In this document: piece after piece, positions 1-39,781 of the stretch
Numbering within the stretch: position 1 is the stretch's first letter
Layout: every line of letters begins with the position of its first letter
From: a virus
Length of the DNA stretch: 39,781 nucleotides
Virus record (IMG/VR): IMGVR_UViG_3300045110_000031
Coordinates: 1 to 39,781 of that record
Strand: one strand, 5' to 3'
Translations under genes and position numbers: made by a program
The notes under the pieces: model-generated
What the model was told of the DNA's origin: nothing
What the model saw: the letters and a program-made list of their open reading frames with translations, nothing else
The model's database searches: none

Positions 1-47
1 CCCAGGGCGTCGGCAGCGCCGATCTGGTCGGCGTCCCGGTCCAGTAA
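1..47 (+). CDS. 3' end of the 71-aa hypothetical gene that starts at 39486
   Basis: This fragment is the duplicated tail of the gene at 39486-39701. It encodes the last residues, ending in VGVPVQ, with the stop TAA at 45-47. It is partial only because the circular contig is cut here. Confidence 0.9.
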   Translation, partial: QGVGSADLVGVPVQ

Positions 48-61
48 TTCCCCCGTCAGTC

Positions 62-69
62 GTTTAAAC
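62..69. repeat. Dispersed palindrome GTTTAAAC (representative copy)
   Basis: GTTTAAAC occurs at 62-69 (again in the terminal repeat at 39716-39723), 1419-1426, 12050-12057, 24866-24873, 30299-30306, 30330-30337, 31137-31144 and 37597-37604. All but the last lie between genes or overlap a stop codon. The near-palindrome GTTTACAC (either strand) occurs 11 more times: 4393, 6563, 9776, 15234, 15489, 16948, 21477, 23470, 27299, 34320 and 34932, nearly all inside genes. In such a GC-rich genome less than one copy of each is expected. Function unknown. Confidence 0.85.
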
Positions 70-83
70 CTCAGGAGTAGCGC

Positions 84-734
84 ATGAAGAAAGTTCTCAC
101 CTCCCTCGCCCTGGCCCTCTGCGCCAGCATGGCGGGGGCCGTCACCGTAGGGTTCCAGCACGAATTCAGCGGAGGCGTCAACTGCGCCAACCCGGTCACC
201 GGCTGCTCGACCCTGGAAGCCACAGGCTTTGCCGGGGGCGTCCACTTCACCCTCACCGGCACGATGGCACCGGGCGAATTCATCACCGGCCTGTACGGGA
301 ACTTCAACGGGGCAGGCCCCATCGTCGCCACGAACTTCAGCGGCACGGGGCTGAATGCCTTCAACAGCTATGCCTTCTCCAGCAACGCCTTCAAGGCCGA
401 TGGAGACGGGTTCTTCGACTGGAAGATCGACCTGTCGAGCAACCCGCCCCGCTTCGACGGCACCGACACCCTGTCCTGGGACTTCCTCGGCGTCACGCTG
501 CCGTCGTTCAACAGCATCAGCGTGAATGGTTCCGAGGGCAAGGATGGGTTCCTGTTCGCCACGCACGCCCAGGGCTTGGCCTACGGTGGCAGCGGCTGGT
601 TCAACGGCCAGTTGACGCCGACCTCCACGCCCTTCGACGTGACCCCGGTCCCCGAGCCCGAGACGTATGCCCTGATGCTCGCCGGTCTGGCAGTGGTCGG
701 CAGCATCGCGCGTCGCCGCAAGGCCAAGCAGTAG
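84..734 (+). CDS. PEP-CTERM sorting-domain protein 1 (secreted, exosortase substrate)
   Basis: A 216-aa protein with an N-terminal Sec signal peptide (MKKVLTSLALALCASMAGA, cleavage likely near residue 19). The Gly/Ser/Asn/Phe-rich middle is predicted to be beta-rich. The C-terminus (residues about 189-216) is a classic PEP-CTERM signal: VPEPETYALML, a hydrophobic helix, then an RRRK basic tail. In exosortase-bearing bacteria this tripartite signal directs processing by EpsH/XrtA-type exosortases and release to the surface or exopolysaccharide matrix. An AGGAG ribosome site lies 7 nt before the ATG, preceded by GTTTAAAC. It is the first gene of a two-gene cassette with 766-1359, downstream of the replication operon. 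No exosortase is encoded in the window, so the host must supply it. The mature function is unknown. The signal is very clear; PEP-CTERM genes are typical of bacterial chromosomes and surprising in a phage. Confidence 0.92.
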   Translation: MKKVLTSLALALCASMAGAVTVGFQHEFSGGVNCANPVTGCSTLEATGFAGGVHFTLTGTMAPGEFITGLYGNFNGAGPIVATNFSGTGLNAFNSYAFSSNAFKADGDGFFDWKIDLSSNPPRFDGTDTLSWDFLGVTLPSFNSISVNGSEGKDGFLFATHAQGLAYGGSGWFNGQLTPTSTPFDVTPVPEPETYALMLAGLAVVGSIARRRKAKQ

Positions 735-765
735 TCCCTGTCCCACCACCACCAAGGAGAAGCGC

Positions 766-1359
766 ATGAAGAAAGTTCTGTGGGCCCTCGCGGCCCTTCT
801 GGGGGCCCTGGCCCTCCCAGCGCAGGCGGTCCTCGTCTGCGATGGCTGCACCTACCAGGGGGGCGTGGCAACCAACCTGGGGCTGCACGACTCGCTGACG
901 TTCGACAACAGCACGTTCACCAACAGCACGACCGGCACCAACGGGGCCTTCGATAACTTCTGGGTCTTCAGCCTCACCCCTGCCGGGGCGGCCACGCTCG
1001 ATGCGGTGTTCCTGCCGATCCAGAACATCAGTGGCTTCGACGCCAAGCTGTTCAACGTGACTAGCTCGACGTGCGGCGGGACCGGAGCGGCATGCTCTGC
1101 GCTCACGCTGGGCTCGCTGATCGCCGACGCCCCGGCTGTTCCGAGCTTCGTCACGGCCCTGGACTTCCTGACGCTGGAGGCTGGCACCTACGCCATCGAG
1201 ATCAGCGGGCTGGTGTCAGGTCTGGTCACCGGGCAGACGGCATCCTATGCCGGCAACCTGCAGGTCGCTGCGGTGCCCGAGCCCGGCGAGTGGGCGCTGA
1301 TGCTGGCCGGTCTGGCAGTGGTCGGCGGCATCGCCAAGCGTCGCCAGCAGCCAGCCTGA
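766..1359 (+). CDS. PEP-CTERM sorting-domain protein 2 (secreted, exosortase substrate)
   Basis: A 197-aa protein with signal peptide MKKVLWALAALLGALALPAQA, an Asn/Thr/Gly-rich body containing FDNFWVF (resembling the FxDxF-type PEP-CTERM proteins common in Betaproteobacteria), two Cys pairs, and a C-terminal PEP-CTERM signal at about 169-197 (VPEPGEWALML, hydrophobic helix, KRR). The AAGGAGA ribosome site is well placed, 31 bases after the first gene ends. The DNA around the start codon (762-779) is identical to that of gene 1 (80-97), and 21 bases in the sorting helix (1306-1326) match 681-701 exactly, while the middles are unrelated. This points to swapped or recruited cores in a common expression and sorting frame. 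It is followed by a strong terminator. Depends on a host exosortase; role inferred to be at the cell surface or in the matrix. Confidence 0.92.
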   Translation: MKKVLWALAALLGALALPAQAVLVCDGCTYQGGVATNLGLHDSLTFDNSTFTNSTTGTNGAFDNFWVFSLTPAGAATLDAVFLPIQNISGFDAKLFNVTSSTCGGTGAACSALTLGSLIADAPAVPSFVTALDFLTLEAGTYAIEISGLVSGLVTGQTASYAGNLQVAAVPEPGEWALMLAGLAVVGGIAKRRQQPA

Positions 1360-1379
1360 CGCCTCAGGCTACCAACCCC

Positions 1380-1402
1380 AGGCCCGCTTCGGCGGGCCTT
1401 TT
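1380..1402 (+). terminator. Rho-independent terminator after the PEP-CTERM pair
   Basis: Perfect 8-bp stem AGGCCCGC / GCGGGCCT with a TTCG tetraloop, followed by TTTT on the plus strand. It lies 20 bases after the stop of the second PEP-CTERM gene and ends rightward transcription before the convergent late operon. Confidence 0.9.
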
Positions 1403-1417
1403 CGTCACTGGTAGTTG
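1399..1417 (+). repeat. Dispersed 17-19 bp motif, consensus ATTTCGTCACNGGTAATTG (representative copy)
   Basis: Related copies lie at 1399-1417, 4096-4114, 10494-10512, 16730-16748, 21070-21088, 22935-22953, 26020-26039, 27861-27880, 30081-30100 and 32970-32989. One copy is in reverse orientation at 23621-23640, and a weaker one is at 36602-36621. Several have a dyad core, such as CTACGGGTAG or TTACGGGTAA. Copies occur in leaders, after terminators and inside genes in different reading frames, so the conservation is at DNA level. Function unknown. Confidence 0.8.
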
Positions 1418-1428
1418 TGTTTAAACGC

Positions 1429-1626
1429 TCACTGGTCCCGCAGGAGCTTGAGCTTGGCGGCAGTCCTGGCCGCCTCGACGGCCGGGTCGACCGGGGGCAT
1501 CGCCTTGTTGGTGAACGAGATGCCGGTCGCCGGATCGGGCCCTGGGGGCGGTGCCGGCTTGGCGATCCTGGCAGCCTCGGCGGCCGCCTCGCGGTCGGCG
1601 TTGGTCTTGCGGAAAATGTCTGCCAT
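1429..1626 (-). CDS. Small hypothetical protein at the end of the late operon
   Basis: A 65-aa protein starting MADIFRKTNADREAAAEAARIA, predicted as two charged helices around a Pro-rich linker (PAPPPGPDP). The start is set by a CTGGAGCTACAGC leader carrying a GGAG ribosome site, a leader shared with four other genes here. It is the last gene of the leftward operon, 16 bases after the tail fibre gene. Small proteins in this position are often fibre-associated or lysis-related, but nothing here proves either. Confidence 0.65.
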   Translation of the reverse strand: MADIFRKTNADREAAAEAARIAKPAPPPGPDPATGISFTNKAMPPVDPAVEAARTAAKLKLLRDQ

Positions 1627-1642
1627 GCTGTAGCTCCAGGGA

Positions 1643-3589
1643 TTAGGCGACCCGCATCCACATGCCGGCACCGCCAGCGGTCTGCGCGCCGATGTTGCGC
1701 CACGTCCCGGTCGAGATGGTCTGGCCCGCACCGCCCGTGTACGCCTGCCACGCCAGCGTGACGCCACCGCCCAGGGCGATGGTGCCCCCAGGCGACAGGG
1801 CCGCACCGGTCACGCCACTGGCCTGGGCGAAGACGAACCCACCGATGGGGATGTTGGCTGCGGTCGCACCGGGGTCGATGGTGACGGTGTAGTCGCCCCC
1901 ACTCATGTTGTGGGTGATGGCGGCCGATGTGCTGACCGGGATCGTGATGCGGGCCGCGCCGTTCGCCACGATGATGGCGGGGTGCGCCGTCAGCGAGCCC
2001 AAGCGGACATCGGTGCCGGCATTGGCCTGCAGGTACACCTGGGCTCCACCCGTGTAGGTCAGGCGGAACACTGCCTGCGAAGCAAACTCGGCGTCCATCT
2101 GGAACGTCGGGCCGGCAACGCTAGCCATCGCACCGAAACCGAAGAAGCCCCCGGCTGTGATCTTCATCCGCGCAGCGGTCGAGGTGCCGAAGTTGAGCCC
2201 CACCGCACTCTGGGTCCAGAGGTTGAAGCATCCGGTGGGTGTGTACGACTCGTAGCCGAATCGGCAGTCACCTCCGCCACCGGCCGTGTGGACGAAGTCC
2301 CCGGCATAGATGCCGAAGCTCCCCTGGTTTTCAGTGTTGAAGCCGGTCGGCACGCGGAAAAATCCGAGCTTGCCTGCCGCACTGGCAACTATGTAGGGAA
2401 CACCCAGGGTGGCCCCGACCGAAATGCGGAACGAGTTATCGGTAGGCTCCAGGCCAATCGAGTAGTCGTAGACCCCCGGCCGGACGAAGTAGACGTTGGC
2501 TCCACCGCCGCTGGCCCCTGCAGACGAGAGGTACAACCGGGCCCTGGAGTTGGCGGTGTTCGATGTGTTCTGGATGATCAGTTGCGCGTCGCTGCTCGGG
2601 GCCGAGTAGGCGATGTTCCCGCCTGCGCCCGAGACGAAGCCGGCAGTGAAGGTGATAACGCCAGATGCGGCAAGGAGTACCTGATCGGTGGCCCCGCCAT
2701 TGCCAGAGAAGGCGATCACCTGGGCAGCGATCCGCATCGGCGCTGCAGAGCCTGCATCGGTGAATGCAGCGATGGAGGTCCCGCTCGTGATGCTGAAGAC
2801 ACCGAAGTTCTGGTTGAGCCCGACACGAACCAAGAACGGCACGCCAGCGAAGCCCACGGTGCCGATGTTGAAACGCCCATCGGCCGTCAGCCGCATCTGC
2901 TCGGACGAGCCCCCGGCCGCGAACCGGATCGTGCCGGCCGCGCCGTTCGCATTGATGGCGAGCCCGCCAGTGCCGTTCGCAAGCAGGAGCCCGGCATGGG
3001 CCCCGGCGAGCGGGTAGGCCGTGTAGCCTGTGCCTGTGAGGATGAATTCGGCGATTTCGGGGAGGCTGTTCCTGAGATAGACACCGCTGGTGGCGTTGGC
3101 GGCGGTGCTGTTGTTGGTGCTGAAGAAGCCGGCATCCCCGTTGAAGTTCTCGACCACGCCGATGTCGTCGAGCGAGGTGATGCCTGCCTCGGCCAGGATG
3201 CCGCCAACGGCCGTGAGCGTGCCGTTGAACGTGACGCCCCCGTTGAAGGCGACCGCACCGGCCACGTTGAAGTCGTTCAGGATGCTGTAGGCCGTGCCTG
3301 ACCACTGGGCGACCTCGACCCCCATGACCGAGACACCCATCACCCCGGCCGACACCTTGTAGATTCCGGTTCCAGTCTCCGAGGCGAAGGCGAAGGCCGG
3401 CTGCAGCACCGTGCCGTCGACCAGCCTGAACGGGGCGATCATCCCGCCCCGGCCGTTGCGGTCGAGCGAGTCGGTGATGCCCTGGGCGATGTCGTCGGTG
3501 GTGGTGTTCGCCCAGGCCGACTGGATGACGGTGTTGGGGACGACCGGTGGCAGCGGCAGCGAGTAGGTGCCTGAGACGTTACGGGGCAT
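1643..3589 (-). CDS. Putative tail fibre / receptor-binding protein
   Basis: A 648-aa protein starting MPRNVSGTYSLPLPPVVPNT. The N-terminal 50 residues (…DDIAQGITDSLDRNGRGGM…) resemble the virion-attachment segment of many podovirus tail fibres. The rest is Gly/Ala/Ser/Thr-rich with repeated short beta segments, as expected for a trimeric beta-rich shaft, ending in a compact hydrophobic region (WQAYTGGAGQTISTGTW…MWMRVA). The start at 3589 overlaps the stop of the upstream ejection-type gene by 11 bases; an upstream in-frame start would extend it further into that gene. No chaperone, lyase or hydrolase motif is recognisable. Assignment rests on composition, length and position. Confidence 0.7.
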   Translation of the reverse strand: MPRNVSGTYSLPLPPVVPNTVIQSAWANTTTDDIAQGITDSLDRNGRGGMIAPFRLVDGTVLQPAFAFASETGTGIYKVSAGVMGVSVMGVEVAQWSGTAYSILNDFNVAGAVAFNGGVTFNGTLTAVGGILAEAGITSLDDIGVVENFNGDAGFFSTNNSTAANATSGVYLRNSLPEIAEFILTGTGYTAYPLAGAHAGLLLANGTGGLAINANGAAGTIRFAAGGSSEQMRLTADGRFNIGTVGFAGVPFLVRVGLNQNFGVFSITSGTSIAAFTDAGSAAPMRIAAQVIAFSGNGGATDQVLLAASGVITFTAGFVSGAGGNIAYSAPSSDAQLIIQNTSNTANSRARLYLSSAGASGGGANVYFVRPGVYDYSIGLEPTDNSFRISVGATLGVPYIVASAAGKLGFFRVPTGFNTENQGSFGIYAGDFVHTAGGGGDCRFGYESYTPTGCFNLWTQSAVGLNFGTSTAARMKITAGGFFGFGAMASVAGPTFQMDAEFASQAVFRLTYTGGAQVYLQANAGTDVRLGSLTAHPAIIVANGAARITIPVSTSAAITHNMSGGDYTVTIDPGATAANIPIGGFVFAQASGVTGAALSPGGTIALGGGVTLAWQAYTGGAGQTISTGTWRNIGAQTAGGAGMWMRVA

Positions 3590-5261
3590 TTTGTTCCACC
3601 TGTTCTTGCACCTGTTGGATCGCCCGAGGATCGGCGGCCGCCCCAGCACCAGCCGCACCACCCAACGGGGCCATCTTCCTCAGGGCCTGGAGCATCGCTT
3701 CCTGGGCCCTGGGCGCGAGCCGGCCCATCATAAAGTCCTGCACCGCCTTGGTCCCGTAGCCGGCCAGGGCGAGCCCTCCAGCGATGCCCTGGGGCGTGAG
3801 CCCGGCCAAGTGGGTGCCGTAGCCGCCCAGGGCCGAGACGACGGCACCACGCAGGGCCGTGCCCGAGTCGGGGAGCTTGGCCTGGACCGTCTGGCCCAGC
3901 CGCGCCATCTCCTGCTGCGGTGCCTCGCCAGCGATGTACTTGCTCTTGCCCGGGCTCCTGTCGACCGTGCGCGAGGCCCGGGTCAGGACGGCCGGCGAGT
4001 AGGCGCTGGGCACCCCCTCGCTCGCGGCCGCTCCCGTCGTCTTGGCGGCCTGCTGCACGGCCTTGAGGCTCGGGTATGCCTTGTCCAGGGCTGCAATTTC
4101 GCTACGGGTAGTTGCATTGGTGAGCGCACCCCGCCACTCGTTGCCGTACTCCCGGGCGACCTTGGCGAAGAGGTGGCCGAGGTCCTGCTGGGCGGGGTCC
4201 TGGCTCGCCATGTACCGTGCAGCCAGGGTCTTCATCTCGCTCTCGGTGCCGTGCGCGCCTGCGGCCGTGGCCTGGGCTCCAGGCACCGGGTTCTGCATGT
4301 GCTTCAGCCGGATCGCGTTGAACGTCTCCTCGACCATGTCCCGCTGGGCCTGCGAGATCGGCAGGCCCTGCGACAGCTTGCGGAGGTCCGGTGTGTAAAC
4401 GACGCTGGCGTAGGGCAGGCCCTCCTTGGCGAGGGCCGTCTCGTAGGCGTTGCTCACGGCCTGGGTGGTCGCATCGACCGTTTCAGCCGCAGTCTTCGGT
4501 GCGCCTGGAGGCAGGGCTGCCTCGCGGCTGGCCTTCTGCCACTGCTCCATCACCTTCGCCCTGGTGTTCTTCAGCGGCCCGCTGGCGAGCGGCACCGACA
4601 TCGCGCCCTCCTCGACAGCGCCGACCGCCTTGCCCAGGGCCGTGCCCTTCTGCGCCATGCCCTGGCCGAAGGTGGGCTTGACGCCCATCGCCTCCAGGGC
4701 CACGGTGTCGGCCGCCTTCTCGCCGATGGGCTTGGCACCCCGGGCCAGGGCCTTGGTGAGCAACTGGCCGCCAGCAGCGCCTGCAGCACCCATGCCGCCA
4801 GCGATGGCCCGCTCCTTGAGGTCGCCAGGAGTCGTCGCTGCCGCACCGGCACCCTGGGCCAGCATCTGGACACCGATGCCGCCAGGGATGAGCGCCAGGG
4901 GTGCCTGGGCTCCAGCCTCGCCCGCGATCTCGCCGGCCGTCGTCTGCCAGCCCTCGGGGCGGTGCGCTTGGTACACCTTGGCGTTCTCGTCGCCCTCGGA
5001 GGTGTCGGCACCGAAGAGGCCCTTGACGCCCCGGATCGCCTTGTCGAAGCCTGAGCCTGCACCGACGAGGAACTTCTCGGTGCCGCTCATGCCGGCATCG
5101 GGCGAGTAGTCGGGCTCGGGTGCGGTCGGTCCCTTGGGCGCGGCCTTGCGGCGCTCGGTGACGGGCGCACTCATCCAGGCCGGCTGGCCTGGAGGGGGAG
5201 GCGCAGGGGCCTGCCCCTGGCCGCCACCGACCGTGATGATGGGAGCGTCCTGCCAGCCCAT
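3579..5261 (-). CDS. Putative internal virion / DNA-ejection protein
   Basis: A 560-aa protein with a Pro-rich start, then MSGTEKFLVGAGSGFDKAIR at about residue 58. That segment is common in ejection (DNA-transfer) proteins of short-tailed phages. Long Ala/Gly-rich amphipathic helices follow (about 110-200 and 470-540), consistent with insertion into the host envelope at infection. The start codon overlaps the previous stop as TGATG, so translation is probably coupled to the gene at 5261-6637. No transglycosylase motif is visible. Confidence 0.65.
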   Translation of the reverse strand: MGWQDAPIITVGGGQGQAPAPPPPGQPAWMSAPVTERRKAAPKGPTAPEPDYSPDAGMSGTEKFLVGAGSGFDKAIRGVKGLFGADTSEGDENAKVYQAHRPEGWQTTAGEIAGEAGAQAPLALIPGGIGVQMLAQGAGAAATTPGDLKERAIAGGMGAAGAAGGQLLTKALARGAKPIGEKAADTVALEAMGVKPTFGQGMAQKGTALGKAVGAVEEGAMSVPLASGPLKNTRAKVMEQWQKASREAALPPGAPKTAAETVDATTQAVSNAYETALAKEGLPYASVVYTPDLRKLSQGLPISQAQRDMVEETFNAIRLKHMQNPVPGAQATAAGAHGTESEMKTLAARYMASQDPAQQDLGHLFAKVAREYGNEWRGALTNATTRSEIAALDKAYPSLKAVQQAAKTTGAAASEGVPSAYSPAVLTRASRTVDRSPGKSKYIAGEAPQQEMARLGQTVQAKLPDSGTALRGAVVSALGGYGTHLAGLTPQGIAGGLALAGYGTKAVQDFMMGRLAPRAQEAMLQALRKMAPLGGAAGAGAAADPRAIQQVQEQVEQNAP

Positions 5262-6637
5262 CAGGGCTTCCTCCGCGCCTGTCCGTCAGGCCCGACGAAC
5301 ATCGTGCCGCTCGGGAGCTTGGCGTAGTCGGCGTCGCTGGTGATCCGCGTCGTCGCCCCTGTAGCCTTGTGCTGGTAGTAGGGGCTGACCACCACGCTGG
5401 TCGGGTCGAGGTTGCGCCGGCTGGCCTTGGCGACGTACTCGTCGCCGATGTTCTGAATCTTGCCGCGAGCGGCCTGCTCGTACATCTGGCCCATGCCCCT
5501 GATGTCGGCAATCATCTGGTTGCTCAGTGGCTCGCCCTTGATCACCCGGTCGAGGTAGTTCTGCACCCGGGGCAACAAGCCCTGGGCTGCAATGACCCGG
5601 TTGAATTCGCCCTCGCGCACCACGCTGGTCGGGTCGAGGAACTTGTTCAGCAGGATCACCATCGACTGCTGCTCGACGGCATTCGGCCGGGCGTTGGGCT
5701 TCAACTGCCCCAGCTTGCTGGTGGCGTCGATCTCGGTGGCGTAGTTCTTCGTCTGGGCGTCGAACTGCTTCTGCAGGCTGTCCTCAGTGCGCCAGTCGGT
5801 CGCCTGCTGGCGCTGCGCGGCCGCATCGCCGCGAGCGCCACCAGCGGCCGCCGCATGGATGCCGGCGATGACCTGCAGCGTCTCGTCGTGGCGGGCCTTC
5901 TCCTGCTCCTGCAGCAGCGCGAGGCGACGATGCTCCTGCATCGTGAGGTTGCCCTCGCGCGCCTTGCCGAGGGCAGTGATGCGCGCCTCGATCTGCTTGA
6001 GCTTCATCTCCTGCCCGTAGGCCGGGTCCTCGATGAAGCCCTCGCCCGTCATCGTGCCACCCGCCATCTTCTGCGGTGCCTGCGAGGCAGCGTACTGCTG
6101 CAGCGCCTGGGCCTGGAAGGGCTCAAAGCCCGGGCCCGCCTGCTGGGCGGCCAGGGCCAGGGTGAGCTTGCCCAGGCCAGCGTTGCTGTGCTTCTGGTAG
6201 GCCGCCTCCATCCCCGCCCGGTCGGGCGGCTGCATCAGGCGCTGCTGCTCGGCCATCGCCTCCTGCTCCCGGCGCTGGATGTCGGTGAAGTCCGTCATCA
6301 GGGGGTCGGGGGTGTTGGGTGGCTGCGGAACAGGCCCGCCAGGGGCCCCAGGCGGCCCTCCAGGCGCTCCAGCCGGGCCGGGAGGGGTAGGGGTGCCTGG
6401 ACGACCGAGCGCCTGCGGCAGGGCCGTCCTGGGGGCCGGGGGCTGCATCGGCATCGGTGGCTGCATCTGCGGCTGCTGGGCCGGGGGCATCATCGGGCTC
6501 GGGCCGCCCGGCGCTCCGCCAGCCCCGGTCGCAAACGAGCCGGGCTCGTTGCCGCGCAGAGCGTTTACACGCGCCTGCCCGGGGGTGTAGCCTGGGGTGA
6601 GGTCCCCCAGGATGGAGTCGATGGCGTCCTCGTACAT
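5261..6637 (-). CDS. Putative virion structural protein (Pro/Gln-rich)
   Basis: A 458-aa protein. Residues about 35-115 are low complexity, rich in Pro, Gly, Gln and Met. The rest is predicted helical, with a Gln/Glu-rich coiled-coil-like part (about 195-280) and a globular C-terminus ending in FVGPDGQARRKP. It has a strong AGGAGG ribosome site. It lies between the two Q-rich structural proteins and the ejection-type protein, so a role in the internal virion or ejection complex is likely. No enzymatic motif seen. Confidence 0.6.
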   Translation of the reverse strand: MYEDAIDSILGDLTPGYTPGQARVNALRGNEPGSFATGAGGAPGGPSPMMPPAQQPQMQPPMPMQPPAPRTALPQALGRPGTPTPPGPAGAPGGPPGAPGGPVPQPPNTPDPLMTDFTDIQRREQEAMAEQQRLMQPPDRAGMEAAYQKHSNAGLGKLTLALAAQQAGPGFEPFQAQALQQYAASQAPQKMAGGTMTGEGFIEDPAYGQEMKLKQIEARITALGKAREGNLTMQEHRRLALLQEQEKARHDETLQVIAGIHAAAAGGARGDAAAQRQQATDWRTEDSLQKQFDAQTKNYATEIDATSKLGQLKPNARPNAVEQQSMVILLNKFLDPTSVVREGEFNRVIAAQGLLPRVQNYLDRVIKGEPLSNQMIADIRGMGQMYEQAARGKIQNIGDEYVAKASRRNLDPTSVVVSPYYQHKATGATTRITSDADYAKLPSGTMFVGPDGQARRKP

Positions 6638-6646
6638 GGGACCTCC

Positions 6647-7063
6647 TCAGGTCGGGCCACCCATGCCGGCCTGGGGCTGCAGGTACGGGTCAGGCGTCAC
6701 CGGGGGCGGGACGTAGCCCTGGCGCTGCTGCAGCGGCAGCGCCGACTGCTGCGCCTGCCGCTGCTGCTCGGCGAAGTCGGCAAGCTGGGAGCGGCGGTCG
6801 CCCTGCAGGTTCTCCTGGGCGGTGTTGATGCCACGCTGCTGCTGGCCCGCCAGGACGTTGCCGGCGACGTTGCCGACGAGCGAGAGCGGGTTGGCCGCGC
6901 GCACCGTGCGAGCGCCTCCGCCCTGGATCATGTCGGGCATCTGCGAGGTCTGGCGCAACTGGTTCACCAGCGCCTGCTTGCGGGCGATGTTCTGGTCGGC
7001 AGCGTTGTTGCCGCCCTGCTGCATCATGTAGTTCAGGAGCATCTGCTCGTTCTGCGGGTCCAT
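6647..7063 (-). CDS. Small Gln-rich virion-type protein
   Basis: A 138-aa protein starting MDPQNEQMLLNYMMQQGGNN. It is Gln-rich throughout, with a helical middle and a Pro-rich tail (YVPPPVTPDPYLQPQ). An AGGAG ribosome site sits just inside the end of the upstream gene. Composition resembles its neighbours at 5261 and 7073, suggesting the same particle substructure. Not recognised as a named family. Confidence 0.55.
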   Translation of the reverse strand: MDPQNEQMLLNYMMQQGGNNAADQNIARKQALVNQLRQTSQMPDMIQGGGARTVRAANPLSLVGNVAGNVLAGQQQRGINTAQENLQGDRRSQLADFAEQQRQAQQSALPLQQRQGYVPPPVTPDPYLQPQAGMGGPT

Positions 7064-7072
7064 CGTCGTCTC

Positions 7073-8212
7073 CTAGATCGCCATCGCCGCGATGCCGGCC
7101 ACCGAGCCGATACCGGACATGAGGGCTTGGTTCTGCTGCTGCTTGGCGTTGTAGGCATCCATGCCTGCGCTGTACTGGCTCTGGGCCGCCCCGGAGTAGT
7201 TGGCACCACCGGCCGACTGCGAGGTGTTGAAGCTCGGCATGTTGGGCATCTGCACCTGGGCACCGGTCAGCAGGGCGTTCATCTCGTTCAGCGGCATCTG
7301 GCGCTGCTGCATCTGCTCGGCGATCTGCTGCTGGCGCAGGGTGTTCTGGTACTGTGAAGCCTGGAGTTGCTGCTGGAAGTTCTGCTGGTTCGCGCCAGAC
7401 ATCATCCCGAAGTTCTGCTGGTTCGCGGCCATGTTCTGGCCGAAGCCCTGGGCTTGTGCCGCGTTCTGGAACTGCGCCTGCTGGGCCTGCTCGCCGAAGC
7501 CCTGCTGGCGGGCCTGGAGGTCCATGCCGAAGTTGCGGGCCTGCTCGGTGCCGGCCGTCTGCATGGCGTCGAATGCCTGCCGCGACTGGTTGTCCTGCAG
7601 GTTCTGCATCTCCTGCTTCCAGGCTTGGCTGCCACGGGTCAGGCCCATGTTCTGGAGCTTGCCCTCCAGGGCCGCCTGGGCCTGCTCGTTCTGCGGCTGC
7701 ATGCGGGCCATCAGGCCCTGCTCGATCCGCTGGCGGCCCTGGTCGCCACCCGAGAAAACCTGGGGCTGAATGCCCTGGGTGTTGATGCCGGACATGAGCC
7801 CCTGGCCCGCGCCTCCGGTCTGGTAGGCGTTGGGGTCGAGGTTCTGCGCCTGGACCGCCTGCCCACCGGCCTGCAGCCCTTGCCAGTCGAACGGGTTCGC
7901 CATCGCCTCGCCGGCACGGCCGATCTGGGCCTGGGCGAGGTTGCTCTTGGCGAGGTCGACGTTCTGCTGCGCGTCGAGGGCCGCCTGCATCTGCGGGTCG
8001 AGCGTGGTGTTCTGGGTCCACTTGGTGACGGTCTTCCCGGTGGCCGGGTCGATCATCGAGGACGAGTCCCACTTCTGGGTCCCGAAGGGCGTGATCTGGT
8101 CCGGCCGGTTCGCCCAGTCGGCGCGCGTCTGCGCGTCCTGGCTCGACTGAGCAGTCTTCTCGGCCGCTGCCGTGTAGTCGGGCGGGGGCGGGGGTCCTGA
8201 CTTCTTGCCCAT
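7073..8212 (-). CDS. Gln-rich structural protein, probably tail or ejection complex
   Basis: A 379-aa protein starting MGKKSGPPPPPDYTAAAEKT. A segment near residue 40-60 (WANRPDQITPFGTQKW) is characteristic of a structural protein family found in many short-tailed phages. From about 150 to 330 it is extremely rich in Gln, Ala, Asn and Met and predicted as long helices. The C-terminus (GIGSVAGIAAMAI) is hydrophobic and could be a membrane-inserting segment. The start overlaps the stop of the acetyltransferase gene as TGATG. Confidence 0.6.
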   Translation of the reverse strand: MGKKSGPPPPPDYTAAAEKTAQSSQDAQTRADWANRPDQITPFGTQKWDSSSMIDPATGKTVTKWTQNTTLDPQMQAALDAQQNVDLAKSNLAQAQIGRAGEAMANPFDWQGLQAGGQAVQAQNLDPNAYQTGGAGQGLMSGINTQGIQPQVFSGGDQGRQRIEQGLMARMQPQNEQAQAALEGKLQNMGLTRGSQAWKQEMQNLQDNQSRQAFDAMQTAGTEQARNFGMDLQARQQGFGEQAQQAQFQNAAQAQGFGQNMAANQQNFGMMSGANQQNFQQQLQASQYQNTLRQQQIAEQMQQRQMPLNEMNALLTGAQVQMPNMPSFNTSQSAGGANYSGAAQSQYSAGMDAYNAKQQQNQALMSGIGSVAGIAAMAI

Positions 8213-8634
8213 CAGTGGGTCCTCCGTGGCGCGAGCCACTTGCATTCGTCGCGGCGCATCCGCAGCAGGAAGAGCGAGCCATCGGGGTGGGCCCCGTCAA
8301 GTTCCACCACGAGGCTGAAGCCCAGCCGGCGATTGATGTCGAGCGCGACGACATTGTCACTCGGCACGAAGGCCAGGACCTGATTGCACCCCATGACGTT
8401 GAACGGATAGTCGAAGGCAGCGTGCAGCAGGCGCTTGTCGAGCCAGCCAGGATTGCCGGCCATGTGCATCACCACGCTCGCCTCGTTGTAGCTGTCGTAC
8501 CCGACGACGCCACGCAGGATGCTCGGGTCGGCATCGGAGATGCTGCCGATGCAGCGGATGTTGGGCGACGGCACGAGGCCGATCCGGCTGCACAGCCAGA
8601 AGACGAGGGCGTTCTGCGGCTGGGTGGCAATCAC
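8212..8634 (-). CDS. GNAT-type N-acetyltransferase of the phage late-operon type
   Basis: A 140-aa protein. I chose the GTG start at 8634 because it overlaps the previous stop as GTGA, making MIATQPQNALVFWLC. The C-terminal part (about residues 95-140: ALDINRRLGF … LFLLRMRRDECKWL) matches the acetyl-CoA-binding end of small GNAT proteins often encoded among podovirus tail genes. The substrate is unknown; modification of a virion or host protein is possible. The longer upstream reading frame overlaps the stabilisation gene and looks spurious. Confidence 0.7.
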   Translation of the reverse strand: MIATQPQNALVFWLCSRIGLVPSPNIRCIGSISDADPSILRGVVGYDSYNEASVVMHMAGNPGWLDKRLLHAAFDYPFNVMGCNQVLAFVPSDNVVALDINRRLGFSLVVELDGAHPDGSLFLLRMRRDECKWLAPRRTH

Positions 8635-10265
8635 AGTACACCCCCAGGCTCCACGAGCGCCTGCCAGCCGACGAAGAGAGTGTCGGCCGAGGCCCTCACC
8701 TTCATCGCCAGGGCAGCGTAGCGCCCACTGCCGGCAGCGCCGGTCCACGCCTCGTAGCTTTGCCCCACGCCCGACCAGACCGCGAAGTCCCACAGGCCCA
8801 CGTCCCAGGCACCCGAGCCCGCGCCCAGGTAGGCAGGGGCGGTGCCGCCGATCTCAAGGTTCCACTCACTGTTCAGCCCGGCCTGGATGCCTGGGGCTGA
8901 ATCGGAGATGAAGCTCGGCCGCACCATCTGGAACCGCTTGACCCGGATCGCTTCGCCCATCGCCTGGAAGGCCGTGACGACGATGCCCTCCAAGTCGGTC
9001 CCCGGCACGGCATCGACCTGTCCATCGGTGCCGCCGACGAAGCACTGCCAGATGTTGCCGACGAGATCGCCAGCGAAGACCTTGCCGTTGAAGGCTTCGA
9101 CGGTCAGCATCGGGTAGCCACGCAGCATGGCGAATGCCTTGTTGTTGACCTCGTAGGCCCACTGCAGGTTCTCGATGTTGATCTCGGCGCGATTGATCAG
9201 CAGCAACTGCTCGTGCGGCAGGAACTTCACCTCCCAGTAGCGCACGTCGAGCGAGCCCGCGATCTCGACCGCCAGGGCACTGTTGATGTTGCTGGCGATC
9301 TGCGGGTTCTGGAAGAAGCCCTGGCCGCGCATAAGCTCCGACATGAAGACCATGCCGCGCTCGGACAGGATGGTCACGTCCTGCTGGTAGTTGGTGAAGT
9401 ACCGGGCTCCAACAGGCACGCGGCCGATGTACCAGCGGCCGACCACCTGAAACTCCGCAGCGACGGCAGGATCGTTGCCACCGTAGACGAGGACATCACC
9501 CTGGTCTGCAATGATGATGAACTGGTTCTGGACACCGACACCGCTGCTGCCGTCGTAGGTCCAGTTGATCAGCACCGACAGGCGGCCACCGTTGGGCAGC
9601 ATCGAGCCGAAGTCGAAGACCGTTGCAGCCCCAGCGTACTGCCCGAAGGGCAAGTACCACGCCCTGGTGGTGTCCTTCTCGACGAACCAGACCCGGTTCT
9701 TGTAGACGGTGACGAACGAGAAGGTGTTGGGATTGATGCCGGCGATCTGGTTGGCCCCGGCCCCGAGCGTGATCTGTGTAAACGTCGCACCGTCGTAAAT
9801 CCAGTAGCCAGACCCAGGGTTCACCATCAGCATGACGTGGACGCCCGCCGAGGTGGTGAAGTTGAGCGAGGTCCACTCGCCGATGGGCGTGCCGGTCGGC
9901 ACCGACAGCACCGGGACCGGGACGACGCCAGAGGCCGAGGGCGTGGTCACGTCGTAGATGTCGCCTGCGGCCGTTGCAGCCAGGAGCTTGTTCACCCCGA
10001 GCGGCGACAGGAACTTCATCAACGAGCGCACCTCGCCCGAGAGGTGACTCTTGTGGCGCAGGTAGCCCCGCCGCATCTGACAGCCCAGGACCCGGGGGAT
10101 GAGGTTCTCCAGGCGGATCGCTGTCTGGGGGTCGCCACCCGGCAGCGGCTGGGTCACGTCCAGGCCGCGCAGCGGCGCACCGAACGGGAAGGCTTGGTGG
10201 TTCTGCGTGGCGCTCGACCGCCTGGGGGTCGTGCGACGGGGGCCGTTGTAGGGTTGCAGGCTCAT
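8631..10265 (-). CDS. Head-tail / packaged-DNA stabilisation protein
   Basis: A 544-aa protein starting MSLQPYNGPRRTTPRRSS. It is beta-rich with repeated short blades (for example LLAATAAGDIYDVT, FVTVYKNRVWFVEKD, VFAGDLVGNIWQCF), consistent with a propeller-like tail-hub protein such as P22 gp10-type stabilisation proteins. It sits between the adaptor gene (10510) and the acetyltransferase, the expected place for a tail-closing protein. The start at 10265 overlaps the upstream stop as ATGA. Function by position and fold pattern. Confidence 0.65.
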   Translation of the reverse strand: MSLQPYNGPRRTTPRRSSATQNHQAFPFGAPLRGLDVTQPLPGGDPQTAIRLENLIPRVLGCQMRRGYLRHKSHLSGEVRSLMKFLSPLGVNKLLAATAAGDIYDVTTPSASGVVPVPVLSVPTGTPIGEWTSLNFTTSAGVHVMLMVNPGSGYWIYDGATFTQITLGAGANQIAGINPNTFSFVTVYKNRVWFVEKDTTRAWYLPFGQYAGAATVFDFGSMLPNGGRLSVLINWTYDGSSGVGVQNQFIIIADQGDVLVYGGNDPAVAAEFQVVGRWYIGRVPVGARYFTNYQQDVTILSERGMVFMSELMRGQGFFQNPQIASNINSALAVEIAGSLDVRYWEVKFLPHEQLLLINRAEINIENLQWAYEVNNKAFAMLRGYPMLTVEAFNGKVFAGDLVGNIWQCFVGGTDGQVDAVPGTDLEGIVVTAFQAMGEAIRVKRFQMVRPSFISDSAPGIQAGLNSEWNLEIGGTAPAYLGAGSGAWDVGLWDFAVWSGVGQSYEAWTGAAGSGRYAALAMKVRASADTLFVGWQALVEPGGVL

Positions 10266-10495
10266 GGGTGGGTCTGGTAGTAGGGCTGCTGCTGCGTGCG
10301 CTGCTGGGCCAGCGACTGGGCCTGCGCCTCGCAATCCTCCAGGGCTCCCGACGAGCAGAGGTAGCCCCCGGCTGCGTCACGGCAGATGTACGTCTGGCGG
10401 GCGAAGAAGGCCCCCTCGGCCGGCGTCCCTACGTTGGGATTAGGGACGATTTCAAGCGTTGGAGTGATCACCCAGCCTGGAGGCAAAGTTGCCAT
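10262..10495 (-). CDS. Small hypothetical protein in the head-tail region
   Basis: A 77-aa protein starting MATLPPGWVITPTLEIVPNP, with two Cys near residues 38-54 and a Gln-rich tail ending QQQPYYQTHP. Its immediate leader is a copy of the dispersed motif (TAATCACTGGTGACGAAATG), which leaves only GGTGA as a ribosome site. Translationally coupled to the stabilisation gene (ATGA). No family recognised. Confidence 0.55.
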   Translation of the reverse strand: MATLPPGWVITPTLEIVPNPNVGTPAEGAFFARQTYICRDAAGGYLCSSGALEDCEAQAQSLAQQRTQQQPYYQTHP

Positions 10496-10509
10496 TTCGT
10501 CACCAGTGA

Positions 10510-11292
10510 TTAGTTCTGGCGCATCCCGTACAGGGACGCCTCGGGCAGGTTGCCGATGCCGATGTACGGGTAGTCGTGGCGACCGCTCGCCATGTTCAGG
10601 ATGTTGGCTCCCTTCTCGGCACCGATGCGCGAGTCGAAGGCCAGCAGGAAGTCGCGCACCGCTGCGCTGCTATCGAAGCCCCGGGCTTCCAGCCACTTCA
10701 GCCGCGTCAGCAGCGTCATCAGCACACCGTCAAGCTGGAAGGTGTCGCCGGCCTTGGTGGCGATGTTCTTGTAGAGGTCGGGGTTGTCCGCGTCCTGCAC
10801 CAGGGCCTGGGACAGGTACATGAACTTGAAGTCCTGCCCGGGTGGAGCCGGGGGGTTCAGGAACCACAACTGGCGCTGCCTGATCTGCCACGTCAGCGTG
10901 AAGTTGGCGCTGATCGGGAAGACCCGGTAGGTCATCCAGCCCTGGGGGCTGACCGGGCCGACCGCAGGGAAACGCATGGCAGCGTTCCACTGGGTCTGGT
11001 CGATGAACCGGTAGAAGTCCTCGGGCATCGGGAAGCCCACCTCGTTCGACTCACCCGGCACCGGGGGGATCAGGGTGTTGACGTTGATGGTCGCTTCCTT
11101 CGTCAGTTGCGACCACTCGTAGGCATTCAGCATCTCCAGGCTGGAGAGGTTCGCCACCGTCCGCATCAGCACGAGGTTAGGGTCTGCCGACCCGACCGGG
11201 TCGGTCGGCACCGGCAGGTTCAGCATGGCGCACACCTGCTGCAGCAGCACTTGGAAGGTGCTGAAGTTGGTGATGCTGTAGGTCGTCGCCAT
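10510..11292 (-). CDS. Putative head-tail adaptor (P22 gp4-like)
   Basis: A 260-aa protein starting MATTYSITNFSTFQVLLQQV. The N-terminal helical region (LSSLEMLNAYEWSQLTKEAT) followed by a beta segment with aromatic residues and a long C-terminal helix resembles the gp4-type tail accessory proteins that close the portal of short-tailed phages. It lies directly upstream of the stabilisation module. The ribosome site is weak (TGGGGAA). Function inferred from pattern and position. Confidence 0.6.
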   Translation of the reverse strand: MATTYSITNFSTFQVLLQQVCAMLNLPVPTDPVGSADPNLVLMRTVANLSSLEMLNAYEWSQLTKEATINVNTLIPPVPGESNEVGFPMPEDFYRFIDQTQWNAAMRFPAVGPVSPQGWMTYRVFPISANFTLTWQIRQRQLWFLNPPAPPGQDFKFMYLSQALVQDADNPDLYKNIATKAGDTFQLDGVLMTLLTRLKWLEARGFDSSAAVRDFLLAFDSRIGAEKGANILNMASGRHDYPYIGIGNLPEASLYGMRQN

Positions 11293-11307
11293 GCTGGTTC
11301 CCCAGGC

Positions 11308-11985
11308 TTACTTGCCGAAGTTCTTCACGCCCTTGCCGCCCGAGCGCGCGGCACGCTCCTCCTCACCGATCCGCTCCTGCTCCTGGCGCTCGGCCGAGTG
11401 CTGGTTGCCAAGCTGGGCTTCCAGGGCCTTGATGCGCTCCAGCAGCGCCTCGTTGCCGTTGACGGTCAGCAGGTACTTCTTCGCAGCGTCGGACATCTCC
11501 CGCGCACCCATGAAGGTCATGTTGACATCGGCAAGGTTCGCCAACTGCTCGATGGTGCGAATCTTGAAGTAGGCAAGCTCCTCGATGTGCGACTCGGTCA
11601 GGAACGGTGCAACCTTGAGCGGTGTGCCGACCACCTGATCCTTGACGCCAGCCTGGAACTGCGCCCAGTGGGTGGGGAAGCGCCGGATGTGGAGGTCCCA
11701 GACCTCGGCCGTGACGATGTTGTTCTTGTCGCCCGGGATCATGATGGTGATGTACGGCACGTCCTTGTAGATCGGCCGGTTCTGCTTCGTCGACTCACCG
11801 ATGTCGATGCGAGGCTTCATGTAGAAGTGGACGTGGAGCTTGTCGTCGAACCCCGGGCCCATGCCCGGTGGCAGGCCACCGGTGGCACCTCCGAAAGCAC
11901 GGGCGTCGGCGCCCACGGTCTGGTCGAACTTCGACCAATCGGTCGGGACTTGTTGTGCTGCTTCCTGCTCTTCGCTGAGTGCCAT
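11308..11985 (-). CDS. Conserved phage hypothetical protein
   Basis: A 225-aa protein starting MALSEEQEAAQQVPTDWSKF; the start is fixed by AAGGAGA 8 bases upstream. The middle part (KPRIDIGESTKQNRPIYKDV…IMIPGDKNNIVTAEV) is a pattern I recognise from uncharacterised proteins near head genes of many phages. It is followed by a helix-hairpin-helix-like stretch (IEELAYFKIRTIEQLANL) and a charged coiled-coil tail. A capsid-associated or DNA-contacting role is possible but unproven. Confidence 0.6.
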   Translation of the reverse strand: MALSEEQEAAQQVPTDWSKFDQTVGADARAFGGATGGLPPGMGPGFDDKLHVHFYMKPRIDIGESTKQNRPIYKDVPYITIMIPGDKNNIVTAEVWDLHIRRFPTHWAQFQAGVKDQVVGTPLKVAPFLTESHIEELAYFKIRTIEQLANLADVNMTFMGAREMSDAAKKYLLTVNGNEALLERIKALEAQLGNQHSAERQEQERIGEEERAARSGGKGVKNFGK

Positions 11986-12058
11986 GAGGGTTCTCCTTGT
12001 GCGCGGGATGTTGGGGAATCTAGGCTGGCCCATCCCACTGAAGCCTGCAGTTTAAACG

Positions 12059-12628
12059 TCAAATGCCCAGCGTCGGCACCGACTCCAGAATGAAGCGGAC
12101 AGAGGTCAGCGTCACGTCGGCAGCCGCGCCCGTGAGCTTCTTCGCATGAATCGAGTAGGTGTAGTTGGCACCATCGGGGCTCGTGGTGCCGACACTGAAC
12201 GAGGCGTTGGCGAGGTTCCCTGCCCCCTGGCCGGTCACGGTCGTGCCGCCAGGGATGTCGACGCCATTGCGGGCCAGCGTGAAGGCCACCTCGTTGCCCG
12301 TGGGCGCGGCCACGTCGCAGTAGAACGAGATGCGGTTGACGGTCGTCGGCAGCCCCTGCGCCAGCCGGGTGACCGTACCCGAGGCAGGGACGGCCGTGTA
12401 CTCGGGCGTCAGCGACAGGATGGTCGTGTAGTGGACCGTCTGCGGCGGCAGGCCGAGAGCAACCAGCGTCGTGGTGTCGGCGCTCAGGATGCCGTAGCCT
12501 GGGGCGAACGAGTCGACCACGTCCTTGATCAGTTGCCGCACATCGGCGGCCGAGATCAGGTGCGTGGTGTTGTCGGGGAGGTCGGCGTCGGCCTGGGCGA
12601 GCAGGGCGAGCATGGTCTTGCGGGTCAT
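12059..12628 (-). CDS. Putative capsid-associated / head-fibre protein
   Basis: A 189-aa protein. The helical N-terminus (MTRKTMLALLAQADADLPDN … SAADVRQLIKDVVDSF) is a common oligomerising start in phage fibre-like proteins. The rest is beta-rich (Thr/Val/Gly), consistent with a jelly-roll or spike domain. The start overlaps the upstream stop as TGATG. The 73-bp gap downstream carries one GTTTAAAC. Confidence 0.5.
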   Translation of the reverse strand: MTRKTMLALLAQADADLPDNTTHLISAADVRQLIKDVVDSFAPGYGILSADTTTLVALGLPPQTVHYTTILSLTPEYTAVPASGTVTRLAQGLPTTVNRISFYCDVAAPTGNEVAFTLARNGVDIPGGTTVTGQGAGNLANASFSVGTTSPDGANYTYSIHAKKLTGAAADVTLTSVRFILESVPTLGI

Positions 12629-13026
12629 CAGGGGCTCCCGTTGTCGAAGGCGTTGCTGTAGCCCTGGTCGTAGGCTCCCGGGCCGATCACGGGCGGGATG
12701 ATGCCGTCGCTGATCGACAGGAAGCCCTCGGCCGTCAGCGGCAGCCCGGCGTAGTAGAAGGCCGGCAGACCGAAACTGATCCTGACCTGACCCTGGTCGT
12801 TGGTGATCGGCCCCCTATGCGGCACCAACGGGTTGTCGCTGTCGGTGAGGGCACCGTTGCTCAGGTAACCAATGGCCGCGAGGAAAAGGTTGGGCGTGGA
12901 ACCTGCGGCTGCAGCAAGGCCGCCATCGGCCCCGATGGGGGTGCCCCCATTGAAGTCGATAGGCGGCCCGGCCGACAGGATGATCCGGCCCTGCGGGTCG
13001 AACTTCAGCACGCCCGCGATGAGCAT
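12628..13026 (-). CDS. Hypothetical structural protein
   Basis: A 132-aa Gly/Pro/Ala-rich protein starting MLIAGVLKFDPQGRIILSAG, with no membrane segment. Probable beta structure and location in the head-accessory cluster suggest a decoration or minor structural role. Not recognised as a family. Confidence 0.5.
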   Translation of the reverse strand: MLIAGVLKFDPQGRIILSAGPPIDFNGGTPIGADGGLAAAAGSTPNLFLAAIGYLSNGALTDSDNPLVPHRGPITNDQGQVRISFGLPAFYYAGLPLTAEGFLSISDGIIPPVIGPGAYDQGYSNAFDNGSP

Positions 13027-13038
13027 GGCGTGCTGCCT

Positions 13039-13641
13039 CTACGGTGCGACTGCGGCGCTGGCGGTTCCGAAGGAGCCGAACACCGACTGGCCTGTCACCA
13101 GGGCGGACCCCGAGCGGTTGCTGTAGCCAGTCTCGACCGCAGCGCCCGTGGCGACCGCACCCGTGGCCGTCACCATCTTGGTGACGAAGCCCGTGAAAGC
13201 CGGTCCTGCGCCAGCATCGCGGCTGCCGCCCTGGCCCGCGCCACCGATGCCGAAGCCTGCGGTGTACGGGCTCGACACACCAGCCGAGTCCGACCGGCCA
13301 CCACCGATGTACATGCCGATGGAGGTCGTCCAGGCTGTACCGTCAGGCTTGGTGATGCCGGGGGTGTAGTCGTCGGTAAAGCCTGCGGCCTGGATGGAGG
13401 CCGGGGCCGTCAGCCCGATGATCGGTGGCGAACCGAAACCGATCCCGGTACTGAGCGCCCCGGTCGAGGCGTTGCCGCTTGCGGTGCCGGCTGACCCGGG
13501 ACTCGCAAGGTAGGCGATGTCCACGTCGCGGTCCTTGGGCGAGCCCTTGGGACCGGAGAGCAGATCGAAGATGACGAAGTTGCCCAGACTCGGGTTGGCG
13601 AGGTTCTGGGTCAGCGTGCTGCCGGGGAGTGCTGCGGGCAT
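13039..13641 (-). CDS. Hypothetical Gly/Ala/Ser-rich structural protein
   Basis: A 200-aa protein starting MPAALPGSTLTQNLANPSLG. It is extremely rich in Gly, Ala, Ser and Thr, with repeated GxG turns, and predicted beta-rich. An AGGAGA ribosome site lies 6 bases before the ATG. It sits in the run of small proteins between the capsid and adaptor genes. Function unknown. Confidence 0.5.
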   Translation of the reverse strand: MPAALPGSTLTQNLANPSLGNFVIFDLLSGPKGSPKDRDVDIAYLASPGSAGTASGNASTGALSTGIGFGSPPIIGLTAPASIQAAGFTDDYTPGITKPDGTAWTTSIGMYIGGGRSDSAGVSSPYTAGFGIGGAGQGGSRDAGAGPAFTGFVTKMVTATGAVATGAAVETGYSNRSGSALVTGQSVFGSFGTASAAVAP

Positions 13642-13666
13642 GTGAGTCTCCTGAAGCCTGGGGCTC

Positions 13667-14152
13667 TTACTTCGGTGCCGCCTTCGGTGTCGCCATCGGG
13701 GCGATGTACGCCACCACCGGGATCGTGCCTGGGCCGTACCAGAGCAGCGCCGGCTGACCGGGCGAGCCAGCCTTCGGCTGGGCGTTGGGCAACGGCAGGA
13801 CGAGTGCCACCATCACGTTGGTGCCCGAGGGCAGCGGCGGCAGGACGATGGGGTTGGCCGGGTGGCCGGGCTCGACCGCCACCGGGGGCAAGTCTTGGTT
13901 GGGGCTGCCGGGCAGGACGATAGGCAGCGAGATGCCAACGTCGTCGTCGATGTCGATGGTGATCGGCGGGATCGGCGGCCACGTCGTCGGTGGCTGCGGC
14001 CACATGCCGATCACCGGGGGCAAGCTGTTGTCGGGGCGGCCAGGGCGGCCACCGGGCAGGCCCTGATCGGGGCGGCCAGGGCGGCCACCGGGCAGGGTGT
14101 TGTCGATGTCGAGGCCGTTGCCGGTGACGATGAGTGCGGGAGTCGTGGTCAT
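13667..14152 (-). CDS. Proline-rich protein with LPGGRPGRPD repeats, downstream of the capsid gene
   Basis: A 161-aa protein with N-terminal tandem repeats of LPGGRPGRPD joined by short linkers, followed by a Pro-rich stretch (PPTTWPPIPPIT) and a small beta-rich C-terminus. Proteins with repeated LPG…RPD units next to the major capsid gene occur in other short-tailed phages; their role is unknown. The leader is TTGGAGCTACACCACA, one of five related leaders in this genome. It lies downstream of the capsid terminator, so its expression may be lower than capsid. Confidence 0.55.
   Translation of the reverse strand: MTTTPALIVTGNGLDIDNTLPGGRPGRPDQGLPGGRPGRPDNSLPPVIGMWPQPPTTWPPIPPITIDIDDDVGISLPIVLPGSPNQDLPPVAVEPGHPANPIVLPPLPSGTNVMVALVLPLPNAQPKAGSPGQPALLWYGPGTIPVVAYIAPMATPKAAPK
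14031..14096. repeat. 30-bp perfect direct repeat, period 36
   Basis: 14031-14060 and 14067-14096 are identical 30-base units separated by 6 bases. They encode the LPGGRPGRPD repeats of the gene at 13667-14152. Such in-frame repeats can expand or contract by slippage. Confidence 0.9.
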
Positions 14153-14171
14153 TGTGGTGTAGCTCCAAGTT

Positions 14172-14209
14172 GAAAAAGAACCTGAGGGGCAAGCGGGCCC
14201 CCCCAGGTT
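14172..14209 (-). terminator. Rho-independent terminator downstream of the major capsid gene
   Basis: On the minus strand, AACCTG-G-GGGG pairs with CCCC-T-CAGGTT (one mismatch) and is followed by CTTTTTC. It lies 24 bases after the capsid stop codon. Partial termination here would raise capsid transcripts relative to the downstream genes. Confidence 0.75.
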
Positions 14210-14232
14210 TTGTCCCTTGATCGAGGACGAGA

Positions 14233-15204
14233 TCAGCCGCCGACCAGACGGCCCTGGAACTGCCTGCCGCTGCAGGTCAGGTTGCCGGCCCAGGCCAGGA
14301 TGCTGACTTCGGCATCTTGGTTGACGGCATACCGCTTGTTGGGGTCCAGGGCGACCATGTCGCGGGCCGAGTGCGGGCGAAGGAAGAGGTACTTGGTGTT
14401 CAGGAAGAACGTGGTATTGGCGGTGTTGAAGCCCCCGATACCACCATCCAGAACCACGTCGGCATCCATGAACTTGATGGATGGGAACCCCAGGTTACCG
14501 ACCTCGGGCGACGTGAACCGCTGCTGTGCCTGCAGCGAGGCCATGTAGACACCCCAGGCCACGTTGTCCTGCACGAGCAGATCGGGGCGGTCGGTGCCGC
14601 GCACGAGGCTCGCCCACATCGTGTTCATGAAGCCCTGGATGTTGGCTGCCGTCTGCGCTGCCGTCAGCGTGTACTTGCTGGTCCAGAAGGTCCACGTCGA
14701 GCCGACGATGCCACCGTAGGCCGTGGTCTGCGAGGCTGGCGCGAGCGCCGGCACTGCAGCCGCGAGGCCGGTCAGCGACTTGCCGCCGAAGGTGGTGCCG
14801 TCGCTGTAGATGCCCTCGGCCATCAGGTTCGCCATCGTCGCCTCGGCGACGTTGATGCGAGCCTCCAGCAAGTCGATCATCTGCTCCTTGCCGGCGTTCT
14901 GGATTTGCTCCAGGCCCGACATCGTGACGGGGCAGGCGAGTTGCTTGATGTTGAATTCGGCCGCCGAGATCACGTCCGAGGCAGCGACCGGCAGAAGGTC
15001 GTACCCCGAGTACCAGCCACCGTTCGCGTTCTGGGCGAACGAAAGCTCTTGGTAGATCACGTTGCCGCCGCTGAAGGGCTTGCGGTTGCCCCTCTGGTCG
15101 AGGCGCATGTAGAGAGCGTTGTTCTTCGTCACGTTGTCCGCGATCTTGCGGGTGCGCGACTGGATCGTCGTTGCGACGATGTCACTGACGTTTGGGAATG
15201 CCAT
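14233..15204 (-). CDS. Major capsid protein
   Basis: A 323-aa protein starting MAFPNVSDIVATTIQSRTRK and continuing with the conserved ADNVTKNNALYMRL, GWYSGYDLLPV and DVISAAEFNIKQLACPV segments of a capsid family seen in BPP-1/BcepC6B-like and related phages (HK97-fold is inferred from family knowledge). The C-terminal region (DMVALDPNKRYAVNQDAEVS) is also typical. It has a strong CGGAGG ribosome site, scaffold gene upstream and terminator downstream. No protease gene is seen nearby, so maturation by cleavage is not indicated. Confidence 0.9.
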   Translation of the reverse strand: MAFPNVSDIVATTIQSRTRKIADNVTKNNALYMRLDQRGNRKPFSGGNVIYQELSFAQNANGGWYSGYDLLPVAASDVISAAEFNIKQLACPVTMSGLEQIQNAGKEQMIDLLEARINVAEATMANLMAEGIYSDGTTFGGKSLTGLAAAVPALAPASQTTAYGGIVGSTWTFWTSKYTLTAAQTAANIQGFMNTMWASLVRGTDRPDLLVQDNVAWGVYMASLQAQQRFTSPEVGNLGFPSIKFMDADVVLDGGIGGFNTANTTFFLNTKYLFLRPHSARDMVALDPNKRYAVNQDAEVSILAWAGNLTCSGRQFQGRLVGG

Positions 15205-15229
15205 CGGAACCTCCGAATGAAGTTGTACC

Positions 15230-15245
15230 CTGCGTTTACACGCAG
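15230..15245. other. Inverted repeat with GTTTACAC in the scaffold-capsid gap
   Basis: CTGCG / CGCAG arms with a TTTACA loop. It lies in the 131-bp gap (15205-15335) between scaffold and capsid genes. This is the only GTTTACAC copy outside a gene. The rest of the gap holds no other obvious signal except the capsid ribosome site. Confidence 0.5.
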
Positions 15246-15335
15246 ACCAGTCTCATCCGAAGCTGTTCGATGGCCGTCAGCCTGGGGGTGTCGGTGGCCT
15301 TGCGGTCCTACTTCCCCGGCCCGGTTCTACGAGCT

Positions 15336-16487
15336 TCAGCTATACCCCGAGTGAGCGGCGATGGCCGCCTCGATGCTTTCGCGTATCGACGACGGTTCTG
15401 GCCCAGCCGGATTGCCAACAGGGGCTGCACCCCTGACCGATACCGCTGCGGAACGAGCCCGCTGGGCGTTCTGGGTCAGTTGGCGGGCGTTTACACCCTG
15501 CTGCCGTGCGAGCATAACCTTGGAAACCTCCGGGTGCAACATCGCTGCCTGCTTGTAGGCGTCGGCGATGCTCACGTTGCGGCCGCGACGGTCGGCAAGC
15601 TCGATGATGTCGGCCATCTCCTGGCGGAGGTCTTGGAAGAATTCGTTGGCCGGGTCGGCCGCGAACGTCTCAAGCTCGGTGCGCGCCTCGCCCTCGGCCT
15701 GCTGGGTGATCTGGTTCTGCCGGGTCTGGGCGGCCTGATACAGCGGGGCCAGGGCCTGCTGCACGGCCGCGTTCACGTCGGGCCCCTGCTGCTGGACGCC
15801 CTGGGGCATCGGCTGGCCCGCCAGGGCGGAGTCGAGCGCCTGGATGTCGACCCCGTAGACCTTGACGATCTGGGCCAGGGTCTGGGCCTTCTCGTACTGG
15901 GTGCCCGAGCGCAGGGTCTGGGTGACCGACATCAGGTTCCTGACGGCCGTCAGCGGGTCGACGCCCTCGGCCTGGATCGTGCCCAGGAAGGGCTGGATCG
16001 TCTGGGTGAACCGCTCGGCGATGTTCCTGGCCGGGGCCATCTCGTTGACGTAGCGGGCCATCTCGCCCTCGCGGCGGGCGACCTCCTTCTGGACCTCCGG
16101 GTTGACCGTCTTCCAGTGTTCGCGGGCGCTCGGCGACCACGAGGCCGGTGCCTGCAGCGCAGGGGCCAGCGGAGCGGGCTGGATGGCCCCAGGCTGCGTC
16201 GGAGCGACCTGGGTGGCACCAGGGGTGCCTGGAGCCGCTGCAGGCGCTCCTGGGGCTTCCTTGCCCTTCGGGATGAACCGCCCGAGCGAGTCGCGCCCCT
16301 CTACACCCGCCTTGCCCGGCTTGTCCACCGCATTTGCGGTGGCGTCCGCCGCATTTGCGGTGGGCTCGGGGGCGACCGGGGCGTCGGGGGCGACCGGGGC
16401 GTCGCCCCCCTCGCTGCCGTCGATGGCGCTCTCGATGGTCGAGCGGAGATCGTCCGGCGCTTCGCCTGCGCCTGCTTCGGGGTCCAT
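15336..16487 (-). CDS. Scaffolding protein
   Basis: A 383-aa protein, directly upstream of the capsid gene. The N-terminal about 115 residues are disordered and rich in Ala, Pro and Gly, with short repeats (APVAPDAPVAP, TANAADATANAVD). From residue about 112 the conserved PASWSPSAREHWKTVNPEVQ begins, a hallmark of scaffolds in this capsid family, followed by long helices with Gln-rich coiled-coil character. Ribosome site AAGGAAAA. Acts during procapsid assembly and is then expelled or cleaved; no protease domain is seen. Confidence 0.8.
   Translation of the reverse strand: MDPEAGAGEAPDDLRSTIESAIDGSEGGDAPVAPDAPVAPEPTANAADATANAVDKPGKAGVEGRDSLGRFIPKGKEAPGAPAAAPGTPGATQVAPTQPGAIQPAPLAPALQAPASWSPSAREHWKTVNPEVQKEVARREGEMARYVNEMAPARNIAERFTQTIQPFLGTIQAEGVDPLTAVRNLMSVTQTLRSGTQYEKAQTLAQIVKVYGVDIQALDSALAGQPMPQGVQQQGPDVNAAVQQALAPLYQAAQTRQNQITQQAEGEARTELETFAADPANEFFQDLRQEMADIIELADRRGRNVSIADAYKQAAMLHPEVSKVMLARQQGVNARQLTQNAQRARSAAVSVRGAAPVGNPAGPEPSSIRESIEAAIAAHSGYS
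16325..16360. repeat. Short inverted repeats in the scaffold gene
   Basis: 16325-16342 is a perfect inverted repeat (CCACCGCA-TT-TGCGGTGG), and 16349-16360 repeats its core (CCGCA-TT-TGCGG). They encode the TANAADATANAV part of the scaffold. Probably coding repeats, possibly able to fold in the mRNA. Confidence 0.6.
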
Positions 16488-16505
16488 AGGTTTTCCTTGT
16501 GGTGT

Positions 16506-16694
16506 CTAGCGGGAGAGGAGGTGCGCGCCACTGGGCAGCCAGCCCAGGAGCCAGATGATCAGCACGATGGCTGCGATGGCGATGATCACGGTCTTGAAGA
16601 CCGGGGGCATCGGGATGTAGGTCACGATGATCCAGACGATCAGGCCGACAACGGCCAGACCCAGCAGGATCGTCAGCAAGGCGCTCAAAGTCAT
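16506..16694 (-). CDS. Small two-helix membrane protein (Thivi_2564-like)
   Basis: A 62-aa protein starting MTLSALLTILLGLAVVGLIV, with two transmembrane helices (about residues 4-26 and 33-54) joined by a short YIPMPPVFK loop. The pattern matches small Thivi_2564-type membrane proteins found in Proteobacteria. In a phage late operon without a recognisable lysis cassette it is a holin candidate, but it lies in the head-gene cluster, and the family has no proven function. Ribosome site CGGAGG. Confidence 0.6.
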   Translation of the reverse strand: MTLSALLTILLGLAVVGLIVWIIVTYIPMPPVFKTVIIAIAAIVLIIWLLGWLPSGAHLLSR

Positions 16695-16695
16695 G

Positions 16696-17094
16696 TCAGC
16701 CTCCGTAGTGCCGGGCGAAGGCCCGGGCAATATCGTCTCTGGTAATTGCACCCTTGCCCGACTCGCCCCGCCTGTAAGCCTCACGCTCCTTGGCGGCCTT
16801 GGCCCACGTCTCGGTGTAGTCGTCGGCCGTGGTCAGGCCGTGGCGGTGCATGTACTCGCGGTGCTTCGACCGCGAGGAGATATCGGTGCCGTCCTGGGCC
16901 TGCAGGCCGATGTAGTGCCGGTCGCCGGCCAGGACGTTGTCCAGAGCGTTTACACGACCGGTGGGCGGGAAGTACCGCTCGGCCTGGGCCCCGCAGCAGA
17001 AGAGCGGCCTGGGGCAGCGGCTGTGGTCGCTGATCGAGCGGAACACATCCATCGTCCCGCCGCACAAGGCGCACCTGAAACTGTAGGTCGGCAT
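16696..17094 (-). CDS. FmdB-like zinc-ribbon protein
   Basis: A 132-aa protein starting MPTYSFRCALCGGTMDVFRS. Cys8, Cys11, Cys27 and Cys33/34 form a zinc-ribbon pattern like the FmdB family; the C-terminal half is helical and charged. The start overlaps the upstream stop as TGATG. Such small zinc-ribbon proteins recur near portal and scaffold genes of podoviruses. The exact role is unknown. The last codons contain a copy of the TTTCGTCAC…AATTG motif. Confidence 0.65.
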   Translation of the reverse strand: MPTYSFRCALCGGTMDVFRSISDHSRCPRPLFCCGAQAERYFPPTGRVNALDNVLAGDRHYIGLQAQDGTDISSRSKHREYMHRHGLTTADDYTETWAKAAKEREAYRRGESGKGAITRDDIARAFARHYGG

Positions 17095-17282
17095 CAGGGC
17101 ATCCCGCGAAGCTGGCGAACGACAGCCTTCTGCTTCATGCCCTTCTTCAGCATGTCGCCACCGGTGTCGGCCGCGTTGAATTCCTCGGCCACCTTCATCG
17201 GCGGTGCCTCGACCTTGTCGGGCTTGAACCCGTGGGCTACAGCCGCCATGAAGCGGGCCTGCTTGGGTGTGCTGCTTGGCAT
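17094..17282 (-). CDS. Small conserved phage protein
   Basis: A 62-aa protein starting MPSSTPKQARFMAAVAHGFK and containing VAEEFNAADTGGDMLKK. The pattern (PSxxxKQARFMAAxAH…VAxEFNxAD) is common in uncharacterised proteins of phage head regions. It is basic and helical. TGATG overlaps at both ends imply tight translational coupling with both neighbours. Confidence 0.6.
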   Translation of the reverse strand: MPSSTPKQARFMAAVAHGFKPDKVEAPPMKVAEEFNAADTGGDMLKKGMKQKAVVRQLRGMP

Positions 17283-18763
17283 CAGGGTCCTCCTTCACGC
17301 AGGGCCTTCAGGCGAGCCTGAGTGTACGCCGAGGCTTGGTCGATGAATTGCTGGTCTACAGGGCGGGCCCAGTGGGCCGTCCTGAGGCTGCCCAGGAACT
17401 TGCCGCCACCCTGCGGGAACTTGGCGGCCGTCTCGGGGAAGGCCATCTCGGGTGGCAAGGGCACCTGAAGCCGGCCCAGATGCTCGCCGGGCAGGTTGAA
17501 CCCGTAGGTGGCGTGCGAGCCCTCGGTCGGCATGAGTGGCAAGCCTGGGGCTGCGTGCATGACGGCCCCGCCGACATCGCCGGTCTTCAGCGTCGGGTCC
17601 AGGGCCGCACCGTAGAACTGCTCCATGTCGGGGAAGCCCAGGTGCTGGTGCCCTGGCTTGTCGGCCGTCGCCAGCATGGCCTTCCTGAGGTCGGGATTGC
17701 TGCCCAGGGCTGCAGGAGTGTCCGGGTGCAGCACGCCTTGCCAGGAGTCCATCGCCGAGGTCAACTGGGGGCTCGGGCGGCCGACCCGCTTGACGAAGGT
17801 GTTCTGCTGCGCGTTCAATTCCCGCAGCACGTCCTTGTCGAAGGCGTGGACAGCGTTTTGCTCGATGGGCGCTCCGCTGCGGAGCATCTCCATCCAAAGC
17901 TCGGGCGCATGCTTGGAGAAGTGGGAGCCCTGGGGTGCCATCGCCACATGCACGCCCTTCACGTCGCCCCCGTACTGGTCGGCAGCACGCTCAAAGCTCT
18001 TCTGCTTGGTGTTCGCGGCGCTGAATTCCGAGGCCCAGGGGAACTGCTCGGGGTTGGCGAGCCCATACTCGTGACCACCCTGAAGCTCCACCGGGTTCCT
18101 CAGGTCGACCCCGGCCCGCTTGACCTTGACACCGGCCCGGGTGGTGTCGCCGGCCACCGGGACGATGGTGTCGCCGACCTTGAAGGCTTCCTCCGGGGTC
18201 AGGTACTTCTGCTCCCGCATGCCCCGGATCGTCTCCAGCAGCGTTGGAGCCTGGGGCTGGGTCATCATCTCGCGCCGGACGACTGCCTCCGGGTAGTCGA
18301 AGTTCAGCACCTTGGTGGCCTGGGCCCGGTCGACGGCCGGCATCGCCTTCGCCATGCCGGCGAGGTCGTTCTTGGCCTTGCCCACGTCCCCGCCATGCTT
18401 CCTCAGGAGGTCGTACAGGACGCCGCGCATGCCGGTGGCTGCCTCGGCGTCCTGGGTGCCCGCCGCGAGCGCAGTGGCCCCGCCGACCGCCTTGACGGCC
18501 GTCTTGCCCAGCTTGCTGGCCGGGCCGAGGGCCGACAGGCCCAGGTCGGTCATGTCGGACGGCAGCAGCGTCTCGGCCGCGCCCTGGAGGGCCGGTGTCA
18601 GGCTGGTGCGGTCGCCGAAGTCCTCGACCGCCTGCATGCCCTGGCCCACAAAGCCTGGGGCTTTGTCCTTGGCAGCGTTCCACCCCTGCCGAAGCAGGTC
18701 GATGGTCAGGTGGGGCTTGCGCGGAGTGACAAACTCCGGGTTGATGCCGTCAGGCGTCGGCAT
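17282..18763 (-). CDS. Large hypothetical protein, probable virion-associated
   Basis: A 493-aa protein starting MPTPDGINPEFVTPRKPHLT. The first 170 residues are Ala-rich and helical. The C-terminal half (about 270-470) contains regular mixed structure with HAFDKDVLREL, GHQHLGFPDMEQFYGAALDP and GSHATYGFNLPGEHLG. Similar long proteins occur between portal and scaffold genes of related phages, sometimes as modules of large polyvalent proteins, but I cannot assign an activity. Upstream in-frame extension to 19174 overlaps two genes and looks spurious. Coupled by TGATG to the downstream small gene. Confidence 0.55.
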   Translation of the reverse strand: MPTPDGINPEFVTPRKPHLTIDLLRQGWNAAKDKAPGFVGQGMQAVEDFGDRTSLTPALQGAAETLLPSDMTDLGLSALGPASKLGKTAVKAVGGATALAAGTQDAEAATGMRGVLYDLLRKHGGDVGKAKNDLAGMAKAMPAVDRAQATKVLNFDYPEAVVRREMMTQPQAPTLLETIRGMREQKYLTPEEAFKVGDTIVPVAGDTTRAGVKVKRAGVDLRNPVELQGGHEYGLANPEQFPWASEFSAANTKQKSFERAADQYGGDVKGVHVAMAPQGSHFSKHAPELWMEMLRSGAPIEQNAVHAFDKDVLRELNAQQNTFVKRVGRPSPQLTSAMDSWQGVLHPDTPAALGSNPDLRKAMLATADKPGHQHLGFPDMEQFYGAALDPTLKTGDVGGAVMHAAPGLPLMPTEGSHATYGFNLPGEHLGRLQVPLPPEMAFPETAAKFPQGGGKFLGSLRTAHWARPVDQQFIDQASAYTQARLKALREGGP

Positions 18764-19016
18764 GGTCCTTCGCCTCGGCGTAGCCGGGGTCGATGGCCGC
18801 GCCCTCGGGGGCTGCGCCACCGTGCGCCTCGACCCAGGCGACCTTCTCGTCGTAAGTCGCCCCGCCCGTGCTGAAGCGGGCCGGCATCTCCTCGGCAGCG
18901 TAGCCTTCAGCCCCCTTCTCCAGGGCGGCCTGCTCCTGCAGCGCCTCGCGCTCGTACTTCTGCTGGACCGGGTCGGGTTCCTGCTCGACGAGCTTCTCTT
19001 CCTTCTTGGTCGACAT
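18750..19016 (-). CDS. Small acidic hypothetical protein
   Basis: An 88-aa protein starting MSTKKEEKLVEQEPDPVQQK, strongly acidic, with a helical coiled-coil-like N-terminal half. Ribosome site AGGAG 6 bases before the ATG. Overlaps the next gene by 14 bases. Located directly downstream of the portal gene. No family recognised. Confidence 0.55.
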   Translation of the reverse strand: MSTKKEEKLVEQEPDPVQQKYEREALQEQAALEKGAEGYAAEEMPARFSTGGATYDEKVAWVEAHGGAAPEGAAIDPGYAEAKDHADA

Positions 19017-19025
19017 GGTGATCTC

Positions 19026-21134
19026 CTACTGCATGGGTGCGCCCGGCATGGGCGCGGGGTTGAGGGGAGCGGTATTCGGTGGCGACTGCATCGGCATGCC
19101 GCCAGGACCCTGCGGCGGCTGCCCCTCGGGCCCGCCCAGGAGCAACTGTGCGCCCTGCGTGGCCTGCTGGACATGGTGCATCCCGGCCTGGGCGAGGTTC
19201 TTGACAGCCTGGGTCTTGTTCTTGGTCGTTTCGCTCTTGGTCTTGTCGATCTCGGCCTGCTCGGCCGGTCCCGGGGGCTGCTTGCCCTTGTCGTTGGCGC
19301 TCGCGGCAGCGATGGCCTGATCCAGCACCGTCTCGATCTCCTTGGAGACGCGGAACCCGCCCAGGCCCCACTTCATCATCTGCATGACGGCCGGCGCAGC
19401 CTCGGGGTTCGTCTGCAGCAGCGGAGTGACCGACTGGACGAACTGGCCGACCGCCTGCATGAACTGGGTGCGGCTGTCGCGCTCCTGGGCCCAGTCGACC
19501 ATCGCCATCGTCTCGCTCTCGACGCTGATCCGGTAGAACTTGGCGTCGCCGCTCTGCTTCAGGAAGGCGATTGACTGCTGGGCCATCGCAGCATCGGGCG
19601 AATGCTCGATGTTCGACCGCTGCAGGATCGTCTGCGGCTGGAACCGGTCGCAGATGATCTGCGCCCTGATGCGCTGGCCGCCAGCGACCCAGGCTCCAAT
19701 GGCCTGCTGCTTGAATTGCAACCGGTTGCCGCCGAACTGCGCCTTCAATTGCTGCGCGCCCAGGGTTTCATCGGGGTTGGTCATGCCCCGCATGATGTCG
19801 CCGATGCCCAGGACCTCGTACAGCGCACCCTTGATGGTGTCGCGCTGCATGGTGAGCTTCTCGATGACGCCAGCGATCACGTCGATGGGGACGAAGTCCA
19901 TCTGGCCCTTGAGCCCGCCCTTCTCGGCGAAGGCCGCCCAGTTGTCCACCGGGATCATCTGGTTCTCCATGCCCTCTTGGAAGACCCGGCCGATGGGAGT
20001 GCTGTTCTTGTCGTAGACCCCGACCACCTTGCACGCCTTCGTCAGGTACTTGATCCGGGTCGTAAGCTCGTCGATCTGCTGGTACTGGTCCTGGGCCAGC
20101 AGGTAGTCGGACCTCGGGATGAACTTGCTGGTGGTCAGGTTCGCCATCAGCGGCTGCGGGCAGGGGAAGAAGCCCTGGAGCTTCAACGGGTCCTTCTTGT
20201 AGTCGCAGATCAGGTTGAAGCCCAGGACGTGCCAGTAGGCGCATTTCGTCGTCTTGTCCCAGATTTCAAAGACCCCGGCCTTCTCCCAGGGGTCGTTGAT
20301 GTGTCCCAGGGCGTCAGCCTTGCTCTTCTGCTTGGTGACCGGGATGGCCTTGCCGATCTTGTCGCCAAACCGGGCGCAAAGCTCCTCGCGGTTCATGTAG
20401 CAGCGCCGGGCGACCCAGCGCACGTCCTGCCAGACCCTGGCCGGCGACCACCAGAAGTCCTCCCAGTAGACGTAGTCGGCCGGCGCATCCTCGCTGACGA
20501 TTGCCTCGTACTCGATGGGCTCGGCCAGGACGGTCCCGGTCGCCTGATCGGTGACAGCCTCGGTCTTGTTCTTGGCCGTCTCGACCTCGTAGCGATACCA
20601 GACCTGACCCATGCCGACGATGAGGTAGTCGCCGACCGCCTGCCGCGTCACCTCGGGGTAGGTCGACTCGTCGTCGTCCTCGCAGTCGTTGTTCAGCATC
20701 CGCTGCAGGATGTTGGCCGCCACCCGGCTGATGTCGTCCTCGCTGTCCTTGTGGGTGTTGCTCACGTCCACGTTGGGAGGCTTGGCGTACAGGCTCGACT
20801 TCAGCACCTCGATGTTCGACCAGAACAGGTTGAACTTGCTGTCGCGGTCGTCGAAGGCCGCACCGTCGCGCTCGTCGAGGTACTTCTGGACGAGCTTCCT
20901 GGCCGTGATGTGGAACTTGGAGTTTTCCTTCTTTGCAGCCTGAAGCTCCCGCTCCCACCGCTCGGCCAGCTTTGCCGGGTCCTTGCCCTGGTCGCGCTCG
21001 GGCACCAGGGACTGATCCCCGGGCTTTTTGCCATCGTGGATGTCGTGGTACTCCTTGCCATCCGACTGGATTTCGTCACCAGTAGTTGGCGCTCCTGGGG
21101 CTCCAGGCTGCTTGGGTGGGCCGTAGGTTGCCAT
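19026..21134 (-). CDS. Portal protein
   Basis: A 702-aa protein of the size expected for P22/BPP-1-type portals. Typical segments include FNLFWSNIEVLKSSLYAKPP (about residues 103-122), the acidic EDDDESTYPEV region, and WEDFWWSPARVWQDVRWVAR, plus a long Gln-rich C-terminal barrel-like helical tail. Its ATG overlaps the terminase stop as TGATG. Forms the dodecameric DNA channel at one capsid vertex and docks the terminase. Confidence 0.88.
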   Translation of the reverse strand: MATYGPPKQPGAPGAPTTGDEIQSDGKEYHDIHDGKKPGDQSLVPERDQGKDPAKLAERWERELQAAKKENSKFHITARKLVQKYLDERDGAAFDDRDSKFNLFWSNIEVLKSSLYAKPPNVDVSNTHKDSEDDISRVAANILQRMLNNDCEDDDESTYPEVTRQAVGDYLIVGMGQVWYRYEVETAKNKTEAVTDQATGTVLAEPIEYEAIVSEDAPADYVYWEDFWWSPARVWQDVRWVARRCYMNREELCARFGDKIGKAIPVTKQKSKADALGHINDPWEKAGVFEIWDKTTKCAYWHVLGFNLICDYKKDPLKLQGFFPCPQPLMANLTTSKFIPRSDYLLAQDQYQQIDELTTRIKYLTKACKVVGVYDKNSTPIGRVFQEGMENQMIPVDNWAAFAEKGGLKGQMDFVPIDVIAGVIEKLTMQRDTIKGALYEVLGIGDIMRGMTNPDETLGAQQLKAQFGGNRLQFKQQAIGAWVAGGQRIRAQIICDRFQPQTILQRSNIEHSPDAAMAQQSIAFLKQSGDAKFYRISVESETMAMVDWAQERDSRTQFMQAVGQFVQSVTPLLQTNPEAAPAVMQMMKWGLGGFRVSKEIETVLDQAIAAASANDKGKQPPGPAEQAEIDKTKSETTKNKTQAVKNLAQAGMHHVQQATQGAQLLLGGPEGQPPQGPGGMPMQSPPNTAPLNPAPMPGAPMQ

Positions 21135-22495
21135 CAGAGTCGTCCTTGGTTCGCCGAGGGGCCGACCGTCTCGTGGAGCATGTCGAGCGTGAAGGTGTGG
21201 CTGATCGGCGGCACGATTATGGTCTTCTCGGGCGGGGGTGGCTCGATCACCACCAGCTTGGCCGCTCCCTCCATGAAGGCGTCGGCCGGGTGGCTCGACC
21301 AGTCATGCTCGGGCTCGCTGCTGAAGGTCTTCGTCTCCTCGTCGTACTTGAAGTGGTACGCCCGCAGGGCCGTCAGGAGAGGCTTGCAGACCTCGTTGTT
21401 GGCGATCCTGACCCGCCGCAGCATCAACCGCCCCGCGTTGATGCTGTCGGCCTTCTTGCGCTGCTCGTTTACACGCACATCGCACTCGCCCCACGGCCGC
21501 TCGGCCAGGAACGTCTCGACGACGCTGCGCTTGGAGGCGAAGCTCTTGGCCTTGGCGTCGTGCGGCAGGATCAGCACGTCGGCCCTGGGCTGCTTGCGTA
21601 GCCTGGGTATCCACTCCTCGGCATCCATGCCGCTGCCGTCGTCGTAGTGGAAGATTTCAAAGCCCCCGCGCATGCGCTTCCACCAGACGAAGGCCGCCTT
21701 GTCCCGGTAGCCGATGTCGGAGGTCACCCAGACCTCGTCGTTGGGCCCGCCCGCCTCGACCATGCAGATGCGGCCCTGCTTCTCCATCTGCTCGACGTAG
21801 CGGCCGAAGATCGCGCCGACGTTGGCCGCACTGAAGTCGCAGTCGTACTCCTGGCGGTATAGCTCGTCGGGCATCTCGCGGCGCTCGTCGTCGAGGACGT
21901 GCTGCGGGATGTGCTTGGTGTCGTCGACACCGAGGTGCGAATGGAACCAGTGATCGGATGACTTGGCAAGCTCGATCAGGTCATGGAAGTGGTTGTAGCC
22001 CCGGGGTGTGCTGATGTGCGCGGCCCAGCCGCCATTGCCGGCCAGCATCGGCCGGAACATGCTCCAGGCCCTCGGGTCGCTGAGTGCCGCCTCGCTCATG
22101 ACGATGCCGAACGGGTTGGAGCCCACCAAGCTGTCGTAGTAGTCCGAGCCTACAAGCTGCCAGATCGCCCCCGAGCGCAGGGTGATCTTCATCTCGGTCT
22201 TGTTGGTGTCCTCGCGCAGCACCTTGGGGAACACCTGATCCAGGGTCTTGCGTCCCTCGTTGTCGAACCCATCCCAGACCACCTTGCGAGCGTGCTTGTG
22301 CGTCGGCAGCATGTGGAAGTACATGCCTGGGCGCTCAAAGCTCATCTTGGCGGTCTGGTGCAGCATCGTCAGGTCCTTGCCGAACCTGCGCGGCCAGCAG
22401 CAGGCCGCACGCAGCCCACCGTGGTCGAAGTAGCGCATCAGGGCCTTCTGGGGCGGCCGACCGACGAACCCGTTGGGCAGGGTGATCTCGGCCAT
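21134..22495 (-). CDS. Terminase large subunit
   Basis: A 453-aa ATPase-nuclease that packages DNA. The Walker A-like motif is CCWPRRFGKDL (Lys40). The Walker B-type strand is FGIVMSEAAL, with Glu135 and a Ser where most families have Asp. The RNase H-like nuclease domain begins at TSDIGYRD (Asp near 260), followed by ILPHDAKAKSF and HPADAF acidic residues. Immediately upstream of portal and coupled to it by TGATG. The ends produced (cos or headful) cannot be read from the sequence. Confidence 0.92.
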   Translation of the reverse strand: MAEITLPNGFVGRPPQKALMRYFDHGGLRAACCWPRRFGKDLTMLHQTAKMSFERPGMYFHMLPTHKHARKVVWDGFDNEGRKTLDQVFPKVLREDTNKTEMKITLRSGAIWQLVGSDYYDSLVGSNPFGIVMSEAALSDPRAWSMFRPMLAGNGGWAAHISTPRGYNHFHDLIELAKSSDHWFHSHLGVDDTKHIPQHVLDDERREMPDELYRQEYDCDFSAANVGAIFGRYVEQMEKQGRICMVEAGGPNDEVWVTSDIGYRDKAAFVWWKRMRGGFEIFHYDDGSGMDAEEWIPRLRKQPRADVLILPHDAKAKSFASKRSVVETFLAERPWGECDVRVNEQRKKADSINAGRLMLRRVRIANNEVCKPLLTALRAYHFKYDEETKTFSSEPEHDWSSHPADAFMEGAAKLVVIEPPPPEKTIIVPPISHTFTLDMLHETVGPSANQGRL

Positions 22496-22620
22496 CAGTG
22501 GAGCCCAGGCTGGTCCTCGGGGCGCTCGGAGTGCCCCAGCCAGTACCAGAGGTAGACGCAGGCTCCAACGGCCCCGCAGATCGCACCGACCATGAACACC
22601 GTGACGAGCAGCCAGGGCAT
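22495..22620 (-). CDS. Tiny membrane protein
   Basis: A 41-aa protein: M-P-W then one hydrophobic helix (about residues 3-28) and a short polar tail ending HSERPEDQPGLH. It contains VGAC near residue 21 but lacks a basic n-region, so a lipoprotein signal is doubtful. Coupled by TGATG to the terminase gene. Too small for a family call; a lysis or membrane-perturbing role is possible. Confidence 0.55.
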   Translation of the reverse strand: MPWLLVTVFMVGAICGAVGACVYLWYWLGHSERPEDQPGLH

Positions 22621-22622
22621 GG

Positions 22623-22700
22623 TCACGCCGATCCTCCTATGCACCAGCCCAGCATCGCCAGCAGGCCGCACACCACGATGAAGGCCACGAGGCGCAGCAT
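22623..22700 (-). CDS. 25-residue membrane peptide
   Basis: MLRLVAFIVVCGLLAMLGWC then IGGSA: essentially a single transmembrane helix with one Arg at the N-terminus. The ATG overlaps the upstream stop as TGATG and the gene ends 3 bases before the next start, so it fits the coupled operon exactly. That fit is the main support for it being real. Confidence 0.5.
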   Translation of the reverse strand: MLRLVAFIVVCGLLAMLGWCIGGSA

Positions 22701-22957
22701 CACGCACTCTCCCACAGGCGCTCGCCGATCTGCACACCGTACTCGTAGGGCTCGGCCGTGAGCGCCAGCAGCAGGCCGCTGGTGATCTCGACCCGCTTGG
22801 GCATGGGCAGCGACAGCGTCATGTCGTCGCGGCACTGCCTGACCACGAGGCCGGTGAAGCGCGAGCCCAGGCCATGCTCCAGGCCGCGTGCGAAGGCCGC
22901 AGCCTGATCCCAGGGTTGCCAGGGCAGCCTTGGGCTTTCGCTACGGGTAGTTGTCAT
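22700..22957 (-). CDS. Small hypothetical protein
   Basis: An 85-aa protein starting MTTTRSESPRLPWQPWDQAA. Codons 2-8 are made from a copy of the dispersed motif (TTTCGCTACGGGTAGTTG on the opposite strand). The start is coupled to the methyltransferase stop (ATGA), and its own stop to the 25-aa gene (TGATG). Predicted mixed alpha/beta; no recognised domain. Confidence 0.55.
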   Translation of the reverse strand: MTTTRSESPRLPWQPWDQAAAFARGLEHGLGSRFTGLVVRQCRDDMTLSLPMPKRVEITSGLLLALTAEPYEYGVQIGERLWESA

Positions 22958-23673
22958 GCCATCCCCAGCCACATGCTCGGGTTGGCGGTGTCCGCTGCCA
23001 GCATCTCGCACACCCTGGCACCCAGGACCTCCTCGGGCAACCTGTACCACTGCAGGCCGTAGTCGAGGCGCACCAGCCCTGCCTGCTGTAGCTCCAGGCT
23101 CTTCAGCGTCTCGTACTGCTGCACCTCGGCGAAGGCCGGCGAGCCATCCACCACGTCCAGCACGAGGAGCGTCCCTCCTGGCCGCAGGCAGGCACGAGCC
23201 ACGTCGAGCATGTGCGGCACGTCGGTGCAGTGGTGCAGCGAGTAGCCCAGCACGGCCACGTCGAAGGCCGCCCAGTCTGGGATGTAGCTCAGGGTGCCAG
23301 CGTCGCGCATGTCGGCCTGCACACGGTCACCAGGGCACAGGCAGCGGTCTAGCTGGGCCCTGGAGGCGTTGACCAGGGTGAACCGAAGGTCATGCCTCAC
23401 CTGATGCCAGTACCGCTCCATGCCGCCGATGCCGCAGCCGAGGCTGATGACCCTGGCGTCCTGGGGAGCGTTTACACGGCCCAGCACGCTGATGCTGTGC
23501 ATACGCTCGTCGGGGTAGAGCATGAACAACTGGTAGACCGTCTGGCCCCTGGCCGTCAGCCAGTCGGTCACGTCGCCGACCAGCTTGTCGTCGCTGTACA
23601 GCGGGTGACCTCGCGGCGGCCAATTCCCAGTGACGAAATGCGACCGCGACAGGTCTGTGCCGTTGGGCTCCAT
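22954..23673 (-). CDS. Class I SAM-dependent methyltransferase
   Basis: A 239-aa protein with the start chosen at MEPNGTDLSR because GGAGG lies 6 bases upstream; a GTG at 23721 is the alternative. The SAM-binding motif I is ISLGCGIGG (about 76-84), the acidic residue D121 follows a later strand, and FDVAVLGYSLHHC (about 138-149) and ACLRPGGTLLVLDV match Methyltransf_11/UbiE-like enzymes. There is no DNA-methylase catalytic motif (DPPY/NPPY or PC), so a small-molecule, lipid or protein substrate is more likely. Unusual position between the terminase subunits. Confidence 0.78.
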   Translation of the reverse strand: MEPNGTDLSRSHFVTGNWPPRGHPLYSDDKLVGDVTDWLTARGQTVYQLFMLYPDERMHSISVLGRVNAPQDARVISLGCGIGGMERYWHQVRHDLRFTLVNASRAQLDRCLCPGDRVQADMRDAGTLSYIPDWAAFDVAVLGYSLHHCTDVPHMLDVARACLRPGGTLLVLDVVDGSPAFAEVQQYETLKSLELQQAGLVRLDYGLQWYRLPEEVLGARVCEMLAADTANPSMWLGMA

Positions 23674-23725
23674 CACCGTCCTCCAGCCCTTCAGCGAGGC
23701 TACATCGACCTGCTGGCCCACAGCC

Positions 23726-24097
23726 TCAGGCTTCCTTCTTGATGACCACCGTCAAGGGCCCACCGCCCTCGCCGACGACCTCCGACCGGTTCAGCTTGGG
23801 CGCTGCAAACTCGGCAAGCTGGGCCAGCCGCAGCAGGGCACCGTCTGGGTTGCGAGGCCGCCCTGGGATCGTCACCTTGCCTACCTTGCGATCCGGTGTG
23901 CCATCGGCGATCTCGGCCAGCCACAGGCTGACGTTGCCCGCGTTGTCGTCGAGCAGCCGCTGCACCGTCTCGCGGAACGTGGCCGTGACCTTGTTGGGCG
24001 TGCCCTTCTGACGCCCGCCGACACGCTGGCCCTTGATGCTCTGAGGCCGGGGCTTGCTAGAGCCCGCTGCTTTAGCAGGCAACTGAGGGCTTGACAT
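23726..24097 (-). CDS. Putative terminase small subunit
   Basis: A 123-aa basic protein starting MSSPQLPAKAAGSSKPRPQS. It contains GGRQKGTPNKVTATFRETVQ, a pattern typical of the DNA-binding N-terminus of phage small terminases, then a helical region (LLDDNAGNVSLWLAEIADG) and a C-terminal helical tail. First gene of the leftward operon; the large subunit lies four genes downstream. The ATG at 24097 has no good ribosome site. A TTG at 24130 preceded by GAGG would add 11 residues and is a real alternative. Confidence 0.65.
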   Translation of the reverse strand: MSSPQLPAKAAGSSKPRPQSIKGQRVGGRQKGTPNKVTATFRETVQRLLDDNAGNVSLWLAEIADGTPDRKVGKVTIPGRPRNPDGALLRLAQLAEFAAPKLNRSEVVGEGGGPLTVVIKKEA

Positions 24098-24258
24098 GGT
24101 TGCGGGAATGTACCGCAGGAACACCGTCAAGACCAGAACACCTCAAGCCGGACCACCCCACCTCCCAGGCCGCCCCACCGGGCGTAGACCCCAGCCGGAA
24201 CACCGGAACACCGCAAAAGCGCCCATTTCCCTTACGCGCATACACAGGCCGCCAGCCT

Positions 24259-24277
24259 CGCGCGCGCGCGCGCGCGC
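24259..24277. repeat. Alternating (CG)9 tract, potential Z-DNA
   Basis: Nineteen bases of strict CG alternation, immediately next to an AT-rich easily melted segment, in the centre of the divergent control region. Such tracts favour left-handed DNA under negative supercoiling. Confidence 0.9.
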
Positions 24278-24435
24278 ATAGAACCTTTACCCATAAATCT
24301 CTCTACTCTCTATAGGAGAGAGGTGTTCCAGGTGTTCTACCGGGCGTAGAGGCCCCTCGGCCCAGGTGTCCGGCCACGGTGTCCCGCCCCCGCGAGGTGT
24401 TCCGGCACTATTTCACGCTTCCCTGGACAAACGGT

Positions 24436-24446
24436 AGCCTGGGGCT
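24436..24446 (+). repeat. Dispersed 11-mer AGCCTGGGGCT (representative copy)
   Basis: Exact copies on either strand at 13655, 17543, 18248, 18652, 24436, 30058, 32161 and 38120. The arms AGCC/GGCT form a short dyad. Near copies abut the -10 elements of several early promoters (28118 AGCCTCGGGCT, 30961 AGCCCGAGGCT, 32989 AGCCTGAGGCT). In genes it is read in different frames, so it is not just a protein motif. Confidence 0.7.
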
Positions 24447-24499
24447 TCAAATACCTCTAGAATCAAGCCTTGACAGCAACAAACAAGCGGAGCTTGAAG

Positions 24500-24871
24500 A
24501 TGACCAGCCAGACCAGCCAGATCGAAGCCTTCGTCGGCCCCCTGCCCCAGGCATCGGTCGCCAAGCGTGGCCGCCCGGCCAAGCACGACGACGCGGCCGC
24601 CCGCCAGCGTGCATGGCGTGCCGCCAACAAGGTCAAGACCTACCGCATCGACGGCAAGGCCGCCGCGACCATCGCCAAGCTCGCCGAGCAGTTCGACTGC
24701 GACGAGACGCATGTGGTCAACAACCTGATCCGCTTCGCCCTGGCGAACCGCACCTGGGCGACCCAGGGCATCGGCGGCTGGGACATCACCGACAAGCGTT
24801 TCGCTGCCGGCAAGCGCACCGCCCCGGCTGCCGACACCAGCGCCCTGGACGCCGAATTCCCCCTCGTTTAA
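24500..24871 (+). CDS. Putative ribbon-helix-helix DNA-binding regulator
   Basis: A 123-aa protein. ATG at 24500 chosen over TTG at 24470 because CGGAG lies 7 bases upstream. The N-terminus has a basic AKRGRPAKHDDAAARQRAWR stretch. Residues about 46-84 fit a ribbon-helix-helix fold: beta strand KTYRID, helix AATIAKLAEQF, helix ETHVVNNLIRFALAN. First gene of the rightward early operon beside the repeat-rich control region, so it may bind the GGTGTTCC repeats (inference). Its stop codon TAA is part of a GTTTAAAC site. Confidence 0.65.
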   Translation: MTSQTSQIEAFVGPLPQASVAKRGRPAKHDDAAARQRAWRAANKVKTYRIDGKAAATIAKLAEQFDCDETHVVNNLIRFALANRTWATQGIGGWDITDKRFAAGKRTAPAADTSALDAEFPLV

Positions 24872-24890
24872 ACCCCAAGGACCAACCGCC

Positions 24891-25199
24891 ATGAACCCCA
24901 GCCAAGCCCGAGCAGCCCGACTCTTCACCAACCACGTCCAGCGCAATCTGGACCCCCATCCCGAGCGCGGCGATGCCGCCTTCTTCGTCGCCGAGACGAC
25001 CACCTACGGCACCCTCTGGATCACCGGCCGCACCGAGATGACCGGCCTGGGCGAGGCCAACCTGCTCCGAGCGGTGTCGGCCGAGTATTGGCTGGTCGCT
25101 GTCGGCAAGCGGGGCGGCCTGGAGGTCAGGATGGCCCCCAGGTCCTACAAGCAGTTCAACGGCAAGCGTGCCTTCGGCATGACCTTCAACCTCTCCTGA
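24891..25199 (+). CDS. Early hypothetical protein
   Basis: A 102-aa protein starting MNPSQARAARLFTNHVQRNL, mixed alpha/beta, ending MTFNLS, no membrane segment. AAGGA ribosome site. Second gene of the early operon, between GTTTAAAC and the GGAGCTACACC leader of the next gene. Not recognised. Confidence 0.6.
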   Translation: MNPSQARAARLFTNHVQRNLDPHPERGDAAFFVAETTTYGTLWITGRTEMTGLGEANLLRAVSAEYWLVAVGKRGGLEVRMAPRSYKQFNGKRAFGMTFNLS

Positions 25200-25228
25200 T
25201 CACCCCACCACCACCCTGGAGCTACACC

Positions 25229-25630
25229 ATGAAATTCGCCTTCAAATACACCCGCCGCGACATCCCCCGCACCATCGTCCTAGAGGCCGACAACGTGGCC
25301 GACGCCACGTCCCTGGGCTACATCAGGGCCGGCAGCGTCATCGACAACGTCCGCTGCGAGCCTGCCACCTCCTACGAGGCCCTGGAGGCCCTCGTGGCCC
25401 AGGCCAAGGACGCCCACCCCGACCTCGGCCTGTCCTTCGGCTACATCGGCAACCTTGAGCGTTGGGGCGACGACCGCGACTGGCGCATCTTCACCAACCG
25501 CATGCTGGGCGGCCGGTCCTACTCCCTGCCCCTGGGCTCGACCGACAACCTCGACAGGGCCCTGGAGGCCATGCCCGAGGTGCTGCCCCGCTTCCTGGCC
25601 GTGGCCGCCAAGGCCGACCGTCGCCACTGA
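25229..25630 (+). CDS. Early hypothetical protein
   Basis: A 133-aa protein starting MKFAFKYTRRDIPRTIVLEA. The start is fixed by the CCTGGAGCTACACC leader; the longer in-frame extension overlaps the previous gene. Mixed alpha/beta, acidic, no cysteine cluster. Its leader is nearly identical to that of the next gene, including a CCACCACCACC stretch. Confidence 0.6.
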   Translation: MKFAFKYTRRDIPRTIVLEADNVADATSLGYIRAGSVIDNVRCEPATSYEALEALVAQAKDAHPDLGLSFGYIGNLERWGDDRDWRIFTNRMLGGRSYSLPLGSTDNLDRALEAMPEVLPRFLAVAAKADRRH

Positions 25631-25662
25631 TCCCTCACCCACCACCACCCCGGAGCTACACC

Positions 25663-26016
25663 ATGAAGACCCTGCAAGTCCTGTTCAACGGCCAAGAGGT
25701 CGGCACCCGCAAGACCGAGCGCAACTACACCTGGGCGCTGGTCGCCCACTCGTTCCGCGAGGCCGAGTACCGTGAGCGCATCGCCAAGGGCAAGCACACC
25801 AGCCACTACACCGCCGAGTACCTCGACAAGGTCTGCCGCGAGCGGGCCAAGCCCAGCGTCATCTCGTACCACCACGACGCCGAGCTTGCCCACAAGGCAG
25901 CCGGTGCCAGGAACCTCGACTGGCTGTGCTGCTCGATCAGCGTGGTGCCCGTTCAGGTCAAGGCCGCCAAGGCCCGCAAGACCGGCCCGGCTGCCGAGCC
26001 CTCGGTGGTCGGCTGA
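25663..26016 (+). CDS. Early hypothetical protein
   Basis: A 117-aa protein starting MKTLQVLFNGQEVGTRKTER, helical middle, basic C-terminus (VKAAKARKTGPAAEP). Leader CCCGGAGCTACACC. No recognised family; the shared leader with 25229 suggests common translational control. Confidence 0.6.
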   Translation: MKTLQVLFNGQEVGTRKTERNYTWALVAHSFREAEYRERIAKGKHTSHYTAEYLDKVCRERAKPSVISYHHDAELAHKAAGARNLDWLCCSISVVPVQVKAAKARKTGPAAEPSVVG

Positions 26017-26040
26017 CCGATTAACGCTACGGAGAATTGC

Positions 26041-26190
26041 ATGTTCACCCTCCTTGTACTCCTGGGCTTCCTCGCGGCCATGCTGCTCCTCTGCTACCTG
26101 TCGGTCGACACCACGCCCGACCCGTGGGCGAACCCGAGCCCCGAGGAGAGCGAGCGCCGCATGCGCGGCTACGACGAGGAGGGGGGTTGA
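26041..26190 (+). CDS. 49-residue membrane protein
   Basis: MFTLLVLLGFLAAMLLLCYL forms one transmembrane helix, followed by a 29-residue charged tail (SPEESERRMRGYDEEGG). It starts directly after a copy of the dispersed motif, whose CTACGGAGAATTGC form supplies the GGAG ribosome site. Stop TGA overlaps the -35 TTGACA of the next promoter. Could be a membrane regulator or lysis factor; unknown. Confidence 0.6.
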   Translation: MFTLLVLLGFLAAMLLLCYLSVDTTPDPWANPSPEESERRMRGYDEEGG

Positions 26191-26216
26191 CAGCCCCAGT
26201 CTCCAGCCCCCAGAAT
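26187..26216 (+). promoter_or_regulatory. Sigma70-type promoter
   Basis: TTGACA (26187-26192), 18-bp spacer, CAGAAT (26211-26216). The -35 is perfect and the following ACAGCCCCAG resembles that of the 30947 promoter. Drives the gene at 26244. Confidence 0.55.
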
Positions 26217-26243
26217 CCGCACCGCACCAACCGCGAGCATCAC

Positions 26244-26864
26244 ATGAGCAAGCCCAAGCCCACCCGCATCACCCTGACGCTGAAGTCGCCCATCGAGGCC
26301 GAGCCCGGCCGCTCGATGGAGCGCACCGAGGTCTACGAGGTCGAGCCCGGCCAGTACAACCTCCTGAACGTCTACCCGATGCACCCGACCAAGGACCCCA
26401 GCGTCTGGGTCCGCTCGACCATGAGCTACTCGGGCGTGCCCAACATGGTCGCCTTCGCTGCCGAGCGCCAGAAGGAGAACGACGCGGCCGCCGCGCGAGC
26501 GAGCCAAGCTGTCATCGACGAGCGCGGCCGTCGGGTCCGCAGGGAGGAGGCTGCCCCTGCCGTGCGTGCCATCCAGGCCGCCCACGGGCTGCTCCGCAGC
26601 GACTGGGAGCATCGCATGTGGGAACAGGTCGGCGAGGACCTGGGCGGCCGCCTGCTGACCTTCTGCTTGGTCGAGATGTCGCACCCCGAGGAGAAGGCCC
26701 GCGAGGTCGCCATCCGCAAGCTGTTCCGGCCCTTCCTCACCGAGGCCAAGCAGAACGCCCGCGAGGAGTACCCCGAGGACTACCGGGAGACCGACGACAA
26801 GGACGACTTCTACGCCGACTACATCGACGACATCGCCACGCACATCGGCGAGAACATCGACTGA
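26244..26864 (+). CDS. Early hypothetical protein
   Basis: A 206-aa protein starting MSKPKPTRITLTLKSPIEAE. The first 80 residues are beta-rich, the middle is a charged helical segment rich in Ala/Arg/Glu (about 82-125), and the end is very acidic (TDDKDDFYADYIDDIATHIG). Weak ribosome site (GCGAG) but a promoter just upstream. Not recognised as a family. Confidence 0.6.
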   Translation: MSKPKPTRITLTLKSPIEAEPGRSMERTEVYEVEPGQYNLLNVYPMHPTKDPSVWVRSTMSYSGVPNMVAFAAERQKENDAAAARASQAVIDERGRRVRREEAAPAVRAIQAAHGLLRSDWEHRMWEQVGEDLGGRLLTFCLVEMSHPEEKAREVAIRKLFRPFLTEAKQNAREEYPEDYRETDDKDDFYADYIDDIATHIGENID

Positions 26865-26878
26865 CCCTGGAGCTACAC

Positions 26879-27175
26879 ATGCCGAGCATCACCATCAGCG
26901 TCGACTGCCGCAACTGCGGTGGCGATGGCTACACATGCGAGCCCCGCAAGATCAACGGCCGCGAGGTCTTCGACTGCCCGGCCTGCCAGGGCACGGGCAG
27001 GCACCAGCAGACCTACAAGACCGCCATCGTCAAGGAGGTCATGCTCCCCGGCCGCCCGGTCCACTGGAACCTGTTCCTGTTCGACCGCCAGACCGGCACC
27101 TACTTGGAGCAGGCCGAGCGCCCCATCACCGACCGCGAGGCCCTGCTTCGCATCGCCCAGACCATCAACGCCTGA
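26879..27175 (+). CDS. Small DnaJ-type zinc-finger protein
   Basis: A 98-aa protein with CRNCGGDG (Cys10, Cys13) and CPACQGTG (Cys33, Cys36), two CxxCxGxG units like one zinc centre of the DnaJ cysteine-rich domain. There is no J domain. The C-terminal half is alpha/beta. Start set by the CCTGGAGCTACAC leader. It may bind an unfolded client or nucleic acid; inference only. Confidence 0.65.
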   Translation: MPSITISVDCRNCGGDGYTCEPRKINGREVFDCPACQGTGRHQQTYKTAIVKEVMLPGRPVHWNLFLFDRQTGTYLEQAERPITDREALLRIAQTINA

Positions 27176-27184
27176 AAGGACCAC

Positions 27185-27409
27185 ATGGACCTCATCGCCT
27201 ACATCTTCGCCACGCTCGCCAACATCTGGCCGCTGCTGCTCCTGGCCCTCGTGGCCTGGGTCATCAACGCCTGCCGCAACCCGATCAAGACCTCGACCGT
27301 TTACACGCTGACCAAGGAGCAGCGGGCGGAGGAGGACCGCAAGCTCAAGGCGTCCATCGCCCTCATGTCCGAGGACTTCGGCGTCAACGTGCGAAAGGGA
27401 CGGCAATGA
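27185..27409 (+). CDS. Small membrane protein
   Basis: A 74-aa protein: one transmembrane helix (about residues 4-29, IFATLANIWPLLLLALVAWV) and a charged cytoplasmic-type tail. AAAGGA ribosome site. First of three overlapping genes each with a single membrane helix (27185, 27406, 27654), ATGA-coupled. Confidence 0.6.
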   Translation: MDLIAYIFATLANIWPLLLLALVAWVINACRNPIKTSTVYTLTKEQRAEEDRKLKASIALMSEDFGVNVRKGRQ

Positions 27410-27657
27410 GCGCCTGGGGCTTCTTCCAGTGGTTCTGGCTCGTGGTGACCGTCATGGGCGTCGTCGCCCTGGTGTTCAAGCTCATCGTCATCCCGATCAT
27501 CGACGCCCGCGACCGCGAGCGCCGCGACCGCGAGATGATCAAGGCCAACCATGCCCTGCACGAGCGCCTCAAGGACGCCATGTGGGCAGACCCGGGCGAG
27601 GCAGCCAAGGTGCTGCACAGCCACTGGGACGAAATCACCAAGCGAGGACCGCGATGA
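27406..27657 (+). CDS. Small membrane protein with charged tail
   Basis: An 83-aa protein starting MSAWGFFQWFWLVVTVMGVV; one long helix (about 5-32) then a highly charged helical tail (ARDRERRDREMIK), a layout seen in inner-membrane spanins and in membrane anchors. ATGA overlap with both neighbours. An i-spanin role is only a possibility. Confidence 0.6.
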   Translation: MSAWGFFQWFWLVVTVMGVVALVFKLIVIPIIDARDRERRDREMIKANHALHERLKDAMWADPGEAAKVLHSHWDEITKRGPR

Positions 27658-27842
27658 TCACCACCCTTCACGACTCTGGCATGGGCACCCGCTTCAGCCG
27701 ACGCCTGGGCGAGCAAGTCCCCGATGTCCACTACGCCTGCGCCCTGGAGGGCCCGCGCGTCAGCCGGCGCACGGTCCTGCGCGTCTGGGTCGGCGTCATC
27801 GTCGTCCTGGCGGTCGCCCTGGCCCTGTCCAGGGCGATGTAG
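27654..27842 (+). CDS. Small protein with C-terminal membrane helix
   Basis: A 62-aa protein; soluble N-terminal part then a tail anchor (about 42-60, VLRVWVGVIVVLAVALALS). Overlaps the previous gene as ATGA. Third member of a coupled trio of membrane proteins in an operon with no other membrane function. Confidence 0.6.
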   Translation: MITTLHDSGMGTRFSRRLGEQVPDVHYACALEGPRVSRRTVLRVWVGVIVVLAVALALSRAM

Positions 27843-27882
27843 CCCCCGGTTCCCAGTCGAATTACGTTACGGAGAATTAGTC

Positions 27883-28104
27883 ATGCACGTCGTCCGCGAG
27901 CCCGATGGGGTCCGCTTCACCACCCTCTGGCGTGGCCGCCACGTCTTCACTGGCAGCCGCCAGACGGCCTGGAACATCGGCCGCGATCTGGAGTACGGGT
28001 TCCGCTGCCCCCACTGCATCGTCAAGCTGGTCGAGGCCAACGGGGTCCACCCGAGCCCGGCCTGCCACGGGTGGGCCGACGAACACAAAGGCGACGAACG
28101 GTAG
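27883..28104 (+). CDS. Small protein with CxxC motif
   Basis: A 73-aa protein starting MHVVREPDGVRFTTLWRGRH, with FRCPHCIVKLVEANGVHPSPACHGW. CPHC plus a later Cys-His could bind zinc. Its leader is a dispersed-motif copy (ACGTTACGGAGAATTAG) that includes the GGAG ribosome site. Confidence 0.6.
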   Translation: MHVVREPDGVRFTTLWRGRHVFTGSRQTAWNIGRDLEYGFRCPHCIVKLVEANGVHPSPACHGWADEHKGDER

Positions 28105-28148
28105 GGACAAGGGATGTAGCCTCGGGCTTATAATGGCGAGGCCATCCC
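28104..28148 (+). promoter_or_regulatory. Promoter with -10 inside a nested inverted repeat
   Basis: Perfect -10 TATAAT at 28129-28134 with a weak -35 (GGGACA, 28104-28109, 19-bp spacer). The -10 sits in the loop between GCCTCG (28119-28124) and CGAGGC (28137-28142), with outer arms GGGATG (28111-28116) and CATCCC (28143-28148). Precedes the gene at 28171. Confidence 0.6.
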
Positions 28149-28170
28149 GGCACCCTCAACAAGGACCATC

Positions 28171-28890
28171 ATGAGCTTCAACCCCGCCGACTACCTGCCC
28201 GTCAACAAGGTCGCTGCCATCCTTCGACCGACCGCTGCCCCGGCAGCGCCCGCTGTCGACTCCTCGGTCGCCGAGAAGGTCAAGGCCCTAGAGCAGGCCG
28301 CCGCGCAGTTCGCCCGTCGCCCGCGCCAGGACGACTTCACGATCCGCTCGCAGTCGGCCGCCCTCGACATGGCCGCCAAGCTGGAGCGGTTCGGTTCCTT
28401 CGTCAGCGACGCCCAGGCCAGCTACGCCGACAAGCTCATCGCCTGGGCCAAGCCCCGCGAGGCTGCCCCCGTGCAGCGCGACTTCACCCAGGCCCCTGCA
28501 GCCCCCGTGGCGGCCCCCGAGCCCAAGGCGTACCCGATGGCCCTGCCTAAGCTGTTCGCCCTCATGCAGCGCCTCGCCAAGCTCCGCTTCGACGGCCTGA
28601 CCATCGCCCGCAAGAACGGTGACAGCCTGTGCTGGGTCAAGGTCGCCCACCGCGAGGGCGTGGTCGGCAAGATCGAGAACGGCCAACTGGTGATCTTCAC
28701 GGGCCGCCTGGGCAACCCTGGCGACGACCTGAAGGCCAAGCTCGCGGCCATCGAGCAGGACCCCGAGGCCGCTGCGGTCCTGTACGGCAAGGCGTCGGGC
28801 AACTGCTCGATCTGCGGCCGCGACCTGACCGACCCGGAGAGCATCGAGCGCGGCATCGGCCCGATCTGCGCCGGCAAGTATTTCAGCTAA
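28171..28890 (+). CDS. DUF6011-like zinc-binding protein
   Basis: A 239-aa protein. Residues 1-120 are Ala/Pro-rich and helical; about 120-205 form an alpha/beta unit (GDSLCWVKVAHREG…IFTGRLGNPGD). The C-terminus has CSICGRDLTDPESIERGIGP then IC (Cys212, Cys215, Cys233), the signature of DUF6011 zinc-binding tails found in many phage early proteins. Exact role unknown; association with DNA metabolism is plausible. AAGGA ribosome site. Confidence 0.7.
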   Translation: MSFNPADYLPVNKVAAILRPTAAPAAPAVDSSVAEKVKALEQAAAQFARRPRQDDFTIRSQSAALDMAAKLERFGSFVSDAQASYADKLIAWAKPREAAPVQRDFTQAPAAPVAAPEPKAYPMALPKLFALMQRLAKLRFDGLTIARKNGDSLCWVKVAHREGVVGKIENGQLVIFTGRLGNPGDDLKAKLAAIEQDPEAAAVLYGKASGNCSICGRDLTDPESIERGIGPICAGKYFS

Positions 28891-28926
28891 CCCCAACCGC
28901 CCCCTCCGGGGGGCCAGGAGAACCCC

Positions 28927-29130
28927 ATGAAAGCCTACGTCTCCACCGCCAAGCATGGCGTCCGCTGCTGGACCGCTGACGTGGTCAGCGAGCAGGACTA
29001 CCACGAGCGGGGCCCCCACGCCCACTCGTACCGCACCGAGCCCTTCGCCCTGCCGACCACCGTCCGCAAGATGGCCGAGGACTGGGCCACCCGCAATGGC
29101 TACCGCATCGTCCCCGTGGAGTGCATCTGA
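28927..29130 (+). CDS. Small early hypothetical protein
   Basis: A 67-aa protein starting MKAYVSTAKHGVRCWTADVV, alpha/beta, ending GYRIVPVECI. Good CAGGAGA ribosome site. Its stop overlaps the next start as TGATG. Not recognised. Confidence 0.6.
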   Translation: MKAYVSTAKHGVRCWTADVVSEQDYHERGPHAHSYRTEPFALPTTVRKMAEDWATRNGYRIVPVECI

Positions 29131-29438
29131 TGTGCAGGCAATCGAAGGCGCTGAAGAACTTCAAGGAGGTCTGCAAGCGCCGGCAGGCCAACCTCCTCGA
29201 CCCCAACTGGGGCGGCAGCAACGAAGCCCGAGGCTTCCCCCAGTGGTACATGGGCATGACCACCCTGGAGTACATCCGGCGCTTCCAGAACCTGAGCCAC
29301 ACCAGGGAGGTGAACTTCGTTTTCGCCAACAAGCACAGCCTGAACCCGGCCCCGTGCCTGGACCCCTACGAGCCCGAGGTGGTGCTGGAGCTTGACGACG
29401 AGGTTGATGAATCGGGCGCTGGCGGGGTATACCCATGA
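29130..29438 (+). CDS. Small early hypothetical protein
   Basis: A 102-aa protein. ATG at 29130 (MCRQSKALKNFKEVCKRRQA) preferred because of the TGATG overlap. Basic helical start, aromatic middle (FPQWYMGMTTLEYIRRFQNL), acidic tail (VVLELDDEVDESG). Unrecognised. Confidence 0.6.
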   Translation: MCRQSKALKNFKEVCKRRQANLLDPNWGGSNEARGFPQWYMGMTTLEYIRRFQNLSHTREVNFVFANKHSLNPAPCLDPYEPEVVLELDDEVDESGAGGVYP

Positions 29439-29689
29439 GGGCCCATGTCATCAAGGTCCTGGCGTCCAGCCACAAGCAGCCCGACCAGACCCTGACGATG
29501 CGAAAGCACGTCACCAGGGCGCTGCCCAAGTCGGCGGTCAAGCTGTCGCCGACCGTCTGGTACATGGCCCGCACGCCGCTGACCTTCGCCCAGGTCTTCA
29601 CCCGCCACGACGACTGGGCCTACTTCATGCCGGCCGAGACGTGGAACGCCAACGGGATGATCCAGCCCTGGATCGAGGTGCTGGCATGA
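29435..29689 (+). CDS. Small early hypothetical protein
   Basis: An 84-aa protein starting MRAHVIKVLASSHKQPDQTL, ending GMIQPWIEVLA. ATGA overlaps with both neighbours. Unrecognised. Confidence 0.55.
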   Translation: MRAHVIKVLASSHKQPDQTLTMRKHVTRALPKSAVKLSPTVWYMARTPLTFAQVFTRHDDWAYFMPAETWNANGMIQPWIEVLA

Positions 29690-29919
29690 GCAGCCTCACC
29701 GACACCAGCAAGCCGGTGACGCGGATCACGATGGCCTACACCCGCGACAAGGGCTACCGCCAGATCATCGCCACCCTGGACGGCCCGCTGCTGATCCTGC
29801 GCTGCAAGGGCCTGAGGCAACGCGAGGAGGTCGACATCCAGGGCATCTACGAGCAGGCGGTCAAGGCCCGCGTCTGGGCCGCCAAGAAGGCCAAGAAGGC
29901 CGCCAGGGGCAAGCGATGA
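29686..29919 (+). CDS. Small basic early protein
   Basis: A 77-aa protein starting MSSLTDTSKPVTRITMAYTR. A small beta sheet region then a Lys/Ala-rich helical tail (VWAAKKAKKAARGKR), suggesting nucleic-acid contact. ATGA overlap with 29435 and 29916. Confidence 0.55.
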   Translation: MSSLTDTSKPVTRITMAYTRDKGYRQIIATLDGPLLILRCKGLRQREEVDIQGIYEQAVKARVWAAKKAKKAARGKR

Positions 29920-30119
29920 GCTTCCTCGACCACTTCGACTGGATGGACTTCGACCTCGACTGGGACGCCGAGCCCCCGCCGACTCGCAAGGAGCGGGCCC
30001 TGGAGAAGATCGCCGAATTCAGCCGCATGCTGGCCCGTCGCAAGGCCAGGGCCACCAAGCCCCAGGCTCCCTCCGGGTCGATTAACGTCACTGGGAATTG
30101 CAAATGCACAAGGAAATGA
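29916..30119 (+). CDS. Small hypothetical protein, acidic start and basic end
   Basis: A 67-aa protein starting MSFLDHFDWMDFDLDWDAEP, with an Asp/Trp-rich head that could mimic DNA, and a basic second half (ARRKARATKPQAP). Overlaps the next gene by 16 bases. Unrecognised. Confidence 0.5.
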   Translation: MSFLDHFDWMDFDLDWDAEPPPTRKERALEKIAEFSRMLARRKARATKPQAPSGSINVTGNCKCTRK

Positions 30120-30304
30120 AGCAGACGCTGAAGCGCCTGAAGAAGGAGGGCCTGATCGTCAGCCAGAGCGGCGGGGGCGAGCGCCACGTCAAGCTGACGC
30201 TGTCCAACGGGGCCCTATACGTCGTCTCGGCAAGCTCGTCCGACTGGCGAGCCTTACGGAACGTCGAGGCAGGCATCCGACGAACGGTAGCGACGCGCGT
30301 TTAA
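30104..30304 (+). CDS. HicA-like small protein
   Basis: A 66-aa protein starting MHKEMKQTLKRLKKEGLIVS. The pattern of an N-terminal helix, then SGGGERHVKLTLSNG with a central Gly-rich turn and His, then a beta strand and final helix, resembles the dsRBD-like fold of HicA mRNA interferases. No HicB partner follows; the next gene encodes a SprT-like protease. The leader is a motif copy (CGTCACTGGGAATTGCAA) with a poor ribosome site. Stop TAA is part of GTTTAAAC (30299). It may be a non-toxic RNA-binding relative. Confidence 0.5.
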   Translation: MHKEMKQTLKRLKKEGLIVSQSGGGERHVKLTLSNGALYVVSASSSDWRALRNVEAGIRRTVATRV

Positions 30305-30337
30305 ACCTGGGTCTACAATCGAGACTCTCGTTTAAAC
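30299..30337 (+). promoter_or_regulatory. Candidate promoter framed by two GTTTAAAC sites
   Basis: TACAAT at 30314-30319 is a good -10; no clear -35 is seen. GTTTAAAC at 30299-30306 and 30330-30337 bracket it, and GTCT/AGAC form short arms around it. The preceding AACCTGGGTCT resembles the AGCCTGGGGCT motif. Precedes the protease gene at 30353. Confidence 0.5.
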
Positions 30338-30352
30338 CACCGGAGCAAATCC

Positions 30353-30946
30353 ATGAAGAAGTCCCCCGCCCCCGTCGCCACGTTCACCCGCGAGCAGTGG
30401 CTTGAGGCCGCAGTTCAAGCTGTCGCCCAGGCGACCCCCTCGGTCACGTTCCCGCCCGTCAAGGTGTCCTGCTCCTGGCCGGGTGGCGGCAGCGCCCGCA
30501 AGCGCATCGGCGAGTGCTGGGCCCGCAAGATGTCCCAGGCTGGCGTCAACGAGATTTTCATCAGCCCGAAGATCGAGGACAGCACCAGGGCCGTCTCGAT
30601 CCTGATGCACGAGCTTGCCCACGCTGTCGACGACTGCAAGAGCGGCCACAAGGCCGGCTTCGTCAAGATCGCCAAGAGCATCGGCTGCGTCGGCAAGCCC
30701 ACGCAGATGGAGCCTCCGGTCGAGGTCGCCAGCGCCATCGCCAAGGTGGTCAGCGACAAGCACGGTGCCTACCCCCACCGTGGCCTGGACCTGAGCAGCC
30801 GCAAGAAGCAGTCGACCCGCATGATCAAGTGTGAGTGCGGCCACTGCAGCGCAGTCTGGCGCATGGCCGCCAAGACCATCGCCCAGGTCGAGGGCGAGAT
30901 GTCCTGCCCGGTCTGCCATGCCGAGGACGGTGTCGCCTTCGGCTGA
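30353..30946 (+). CDS. SprT-like zinc metalloprotease
   Basis: A 197-aa protein with the zincin motif MHELAHAV (His86, Glu87, His90) and a likely third ligand region SGHKAGF (His99), as in SprT/Spartan-type domains. The C-terminus holds a zinc ribbon (CECGHCSAVW … CPVCHAEDG). Spartan proteins cut DNA-bound proteins; phage versions are mostly uncharacterised. CGGAG ribosome site. Lies between two early promoters just before the replication module, which suits a role in clearing proteins from DNA. Confidence 0.78.
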   Translation: MKKSPAPVATFTREQWLEAAVQAVAQATPSVTFPPVKVSCSWPGGGSARKRIGECWARKMSQAGVNEIFISPKIEDSTRAVSILMHELAHAVDDCKSGHKAGFVKIAKSIGCVGKPTQMEPPVEVASAIAKVVSDKHGAYPHRGLDLSSRKKQSTRMIKCECGHCSAVWRMAAKTIAQVEGEMSCPVCHAEDGVAFG

Positions 30947-30984
30947 TTGACAACCCCAGGAGCCCGAGGCTACACTCGGGCTCC
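30947..30984 (+). promoter_or_regulatory. Sigma70 promoter with a 10-bp inverted repeat around the -10
   Basis: TTGACA (30947-30952), 18-bp spacer, TACACT (30971-30976). Perfect arms GGAGCCCGAG (30959-30968) and CTCGGGCTCC (30975-30984) surround GCTACA. This could be an operator or a 5' mRNA hairpin. Drives 30997 and probably the replication genes. Confidence 0.75.
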
Positions 30985-30996
30985 AACTGGAGCAAC

Positions 30997-31134
30997 ATGA
31001 AAGACCTCCTCCTCCGCATCCTGGGCGGTGCCTTCTTGGGCTTCGCCATCTTCGTCGGTGGCTGCCAGATCATCGCCGACCTGGGCCTGTGGCCCTCGAT
31101 CATCGCCCTCCTCTTCCCCGCCCCTCCACTCTGA
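30997..31134 (+). CDS. 45-residue membrane protein
   Basis: MKDLLLRILGGAFLGFAIFV then GGCQIIADLGLWPSIIALLF: a mostly hydrophobic protein with one or two membrane helices. It sits alone right after the strongest promoter, with GGAG 4-5 bases before the ATG. A holin-like or membrane-signalling role is possible but not shown. Confidence 0.55.
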   Translation: MKDLLLRILGGAFLGFAIFVGGCQIIADLGLWPSIIALLFPAPPL

Positions 31135-31145
31135 CTGTTTAAACC

Positions 31146-32252
31146 ATGAGCGCACACGCACCCTTCGCCCCCTCGGCCGCCACCCGCTGGCTCAACTGCC
31201 AGGGCTCCTTCGGCCTGGGGCTCCAACTGCCCGATGCCCCCTCCAGCGAGTACGCCGACGAGGGCACCCGACTGCACGACGTGGCCGCTGCCTACCTGCG
31301 CCAGGACCCCGCCAAGGCCACCCCGGTGGCGAGCGCCGAGGACTACGCCTTCCTGCTGCCCTACCTCGCCCACTGCGAGGCGCTGAAGCCCCGCTGCAAC
31401 CGCTACGAGATCGAGGTGCGCCAGGAGTACGACAAGCTCCTCTTCGGCACGCCCGACTTCGTCGGCATCGGCCCCGACTGGCTGGAGGTGGTCGACCTGA
31501 AGACCGGGGCTGGCATCATGGTCGAGCCCGAGGAGAACGACCAGTTGCTCTGCTACGCCTTCATGGTGCTGAACCAGCGCAAGACGTGGCACCCCAAGAC
31601 CGTGCGGCTGACCATCGCCCAGCCGACCGACGAGGAGCGGCCGGTGAAGACGTGGACGACGACGAGCAAGCACGTCGAGGCGTGGGGCGTCAGGGCCCTG
31701 GCTGCCATCCAGGCGGCCGTGGAGGGCTCGTTCCAGCTTGAGCCCGGCGACCACTGCCGGTTCTGCAAGGCCAAGCCGGTCTGCCCCAAGCTCATGGGCC
31801 ACGTCGTCGAGGCGCTGCCGGTGGTGGTGCGCGAGCTTCGTCCCGACCGCCTGGGCTACTGGCTGGAGAAGGCCGACCTGATGCAGCAGTGGCTCGACAG
31901 CCTGCGCGAGGTGGCTCACGACCTCGCCTGCAGCGGCCACCCGATCCCGGGCTGGGAATTGAAGCCCAAGCGGGCAACCCGCTCGTGGTCCGACGAGGAC
32001 AAGGTGCTGGAGATCGCACGCAAGCGCAAGATCAAAATCTGGCAGGACAAGCTGATGTCCCCGGCGATGGCCGAGAAGGCCCACCCGAAACTACCGGAGG
32101 AGTTGACGAGCCTCATCGTTGCTGTATCCTCCGGGTCGAACCTCGTGAAGAGCAAGGGCAAGCCCCAGGCTCCTCTCGTGGCCTTGGAGTCTGAAGCAAA
32201 GCCGCATGGCAAGCTGATGGCGAATTTTGCACTGCTGAAACACAGGAGATAG
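31146..32252 (+). CDS. DUF2800 nuclease (Cas4/RecB-like, Fe-S)
   Basis: A 368-aa protein with a PD-(D/E)XK fold: GTPDFVG (Asp104), VVDLKTG (Asp117, Lys119) and NDQLLCYA (Gln133). Cys18 and the CRFCKAKPVC cluster (Cys204, Cys207, Cys213) are the four ligands expected for a Cas4-type iron-sulfur centre. DUF2800 proteins open a conserved phage replication cassette with an ssDNA-binding protein, polymerase and VapE. No ribosome site: GTTTAAAC occupies the bases just before the ATG. Probably processes DNA ends in replication or recombination. Confidence 0.8.
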   Translation: MSAHAPFAPSAATRWLNCQGSFGLGLQLPDAPSSEYADEGTRLHDVAAAYLRQDPAKATPVASAEDYAFLLPYLAHCEALKPRCNRYEIEVRQEYDKLLFGTPDFVGIGPDWLEVVDLKTGAGIMVEPEENDQLLCYAFMVLNQRKTWHPKTVRLTIAQPTDEERPVKTWTTTSKHVEAWGVRALAAIQAAVEGSFQLEPGDHCRFCKAKPVCPKLMGHVVEALPVVVRELRPDRLGYWLEKADLMQQWLDSLREVAHDLACSGHPIPGWELKPKRATRSWSDEDKVLEIARKRKIKIWQDKLMSPAMAEKAHPKLPEELTSLIVAVSSGSNLVKSKGKPQAPLVALESEAKPHGKLMANFALLKHRR

Positions 32253-32254
32253 TC

Positions 32255-32938
32255 ATGGGTGGAGAAGTCATCAAGTTCGATCCGGCCAAGTTCGCGGCCA
32301 GCGTCGTCACCAACATGAAGCGTGCGGGTTCCACCCGCGTCGGCTTCCTGAAGATGGGCAAGGACGGCCAGTGGTCCTACGGGACCGACGAGACAGAGGT
32401 CACCGAGGAAGACCACGTCTTCATCGACCCCAACGGGTTCGTCCACGGGTGGCAGTCCTGGGCCGACACCGACCTCGCGGGTGTGTCGTCCGAGTTGCTG
32501 GGCGATGTCATCGCCGGCATGGATCAGCCGCTGCCGGATCGCCCAGCCAAGACCCCCGAGAACGGCCGTCCCTGGTCCGAGGTGCGTGGCATGAGCGTGC
32601 TGCTGGCGGGCGAGAAGCTCGTCTACAGCACCACCAGCGTGGGCGGCATCAACGCCTTCGCCGGTCTGGCCGAGGAGTACCTCGCCCAGTTCCACGCCGA
32701 CCCCAGCCGGATGATTGCCGAAGTCTCGCTCTCGTGCGACAGCTACAAGCACAAGAACAAGACCTACGGGCGCATCTACACCCCGGTCTTCACCGTGGTC
32801 GAGTGGCACGCCACCCTGCCGGCCGCTGCGACGGTCAAGGCCGCCCCCGAGCCCGAGCCCGAGCCGAAGAAGCGTGTCGGCGTGGCGAAGAAAATCCCGA
32901 CCGCCAAGAAGGCCGGCAAGGCACGCCGCGCAGCGTAG
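32255..32938 (+). CDS. Putative ssDNA-binding replication protein (DUF2815 position)
   Basis: A 227-aa protein starting MGGEVIKFDPAKFAASVVTN. Beta-rich middle (about 30-190) and a Lys/Arg/Ala-rich tail after an EPEPEPKK linker. It occupies the place of the DUF2815 ssDNA-binding protein between the DUF2800 nuclease and the polymerase in comparable cassettes. I do not see a clear DUF2815 signature, so the call is by position. AGGAGA ribosome site; terminator follows. Confidence 0.5.
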   Translation: MGGEVIKFDPAKFAASVVTNMKRAGSTRVGFLKMGKDGQWSYGTDETEVTEEDHVFIDPNGFVHGWQSWADTDLAGVSSELLGDVIAGMDQPLPDRPAKTPENGRPWSEVRGMSVLLAGEKLVYSTTSVGGINAFAGLAEEYLAQFHADPSRMIAEVSLSCDSYKHKNKTYGRIYTPVFTVVEWHATLPAAATVKAAPEPEPEPKKRVGVAKKIPTAKKAGKARRAA

Positions 32939-32945
32939 GCGACCT

Positions 32946-32973
32946 GGGCCAGGGGTCACTCCCTGGCCCTTTT
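32946..32973 (+). terminator. Rho-independent terminator
   Basis: Perfect 9-bp stem GGGCCAGGG / CCCTGGCCC, loop GTCACT, then TTTT. It lies 8 bases after the ssDNA-binding gene and directly before a dispersed-motif copy. Confidence 0.85.
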
Positions 32974-32975
32974 CG

Positions 32976-33025
32976 TTACGGGTAATTGAGCCTGAGGCTA
33001 CAACATCCCCGTAAGCGGGTTTTTT
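32976..33025 (+). promoter_or_regulatory. Candidate promoter and short hairpin upstream of the DNA polymerase gene
   Basis: TTACGG (32976-32981), 17-bp spacer, TACAAC (32999-33004), with AGCCTGAGGCT abutting the -10. A short hairpin CCCG-TAAG-CGGG followed by TTTTTT (33008-33025) looks like a weak terminator. A start site near 33011 would fall inside it, so it would act mainly on read-through transcripts. Confidence 0.5.
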
Positions 33026-33043
33026 CAATTTTGGAATCGGCCC

Positions 33044-35125
33044 ATGAAGCTCCACCTCGACTTTGAGACTCGGTCGGAATGCGACCTCGACGCGGCCGGT
33101 GCCTACGTCTATGCCCGGCACCCCACGACCTCGGTCCTGTGCGCGGCCTGGGCCATCGGCGAGGGTCAGGTGCGGCACTGGGACGCCCGAGACAACATGG
33201 ACGTGCCGCACGCCCTCTGGGACGCCCTGCACGACCCGGCCTGCGAGGTCCACGCCTGGAACGCCCAGTTTGAGCGGCTGATCCTGGCTCACGTCCTGGG
33301 CATCAAGGTGCCCCTGGAGCGGTTCCGCTGCACGGCCGCCCTCGCTCGTGCGCGCGGCCTGCCGGGCAAGCTGGAGACGGCCCTGGACTTCCTGGGGGAA
33401 GCTCCCGACCTCGCAGTCAAGCGTCGGGGGACCGCCCTGATGATGCGCTGGTCGCAGCCGCTGAAGACTGGAGGGTGGGCCGACAGCGACTCCGAATTCA
33501 AGGACCTCCTCGACTACTGCCGGGGCGACGTGAAGAGCGAGCGCCTCATCGGTCGACAGCTTGAGCCCCTGACCGAGGTCGAGCAGTCCGAGTACCTGCT
33601 GACCGAGATCATCAACGACAGGGGCCTGCCCATCGACCGCAAGCTCGCCGAGGCCGCCGCGAGCTACGGTGATCTGGAGAAGCGGGAGCTTTCCGCAGTG
33701 CTGCACTGGGCGACCGGGGAGGAGCTTACGAGCGTCAACCAGCACGCCAGGATCAAGGCGTGGCTGCACCGGGTGCTGGGCGAGGAGGTCTTCGCCCGCC
33801 ACTTCGTCACCTACTCCAAGGACCGCGAGAAGAACGATGTAGTCCGAGTCTCCACCGACGCCACCGCGAGGTTGGCATTCTTGGACAGCGAGGACGGCCT
33901 GAACGCCGACCCCGACGTGGTGATGGTCCTTGAGATGATCAACGACGCGGGCAAGGCCAGCGTCTCCAAGTACACCAAGATGGCCGCCCGCACGTCGGAC
34001 GGCCACCGGGCCGAGGGCTCGTACCTGTGCTGGGGAGCCGGCCAGACCAAGCGGTACTCCAGCCGGGGGGTGCAGGTCCACAACCTGCCCAGGGAGGCCC
34101 CTGCCGACCTCCAGGCGGCCGTGGCGGGCGTCCTGGCCCACAACGTACCCGGCCAGACGATGCACGTCCTGGCGAGCCTGCTGCGGCCCTGCATCATGGC
34201 CCGGCCGGGCAAGGTGCTGGTCTGGGGCGACTGGGCGTCGGTCGAGGCACGCGGCATGCCCTGGCTGGCCGGCGCTCGCGCCAAGCTCGCCCTCTACAGC
34301 AAGGGCATCGACGTGTACCGTGTAAACGCGCACGACATCTTCGGCGTGGCCGCCGAGGCCGCCACCGATGACCAGCGCCAGACCGGCAAGGTCGCCGAGT
34401 TGTCGCTGCAGTTCGGCGGGGGCGAGGGTGCGCTGCGCCGGATGGCGTCGAAGTTCGGCATCAAGCTCCCCAACCCCCCGCACATCGTCAAGGTCTGGCG
34501 CAAGGCCAACGAGTGGGCCGGGCACTACAGCCAGGGGCTCCACGAGGCGTTCCTGAAGACGGCCCTCGGCATGGACAGCAAGCACGGCAAGATCGCCTAC
34601 CGCCAGATCACCCCGCTGCTGCCCGGCACCGTCAGCATCGCCTGCGATCTCCCTGGCGGCACCACCCTGTACTACCACGGGGTGGTCGGTGAGGTGATGG
34701 TGGTGCCGGCAGGCGGCAAGGGCAGCCCGCACCGGCTGAAGGCGATGCACGGCAGGCGGCCGCAGAGCCACGAGTACCACGGCCAGGAGCTTGACGCCTA
34801 CAACAGCAAGCTCACGTTCACCAAGACCCTGCCCTCAGGCTTCAAGCCGGACACGCCGATCTGGCACGGTCTGTTCGCCGAGAACACCACCCAGGCCATC
34901 TGCGCGGCCCTGCTGCGCGACTGCGTGGAGCGTGTAAACGTCGCGTTGCCGGCAGGGGCCGAGGTGATCGGTCACACCCACGACGAGATCATCTTGGAGT
35001 GCGATGTCGGCGTTGCCGATGCCGCGTCCGAGGTACTCAGGGGCGAGATGAAAAGGGTGCCAGAATGGTTGTCTGGTTTCCCGCTCGACTGCAGTCTCAG
35101 GACGGCCAAGCGGTACGGTAAATGA
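33044..35125 (+). CDS. Family A DNA polymerase with 3'-5' exonuclease
   Basis: A 693-aa replicative polymerase. The exonuclease domain has LDFETRS (Asp6, Glu8), NAQFE (Asn73-Glu77) and YCRGD (Asp162). The polymerase domain has motif A GDWASVEAR (Asp396, Glu401), motif B TGKVAELSLQFG (Lys449 to Gly458) and motif C HDE (Asp647, Glu648). All catalytic residues are present. There is no thioredoxin-binding-type insertion that I can see. Central gene of the replication cassette. Confidence 0.93.
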   Translation: MKLHLDFETRSECDLDAAGAYVYARHPTTSVLCAAWAIGEGQVRHWDARDNMDVPHALWDALHDPACEVHAWNAQFERLILAHVLGIKVPLERFRCTAALARARGLPGKLETALDFLGEAPDLAVKRRGTALMMRWSQPLKTGGWADSDSEFKDLLDYCRGDVKSERLIGRQLEPLTEVEQSEYLLTEIINDRGLPIDRKLAEAAASYGDLEKRELSAVLHWATGEELTSVNQHARIKAWLHRVLGEEVFARHFVTYSKDREKNDVVRVSTDATARLAFLDSEDGLNADPDVVMVLEMINDAGKASVSKYTKMAARTSDGHRAEGSYLCWGAGQTKRYSSRGVQVHNLPREAPADLQAAVAGVLAHNVPGQTMHVLASLLRPCIMARPGKVLVWGDWASVEARGMPWLAGARAKLALYSKGIDVYRVNAHDIFGVAAEAATDDQRQTGKVAELSLQFGGGEGALRRMASKFGIKLPNPPHIVKVWRKANEWAGHYSQGLHEAFLKTALGMDSKHGKIAYRQITPLLPGTVSIACDLPGGTTLYYHGVVGEVMVVPAGGKGSPHRLKAMHGRRPQSHEYHGQELDAYNSKLTFTKTLPSGFKPDTPIWHGLFAENTTQAICAALLRDCVERVNVALPAGAEVIGHTHDEIILECDVGVADAASEVLRGEMKRVPEWLSGFPLDCSLRTAKRYGK

Positions 35126-35155
35126 AAAAAGCCCCAGGGCTTCCACCCTGGGGCT
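35124..35155 (-). terminator. Strong terminator for minus-strand transcription inside the plus-strand replication operon
   Basis: Perfect 10-bp stem AGCCCCAGGG / CCCTGGGGCT with loop CTTCCA. Read on the minus strand it is followed by TTTTTT; on the plus strand the tail is CTTCC, so leftward (antisense) transcription should stop here. It may also act weakly in the plus direction. Confidence 0.75.
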
Positions 35156-35198
35156 CTTCCCACCTTCGGACTCTCACATCTTCAGGAGCGCAAACGAA

Positions 35199-37460
35199 AT
35201 GGACTCTAGCACAGAGCAATTCAATTTTTTGCTCACGTTGCGCGACGGCATCCCCAAGGGGTCCCACTTCCAAGTCGCGCAGCACAGCCCGCGAGGCACC
35301 TTCCCCGCCGAGACGTGGCACGAGCAGTACCTCGACGGCCCCTGGTACTTCTCGACCGGGGCGAGCAACCACCCCAGGCTGCGCAAGCACGAGAATATGG
35401 TGGCGGTGCGGGCCATCGTGCTGGACGATGTCGGCACCAAGGTCGAGGCCGACAGGATTCTGGCCGCCCCCACCTGGGTGCTGGAGACGAGCCCCGGCAA
35501 CTTCCAGTGGGGCTTCATGCTGAAGACCTGGGAGCCGGACATCGAGAAGGCCGACGATCTCTTCGCCGGCTTGATCGACGCGGGGCTTCAAGACCCAGGT
35601 GTCAACCGGGCCTGTCGCATCTTCCGCATACCCGACAGCGTCAACCAGAAGCCGGGCAAGGACAACTTCAGGGCGCACCTCCACTCGTTCGACAAGGACC
35701 TCGTCTACACGCTGAACACCCTGGTCAAGGCGCTGAAGATCGTGCCCGGCACGGCCGCCCAGCGCATCAAGGACACGGGCGAGCGGCCGAAGGCGGGGGT
35801 TGAAGACCCGCTCTTCAAGTGGCTGGACGACCGGGGCATGGTGCGCCACCCCACCTCCGGTGGCTACTGGGAGATCGAGTGCCCCTTCGCCGACGAGCAT
35901 ACCGATGGCCGCGACGAGGCGAAGTTCCTGCCGATGGGCGACAGCCACACCGGCCGCTCGCAGTTTGAGTGTCACCACGGGCACGGCCTGGACAAGTCGG
36001 CCTACCGCAAGCGGTTCCTGGCCTGGGCCACCGAGCAGGGAGCCCCCGGCCTGGGGCCGGACCCGGAGAAGATACGCGAGATGTTCCAGGCGCTGCGCGG
36101 CACGGTGCCACCGGTCGAGCCCTTCCGCGACACCTCCCAGCCCTACACCTTCATCACCCTGGGTGAAGCCCTGGGCGGCATCGACCCCAAGGTGCTGCCG
36201 GACTACCGGGCCAAGGGCGAGGGCATCCCGGCCGCCATCCAGCGCAACACCGTCCGCAACGTCGAGGCCGCCCTGGTCTACCTGGGCGTGCAGCCCAGGC
36301 TGAACCTGATGAGCGGGGCCACGAGCTACATCCTGCCCGAGCGGATCGACGTGGCCCGGTTCGGGGTGATGACCCACCACGAGCGCGACCGGCTGGTCAC
36401 GGGTGCCGTGCGCGATGCCTTCGACCACGTCGGCATCACCAGCCGATCCCAGTTGGACGACAACCTTGCCGTCATCGCGGCCAGCCGGTACTGGCACCCG
36501 GCCAAGGACTGGATCGAGTCGAAGCCCTGGGACGGCCAGGATCGCTTGGAGCCCCTGCTGGCATCGGTCGCCTCGCCAACCCCCGACCTGCTCCAGACCT
36601 ATTTTCGTCGCTGGGCATTACAAACTGTCGAGGCAGCCTGCGGCTGGGAGGTCAGACGCGAGGAGCAGAAGAGCCTCTGCCTCGTCCTGGCCGGTGCCCA
36701 GGGCATCGGCAAGACCCGCTGGCTGAAGGCCCTCGCCCCAGGCTACGCTGTCGAGGGCAAGCACCTGAACCTCGACGGTGGGGCCGCCCGCGACAGCAAG
36801 CACGAGGCGCTGCAGGGCATGATCGTCGAGCTTGGCGAGCTTGACACCACGTTCAAGAAGACGGCCGTGGGCAGCCTCAAGGCGTTCCTGTCCCAGATGG
36901 TCGACGAGTACCGGCTGCCCTACTCGCGCGAGTGGCTGAAGCGGCCGCGCTGCACGTCCTTCTGTGCCAGCGTCAACGACGATGAATTCCTTCAGGATAC
37001 AACCGGCAATCGCCGCTTCGCCACCCTCTGGGTCGACTGCTGCAACCCGATGCACGGTGTCAACATGCAGCAGTTCTGGGCCCAGGTCCACTCGTGGTGG
37101 AAGGCCGGCGAGCAGTGGTGGCTGACCGATGCCGAGATGGTCCAGCAGATCGAACACAACGAGAAGTTCCAGTCGCCTGACGGCATCCTCGACATGCTCC
37201 AGGCCCAAGTCCAGAAGCGCGAGGCCGACCCCGAGCGGTACTGCATCGAGTGCAGCGTCCTGGCGTCCGACATCGGCCAGTTGTTGGGCCTGCGTGCCGA
37301 GGACAGGGCTGTCGGCCGGCGCGTTGCCGAGGCGATGCGGCAAGTCATCGGCCCGAAGCAGAACCTCCGCAAGCGTGGGGGCGGCCCGAAAGCCTGGACG
37401 TTCATGCTCGACAGCATCGAGTCGCGCGACTTCGGCGTGGTGCTGAAGCCGCTGGCATGA
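35199..37460 (+). CDS. VapE-type primase-helicase
   Basis: A 753-aa protein. The N-terminal half (about 1-210) resembles primase/polymerase-like RepB regions (IVLDDVGTK, GNFQWGFMLKTW, CRIFRIPDSVNQKPG). The C-terminal VapE/SF3-like ATPase has WDGQDRLEPLL before it, Walker A GAQGIGKT (499-506), VELGELDTTFKK, and CTSFCASVNDDEFLQDTTGN followed by the arginine-rich RRFATLWV. Likely primes and unwinds DNA for the phage polymerase; there is no separate DnaG or DnaB-type gene here. AGGAG ribosome site. Confidence 0.85.
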   Translation: MDSSTEQFNFLLTLRDGIPKGSHFQVAQHSPRGTFPAETWHEQYLDGPWYFSTGASNHPRLRKHENMVAVRAIVLDDVGTKVEADRILAAPTWVLETSPGNFQWGFMLKTWEPDIEKADDLFAGLIDAGLQDPGVNRACRIFRIPDSVNQKPGKDNFRAHLHSFDKDLVYTLNTLVKALKIVPGTAAQRIKDTGERPKAGVEDPLFKWLDDRGMVRHPTSGGYWEIECPFADEHTDGRDEAKFLPMGDSHTGRSQFECHHGHGLDKSAYRKRFLAWATEQGAPGLGPDPEKIREMFQALRGTVPPVEPFRDTSQPYTFITLGEALGGIDPKVLPDYRAKGEGIPAAIQRNTVRNVEAALVYLGVQPRLNLMSGATSYILPERIDVARFGVMTHHERDRLVTGAVRDAFDHVGITSRSQLDDNLAVIAASRYWHPAKDWIESKPWDGQDRLEPLLASVASPTPDLLQTYFRRWALQTVEAACGWEVRREEQKSLCLVLAGAQGIGKTRWLKALAPGYAVEGKHLNLDGGAARDSKHEALQGMIVELGELDTTFKKTAVGSLKAFLSQMVDEYRLPYSREWLKRPRCTSFCASVNDDEFLQDTTGNRRFATLWVDCCNPMHGVNMQQFWAQVHSWWKAGEQWWLTDAEMVQQIEHNEKFQSPDGILDMLQAQVQKREADPERYCIECSVLASDIGQLLGLRAEDRAVGRRVAEAMRQVIGPKQNLRKRGGGPKAWTFMLDSIESRDFGVVLKPLA

Positions 37461-37759
37461 GCGAGGCGTCCCTGGAGCGGGCCTGCCGGGCCCACGCCAC
37501 CTCGCGCAAGGTCCGGTCGGCGAAGCTCCAGGGGGGCATCGTCGGCGACCCCGACCGCATCTTCTTCCTGCCCAACGAGCGGTGCTGGCTCGTCGAGTTT
37601 AAACAGCTAAACGGCCGCCTCACGCCCAGGCAGAAGGTGGTCCACGAGGAGTACCAGCACCTGGGCCACCCGGTCAGCGTGATCCACACCACACTCCAGT
37701 TCAAGCTGGAGCTTGACTTGAAGCTCCAGGCTGCTGTAGACTGCAGGCTCAGTAGTTGA
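37457..37759 (+). CDS. VRR-NUC nuclease
   Basis: A 100-aa protein with the minimal VRR-NUC core: GIVGDPDRIF (Asp31/Asp33), CWLVEFKQ (Glu47, Lys49) and PRQK (Gln59). Coupled to the VapE gene by ATGA and followed by the helicase gene, the standard order in this cassette. Likely a structure-specific nuclease or Holliday-junction-type resolvase. Contains GTTTAAAC in frame (37597). Confidence 0.88.
   Translation: MSEASLERACRAHATSRKVRSAKLQGGIVGDPDRIFFLPNERCWLVEFKQLNGRLTPRQKVVHEEYQHLGHPVSVIHTTLQFKLELDLKLQAAVDCRLSS
37713..37742 (+). promoter_or_regulatory. Candidate promoter inside the VRR-NUC gene
   Basis: TTGACT (37713-37718), 18-bp spacer, TAGACT (37737-37742), with CTGC / GCAG arms around the -10. 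Would serve the helicase gene at 37769, which has only a weak ribosome site. Confidence 0.5.
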
Positions 37760-37768
37760 AAGCGAGCC

Positions 37769-39172
37769 ATGCAGTACAACCCGCTCCCGTTCCAGCAGAA
37801 GGCCATCTCCCTCGTTTGCGACAAGCCGGGCTCTGCCCTGCTGCTCGACCCGGGCATGGGCAAGACGGCCGTCACCCTGGCCGCCCACTGCGTGCTGCAG
37901 TTCCACGACCTGATCCAGGCGACCCTGGTCATCGTGCCCCTGCGGCCGATGTACCTGACGTGGCCGGCAGAGGTCGCCAAGTGGGACCAGTTCAAGCACC
38001 TCAAGGTGTCCATCATCCACGGGTCGGCCGCCCAGCGGCTGGCCGCCATCGAGAAGAAGGCCGACATCTACCTCATCAACCCCGAGAACGTGGCGTGGCT
38101 CGTCGCCATGCTGAACGGTAGCCTGGGGCTCTTCGGCAACATCCCTGGCCTGCTGGCGGTCGACGAGTCGACCCGCTTCAAGAACGGCCAGAGCGTCCGC
38201 TTCAAGGCCCTGAAGACCATCCTCCCGCTCTTCCCCCGCCGCACGATCCTGACCGGCACCGTCGCGCCCCAGGGCATCGAGGACCTCTTCGCCCAGATGC
38301 AGATCGTGGACGACGGCAAGCGCCTGGGCAAGTTCATCACCCACTTTCGTCGCCTCTTCATGTACTCGACCCCGCTGCGGATCGGTGGCGGCCGCACCAT
38401 CGACGAGTGGCATGTCAGGCCGGGCGCTGCCCAGATGATCACGGCCGCCATCAAGGACGTGGCCCTCAGGCTCCAGGCCGAGGACTACCTGACGATGCCG
38501 GCCATCACCTACAACGTGATCCCGGTCGAGCTTCCCAAGGCCGTGCGCTCGGTCTACAAGTCCCTGGCCGACGACCTCGTCGCCCAGGTCGGCGACCAGA
38601 AGCTCACGGCCGTGACGGCAGCCGCCGCGACGATGAAGCTCCGCCAGATCACCAATGGCTGGGCCTACAACGAGACTGGCTCGGTCCACGTCCACGACGC
38701 CAAGCTCGACGCCCTGGCCGACCTCGTCGAGGAGCAGTCGGGCACGCCCCTGCTGGTGGCCGTCGCCTTCCTGCACGAGGTGCCGGCGATCCGCGAGAAG
38801 CTCGCCAGCGTCCTGCCGAAGGGCACCAACGTGCCGTACCTGGGCGGGGGCGTCAGCCGCACCCAGGCCGACGCCACGGTCGAAGCCTGGAACAAGGGCG
38901 AGGTCCCGGTCCTGCTGGTCCACCCGACCTCGGTGGCCCACGGCCTGAACCTCCAGGCGGGCGGGCACGCTGTCTGCTGGTTCGGCCTGACGTGGAACCT
39001 TGAGGAGCATATCCAGACCAACGCCCGGGTGTACCGCCAGGGTCAAACGAAGCCTGTGGTGATACACTACCTGACGGCAAAGGACACCGTTGACGAGGAC
39101 ATCGCCAAGGCGCTCGTCGACAAGTCCGATCTGCAGTCAGCCATCCTCAACCGTCTCAAGGGATCGAAATGA
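37769..39172 (+). CDS. SNF2/DEAD-type helicase
   Basis: A 467-aa superfamily 2 ATPase. Q-like start PLPFQQKA, Walker A LDPGMGKT (Gly29-Thr33), motif II VDEST (Asp132, Glu133), motif III LTGT, and motif VI NARVYRQGQT (Arg420, Arg423). This is the typical phage SNF2-like helicase that follows VRR-NUC. Probably remodels DNA or removes proteins during replication or recombination. Ends by overlapping the next start as ATGA. Confidence 0.9.
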   Translation: MQYNPLPFQQKAISLVCDKPGSALLLDPGMGKTAVTLAAHCVLQFHDLIQATLVIVPLRPMYLTWPAEVAKWDQFKHLKVSIIHGSAAQRLAAIEKKADIYLINPENVAWLVAMLNGSLGLFGNIPGLLAVDESTRFKNGQSVRFKALKTILPLFPRRTILTGTVAPQGIEDLFAQMQIVDDGKRLGKFITHFRRLFMYSTPLRIGGGRTIDEWHVRPGAAQMITAAIKDVALRLQAEDYLTMPAITYNVIPVELPKAVRSVYKSLADDLVAQVGDQKLTAVTAAAATMKLRQITNGWAYNETGSVHVHDAKLDALADLVEEQSGTPLLVAVAFLHEVPAIREKLASVLPKGTNVPYLGGGVSRTQADATVEAWNKGEVPVLLVHPTSVAHGLNLQAGGHAVCWFGLTWNLEEHIQTNARVYRQGQTKPVVIHYLTAKDTVDEDIAKALVDKSDLQSAILNRLKGSK

Positions 39173-39483
39173 GAAAGCCCAAAGCCCCCGCCAGCCGCCC
39201 CGAAGGCTCGCGCCTCGCCATCGTCAAGCTCCCCCGGGAGATGCCGGACGGCAAGACCACCAGCGGCCACCCGCTGACGTGGCTGGTCCGCGAGAAGATG
39301 GGCGAGCGCAACAAGTCCGACCTTGCGCGGCACATGGCTGTCGCGCCACAATCCCTCTACAAGTGGGAGCGGCTGTGCCGCGCCGACCGCAACTACCCCC
39401 TGCCGATCCCCCGGGCGATGGAGATCGCCAAGTTCTTCAACGTGAAGCCCTCGCTGCTTCGCCCCGACATCTTTGGAGCCTGA
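39169..39483 (+). CDS. Cro/YdaS-like helix-turn-helix protein
   Basis: A 104-aa protein. Residues about 48-70 (RNKSDLARHMAVAPQSLYKW) form a helix-turn-helix, and the C-terminal PRAMEIAKFF … SLLRPDIF is characteristic of Cro/YdaS-like regulators. ATGA-coupled to the helicase. It is the only HTH regulator of this type and lies just before the PEP-CTERM cassette, so it could control late or moron expression (inference). Confidence 0.75.
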   Translation: MRKPKAPASRPEGSRLAIVKLPREMPDGKTTSGHPLTWLVREKMGERNKSDLARHMAVAPQSLYKWERLCRADRNYPLPIPRAMEIAKFFNVKPSLLRPDIFGA

Positions 39484-39485
39484 AC

Positions 39486-39701
39486 GTGCCCGGTATCCGC
39501 GACCCCTACACCCTGGTCTTCGACCAGCAAGAACTTGAAGTCGTCCTCCAGGGCCTGGGCAAGCTCCCGGCCGAGCGGAGCTACAACCTCCTGACCCGCC
39601 TGGGCAACGAGATCGCCCAGGAGAACCAGCGCCGGCAGGCACCCCCGGCCGATTCCCAGGGCGTCGGCAGCGCCGATCTGGTCGGCGTCCCGGTCCAGTA
39701 A
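39486..39701 (+). CDS. Small hypothetical protein
   Basis: A 71-aa protein with a GTG start 3 bases after the previous stop: MPGIRDPYTLVFDQQELEVV, helical, ending VGVPVQ. It fills the space between the HTH gene and the PEP-CTERM cassette without gaps. Its 3' end is repeated at 1-47. Unrecognised; similar short helical proteins often end phage early operons. Confidence 0.6.
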   Translation: MPGIRDPYTLVFDQQELEVVLQGLGKLPAERSYNLLTRLGNEIAQENQRRQAPPADSQGVGSADLVGVPVQ

Positions 39702-39781
39702 TTCCCCCGTCAGTCGTTTAAACCTCAGGAGTAGCGCATGAAGAAAGTTCTCACCTCCCTCGCCCTGGCCCTCTGCGCCAG
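39655..39781. repeat. Terminal direct repeat of the contig (copy 2)
   Basis: Identical to 1-127; see that entry. Covers the stop of the 71-aa gene and the start of the first PEP-CTERM gene. Confidence 0.95.
39738..39781 (+). CDS. 5' fragment of PEP-CTERM protein 1
   Basis: Repeats the start of the gene at 84-734 (signal peptide residues MKKVLTSLALALCA). Partial only because the circular contig is cut here. Confidence 0.9.
   Translation, partial: MKKVLTSLALALCA

Follow-up and report, generated by a model that had tools for sequence, protein, structure and literature searches.

Several phage lineages probably keep a genomic slot for exported proteins, in which interchangeable ectodomains carry exosortase tags tuned to the dialect of the host, such that a host pathway would display viral proteins; that is to say, these viruses probably run a PEP-CTERM arm of their own. 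The strongest evidence, drawn from sequence comparison, is the modularity of the slot, with its swappable ectodomains, together with sorting tails that co-vary within one phage. The slot was analyzed in a 39,781-bp virus record (the window, that is, the whole stretch), which begins and ends with the same 127-bp repeat, as in a circular assembly, and looks like a complete phage genome. The genes of the terminase large subunit, portal, and major head protein lie on its minus strand, and those of DNA polymerase A, a VapE-like primase/helicase, an exonuclease, and a helicase lie on its plus strand (window annotation). No integrase was recognized among the proteins scanned. The features around the slot are as follows.

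1–127, with an identical copy at 39655–39781 (no strand): terminal direct repeat, from repeat comparison; supports circular closure.
84–734, plus strand: PEP1, 216 aa, predicted Sec-exported PEP-CTERM protein of a phage-specific clade, with the tail VPEPETYALMLAGLAVVGSIARRRKAKQ.
646–722, plus strand: PEP1 sorting-tail DNA, first copy of the 77-bp direct repeat D3, 79% identical to the PEP2 tail.
766–1359, plus strand: PEP2, 197 aa, predicted Sec-exported PEP-CTERM protein of the FxDxF family, with the tail VPEPGEWALMLAGLAVVGGIAKRRQQPA.
1271–1347, plus strand: PEP2 sorting-tail DNA, second copy of D3.
About 1380–1399, plus strand: terminator-like hairpin AGGCCCGC-TTCG-GCGGGCCT, then TTT (z = −2.9), closing the plus-strand operon.
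1643–3661, minus strand: convergent tail-fibre-like gene with a conserved N-terminus and a variable C-terminus, adjoining the slot in most relatives.
8631–10334, minus strand: lysis-like amidase, away from PEP1 and PEP2.
37769–39172, plus strand: SNF2/DEAD-type helicase, the conserved upstream marker of the slot.
39169–39483, plus strand: HTH protein with a weak YdaS-like match, between the helicase and the slot.
39486 over the circle junction to about 47, plus strand: 71-codon ORF after the HTH gene.

PEP1 and PEP2 form the 3′ end of the plus-strand replication-side operon and face the tail gene at 1643–3661. Other contigs show the HTH gene–PEP1 junction intact; therefore, the closure of the circle is not an artefact there. 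The hairpin was absent from the listing of a separate consensus terminator scanner, and a sigma-70 scan found no promoter directly upstream of PEP1.

An earlier note, made from the sequence alone, had described two tandem PEP-CTERM proteins with a signal peptide and a full C-terminus, a claim that scores below the profile thresholds would have contradicted. Both proteins scored above the cut-offs of PF07589 (34.1 bits for PEP1 and 22.2 bits for PEP2; cut-off 20.7) and TIGR02595 (24.7 and 21.0; cut-off 16), and both ORFs are thereby confirmed as genuine PEP-CTERM proteins. A PEP-CTERM search across the window returned E values of 8.8e-11 and 6.1e-7 and zero matches in 14 control genomes. As read from the sequence, the signal peptide of the two proteins and their orthologues comprises an MKK start, a hydrophobic segment, and an A-x-A site; hydropathy gave one N-terminal and one C-terminal hydrophobic segment in each protein, the latter ending basic. 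PEP2 also qualifies for full membership of the FxDxF PEP-CTERM family NF038126 (71.4 bits against a cut-off of 50, residues 33–193), whereas PEP1 is not, its score of 44.3 coming from the tail alone. PEP1 has the conserved motifs FKADGDGFFDW and FLFATHAQGL. Neither protein received a PHROG assignment, and Pfam recognized no depolymerase or binding domain in either. The predicted ectodomain models are beta-rich but of low confidence (pLDDT 66 for PEP1 and 62 for PEP2), and their many matches include weak carbohydrate-binding-module-like ones. Foldseek gave no match below E 0.001 for PEP1, whose best VIA Z of 7.5 is at a common level, and three below 0.001 for PEP2, with a TM of just 0.24–0.29. 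Because these are generic beta-sandwich matches on low-confidence models, we drew no function from the folds.

Scans of viral contigs, a check proposed in the earlier note, recovered PEP1 at 16 loci and PEP2 at 11 loci, and a wider scan added further PEP1 relatives at 49–56% identity. The gene order helicase, HTH, PEP1, PEP2, and convergent tail gene was repeated on many viral contigs. Comparison of whole records placed PEP1/PEP2 in at least 3 phage backbones: (i) a window-like backbone (G014), with a head protein 99% identical to that of the window; (ii) a backbone with a 64% identical head protein and PEP1 without PEP2 (G008 and G015); and (iii) a backbone of 34–68 kb with the order PEP2–PEP1, in which the structural proteins of the window were not detected (G010, G011, and G012). 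Pairwise dN/dS was about 0.17–0.66 for PEP1, 0.15–0.66 for PEP2, and 0.13–0.45 for the helicase, which indicates that PEP1 and PEP2 are under purifying selection, weaker than that on the helicase. Since the pair recurs on independent contigs and backbones and the closest bacterial relatives of PEP1 reach only about 30–37% identity, the pair is, by this comparison, not a chromosomal insert. The placement between replication and late genes in a closed circle, and the exclusion of contamination, thus both held: phage genes lie on both sides, the 127-bp repeat supports a circle, and the pair ends a plus-strand operon. Among 50,697 GenBank phage records, no relative of PEP1 or PEP2 was found. The nearest named phage by head protein is the Stenotrophomonas phage BUCT555 (66.6%), in which a PEP-CTERM search gave no match. 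At one locus (L081, 3884–4555), a frameshift or sequence error splits PEP1 in two ORFs, and the adjoining PEP2 is intact. Two viral contigs from different samples, of 138 kb (L103) and 54 kb (L115), each encode a 138-aa PEP-CTERM protein, with the N- and C-terminal sequences in common. Many further PEP-CTERM ORFs are present on IMG/VR contigs, some possibly in host flanks.

The contents of the slot were surveyed with the neighbouring helicase as the marker, which gave 30 loci at 69% identity or above; 4 of these end before the slot, leaving 26 readable slots, with several near-identical contigs counted separately. Of the 26, 21 carry PEP-CTERM proteins, whose ectodomains fall into two unrelated types: 11 slots hold PEP1 with or without PEP2, and 10 hold PEP3, an unrelated, conserved PEP-CTERM protein of 271–277 aa. 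In one slot, another signal-peptide protein is cut off by the contig end ahead of its C-terminus, one slot is empty, and 3 hold a secreted protein pair without a PEP tail. Each of these pairs consists of a Ser/Ala/Thr-rich protein and a 219–220-aa protein, and Pfam gave no match for the pair of L172.

L172, 8089–8721 and 8738–9400: untagged secreted pair.
L175, 5485–6123 and 6147–6806: untagged secreted pair.
L177, 8106–8735 and 8752–9414: untagged secreted pair.

Because tagged, signal-peptide, and untagged secreted proteins all occupy the slot, export is the property common to its contents, and the locus is, judged by what it carries, a slot for interchangeable exported-protein cassettes. 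Exosortase sorting is not essential to the phage group, since 3 relatives carry the untagged pair and one slot is empty. Convergent to the empty slot lies a gene for a secreted DUF1996 protein (L176, 4421–5656, minus strand). PEP3 also occurs in other backbones and is paired once with PEP2, on a 64.7-kb viral contig (L199, 5359–6816), an arrangement which shows, at the level of gene content, that ectodomains recombine as modules. At another locus (L009), a PEP1 body carries a PEP2-type tail and PEP2 is missing, as would be expected if D3, the 77-bp tail repeat, had served for recombination.

The tails of PEP1 and PEP2 from the same phage are more alike (identity 0.716) than those of shuffled pairs (0.571; exact p = 0.00015, 8 lineages), and the matching persisted without the two most divergent lineages (p = 0.0056). 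This concordance may stem from host matching or from gene conversion between the adjacent 77-bp repeats; both would preserve the tag. In PEP3, the tails diverge more than the bodies (mean identity 0.55 and 0.71, respectively). The exact PEP1 tail motif of the window, PEPETYALMLAGL, is present in 17 of 300 Burkholderiales genomes, and an exosortase was found in 16 of these 17, compared with 3 of 19 sampled genomes without the motif. No exosortase (PF09721) was found in the phage records tested, the window included. As the phages tested have no exosortase and bacteria with this tail dialect mostly do, the sequences are most naturally read as those of a phage that relies on the enzyme of its host, in agreement with the proposal of the earlier note, which mentions neither the modular slot nor the co-varying tails.

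In a scan of 84,980 GTDB species, which was keyed on exact conserved peptides such that some relatives may escape, the PEP1 relatives were only 29–37% identical; 399 Burkholderiales genomes, searched with a profile, yielded two distant matches and no close chromosomal copy. PEP3 had no match at E 1e-15 in the same 399 genomes, although an empty outcome of such a scan proves little. One Burkholderiales chromosome carries a tandem pair of a PEP1-like (37%) and a PEP2-like (35%) gene, flanked by dTDP-sugar epimerase-like and sugar nucleotidyltransferase-like genes (names read from the sequences), with an exosortase gene about 19 kb away on the same contig. This pair sits among nucleotide-sugar and polysaccharide genes, an arrangement that suggests a bacterial pair associated with polysaccharide as the ancestor of the phage pair. 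As a route to the host through prophages, the head protein of the window was searched in the 399 genomes; the one match (52%) lay in a genome without a PEP-CTERM match and so does not identify a host.

Given established PEP-CTERM biology (PMC1569441) and the tags, PEP1 and PEP2 would be exported during infection by the Sec machinery of a host that we infer to be exosortase-positive, and would be tethered in the inner membrane by the C-terminal helix and Arg tail. The host exosortase would then cut near the PEP motif and release the beta-rich ectodomains towards the surface of the cell or the extracellular matrix, so that the infected host would become coated with viral proteins. The altered surface or bound-exopolysaccharide layer might lower the adsorption of competing phages or superinfection, which is the likeliest benefit; retention of the cell in an aggregate is a possible by-product. 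In Aquincola, overexpression of the PEP-CTERM protein PepA moves exopolysaccharide from the soluble to the cell-bound fraction and restores floc formation (PMC9850573), an experimental precedent, by analogy, for an extra PEP-CTERM protein shifting polysaccharide to the bound state. We lean towards display of PEP1 and PEP2 by the host exosortase with fewer competing phages as the main gain, against which it may be held that a lytic phage has little time for remodelling a surface. A role in the matrix is nearly as likely as an anti-competitor surface change, and a form of it without exclusion is possible, in which the proteins would bind host exopolysaccharide, anchor it, or displace the PEP-CTERM proteins of the host from it, leading either to aggregation, with more hosts nearby, or to a looser matrix for release. 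Floc formation needs PEP-CTERM proteins and exopolysaccharide jointly (PMC9850573), and the chromosomal counterpart pair among polysaccharide precursor genes and the carbohydrate-binding-module-like fold matches point the same way, but these matches are weak and unspecific, and the failure of Pfam to recognize a depolymerase or binding domain also speaks against this form.

The tails themselves might be the active part, with PEP1 and PEP2 occupying the host exosortase and blocking the sorting of host surface proteins, and the ectodomain serving as a carrier. The tails are conserved, co-vary in a given phage, and are attached to three unrelated ectodomains, as such overload would have it, but conservation extends along the whole ectodomain (mean body identity 0.64–0.71) under purifying selection, which a carrier would not need, and we regard overload as improbable. 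Lysis or envelope disruption by a protein like a unimolecular spanin would share the same topology, that is, a signal peptide, a beta-rich periplasmic domain, and a C-terminal membrane helix. This role is very unlikely: the tested PEP1, PEP2, and PEP3 members have no lipobox, for which the unimolecular spanin was rejected, the PEP motif is invariant, and the genes belong to the plus-strand replication operon, away from the amidase. Strand and operon position also disfavour a virion protein. PEP-CTERM genes are frequent in the likely hosts, and the possible host flanks among the other IMG/VR matches would suit passive cargo, that is, genes acquired by chance from a chromosome or a misassembled insert. 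Orthologues at the same locus on many independent contigs, purifying selection, and the lack of a close chromosomal copy in the GTDB scan or the 399 Burkholderiales genomes make cargo the least credible of these readings, and misassembly or host contamination was rejected on the recurrence of the locus over independent contigs and backbones.

Viral use of PEP-CTERM sorting was described nowhere in the literature searched, a partial collection queried for PEP-CTERM or exosortase together with phage, in line with the statement of the earlier note that no such phage system was known. The phage proteins share with the PEP-CTERM/exosortase (EpsH) system of Haft et al. 2006 (PMC1569441) the signal peptide and the short C-terminal PEP motif, transmembrane helix, and basic tail, and their tail sequences are the same as those of exosortase-positive Burkholderiales. 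They differ from it in being phage-encoded without an exosortase and in phage-clade ectodomains without close bacterial relatives; that paper does not mention phages. Even PEP2, for all its NF038126 membership, belongs to a phage clade that resembles Burkholderiales members weakly (best 48 bits). PepA of floc-forming Aquincola and Zoogloea (PMC9850573; NF033554), which itself affects cell-bound exopolysaccharide, has the same sorting tag, but this tail is the only shared part, as PEP1 (25.8) and PEP2 (19.9) score far under the NF033554 cut-off of 80. In a passage of a hot-spring virome study (PMC11003980), proteins with an “exosortase interaction domain” (TIGR03118) on virus contigs are mentioned in passing and counted as horizontally acquired cellular genes; the passage describes neither a conserved slot nor an analysis of tails nor a phage lineage. 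PEP1 and PEP2 resemble, by description, a further class of small phage-encoded exported or envelope proteins from exchangeable loci, such as Llp, Cor, and SieA. Such proteins block superinfection, and none of them is known to use a sortase-type C-terminal tag.

Sorting by the PEP-CTERM/exosortase system is common among Gram-negative bacteria of the environment, whose matrix it shapes, yet the roles of most substrates are obscure. That phages have long kept and recombined such substrates implies that the displayed proteins matter during infection, and the phage slots offer small, testable cases for learning what the system puts on display and for what reason. The slots also suggest that surface proteins may give phages an influence on flocs and biofilms, as in activated sludge, and that uncultured phages could be assigned to hosts with the help of tail dialects.

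Elsewhere in the window, an SprT-like protein is encoded in the early region (30353–30946, plus strand), and a class I methyltransferase domain lies next to the terminase gene (22954–23721, minus strand). An Acyl-CoA N-acyltransferase (GNAT, phrog_4470) lies inside the tail gene region (8212–8793, minus strand), and the tail region of BUCT555 has an annotated GNAT gene too. A 36-nt repeat occurs in two tandem copies at 14018–14089, inside the ORF at 13667–14152 (minus strand).

Follow-up and report, generated by a model that had tools for sequence, protein, structure and literature searches.

A divergent control region carrying two inverted repeat arrays

The stretch of DNA analysed here (hereafter the window) corresponds to a viral record 39,781 bases long and has an overall GC content of 66.6%. 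Its two ends (positions 1-127 and 39655-39781) are identical over 127 bp, a redundancy of the kind that assembly of a circular contig produces, so that the record closes into a circle of about 39.65 kb. A related contig (G038) shows the same feature.

A sequence-only reading of this DNA had described operons that start in both directions from one control region, and the layout of open reading frames bears this out. The leftward, late operon begins with a gene for a putative small terminase (TerS; 23726-24097, minus strand), assigned from its position only, and contains the terminase, portal and capsid genes. Its first product has no Pfam or NCBIfam match, is related only to phrog_11043 (‘unknown’), and exhibits no similarity to the small terminase of Stenotrophomonas phage BUCT555. 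The rightward, early operon begins with a gene for a small regulator-like protein (24500-24871, plus strand; phrog_28252, unknown function), followed by genes for a DUF2800 protein, a family A DNA polymerase (PolA), a VapE-type protein and an SNF2-type helicase. Inspection by eye suggested a ribbon-helix-helix fold for the regulator, and this assignment is left open because the AlphaFold2 model has a mean pLDDT of only 54. A scan of the region for sigma-70 promoters found none, and we therefore infer the divergent promoters from the layout. Rfam searches of the region, and a DNA search with positions 22900-25300 against cultured phages, also returned no match.

The region between the operons carries nine good copies of a 7-nucleotide repeat (seven of GGTGTTC and two of GGTGTCC) and one weak copy, distributed between two arrays. 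In the left array (24118-24212, minus strand), GGTGTTC occurs at 24119, 24136, 24198 and 24206, accompanied by the degenerate GGTGGTCC at 24150. In the right array (24322-24403, plus strand), GGTGTTC occurs at 24322, 24331 and 24396, and GGTGTCC at 24365 and 24378. Left and right copies lie on opposite strands, and no copy is oriented the wrong way. Between the arrays are a 19-nucleotide tract of alternating C and G (24259-24277), read from the sequence, and an AT-rich segment (24278-24320) that is a candidate unwinding region, in which the lowest 50-mer has 38% GC as compared with 66.6% for the genome. Exact positions thus uphold most of what had been described by eye, including the nine repeats, their opposed arrangement, the (CG)9 tract, the AT-rich segment and a 12-bp direct repeat. 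The exception is a hairpin in the AT-rich segment, which is present but weak; because 20 of 200 shuffled sequences fold equally well, it was dropped as a structural element.

Both the clustering and the inverted layout of the repeats are far above chance. The exact GGTGTTC sequence occurs 23 times in the window, and seven of these occurrences fall within 284 bp; when 23 points were placed at random, at least seven fell within 402 bp in none of 20,000 trials. A two-sided repeat score of 6.94 was obtained for the region, as compared with a maximum of 3.96 among 20 local shuffles. In an earlier version that used 60 shuffles, the 7-mer score was never reached and the 6-mer score was reached once. 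Several short repeat copies beside an AT-rich region, the arrangement by which iteron origins are recognized, are therefore present at 24118-24403.

Two further elements accompany the arrays. Exact copies of the 12-bp sequence ACCGGGCGTAGA are located at 24177-24188 and 24339-24350 (both plus strand), with the second copy directly following the iteron at 24331, where GGTGTTCT abuts ACCGGGCGTAGA. Apart from the iterons, the palindrome AGCCTGGGGCT (24435-24445, plus strand) occupies a promoter-proximal position that would suit an operator. Its core, CCTG[AG]GG, is found in most of the regions compared, and in most relatives this palindrome or the variant AGCCTGAGGCT is located about 60-80 nucleotides ahead of the regulator gene.

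Relatives retain the plan and replace the repeat

Searches seeded with three proteins of the window (its regulator, its helicase and its putative small terminase) yielded related viral contigs. In these relatives the plan of the intergenic region is retained, and the repeat is replaced by about ten other sequences. The GGTGTTC repeat of the window recurs in L009 and L213, whereas other regions carry ATGTGTTC (L004), GAGGTGT (L180), GGTAGCGT (L002), TGTGGA (L003 and G034), CTCATGCC (L012 and L014), GGCTGTTC or GGCTGTCC (L007, L013, L017, L022, L188, L194 and L195), TRGTGC (L016, L025, L104 and L141), TAGTCCTG (L109), CTGTGTCG (L008), CCTGGGGC (L027) or GCCCGTCC (L189). Replacement can be local: the promoter-side flanks of L012 and L013 are almost identical and their repeats are different.

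The capsid protein of the window is 97-99% identical to those of four relatives (G001, G009, G011 and G006), whereas the helicases of the three of these contigs that hold one are only 54-60% identical to that of the window. Likewise, G011 and G024 share 96-98% identity in the SNF2-type protein and the product of the gene at 32255, and 75% in the helicase. A search of genome contigs with the VapE-type protein gave only distant partial matches (29-35% identity at six loci), and we therefore name no host.

The 12-bp element behaves differently from the iterons. Its form CCGGGCGTAG, in either orientation, is present in 16 of the 29 regions examined, and is absent from all four of L214, L217, L223 and L228, of which three come from contigs with another helicase type and L217 is a close relative of L214. 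On reading the sequences, a copy is found immediately 3ʹ of an iteron in many regions, and the iteron that precedes it differs: GGTGTTCT in the window, GGCTGTTCT in L007, CTGGTGCT in L141 and CTCATGCC in L012. The 12-mer is an invariant element adjoining variable iterons. It was rejected as an exclusive marker of this kind of origin, because it is also found in unrelated viral contigs, in many of them probably by chance. One such setting (L111, at about 10480-10620, and also L133) is a fragment of an unrelated phage that encodes a Terminase_6N protein, where the 12-mer adjoins an AT stretch and G-rich arrays in inverted orientation; VapE was not found in this 11.5-kb contig. In another unrelated phage (L119, 480-730) the 12-mer lies between TTTCTTG-type inverted repeats, and no PF05272 match occurs across its 43.9-kb contig.

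The arrays accompany a VapE-type helicase

In a further comparison, the right half of each region alone supplied a motif, which was then sought in the left half, in inverted and in direct orientation. The test set comprised 25 of the 29 regions, with L009, L014, L022 and L217 omitted as close copies. The left half was matched better by the inverted motif in 21 of the 25, in a test designed once inspection by eye had already revealed the arrays, although the motif draws on one half only, and in which several regions rank behind others with a similar repeat.

The outcome separates by helicase. Among regions tied to contigs that encode a VapE-type helicase, an inverted left array was recovered in 11 of 11, two of which (those of G021 and G029) are close; linkage was made through contig G024 for L012 (identical right half) and through G009 for L017 (identical region). 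Where no VapE gene is known in the contig, the array was inverted in 10 of 11 regions, the failure being L189. Five of these 11 (L007, L013, L016, L195 and L213), all fragments, were searched and gave no VapE match, and the other six (L003, L004, L109, L188, L189 and L194) lie on contigs of 4-8 kb that were not searched. By contrast, an inverted array was found in none of the three regions (L214, L223 and L228) whose contigs encode instead a PriCT_2/AAA_25 protein between PolA and the SNF2-type helicase, with the identical regions of G039 and G040 counted once. The PriCT_2/AAA_25 assignment rests on a Pfam scan for the G038 and G040 proteins, on identity to G040 for G039, and on judgement by eye for G043. 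These three cases keep the putative TerS (59-67% identical to that of the window) and the capsid protein (89-94%).

The two-sided score was also compared between contigs. With the iteron, it exceeded all 20 shuffles for the window and for G001, G003, G009, G020, G029, G021 and G006. The arrays of G011 and G012 are weak, and neither has an iteron score above the shuffles; G011 exceeded them only through the 12-mer, and G012 and the half region available in G024 did not exceed their 20 shuffles. Among contigs lacking VapE, G038 scored narrowly above its shuffles (3.28 versus 2.96) and G039, G040 and G043 did not. The arrays are thus associated with the VapE-type helicase, being present alongside it and absent where the other helicase type takes its place.

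A candidate iteron reader at the C-terminus of the helicase

The VapE-type protein (35199-37460, plus strand) is a primase-helicase of 753 amino acids with a PrimPol-like N-terminus and a D5/PriRep-like AAA+ core, and is our proposed initiator. It matches PF05272 (VapE-like; E = 4.5e-40), and the sole solved relative found by sequence is PriRep1 (7pds; profile E = 2.8e-30). In an AlphaFold2 model (mean pLDDT 75.6, pTM 0.41), the N-terminus resembles PrimPol structures (6zp9: Z 15.1, rmsd 3.1, 166 residues aligned; 3h20: Z 13.4, rmsd 2.9, 156 aligned). Over residues 329-736 the best structural match is 7pds_F, the SaPI PriRep1 with double-stranded DNA (Z 23.2, rmsd 11.4, 376 aligned), and this match therefore extends into the C-terminal part of the protein; Foldseek pairs the model with the same protein (E = 8e-18). 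The core is accordingly of the kind found in SaPI-type self-loading primase-helicases.

The C-terminal domain (residues 650-753; 37146-37457, plus strand) has an H-E-H-H-E order at residues 663-737 in the model and is predicted to be a winged helix. It is the most variable domain of the helicase: among nine origin-linked helicases it falls below the AAA+ core in conservation in all 36 pairs (mean 32% versus 62%). Two natural chimera pairs suggest that this variability tracks the repeat. The helicases of L160 and L175 are 94% identical over residues 1-280 and only 50% over 650-753, and their iterons differ. Conversely, those of L156 and L166 differ at about residues 281-480, are 90% identical in 650-753, and have the same iteron type; the differing stretch appears to reflect recombination confined to a central patch of the gene. 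In the two contigs concerned (G021 and G029), the other proteins compared are 97-100% identical and the helicase differs sharply only in that stretch. These pairs would point to the C-terminal domain as the region that changes together with the repeat. However, L166 and L175 have TRGTGCY in common and are just 54% identical in this domain, and a matrix test of iteron against C-terminal similarity was not significant in any of three tries. The first, in which the motif finder settled on the CG tract of the window, gave r = 0.18 and p = 0.15; the second gave r = 0.09 and p = 0.31, and the third r = 0.16 and p = 0.18. Partial tests on the core gave p = 0.14, 0.056 and 0.09, and a partial test with seven taxa gave p = 0.062. 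The case for the C-terminal domain therefore depends on the chimera pairs, the AlphaFold2 model and published work. The SaPI Rep protein is described as recognizing its iteron origin via its C-terminal domain, and the C-terminal domain of Cch2 as binding its repeats by itself (PMC7581432).

Taken with this analogy, the chimeras and the predicted fold make it likely that the C-terminal domain of the VapE-type protein reads the iterons. The strongest competing explanation also treats the region as an origin but assigns the iterons to a different reader, namely PolA (33044), the 32255 product, the helix-turn-helix protein encoded at 39169 or a host factor. PolA changes along with the helicase (30-33% identity to the window in the three contigs without VapE, where the 32255 product is 31-47% identical), so presence alone cannot single out VapE, nor is the C-terminal domain singled out by the covariation test. 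Nevertheless, the Pfam scan gave PolA the polymerase family only, both groups encode the 39169 protein, and the SaPI-type helicases are described as binding their own iterons by the corresponding domain (PMC7581432), which leaves a different reader improbable.

Regulator and putative small terminase do not account for the repeats

The sequence-only reading had offered three functions for the region, an origin, an operator array and a packaging site, of which the first is supported. The region at 24118-24403 is likely to be an origin: an AT-rich core lies between its repeats, which occur in step with a replication helicase. The regulator and the putative TerS are found both in the array-bearing and in the array-lacking group, and neither therefore explains the repeats, making both remaining functions unlikely.

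Were the arrays an operator, the 24500 regulator would bind them and control both divergent promoters. The position of the repeats between the operons, the place of the regulator as first early gene, and the many copies on either side would all suit a repressor. Yet the regulators of L002 and L003 are 88-90% identical to that of the window (88% by tblastn in G001), although the three repeats (GGTGTTC in the window, GGTAGCGT in L002 and TGTGGA in L003) are unrelated. Furthermore, G038, G039 and G040 retain the regulator at 65-71% identity with no such arrays (the match in G043 covers only the 25 residues that precede the edge of the contig). Conversely, inverted GCTGTGGAC arrays and VapE occur in G034 with no regulator match. 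The promoter-side palindrome with its CCTG[AG]GG core is a better operator candidate than the iterons, and regulator binding to the arrays is accordingly quite doubtful.

A pac or cos site bound by the 23726 protein is the least probable explanation and hardly credible: the repeats lie immediately upstream of the putative TerS gene, and pac is located in or near terS in many phages, but array-lacking relatives (G038, G039, G040 and G043) retain the protein, its identity to that of the window is similar with arrays (53-71%) and without them (59-67%), so that the arrays do not follow TerS, and the contigs of relatives open at differing places, which yields no fixed end here, though assembly alone could cause this.

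One check proposed earlier did not point to this region. Cumulative GC skew reaches its maximum near 18 kb and then declines to the end of the window. Both arms of the skew are co-oriented with transcription, and both transcription units are directed away from the proposed origin; skew from transcription and skew from replication are thus indistinguishable.

Comparison with known replication systems

An iteron origin served by a self-loading primase-helicase is a known kind of system. The SaPI Rep/PriRep1 and SCCmec Cch2 systems resemble that of the window in having an AAA+ helicase (7pds being the nearest solved fold), short iterons and, in some members, a fused primase; they also have a C-terminal origin-binding domain, the role proposed here for the predicted winged helix. 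However, the window is a full phage rather than an island. SaPI origins adjoin rep, whereas the proposed origin lies 11 kb from the helicase gene (24118-24403 versus 35199-37460), rather than directly downstream of it, and occupies a control region between divergent operons, next to the putative terS. Its arrays are inverted around CG and AT tracts, an invariant 12-mer stands beside the iterons, and the repeats vary among phages with nearly the same capsid protein. We therefore describe the system as working like the SaPI-type helicase family and do not file it as a SaPI replicon. Phage P4 alpha protein, which acts at ori and crr, combines primase, helicase and a C-terminal DNA-binding domain that binds short iterons, a plan resembling the one proposed for the window helicase.

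The PLE satellites offer a parallel for exchange. As described in PMC8263062, the initiator RepA has a DNA-binding domain that varies in concert with the iterons of the origin while the remainder is kept, only matched pairs replicate, an origin swap was shown experimentally, and a phage nuclease, Odn, is involved. RepA is a RepA_N initiator and unrelated to the window protein, PLE is a satellite rather than a phage, and that source describes two specificity groups among five PLEs, as compared with about ten repeat sequences here.

Among cultured phages, the nearest relative by capsid protein is BUCT555 (67% identity). It has the same divergent layout beside terS, but a different type of primase-helicase (PrimPol-PriCT_2-DUF5906), and its intergenic repeats are TTGATACACG-like and form no inverted arrays. 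The BUCT555 gene concerned (L351, 11687-13957) is annotated as an integrase, and its matches to Prim-Pol, PriCT_2 and DUF5906 identify a primase-helicase. Another contig, G044 (L279 and L340), encodes a capsid protein 91% identical to that of the window and has only a distant VapE-like match in an 875-codon frame; it perhaps represents a third type of helicase among these phages. Among the papers listed by literature searches on this arrangement, none dealt with the group. What sets the system apart is how far the origin lies from the helicase gene, the placement of inverted arrays between divergent operons, the constancy of the 12-mer and the variety of repeat sequences within one lineage.

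A proposed mechanism and its implications

We consider it probable, with good confidence, that 24118-24403 is an iteron replication origin bound by the phage’s own VapE-type primase-helicase. The two oppositely oriented iteron sets would flank the unwinding region, and the primase-helicase would bind them through its C-terminal winged helix, probably as two facing hexamers. The 12-mer adjoining the iterons may provide a second contact. The enzyme would then open the AT-rich middle, and prime and unwind in both directions around the circular 39.65-kb genome. We infer these steps of initiator binding, unwinding and bidirectional firing, and initiator binding might also influence the two divergent promoters.

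A more tentative proposal, which we regard as possible rather than probable, concerns how the origin evolves. It may be bipartite, with a fixed ACCGGGCGTAGA beside exchangeable iterons that are read by an exchangeable winged-helix end. Repeat and reader would be swapped together, giving many mutually foreign replicons within one lineage, several members of which share 97-99% of their capsid protein sequence. Such swapping might be driven by the need to evade co-infecting relatives, satellites or nucleases directed at the origin, such as Odn, that interfere with the phage.

If this is true, a single phage lineage would supply a large set of naturally occurring initiators paired with their iterons, with about ten repeats where PLEs offer two groups. 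The code by which the SaPI-type C-terminal domain recognizes its repeats could then be worked out, and the diversification of phage origins as an escape from replication interference would become testable.
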